The notes under the pieces were generated by a model, which was not told the DNA's origin, ran no database searches, and saw only the letters and a program-made list of their open reading frames with translations. A stretch of 10,528 nucleotides of DNA, from NCBI GenBank assembly GCA_020425885.1, contig JAGQRA010000631.1, positions 1-10,528 of the forward strand, written 5' to 3'. The stretch is from Planctomycetota bacterium (GTDB lineage Bacteria > Planctomycetota > UBA1135 > UBA2386). The first letter of the stretch is position 1. Every line of letters starts with the position of its first letter. A program made the position numbers and the translations under genes. Of the stretch, positions 1 to 10,528 are shown one piece after another.

Positions 1-237
1 CACGGCACCGCGCCGAAGTATGCCGACCAGGACAAGGTCAACCCGGGCTCGGTGATCCTCAGCGCCGAGATGATGTTCCGCTACCTCGGCTGGAACGAAG
101 CCGCCGATCTGATCATCAAGGGCGTCAACGGCGCCATCGGCAGAAAGCAGGTCACCTACGACTTCGCCCGCCTGATGGACGGTGTCGACGCCATCAAGTG
201 CTCGCAGTTCGGCGACGCCGTCATCGCCGCGATGTGA
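1..237 (+). CDS. icd: NADP-dependent isocitrate dehydrogenase, C-terminal fragment (5' end outside window)
   Basis: The reading frame is open from base 1 and ends at TGA 235-237, giving the last 78 residues of a longer protein. The fragment begins [20 protein letters not shown], which I recognise as the C-terminal part of bacterial homodimeric NADP isocitrate dehydrogenase (TCA cycle, cytoplasm, isocitrate to 2-oxoglutarate plus CO2). HGTAPKYA lies in the coenzyme-binding region of that family, and the end (VTYDFARLM ... [13 protein letters not shown]) also has the usual Icd form. The C-terminus looks complete and undamaged although the last 20 bases are duplicated at 5360-5379. Only the fragment is visible, so catalytic residues upstream cannot be checked. 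A long monomeric-type Icd is unlikely given this C-terminal pattern. Confidence 0.93.
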
Positions 238-238
238 C
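219..238 (+). repeat. Left copy of 20-bp direct repeat at icd 3' end (att-like)
   Basis: The bases CGTCATCGCCGCGATGTGAC encode the last codons and stop of icd and recur exactly at 5360-5379. The two copies bracket the two-gene island. The 3' end of icd is a known integration site in E. coli (phage 21, element e14), where the element restores the end of the gene; that parallel is inference here because no integrase is seen. Confidence 0.8.
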
Positions 239-243
239 GTCCG

Positions 244-351
244 GCGAGCAAAGCAATCGCGACCAAGCTGGCGAACGCGCGCTGCAGGAACATCAGCGCG
301 TGCTCGTCGAGCAGGAATCCGGGGCGAACCACAGCACGGCGCCGCCGGCGA
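244..351 (-). pseudogene. Decayed fragment of a paralogous copy of the 4-TM membrane-protein gene
   Basis: These 108 bases align with 5438-5546, inside the minus-strand 4-TM gene, with about seven substitutions and one missing base, or roughly 93% identity by eye. Read on the minus strand it gives GFLLDEHALMFLQRAFASLV, against GFLLDEHELMFLLRVFASLV in the intact gene. The missing base near 324 shifts the frame. The final codons and stop of the intact gene have no counterpart here: only 14 bases lie between the repeated 16 bases of icd and stop region and the remnant, against about 58 in the intact locus. There is no start codon or upstream two thirds. It is a remnant of a flank duplication, not a gene. 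Confidence 0.8.
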
Positions 352-528
352 GCAGACATCGGCAGTAGCCGGGTAGAACCGAGCCTACGCACTTCAGGGG
401 CGGTTGACGCTTCGGCGCGATCCAGCGTAAGAGGGAGGCGCCTCGGAGATGCGCGTCGGTGGAGTATCGCGCGTGCGGATATGATGTCGATCCATAGTGG
501 GTCAGCCCAGACGGCGCGAGTCTGACGC
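352..528. other. Non-coding stretch upstream of the first island gene
   Basis: I see no convincing gene in these 177 bases. Candidate promoter elements are a TTGACG at 404-409 without a good -10 partner, and a TATGAT at 480-485 (listed separately). Short alternative stems are possible around 501-525 (CAGAC/GTCTG) but are too short to call. Confidence 0.5.
480..485 (+). promoter_or_regulatory. Possible -10 box (TATGAT) for the secreted propeller gene
   Basis: TATGAT matches the housekeeping -10 consensus at five of six positions and lies about 87 bases before the SD-preceded ATG at 572. No good TTGACA-like -35 is found 16-18 bases upstream. Planctomycete promoters are poorly defined, so this is a weak call. 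Confidence 0.25.
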
Positions 529-2979
529 GTGTGCCGAACGTCTACACCGGTAGACAAGGAGACCGCCAAGCATGAAGTACGCTCACCAGCTCACCAGCTC
601 ACCGCGAACGAGCCTGGGTCCAGGTTCTTTCGTAGTGCCCTGAGTGTGGCGACCGCGTTGGGGATCGCGGTTCCAGGGTTGGCCCAGCAGACAGCCAGCC
701 CCGACGACGCCCGGCGTGTCTACGCCGATCACGACTACACGACGACCCCGAACGCGACGACGTTTCATGGCGAGTCGTTCGCCGACATCAAGGTAACTGG
801 CGACCCTCTGTCCTCGTTCGGTCGGAGCTACGTCGTCGGCACGATCGAAGTCGAGACCACCGACCCTTCCTCGTCACCGACGTTCTCGGGGTTTGCCGTT
901 GGCCTTCCAACTACGGGTTGGCCGCCATTCTCGAACAGCCTGCATCAGGTCGGACTCCTGCAATGCAGGGATTCGAGCCAGGCTATTCTCTGGCAGCGGT
1001 TCTTCTACGGCTGGAACGCAACCAATGCTCCACGCTGGACCAATCTGCGCGCCGTCGCCGTGTGGCCGGACGAGGTCGAAGCCGAGGCTCGCGTCGTCAT
1101 CTGCGGCGAGACGTTCGACGAACAGGTGCCACTCGCCCAGAACCTCCCTTCGGCGACGGTGGGTGACCCCACGGGCTTCCTCGCCGTGTTCGACGGTTCC
1201 GGCCTCCTGCTCTGGACCCAGCGTTTCTACGGCCAGAACTTCAATCGCCGCTGTGCCATCACCGATGTCGCCATCCGGGTCGAGCACGACGGCAACGACA
1301 CCTACGATGTCGTCACCTACTGCGGCGTCTCGACCCACGGCAATCCCGGTAGCGGAACGCCGCTCACTCCGGTGAACTGGTTCCCTGCCCCCACGGCACC
1401 TGGCACCGGTTATGTCGGCGCTGCCGGCAACACCAATGCCGGCGCCGGTGCCTGGGACGGCATCGTCGGCCGCGTTCGCTTCAACCGCGCAGGCTCGACG
1501 ACCAGTACGGACTTCCACTCGATCGTCGGCGGCAGTGTGGGCGACGGCCTGTTCGGGCTGGCGCTGCTCGATGAGGATCGCTTCGTCGCCGTCGGCAACA
1601 CGACCTTCGACCCTGCGCATTTCCCGGGCGTCTACGAGGCCTATCCGTTCACGCAGCCCGGCTTGGACAACACTCCGCAGCTCACATGGGACTGGAACAA
1701 CCAGTTCGGTGCGCACCCGTACTACTGCGTCGGCACGGTGATGCTGTTCGACGCGGCCCCAACGCGCCTCAATGGGGATCTCGTTCTCGAGGAGTCGGTG
1801 GCCCTCGGACACATGGGCCCTGAGCTGACGATCGCACGCGACGTCTGGGCTGCGCCCGCGGGCCCGGCAACCGGGGATGTGGACAGCAGCATCTTCGTCG
1901 TCGGTTCGACCACCGACAATTCCGAGAACAACGGCGACCTCCTGGACTCCATCGACGGCGGGCTGCAGCGGGGCGCTCAGCCGTACTACGGTGGCGGCCT
2001 TGTCGATGGCTTCCTCGTGCACGCTATCACCGACACGCAGCTTGTCCTCGACTTCACTCTCGGCACGTTCTACGGCGGCCTCCTCGAAGACGGTCTGACC
2101 GGTGTCTCCGGCTGGCCCGGCATGCCGTTCGATTGTGCCGTGACCGGCTTCACCGAGATCGAGACCGGCAACATCGACCTCGTGGCCGCGAGTTACCACG
2201 AGATCACCGGGCTACTCGCGCGCCAGGACATCGTCGGCAGCAATCTCCCGGACCTGCCGTCGAGCGCCGCGCCTCGCAACGCCATGCTTGCAACGAGCAA
2301 CTTCGCCTACCTTCCGGCCTTGGGTGGACCGAACGGTGGCGGGATCGGCGTCGATGCGCTCATGCGCGCCACCATCATCGGCGCGACCCCGACCTGGGCC
2401 ACATCGACTTTCCCGGTCTGGGGTGGCGGCGATGTCCCGATGGACGGCTTGGATGCCGTGCGCGTCGTCTACGACTTGCTGCCGGAGGGCGTCTGGCGCA
2501 CCGACGGCACCGGCACGCGAGCCGCAGCGTTCGGCTCGGTGCCGCAGCCATCGGGTTACTACGGCGGCACGACACCGTCCGCATGCCTGGACACGTTCGG
2601 CCGGTTGCCGGGCGAGCCAGCGCCTGAACTGCAGCGAATCTGGATCGACTACCAGGGACCACATCCCACCGTCGGCGTCAACAATGCCAGCATCCGACTG
2701 TCGGGGGTGTCGCTCGACCCCAATCAGTACACCTTGGGAGTGATCCAATACGGATTCCCGGCGACCCCTTGGCCCCCGGGTGCGACGGTCGAGGTATGGG
2801 CCTATCAGAACCCGACGGTGCTCTGCCAGGGCTACGGCTGCAGCCTGATCTGGCCGCTGTCGCCCCTTCCGGGGGGGCCATCGGAGTTCACCCTGCAGGG
2901 AGTGTTCCTTCTGCAGTCGCCCCTGAACTGCGACCCGAACGCGACGATCGCGAGCCCCGGGCTCATCATCAGCTACTGA
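529..2979 (+). CDS. Large secreted SBBP-like beta-propeller protein; start codon uncertain (frame issue at 5' end)
   Basis: The open frame runs from GTG 529 to TGA 2977-2979 (816 residues). Residues 31-52 form a signal peptide (SRFFRSALSVATALGIAVPGLA, cleaved before QQ), so the protein is exported. The mature part has degenerate units of the type 'DGfl..f...G....t..yGG...D.l..v......f.v.G.T', for example near residues 215-265, 310-360, 400-465 and 490-540. This resembles SBBP-type beta-propeller blades in planctomycete secreted proteins. No catalytic motif is evident. The last ~110 residues (from PELQRIWIDYQGP) look like a separate beta-sandwich-like domain. GTG 529 has no Shine-Dalgarno. The good RBS and ATG at 572 are in another frame, ending at a stop near 642-644, because of the 8-bp repeat at 581-603. 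Without one repeat unit the product would start MKYAHQLTANEPGSRFFRSA. It may therefore be phase-variable or recently frameshifted. Function is unknown; adhesion or surface binding is a guess. Confidence 0.75.
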   Translation: MCRTSTPVDKETAKHEVRSPAHQLTANEPGSRFFRSALSVATALGIAVPGLAQQTASPDDARRVYADHDYTTTPNATTFHGESFADIKVTGDPLSSFGRSYVVGTIEVETTDPSSSPTFSGFAVGLPTTGWPPFSNSLHQVGLLQCRDSSQAILWQRFFYGWNATNAPRWTNLRAVAVWPDEVEAEARVVICGETFDEQVPLAQNLPSATVGDPTGFLAVFDGSGLLLWTQRFYGQNFNRRCAITDVAIRVEHDGNDTYDVVTYCGVSTHGNPGSGTPLTPVNWFPAPTAPGTGYVGAAGNTNAGAGAWDGIVGRVRFNRAGSTTSTDFHSIVGGSVGDGLFGLALLDEDRFVAVGNTTFDPAHFPGVYEAYPFTQPGLDNTPQLTWDWNNQFGAHPYYCVGTVMLFDAAPTRLNGDLVLEESVALGHMGPELTIARDVWAAPAGPATGDVDSSIFVVGSTTDNSENNGDLLDSIDGGLQRGAQPYYGGGLVDGFLVHAITDTQLVLDFTLGTFYGGLLEDGLTGVSGWPGMPFDCAVTGFTEIETGNIDLVAASYHEITGLLARQDIVGSNLPDLPSSAAPRNAMLATSNFAYLPALGGPNGGGIGVDALMRATIIGATPTWATSTFPVWGGGDVPMDGLDAVRVVYDLLPEGVWRTDGTGTRAAAFGSVPQPSGYYGGTTPSACLDTFGRLPGEPAPELQRIWIDYQGPHPTVGVNNASIRLSGVSLDPNQYTLGVIQYGFPATPWPPGATVEVWAYQNPTVLCQGYGCSLIWPLSPLPGGPSEFTLQGVFLLQSPLNCDPNATIASPGLIISY
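540..561 (+). promoter_or_regulatory. Inverted repeat abutting a strong Shine-Dalgarno
   Basis: A perfect 6-bp inverted repeat (GTCTAC, 4-base loop, GTAGAC; 540-555) is followed at once by AAGGAG (556-561). Ten bases later comes ATG 572-574. This is the only good ribosome-binding site near the start of the propeller gene and argues that translation begins at 572, not at the GTG at 529. The small hairpin could act as an operator or a stand-by element at the RBS; that role is inferred. Confidence 0.5.
581..603 (+). repeat. 8-bp tandem repeat (GCTCACCA, 2.9 copies) between start codon and signal peptide
   Basis: GCTCACCA occurs at 581-588 and 589-596, followed by GCTCACC at 597-603. The repeat lies 9 bases after the SD-preceded ATG (572). 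An 8-bp unit changes the frame with each gain or loss. With 2.9 copies the ATG reads into a stop after about 23 codons; with 1.9 copies it reads straight into the signal peptide and the full protein. This is the layout of a slipped-strand contingency locus, although the copy number is low. Confidence 0.7.
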
Positions 2980-2986
2980 TTCACGG

Positions 2987-3014
2987 CGCCCCCCTGGCCG
3001 TGGTCAGGGGGGCG
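2987..3014 (+). terminator. GC-rich hairpin between the two secreted-protein genes
   Basis: A perfect 10-bp inverted repeat (CGCCCCCCTG at 2987-2996, CAGGGGGGCG at 3005-3014) with an 8-base loop starts 7 bases after the stop codon of the propeller gene. No T-tract follows, so it is either a terminator of the U-less kind, a 3' RNA-stabilising hairpin, or a partial attenuator between the two genes. Confidence 0.5.
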
Positions 3015-3065
3015 TGCCCGACGTCGAATCCACACCGACATCCACGACCGACCGGCAGGCCAACC

Positions 3066-5303
3066 ATGACTACTTCGCGTTTCGGCCTTCTTCCTTCCCC
3101 GCCTCTCACCTCGGCGTTCGTGCGGCTCGGAGTCGCTGTTGCTCTCCTGTCCTGCGCCCTCTCCCAGAGTCCTTCGAGCCTCGTCGGCTACTCGGGCTAC
3201 GGCTACGACACCGAGGCAGCCGAGGGCACGATTCTGCAAGTCGCGGCAGCCATTAATGTCACCGGGGTACGCCGCGCCGATGGCCGCGTGTTCTGCTACG
3301 GCTCCGCCTCGATCTCGGATCCACCGTTGCCGCCGCCGGGCCTCCACTACATCGACATCGACGTCGGCGGGACCATCGCTGGCGGCATCCTCTCGGACGG
3401 GTCGCTCGTGCGCTGGGCATGGGAGGAGTGGGTCCAAAACCAACCGTTGCCACCCCTGCCGCCGGGCGTCGTCTACACCGATGTCGCGACTGGCGGCTGC
3501 TACATCGTGCTGCGCTCGGACGGCTGGATCACGATTGCCGGCAATGTTGCGTTCAACCAGGACGTCATCCCCGCTCTGCCTCCCGGGACGAGCTACACAA
3601 AGGTCGAGGGTGGCGGCGGCCACGTCCTTGCCCTGCGCTCCGACGGCGAACTGATCGCATGGGGCTGGAACGACGTCGGTCAATGCAGCGTGCCGGCGTT
3701 GCCCCCGGGAGTCCGCTACGTCGAAGCACTGGCCGGCTACAAGCACAGCGTGGCGCTGCGCTCGGACGGGGAGGTGGTCGCCTTCGGTGACAACAGCTCG
3801 GGTCAGTGCAACGTGCCGGCGCTGCCGTTGGGTCTCGACTACACCGCGGTCGCAGCCGGCCGCTACCACACTCTCGCGCTACGCTCAGACGGTCAGCTCG
3901 TCGGCTGGGGCTCGAACCCAATCATCAACGGGCTCGGGCTGACTACGGCCCCAGCGCTGCCGCCTGGAGCTTCGATCGTCCGGATCGCGGCGGGCTGGGG
4001 TCATTCGGTGGCGCTGTTGTCGAATGGCAGGGTGCTGGGCTGGGGGCTGGGGTACGCCGCTCACTTGCCAATGCTGCCGCGAGGCGAGCGCTGGGTGCAG
4101 TTCGACCTCGGCGACTACCACACTTTGGGCGTCCGATCCGATGGCGAAGTCGTCGGCTTCGGGGCGAACAGCTCCGGTCAGTGCGATGCGCCGCCGCTGC
4201 CGCCCGGCGTTCGCTACGACCAGGTCTCAGCCGGCTATCAGCACAGCGCCGCGCTGCGCTCCGACGGACAGGTCGTCTGCTTCGGTGACAACACCTTCGG
4301 CCGCTGCAACGTTCCAGCGCCACTGCCTGGTCTGACATACACACAGGTAGCGGTCTCGGATTCGCATTCGGTGGCGCTCTTGTCCGATGGCACAGCCGTT
4401 GGCTGGGGCGAGAACTCGTACGGCCAGTGCAACCCTCCGGCGCCGCCCCCCGGTACCCGCTATGTGGCGGTCGACGTTGCCCACTTCCGCACGATGCTGC
4501 TGCGCTCGGATGGCGAGATCACACTGGCTGGCCTGTACCTTTCGCCTTCGAACGCGCCCGAGGGGCAGATCCCGCTGTTGCCACCAGGGACGGAATACGT
4601 CGAGATCGCGGCCGGCCAAGGCGCGGCTGCAGCCCGCCGCACCGACGGCGAGGTCCTAATGTGGCCGACATCGTCGATCCGCCGACCGCTGCCGGCATTG
4701 CCCTGGGGTGTGTACTACGTCGAAATCGACGGCAGCATGGATCTCCACATTGCCAGGCGCTCCGACGGCCTCATCGAGTACGCGAGCCGGGGTGTCATCG
4801 ACCCGCGGTATCAGCCACCAGAAGCCCCACCGCTCGCCCCCGGTACGAGCTACGTCGAGATCGCATCCAACCTCAACCAGTTCGGCGGCGCCCGCGTCGG
4901 CCCGACGTCGACCTACGTCTCGTTCGCCCACGGCTGCGCCGGCAGTCGCCAGGCTGCACGCCTGGTACCGATGGACACCCCGCGTATCGGCAAGGCCCAC
5001 GTCGTCCACGTCCTCGACCTGCCGCACGACATCGCCATCATGGCTTTCGGCTGGAACCGCACCCAACCGTTCGCACTCGACCCGTACGGCATGCCCGGCT
5101 GCGCCTCGCACGTCACCATCGACGCCGCCTTCGTGATCATGGGCCAGCACGGCTGGGCGGAGTGCAGCCTGCCGATCCCCGACAACCCGATCCTCGTCGG
5201 CCTGCACTTCTTCCACCAGGCCTTCGTTCCCGACGCCGCGGCCGGCAATCCCATGCGTGCGGTCGTCTCCGACGCCGCGGAAGGCATCATCGGACACTGG
5301 TGA
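3066..5303 (+). CDS. Secreted RCC1-repeat beta-propeller protein with planctomycete-type C-terminal domain
   Basis: ATG 3066 is chosen because it is followed by a signal peptide (about residues 1-33, hydrophobic core VRLGVAVALLSCALS, cut before or near QSPSS). The frame is open further upstream to a TTG at 2769, but that part overlaps the previous gene and has no signal. The product is 745 residues. Residues ~55-592 hold 13 units of about 41 residues plus a partial 14th. Each has the RCC1 pattern 'yv.vaaG..HsvaLrsDGev.gfGdns.GQcnvPalPpG', with the PPG-type turn at nearly every unit boundary. Residues ~615-745 form a C-terminal domain (GCAGSRQA ... PRIGKAHVV ... GMPGCASHVTID ... IPDNPILVGLHFFHQAF ... 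IIGHW) seen at the end of many planctomycete secreted proteins. No enzyme motif is visible; bacterial RCC1/BLIP-II-like propellers are usually binding modules, so a surface or extracellular ligand-binding role is inferred. No strong Shine-Dalgarno precedes the ATG. Confidence 0.88.
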   Translation: MTTSRFGLLPSPPLTSAFVRLGVAVALLSCALSQSPSSLVGYSGYGYDTEAAEGTILQVAAAINVTGVRRADGRVFCYGSASISDPPLPPPGLHYIDIDVGGTIAGGILSDGSLVRWAWEEWVQNQPLPPLPPGVVYTDVATGGCYIVLRSDGWITIAGNVAFNQDVIPALPPGTSYTKVEGGGGHVLALRSDGELIAWGWNDVGQCSVPALPPGVRYVEALAGYKHSVALRSDGEVVAFGDNSSGQCNVPALPLGLDYTAVAAGRYHTLALRSDGQLVGWGSNPIINGLGLTTAPALPPGASIVRIAAGWGHSVALLSNGRVLGWGLGYAAHLPMLPRGERWVQFDLGDYHTLGVRSDGEVVGFGANSSGQCDAPPLPPGVRYDQVSAGYQHSAALRSDGQVVCFGDNTFGRCNVPAPLPGLTYTQVAVSDSHSVALLSDGTAVGWGENSYGQCNPPAPPPGTRYVAVDVAHFRTMLLRSDGEITLAGLYLSPSNAPEGQIPLLPPGTEYVEIAAGQGAAAARRTDGEVLMWPTSSIRRPLPALPWGVYYVEIDGSMDLHIARRSDGLIEYASRGVIDPRYQPPEAPPLAPGTSYVEIASNLNQFGGARVGPTSTYVSFAHGCAGSRQAARLVPMDTPRIGKAHVVHVLDLPHDIAIMAFGWNRTQPFALDPYGMPGCASHVTIDAAFVIMGQHGWAECSLPIPDNPILVGLHFFHQAFVPDAAAGNPMRAVVSDAAEGIIGHW
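3228..4841 (+). repeat. Array of 13 RCC1-type coding repeats
   Basis: Thirteen consecutive units of about 40-45 codons, each with an '[A/L]RSDGxxxxxG' core and ending in a proline-rich 'LPPG'-like turn, are followed by a half unit (TSYVEIAS). The best-conserved units are 4, 5, 8, 9 and 10 (GQC.VP segments). Units 1-3 and 11-13 are degenerate. DNA copies have diverged, so the array is old and not recently amplified. Confidence 0.85.
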
Positions 5304-5324
5304 GTCGCCGGCCCTGCGGCTGAC
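5304..5324 (+). terminator. Short hairpin directly after the RCC1 gene
   Basis: GTCGCCG (5304-5310), a 6-base loop and CGGCTGAC (5317-5324) can form a 7-bp stem with one bulged base immediately after the TGA. There is no T-tract. It may end island transcription before the convergent membrane-protein gene. Confidence 0.35.
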
Positions 5325-5359
5325 GCAACGACGCGGCAGGTCCTCGACCATGCCAAGCG

Positions 5360-5379
5360 CGTCATCGCCGCGATGTGAC
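5360..5379 (+). repeat. Right copy of 20-bp icd-end repeat (att-like remnant)
   Basis: This is an exact copy of 219-238: the last codons and TGA of icd, without the rest of the gene. It stands 3 bases before the stop codon of the minus-strand 4-TM gene. In the ancestral arrangement icd and the 4-TM gene would meet tail to tail here with a 4-bp gap between stop codons. It marks the right edge of the island. Confidence 0.8.
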
Positions 5380-5382
5380 CGG

Positions 5383-5832
5383 CTAAGGCACGTTCCCCGG
5401 CTCCGGCTTCGTCAGCGCATAGAGCGTGCGCCAGACCGCGAGCACCGCAATCGCGACCAGGCTGGCGAACACACGCAGCAGGAACATCAGCTCGTGCTCG
5501 TCGAGCAGGAATCCGGGGACGAACCACAGCACGGCGCCGCCGGCGAACATGAGCCAGCGGCCGCGGCCGAACAGCCAATCGGCGCGCGACAACAACGGGA
5601 TGCCGAGGCACAGCCAGGCGATGCCCATGCCGACGAGCTCGTGCGGGCCGCCGACGCCCGGTGCGGCATAGGGTTCGTCGGGCGCGCTGACGAACAGGAA
5701 CACGGCCCACGCGACCGCCGCCGCGCCGCCGAGCCAGGCGATCCGGCGCAACGTCCACAGCGCGACTCGGACGACGCGACCGAGCGTCTCGATCTCGGGC
5801 TCGCGAGGAGCGGGCAACGGCGTCGTCGTCAC
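5383..5832 (-). CDS. Small four-helix integral membrane protein of unknown function
   Basis: The GTG start at 5832-5830 gives 149 residues, ending at TAG 5385-5383. Reading further upstream would overlap the SGNH gene, so the GTG is preferred, although no Shine-Dalgarno is evident. Hydrophobic segments are at about residues 32-49 (AWLGGAAAVAWAVFLFV), 66-82 (VGMGIAWLCLGIPLL), 93-110 (WLMFAGGAVLWFVPGFLL) and 115-140 (LMFLLRVFASLVAIAVLAVW). They are separated by short charged or Gly/Pro loops (SAPDEPYAAPGVGGPHE, RADWLFGRGR, DEHE). I do not recognise the family. It follows the SGNH hydrolase by 49 bases on the same strand, so the two are probably cotranscribed. A decayed copy of its 3' part lies at 244-351. 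Confidence 0.75.
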   Translation of the reverse strand: MTTTPLPAPREPEIETLGRVVRVALWTLRRIAWLGGAAAVAWAVFLFVSAPDEPYAAPGVGGPHELVGMGIAWLCLGIPLLSRADWLFGRGRWLMFAGGAVLWFVPGFLLDEHELMFLLRVFASLVAIAVLAVWRTLYALTKPEPGNVP

Positions 5833-5844
5833 AGCCGGATGATA

Positions 5845-5861
5845 GGCCCGTCGACCGGGCC
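5845..5861 (-). terminator. 6-bp GC hairpin between the SGNH and 4-TM genes
   Basis: GGCCCG (5845-5850), a TCGAC loop and CGGGCC (5856-5861) form a perfect 6-bp stem about 20 bases downstream of the hydrolase stop on the minus strand. No T-tract follows. It could reduce read-through into the 4-TM gene or occlude its GTG region, but it is short. Confidence 0.25.
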
Positions 5862-5881
5862 GGGAAGGCGTGACCTGCCGA

Positions 5882-7036
5882 CTACAGCCGCGCCTCGATC
5901 TCCGGCAGCATCCACGCCGCGACCTTGCGGCAGCCGGCGACGCTGAAGTGCCAGTCCAGCGGCAGGAACAGCGGCTTGCGATCGGGCTCGGCGAGGAAGC
6001 GCTCGGCCAGATCGACGACTTCGATGCCCTGCGCGGCGAACAGCCGCCGCAGACGGTCGTGGCCACGGCCGCGCTCGTGCAATGCGGGGTCGAGCTTGTA
6101 CGCCTTCAGCAGTTCGCCATAGTCCTTGAGCGCGACCTCGTGCCCGGGCAGCAACACCACCAGCGTCGGCAGGCCTTCGGCGGCCTTCGCGAACCGACCG
6201 AAGTAATCGGTCAGCACCGCCTCGACGTTGGCGATGTACGGCGCTTCGGCGTCACGGCTCGGATCGCGATCGAGGAACAGGGCTTCATCGGGACGGAACT
6301 TGATGCCCGGCGCATGGGTCTGCAGCGCCTGCATCACGATGTCGTCGAGGTTGCGTTTGGCGAACAGACGCTCACCGTAGTTCCACACCCGCGAGCTCAT
6401 CAACATGCGGAACCGCCATGACTCCTTGAGGTGCGTCGTGCCGGAGATCATGAGCCAGCCGTCGTAGACGCTGAGCGGATCCATGATCGAGTCGAGCACG
6501 TCGTTGCCGACGTACATCACCGCGACGACGACATCCGGATCGAAGGTCGGGCGATGGCGATCGAGGGTGTAGCTCCATTCACGCGGCCCGGTGCCGAACA
6601 TGCCGGCGTTGCCGACCGTCACGTCGTAGCCCTTCTTGCGCAACGCCTGCTGCAGGCAGGCCGGCACGGTCTGATCGTCCTTGACCCCCTGACCCCAGAT
6701 GTAGGAATCGCCGAGCACGAGCACCCGCTTCTCGCCGGGCGCCCGCGCGCCGACCTCGGGCCCGCGCAGCCCGAGCGCGTTCATGTGCACGGGAACGGGA
6801 CGGTTCTCGACGATCTGGGCGCCGGTCCAGCCCGGCGTCGTCTCGATGCGACCCTGGCCGTCGAGACGGTAGAAGCCGCGCACGTCCTCGAGCGGCGCGT
6901 GCAGGGGATCCCAGATCCGCAACGCGATCTCGAGCAGGAGCAGGGCGACGACGAGCCCGACGAACAACGCGGTGAGTCCGAACAGCAGACGGCGGCCGCG
7001 GCGCCGCGAAGGTCGAGGGCTGGGAGGCTGAGCCAT
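5882..7036 (-). CDS. Membrane-anchored SGNH/GDSL-type hydrolase
   Basis: ATG 7036-7034 gives 384 residues. It is preceded by AGGA five bases upstream and is the first Met before the membrane anchor; the frame extends to 7135 but that part is translated remnant repeat. Residues ~16-40 (RLLFGLTALFVGLVVALLLLEIAL after an Arg-rich start) form one N-terminal helix, so the catalytic domain faces the periplasm. SGNH blocks are clear: GDSY at 109-112 with Ser111 as nucleophile; GNAGMFG around Gly145; VGND at 176-179 with Asn178; and DWH at 361-363 with Asp361 and His363. The family cleaves ester bonds (lipids, acyl or acetyl groups on polysaccharides); the substrate here is unknown. It is the usual length for planctomycete anchored SGNH proteins. 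It lies just downstream of a remnant of the sigma-fusion gene's end (stop 11 bases before this ATG), so the two were probably one operon before the ATPase segment entered. Confidence 0.9.
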   Translation of the reverse strand: MAQPPSPRPSRRRGRRLLFGLTALFVGLVVALLLLEIALRIWDPLHAPLEDVRGFYRLDGQGRIETTPGWTGAQIVENRPVPVHMNALGLRGPEVGARAPGEKRVLVLGDSYIWGQGVKDDQTVPACLQQALRKKGYDVTVGNAGMFGTGPREWSYTLDRHRPTFDPDVVVAVMYVGNDVLDSIMDPLSVYDGWLMISGTTHLKESWRFRMLMSSRVWNYGERLFAKRNLDDIVMQALQTHAPGIKFRPDEALFLDRDPSRDAEAPYIANVEAVLTDYFGRFAKAAEGLPTLVVLLPGHEVALKDYGELLKAYKLDPALHERGRGHDRLRRLFAAQGIEVVDLAERFLAEPDRKPLFLPLDWHFSVAGCRKVAAWMLPEIEARL

Positions 7037-7051
7037 CGGGATCCTGGTTAG

Positions 7052-7084
7052 CGCCGCGGCGACGCGAAATCGAGGACGGTCTCG
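7052..7084 (-). repeat. 33-bp copy of the 3' end of the sigma-fusion gene (left copy)
   Basis: These 33 bases are identical to 8563-8595. On the minus strand they read ETVLDFASPRR followed by TAA at 7050-7048, the same C-terminus as the intact gene, whose stop is TGA. Similarity stops abruptly beyond the 33 bases on both sides. The copy sits 11 bp upstream of the hydrolase start, as expected for the ancestral end of the upstream operon gene. Confidence 0.85.
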
Positions 7085-7189
7085 GTTCGTGGTCGCGGCA
7101 GCAGGGAAGGGGAGGAGACGAGGTCGGCGGCCCACTCCAGGCGCCCGTGGGGCACCCTTTTGCGCGCCTGGCTCGCGCTCCGGAGCGTC
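7085..7189. other. Non-coding leader upstream of the ATPase gene
   Basis: I see no supported gene here. It is GC-rich with a purine-rich run (about 7104-7120) and no clear homology to the rest of the window. It lies inside the segment bounded by the 33-bp repeats. Confidence 0.4.
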
Positions 7190-7248
7190 GTTCTCCCGGA
7201 TGGAGAACTGTAATCTGCCAACCCCAAAGGTTTCAATCTGCCAACCCC
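7190..7248 (+). promoter_or_regulatory. Operator-like region: inverted repeat, -10-like box and two direct repeats before the ATPase
   Basis: A perfect 7-bp inverted repeat (GTTCTCC, CGGAT loop, GGAGAAC; 7190-7208) is followed by TGTAAT (7209-7214), a five-of-six match to a -10 box. Two exact 14-bp direct repeats AATCTGCCAACCCC lie at 7212-7225 and 7235-7248, 23 bp apart (about two helical turns). The second ends 6 bases before the ATPase ATG, in the place of a Shine-Dalgarno, which is absent. The layout suggests a regulator, possibly the ATPase itself through its winged-helix part, binding over promoter and start. The binding partner is inference. Confidence 0.5.
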
Positions 7249-7254
7249 GTAGTC

Positions 7255-8511
7255 ATGCCCGCATCCCAGCATCCCGAACTCCACCCCCGGTTCGCCAGCG
7301 CCCCCCTGCGGCGAGCCTTGTCCGACAGCCCGGTGGTGCTGGTACATGGGCCCCGCCAGAGTGGCAAGACGACACTCGTGCGCACCGTGGCCGAACCACT
7401 CGGCTACCGCTACCTCACTCTCGACGACGATGTCGTCCGCAACGCGGCGGAGAGAGACAGCATGGGCTTCGTGGCGGAGTTGAAGGGCCCGACGATCCTG
7501 GACGAGGTGCAGCGAACCCCCTCGATCTTCGGTGCCATGAAGGCATCGGTCGATCGCGACCGGACCCCGGGGCGGTTCCTGTTGACGGGTTCGACGAACC
7601 TGTTGCTGCTGCCGAAGCTCTCGGACTCACTCGCCGGCCGCCTGGCGATCCTGCGGCTGTTTCCGCTCACCCAGTCAGAGCTCACGGGAACGAACACCGG
7701 ATTCGTGGAACGCCTGCTCTCGAACGAACTGCCTGCGGGAAGGAGAGACCGCCTCGGACCAGAACTGGCCCGACGAATCGTCGCCGGTGGGTTCCCAGCA
7801 GCACTGGCACGCAACGGGGCACGACGCCGCGCGACCTGGTATCGCGACTACGTCGAGACCATCGTGCAACGCGACGTCCGAGATCTCGCGAGAATCTCCT
7901 CGCTGGATGCACTGCCGAGGTTGTTGGAGCTCGCGGCCGGGCAGACGGCACGCATGCTGAACGTCAGCGATCTGGCCGCGCCCTTCCAGGTGAGCCGACC
8001 GACGATCCGGGACTACATCACACTCCTGGCGCGCGTGTTCCTGCTCGAGGAGCTGCCCCCTTGGCATTCCAATCGACTGAATCGGCTCGTCAAGAGTCCG
8101 AAGCTCCATATCGTCGACACTGGCATCGCCTGTTCGCTACTCGGCTACGACGCAGATGGCCTGCACGAGGATCGTGAGCGACTGGGGCAGTTGTTCGAGA
8201 CGTTCGTCTACCAGGAGCTGCGAAGGCAAGCGAGCTGGCTCGACGACGACCTCCGGTTTCATCACTTTCGCGATCGCGATGGGACCGAGGTCGACCTCGT
8301 CATCGAGCGCGGCGCGCGGACCCTCGTCGGGGTCGAAGCCAAGGCCGGCGCCACGGTCACCTCCGCGGACTTCCGCGGCATGCGGATGCTCGCCAAGGCA
8401 GCCGGCAAGAGATTCGTCGCCGGCGTGATCGTCTACGACGGCGAGCACTGCGTGGGATTCGGCGACAGGTTGCGCGCCGTACCGGTATCGATGCTCTGGC
8501 AGCCGGCATAG
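7255..8511 (+). CDS. AAA ATPase with DUF4143-type C-terminal domain
   Basis: ATG 7255 gives 418 residues, close to the usual length of this family; the open frame extends to 7147 but through regulatory repeats. Walker A is GPRQSGKT (32-39) and Walker B is TILDEVQR (Asp83-Glu84). LLTGSTN (109-114) is the sensor region and SLAGRL follows. A winged-helix-like part comes next (near LNVSDLAAPFQVSRPTIRDYITLLARVFLLEEL). The C-terminal part has the conserved LGQLFETFVYQELRR and the nuclease-like signature GTEVDLVIERG ... VGVEAKAG, which corresponds to the E-V-D ... ExK pattern of DUF4143 proteins. These are widespread, patchily distributed, probably mobile ATPases of unknown cellular role. The gene is alone between two 33-bp direct repeats, antisense to the resident operon, consistent with insertion. 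No Shine-Dalgarno; the direct repeats at 7212-7248 occupy that place. Confidence 0.92.
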   Translation: MPASQHPELHPRFASAPLRRALSDSPVVLVHGPRQSGKTTLVRTVAEPLGYRYLTLDDDVVRNAAERDSMGFVAELKGPTILDEVQRTPSIFGAMKASVDRDRTPGRFLLTGSTNLLLLPKLSDSLAGRLAILRLFPLTQSELTGTNTGFVERLLSNELPAGRRDRLGPELARRIVAGGFPAALARNGARRRATWYRDYVETIVQRDVRDLARISSLDALPRLLELAAGQTARMLNVSDLAAPFQVSRPTIRDYITLLARVFLLEELPPWHSNRLNRLVKSPKLHIVDTGIACSLLGYDADGLHEDRERLGQLFETFVYQELRRQASWLDDDLRFHHFRDRDGTEVDLVIERGARTLVGVEAKAGATVTSADFRGMRMLAKAAGKRFVAGVIVYDGEHCVGFGDRLRAVPVSMLWQPA

Positions 8512-8525
8512 GACCGTGGGGTCTC

Positions 8526-8568
8526 GCGGCGGTGCCGGGAGGCCGAAGCTGCCCCCGGTCACCGCCGC
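8526..8568. terminator. Long bidirectional hairpin between the convergent ATPase and sigma-fusion genes
   Basis: GCGGCGGTGCCGGG (8526-8539) pairs with CCCGGTCACCGCCGC (8554-8568): 14 base pairs with one bulged T and a 14-base loop. It begins 15 bases after the ATPase stop, and its right arm contains the stop codon (8559-8561) and last two to three codons of the minus-strand gene. No T-tract is seen on either side. Its position between convergent genes suits a bidirectional terminator. The right arm also overlaps the 33-bp repeat by 6 bases. Confidence 0.55.
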
Positions 8569-10528
8569 GGCGACGCGAAATCGAGGACGGTCTCGCCTTG
8601 CTGATCGATCACGAACTCGCGCGCCTGCAGCGCATCGCGCGCGCCCTGGAGTGCGAGCCAGGTGCCCGCCGGCAATGACAGCAGATCGCCTTCGGGAACG
8701 AACCGGGCGCGCACGTCGACATCGGCGCGCCGCTGCCATAGCTCGAGGGCATGGCCGGGCCGATGTGCGAGCCGCAGCCGACCCGGCGCCGGCAGCTCGA
8801 CCGCGCCGAGATCGAGCGGGTTGATGCCATCGACCCAGTGCTGCCCGAGGTCGAGCCAGCCGCTGCCGGGGCAACCGGCGACGACGCGATAGAAGCCGGC
8901 GCGCAGGCCGTCGATCTCGAGGATGCCATCGGCCGACCGGGGCATGGCAGCACCACGGCCGCTGTCGATCTGCCAGGCGAACGCGCCGGCGCGTTGCCCG
9001 TCGAGGCCGGCCGGCAGCCTCGGCTGCAACAGCAATGACCCGGCGGGCAGGCCATCGTCACGGAGGTCGAAGTCGACGTTGGTCGCACCCGGCAAGGCGT
9101 TCGGTTCGATCGCCATCGGCAGGCGGTGGCCGGCGCCCGAATGCAGCAACAGCGTGCCGGACGAGTTCGGCAGGTTCGCCAACAGGTAGCTGCCATCCGC
9201 CTGGACATCGGCGGCATCGACCGCCCGGCCATCGTGCGCCACGAACTCGACGCGCCATCCCGGCAACGCCTTGCCGTCATCGCCGAGAACGGTGCCGCGC
9301 AGCACGTGACCGCGATCGAGATCGACCTGACAAGCCGACTCGCGATCGGCGAACACCGTCACCGTCGTGCGACCGAGCCCGGCGCGGCGACCGCCGGCGC
9401 GCACCTCGACGGTTCCACAGCGAACGTCGGTCAGCGTGAAGCGGCCCGCGTCATCGGTGTCGGTCCGGCCCTCAGGGCAGCCGTCCCCGCAGCCGTAGAC
9501 GACGGGCTGCCCGGCGGCGGGCCTGCCTTCGCCGTCGTAGACGATGCCATGGATCGCGCCCTTGCCCGGCTGCTCCTCACCGCCCGTCGCGACCTCGGTC
9601 TCCTCGCTGATGTAGACGTCGTCATCGTCCTCCGCCGGTGGCTCGGCAGACTCGGCCTCGGCCGAACGGTCCGGCTCGCTGCCGATGAGGACATCGAACA
9701 GGCGGCTCTCGGGATGCAGTCCGTCGCGGGCCTGGACGGGCACATCGAAGAGGTCGGGGAAGGTCCCGCTCTGATGACAGAGGCCACAGCGCATGCCGCG
9801 GCGGATGCCATCCAGTTGGCATCTGCCGCCGATGCCGCCGGTGTCGCCGAGCAGCACACATTCCTGCACCGGGCCGGCCTCGACCTCGAGCCGCTGCAAC
9901 GACTGCGAACGGCCGTCGACCGTGACCCCGATCGCGATCGTCATCACCGCGACCTTGCCGCGCCAATCGATCTCGATCACGCCATCGCGCGACGTCACCT
10001 GTCGCCAGCCATTGAGGGCCCCGTCGCCCGGCGCGAAGGCGAGCTGCGCCATGTGAACAGGCAGCCCGTCGAGGTCGACGACGCGGCAGCGCAGGCGGAA
10101 GGCGAACGGATGGCCGAGATCGACCTGCGGGGTCGCGTCTTGCTCGATCGCGACCGGTTCCCGTTCGGCCGCAGCCGGCTGCTGACCGTCACCGTGAGCC
10201 AGCGCAGCCCGAGCGGGGTCGGCCGTCGTGGCGGCGGCCTGCATGCCCGGCGCGGGCGACTGACTCCAGGAATACACGAGCCATGCGGCCAGCATCGTGG
10301 CGGCCGCGGTGGCCAGCAACTTCGTCGTCGGTGCCATGATCAGGGTCGAAAGGAACGAGATGGAGATGGTGCCGGTACCGAATCCGGTCGCGGCGAGGAC
10401 CGCGCCGCGCCACCTGCCGCTGCGATCGCGGCGATCGAACTCGGCGCGCAGCATCGCCAGGCCGCGCTGCAGCCGACTCTTCACCGTGGCCAGCGGAATG
10501 CCGAGCCGAGCGGCGATCTGCTTCGGCG
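8559..10528 (-). CDS. Sigma-70 region 4 HTH fused to a membrane segment and carboxypeptidase-regulatory-like domains (5' end outside window)
   Basis: The frame is open from the window edge to TGA 8561-8559, so at least 655 residues are visible and the start is missing. The first visible residues read PKQIAARLGIPLATVKSRLQ followed by RGLAMLR, the region-4 helix-turn-helix of ECF-type sigma factors that binds the -35 element. Within 60 residues comes a hydrophobic helix (TKLLATAAATMLAAWLVYSW, about 10322-10269), with a weaker one before it (WRGAVLAATGFGTGTISISF). The remainder is predicted extracytoplasmic: an acidic linker (about 9670-9595), then Ig-like carboxypeptidase-regulatory units (GAIHGIVYDGEGRPAAGQPV ... 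GRFTL near 9555-9420, and LRGTVLGDDGKALPGWRVEF near 9300). A CGLCH motif is at about 9795-9781. Planctomycetes are known for sigma factors with long C-terminal extensions; signalling from outside to the HTH is inference. The N-terminal sigma region 2 cannot be checked. Confidence 0.85.
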   Translation of the reverse strand, partial: PKQIAARLGIPLATVKSRLQRGLAMLRAEFDRRDRSGRWRGAVLAATGFGTGTISISFLSTLIMAPTTKLLATAAATMLAAWLVYSWSQSPAPGMQAAATTADPARAALAHGDGQQPAAAEREPVAIEQDATPQVDLGHPFAFRLRCRVVDLDGLPVHMAQLAFAPGDGALNGWRQVTSRDGVIEIDWRGKVAVMTIAIGVTVDGRSQSLQRLEVEAGPVQECVLLGDTGGIGGRCQLDGIRRGMRCGLCHQSGTFPDLFDVPVQARDGLHPESRLFDVLIGSEPDRSAEAESAEPPAEDDDDVYISEETEVATGGEEQPGKGAIHGIVYDGEGRPAAGQPVVYGCGDGCPEGRTDTDDAGRFTLTDVRCGTVEVRAGGRRAGLGRTTVTVFADRESACQVDLDRGHVLRGTVLGDDGKALPGWRVEFVAHDGRAVDAADVQADGSYLLANLPNSSGTLLLHSGAGHRLPMAIEPNALPGATNVDFDLRDDGLPAGSLLLQPRLPAGLDGQRAGAFAWQIDSGRGAAMPRSADGILEIDGLRAGFYRVVAGCPGSGWLDLGQHWVDGINPLDLGAVELPAPGRLRLAHRPGHALELWQRRADVDVRARFVPEGDLLSLPAGTWLALQGARDALQAREFVIDQQGETVLDFASPRR
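8563..8595 (-). repeat. 33-bp copy of the 3' end of the sigma-fusion gene (right copy, within the intact gene)
   Basis: It is identical to 7052-7084 and encodes the last residues ETVLDFASPRR of the intact gene. Together with the left copy it brackets a 1.5 kb segment carrying only the ATPase gene. Confidence 0.85.

Follow-up and report, generated by a model that had tools for sequence, protein, structure and literature searches.

The locus analysed here raises the question of how two genes for probably secreted proteins came to lie between the 3' end of icd and the gene of a small membrane protein (4-TM gene), with a copy of the icd/4-TM junction on each side of them. The window, by which we mean the whole stretch of DNA under analysis, is an entire contig of 10,528 bp with 67.7% GC, on which the icd 3' end (+) is followed by cargo genes A (+) and B (+), the 4-TM gene (-), an SGNH hydrolase gene (-), an AAA_14-DUF4143 gene (+) and a CarboxypepD_reg gene (-) (Table 1). 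The entry of single genes without mobility enzymes into bacterial chromosomes is largely unexplained, and two such events appear to lie within these 10.5 kb.

Self-comparison of the window revealed that positions 219-238, the final 20 bp of icd, are repeated exactly at 5360-5379, as an earlier note on this DNA had stated, and that in the right copy three bases (5380-5382) separate this match from the 4-TM stop codon. The same note had allowed that codon bias might make such a match common; no other window site within 4 mismatches of it was found on either strand, and about 0.0005 exact 20-mer pairs are expected by chance in the window from its base composition. The icd stop codon occupies 235-237, and the families NF005425 and TIGR00183 match icd residues 1-78 of 78, up to or beside the end of the profile. 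A second match, between 244-351 and 5438-5546, covered 109 columns at 92.7% identity with 7 mismatches and 1 gap (E 8e-41), which is far beyond chance, and its gap shifts the reading frame, in agreement with the roughly 93% identical, frameshifted 4-TM remnant described before. This match can be extended, more weakly, to 372 and 5570, and the 58 nt at 5380-5437 of the right copy are represented by 5 nt (239-243) on the left, giving a duplicated target of about 211 bp on the right (5360-5570) and about 154 bp on the left (219-372). The proposal that a block across the junction had been duplicated around the cargo thus stands, with corrected sizes for the block (previously 130-190 bp) and for the insert (previously 5.1 kb); since the target copies end at 372 and start at 5360, the insert proper spans about 373-5359 (5.0 kb). 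When the flanks were joined across the insert, the ends of icd and of the 4-TM gene were both intact and separated by 4 bp.

Table 1. Features of the window with their positions, strands and supporting evidence.
Feature	Position	Strand	Evidence
icd 3' part, NADP isocitrate dehydrogenase (E. coli type), end intact	1..237	+	PF00180 7e-18; NF005425, TIGR00183
Left target copy: icd last 20 bp and decayed 4-TM 3' end	219..372		self-comparison
Inserted segment, ~5.0 kb	373..5359		bounded by the two target copies; absent from the icd/4-TM junction of G137
Cargo gene A, probably secreted beta-propeller-like protein; start codon uncertain	571..2979	+	homologues, model
Cargo gene B, probably secreted RCC1-repeat protein	3066..5303	+	RCC1_2 1.5e-71, WD40_RLD 5.6e-68
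Right target copy: icd end with stop, 4-bp spacer, 4-TM 3' end	5360..5570		self-comparison
Intact 4-TM gene (small membrane protein); convergent with icd once the empty site is rebuilt	5383..5832	-	homologues in relatives
SGNH/GDSL hydrolase, native neighbour	5882..7036	-	PF13472 2.5e-11
Second duplication, SGNH-side copy: CarboxypepD_reg gene 3' end including stop codon	7043..7084		42-bp match
AAA_14-DUF4143 ATPase gene (PADLOC PDC-S01, candidate phage defence)	7255..8511	+	PF13635 1.4e-46, PF13173 6e-25
Second duplication, copy at the native CarboxypepD_reg gene 3' end	8554..8595		self-comparison
Native gene: N-terminal sigma-70 region-4-like stretch and CarboxypepD_reg domain	8559..10526	-	domain search; upstream of SGNH in two relatives

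Cargo A has 51 homologues including itself; it gave no Pfam match of its own, and a PDB search by sequence returned no match. Its structural model (pLDDT 83.8, pTM 0.90) consists nearly entirely of strands, and the best structural match in the PDB was CylK (E 9e-15, TM-score 0.43-0.50), which we take to be a beta-propeller enzyme; the SBBP propeller repeat was found in one of the 33 homologues scanned. Cargo A is probably secreted and, judged from the model, which allows no assignment of function, a beta-propeller-like protein. Cargo B is probably a secreted RCC1-repeat protein, its secretion being read by eye from the N-terminus; of the six window proteins searched in PHROGs it alone gave matches, one of them to a tail-protein family. 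The GC content at third codon positions was 0.82 in cargo A and B and 0.81 in the DUF4143 gene, as compared to 0.85-0.94 in the native genes of the window.

Cassette and icd/4-TM junction in related genomes

The icd survey gave 24 matches in 23 of the 154 genomes of the order, and 20 icd regions, of which 17 reach 2 kb or more beyond icd, were examined for the 4-TM and cargo genes (this set leaves aside G089, G090, G094 and the second of the G131 matches; L282, L286 and L291 have less than 1 kb past icd). A 4-TM gene near icd was detected by the 4-TM profile in three of the 20 regions (G135, G136 and G137). In G137 the icd stop is followed by 7 bp and the 4-TM stop, the genes are convergent and no cargo lies between them, which is the empty site that the earlier note had predicted, with a gap of 7 bp instead of 4 bp. 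The G137 protein is 34% identical to the window protein over 138 residues (E 1.8e-9) and was originally detected with the window protein as the sole query, while its E-value with the profile is inflated because the profile included it; G137 is another species, and the empty-site comparisons in general are with other species, not sister strains. In G136 icd and the 4-TM gene are separated by a lipoprotein-like gene and further sequence, and in G135 by a dehydrogenase-like and a lipoprotein-like gene (labels from reading the sequences). At the level of gene order, the icd/4-TM junction is variable and the predicted empty state exists. From the genes lying between icd and 4-TM in G135 and G136, the empty state of G137 could also be secondary.

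Neither cargo gene was found around icd in the 20 relatives' regions, which is the opposite of a locus where all relatives carry the two genes, the outcome that would have spoken against an insertion. SGNH homologues numbered 120 including the window protein, the closest being Planctomycetota-named proteins, and a close SGNH relative occurred in five of the 154 genomes (E 1e-60). Four of these five carry 4-TM homologues, and none of them has an icd of this kind beside the 4-TM gene.

The cargo genes themselves are found elsewhere in the order, with cargo A in 13 of 154 genomes (E 1e-20) and cargo B relatives in 13 of 154 (E 1e-100). Among 20 cassette stretches, 16 of which were picked because both genes were listed side by side and 4 for one gene, A stood directly before B on the same strand in 19, and at least two cassette copies lie on different contigs in G001, G005, G133, G135 and G137. 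This pairing, together with the copies on several contigs, indicates that the island is one copy of a dispersed two-gene cassette. In G145 the cassette lies between 141-bp repeats of 98.6% identity, and the target is a pseudouridine-synthase-like gene, as read from its translation.

Flanking repeats of the cassette were sought in the 14 stretches whose flanks both measured 300 bp or more (both genes being present in 13); one stretch was clearly positive (L275) and two gave weak matches (L259, 20 bp; L267, 36 bp at 86%). Most cassette copies are without a clear flanking repeat, which counts against the general insertion reading. For RCC1 genes alone, exact flank matches at 30 loci were no longer than in the null, one 199-bp artefact in the null apart, and blastn was positive at one of 20 loci tested among the 30 (L043, a 27-bp match in a G003 array); because these RCC1-only flanks did not extend beyond cargo A, the whole cassette was re-tested as above.

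Probable second insertion and survey of flanking repeats

An arrangement parallel to the icd/4-TM case was observed 1.7 kb away, where the two copies of a CarboxypepD_reg gene 3' end match over 42 bp, with 33 consecutive exact positions (7052-7084 and 8563-8595), and enclose a second insert at about 7085-8553 that carries the DUF4143 gene. With the flanks of this insert joined, 11 bp lie between the stop of the CarboxypepD_reg gene and the SGNH ATG. Two relatives (L001 and L002) have the CarboxypepD_reg gene directly upstream of SGNH with no DUF4143 gene between them, and in the remaining three SGNH relatives no CarboxypepD_reg gene match was found in the stretch compared. No inverted match longer than 7 bp was present between the 150-bp ends of either insert.

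The DUF4143 protein matched PADLOC PDC-S01 with an E-value of 1.9e-165 (residues 8-416 of 418; profile 10-419 of 422), and its gene is by this similarity a candidate phage-defence gene of the PDC-S01 family. In the available portion of its description, PDC-S01 is a candidate defence system in which an ATPase domain is fused to a PD-(D/E)XK member, and it is ranked as the fourth most common defence across prokaryotes (PMC12988326).

Flanking repeats were surveyed by comparing the upstream with the downstream 1.5 kb of each locus (blastn, E 1e-6). The order holds 88 DUF4143 matches in 47 of the 154 genomes, of which 87 were examined, a short G153 fragment being omitted. Direct repeats flanked 14 of these 87 loci, and 11 of the 73 whose flanks both reach 1 kb or more; mismatched flank pairs from the order gave none in 600. 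Two top matches, L073 and L082, were overlap artefacts of short loci and were removed. One of the positives, L146, probably represents neighbouring paralogues and was rejected as a repeat-flanked insertion, leaving 13 of 87 and 10 of 73. In a phylum-wide sample, some genomes of which belong to the same order, 5 of 26 loci tested (of 30) were positive against a null of 0 in 300.

Among the controls, flank repeats were detected at none of 16 icd loci tested (of 22) and at 3 of 27 PIN-domain genes tested (of 30); one PIN positive, L199, appears by eye to be a palindromic repeat element. Random 1250-bp intervals were positive in 24 of 800 cases, 20 of which fell among the 400 intervals of one G143 contig that was chosen for its DUF4143 genes and holds many repeat families as well as the G143 insertions themselves. 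The DUF4143 proportion of 11 in 73 was higher than that of the random intervals (P 5e-5) and than that of the G143 contig alone (P 0.004), both P values being computed with L146 retained. In an 800-kb scan numerous repeats lay within gene families, and a clean rate for insertions of this kind was not obtainable. A reading confined to DUF4143 was not supported, as PIN genes were positive about as often, and the pattern of flanking repeats is not proven to be special to DUF4143; the PIN control and the low count of cassette copies with clear flank repeats both temper the general claim.

Among the loci, repeats ranged from 28 to about 300 bp, and the insert ends varied by hundreds of bp relative to the DUF4143 gene. 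In G143 the target is a DNA polymerase III alpha-family gene, whose 3' end recurs on the far side of two ORFs as a 422-bp copy (98.1%) and, past a DUF4143 gene, once more as a third copy (66 bp, 85%), giving two stacked insertions. Other named targets were FeoB and an acyltransferase-like protein.

Proposed course of insertion and rival explanations

Taken together, the duplication, the cargo-free junction and the parallel case nearby make it likely that the ~5.0-kb cassette DNA was joined at the 4-bp icd/4-TM junction with duplication of a target of about 210 bp, which begins with the final 20 bp of icd and reaches into the 4-TM 3' end, so that one copy came to stand on each side. We infer that this began with a staggered double break, whose long overhangs would have been filled in and joined to captured DNA, the length of the stagger setting the length of the repeat. 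Neither icd nor the 4-TM gene lost sequence, because the duplication spans both gene ends, and the redundant copy beside icd would later have decayed by 7 substitutions, a frameshift and the loss of about 53 bp. Such a break product could arise at any target and with any cargo, and selection would retain those events in which the duplication crosses gene ends and leaves both neighbours intact.

The differences between target copies bear on this course of events. By codon position (1/2/3) they were 2/3/2 in the window (only 7 differences), 4/1/3 in G143 and 70/60/82 when pooled over mechanically chosen ORFs, whereas two icd orthologues, L021 and L023, which alone form the yardstick, differed from the window at 8/3/23 and 5/6/18 positions, together 13/9/41; the counts for L010, L019, L020 and L022, in which opposite strands had been paired, were discarded. 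The pooled copies departed from this yardstick (Fisher P 0.0003), as did a strict set (window, G143, L130, L133 and, by eye, L275) with 7/5/7 of 19 differences (P 0.011). Judged by these counts, the copies look as if they had been identical when formed, one of them then decaying without selection, although L092 (9/9/21), L201 (0/0/3) and L275 (0/0/2, by eye) lean to third positions. At L112 the repeat is upstream of a likely signal peptide, by eye, and may be non-coding. The pattern of codon positions favours local duplication of the target over an imported homologous stretch.

An imported stretch is what would be expected if a circle carrying the cassette and icd/4-TM homology had entered by one crossover in the Campbell manner, as the earlier note suggested. 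Such entry gives the same end product, and the order of gene, cargo and partial gene copy is the one it would leave. The donor circle, however, must already hold the cassette beside an icd/4-TM junction, which moves the question back; the copy differences are not dominated by third positions as those of the icd orthologues are and fit decay, weakly in the window with its 7 differences; and the repeat differs in sequence and length at each site, so that a matching circle would be required every time. We therefore regard single-crossover entry as unlikely. The other route put forward earlier, att-type integration at the icd 3' end by an element that has since lost its integrase, can draw on the insertion at this very end with a 20-bp exact repeat, and in E. 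coli phage 21 and e14 are known to use icd as their att site. The window differs from those cases in that the duplication extends beyond icd into 4-TM sequence, the event next to it involved an unrelated target of 42 bp with which no conserved core is shared, and none of the 16 icd loci of relatives tested has flank repeats. Searches of 7 window proteins in Pfam and NCBIfam and of 6 in PHROGs, on a contig that ends inside icd, gave no integrase, which had already been reported as missing from the cargo, and no window protein matched a transposase family in Pfam or NCBIfam. Integration of this kind is accordingly highly improbable.

A tandem duplication of the junction segment, followed later by insertion of the cassette near the seam, could lead to a similar end product, and tandem duplications are common in bacteria; the later insertion would nevertheless have to land at the seam, which is not to be expected at many sites with varied targets, and makes this two-step history very unlikely for the window. 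An artefact of metagenomic assembly has to be considered for a window that is one whole 10.5-kb contig, but the copies differ (92.7%), the exact repeat is just 20 bp and the same form was seen in other assemblies (G143, G145 and others), so that we give this explanation hardly any credence.

As to the joining step of the preferred reading, target duplication at a staggered break, Ku was detected in 29 of the 154 genomes and, among the 12 whose DUF4143 genes are flanked by repeats, in 2. Its absence from 10 of these 12 indicates that classical end joining would not be the general step, unless incomplete genomes miss Ku; presumably another joining route serves, or the genomes are incomplete. A further idea, which we put forward as improbable, is that the PDC-S01 protein itself makes the staggered cuts, by which its own gene and, in trans, bystander cargo like the secreted-protein cassette would enter with long target duplications. 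If true, PDC-S01 would be a new kind of self-spreading single-gene element, much as has been suggested for restriction-modification genes.

Comparison with known systems

Genes flanked by repeats, or inserted at repeats, are known from other organisms. In Haloquadratum, the accessible part of the report describes insertions coupled to deletions, and indels with short repeats at their boundaries, both unlike the window (PMC3119063). According to the sections available of a study in Arabidopsis, direct repeats longer than 15 bp flank 22 of 126 transposed genes (17.5%) as compared to 6 of 102 controls (5.9%), and many of these repeats match the orthologous target region; the case differs in being eukaryotic and in that recombination of flanking repeats and circles are discussed there as the mechanism (PMC2869330).

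The closest counterpart is 'insertion with long target duplication', described in Helicobacter pylori by Nobusato, Uchiyama, Ohashi and Kobayashi in 2000 (PMC1643837, PMC3031569) and tied, in the parts consulted of the related papers, to restriction-modification genes (PMC1643837, PMC3031569, PMC3154945, PMC4978471). Titles and abstract openings contained no literature linking DUF4143, PDC-S01 or long target duplication to such insertion or to Planctomycetota, and no account of PDC-S01 gene insertion was found in them or in the portion of PMC12988326 available. As far as these sources extend, the likeness to Helicobacter lies in acquired genes placed between long, variable direct target duplications and recognised by comparison of related genomes; the difference is that the cargo there is mostly restriction-modification, whereas here a secreted-type cassette and a PDC-S01 gene were acquired, in Planctomycetota, and no restriction-modification domains were found in the cargo proteins. 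The marks of that class found here are a cargo-free junction in a relative, duplications of tens to hundreds of bp, and variable repeats with no fixed ends.

These features suggest that Planctomycetota acquire genes by a kind of insertion that has been little studied and shows no visible mobility enzyme, and the survey suggests that this mode recurs in the phylum, including at a candidate defence gene that is very common, and that Ku is undetected in most genomes with such repeats. The pattern recognised in Helicobacter in 2000 may in this way become countable, datable and testable across genomes. The window fits an insertion with long target duplication, its molecular step deduced from the product, with cargo other than the restriction-modification genes of the Helicobacter examples.

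Gene ends repeated around probably inserted genes

In the right part of the window, a 42-bp segment from the CarboxypepD_reg gene's 3' end stands on both sides of an AAA_14-DUF4143 ATPase gene (PADLOC PDC-S01), and the insert interrupts a gene pair found side by side in two stretches from relatives, L001 and L002. In G143, a DNA polymerase III alpha-family gene has its 3' end present in three consecutive copies, which enclose two ORFs and then a DUF4143 gene; apparently, one gene end was hit by two insertions, one after the other. The two-gene cassette of the window (beta-propeller-like cargo A, then RCC1-repeat cargo B) is bracketed in G145 by a 141-bp direct repeat with 98.6% identity, whose source is a pseudouridine-synthase-like gene and whose left copy is truncated by the contig end.

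Coordinates of the features
Feature	Source	Position
DUF4143 insert with its 42-bp flanking copies	window	7043-8595
CarboxypepD_reg protein	window	8559-10526
Polymerase gene-end copies	G143 (L160 and L161:1-2404)	C15:35737-42404
40-bp repeat	G143	C15:55146-55185, 61169-61208
141-bp repeat	G145	L275:1-141, 6214-6354
1076-aa ORF	G001	L001:2189-5419
RCC1, cargo-A-like, RCC1	G003	L003:27-7146
140-bp repeat		L199:208-347, 1993-2132

Junctions near icd and SGNH in relatives

The junction between icd and the 4-TM gene differs among species, because G136 and G135 carry lipoprotein-like genes there (592 aa and 615 aa; L277, L279), which resemble each other at their ends. Between the SGNH and 4-TM genes of G001 lies an ORF on the opposite strand, rich in ELWxTDGTxxGT-like repeats; no flanking repeat was evident in the self-comparison of L001, which was dominated by the internal repeats of this ORF. 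The consecutive genes of G003 lie ~2.9 kb from SGNH; the window's cassette is likewise near SGNH, on the opposite side of that gene.

Other repeats and the CarboxypepD_reg protein

The L199 repeat contains a long palindrome, stands on either side of a PIN gene and is apparently a mobile repeat element. The 40-bp repeat of G143 occurs at ORFs starting LVPGTNYDR, possibly with a third site near 258570 of the same contig, and may represent a regulatory or recombination sequence. The CarboxypepD_reg reading frame of the window continues past the contig end; at the N-terminus, the protein has a sigma-70 region-4-like stretch, slightly under the Pfam cut-off, and looks as if an ECF sigma factor had been joined to another domain.
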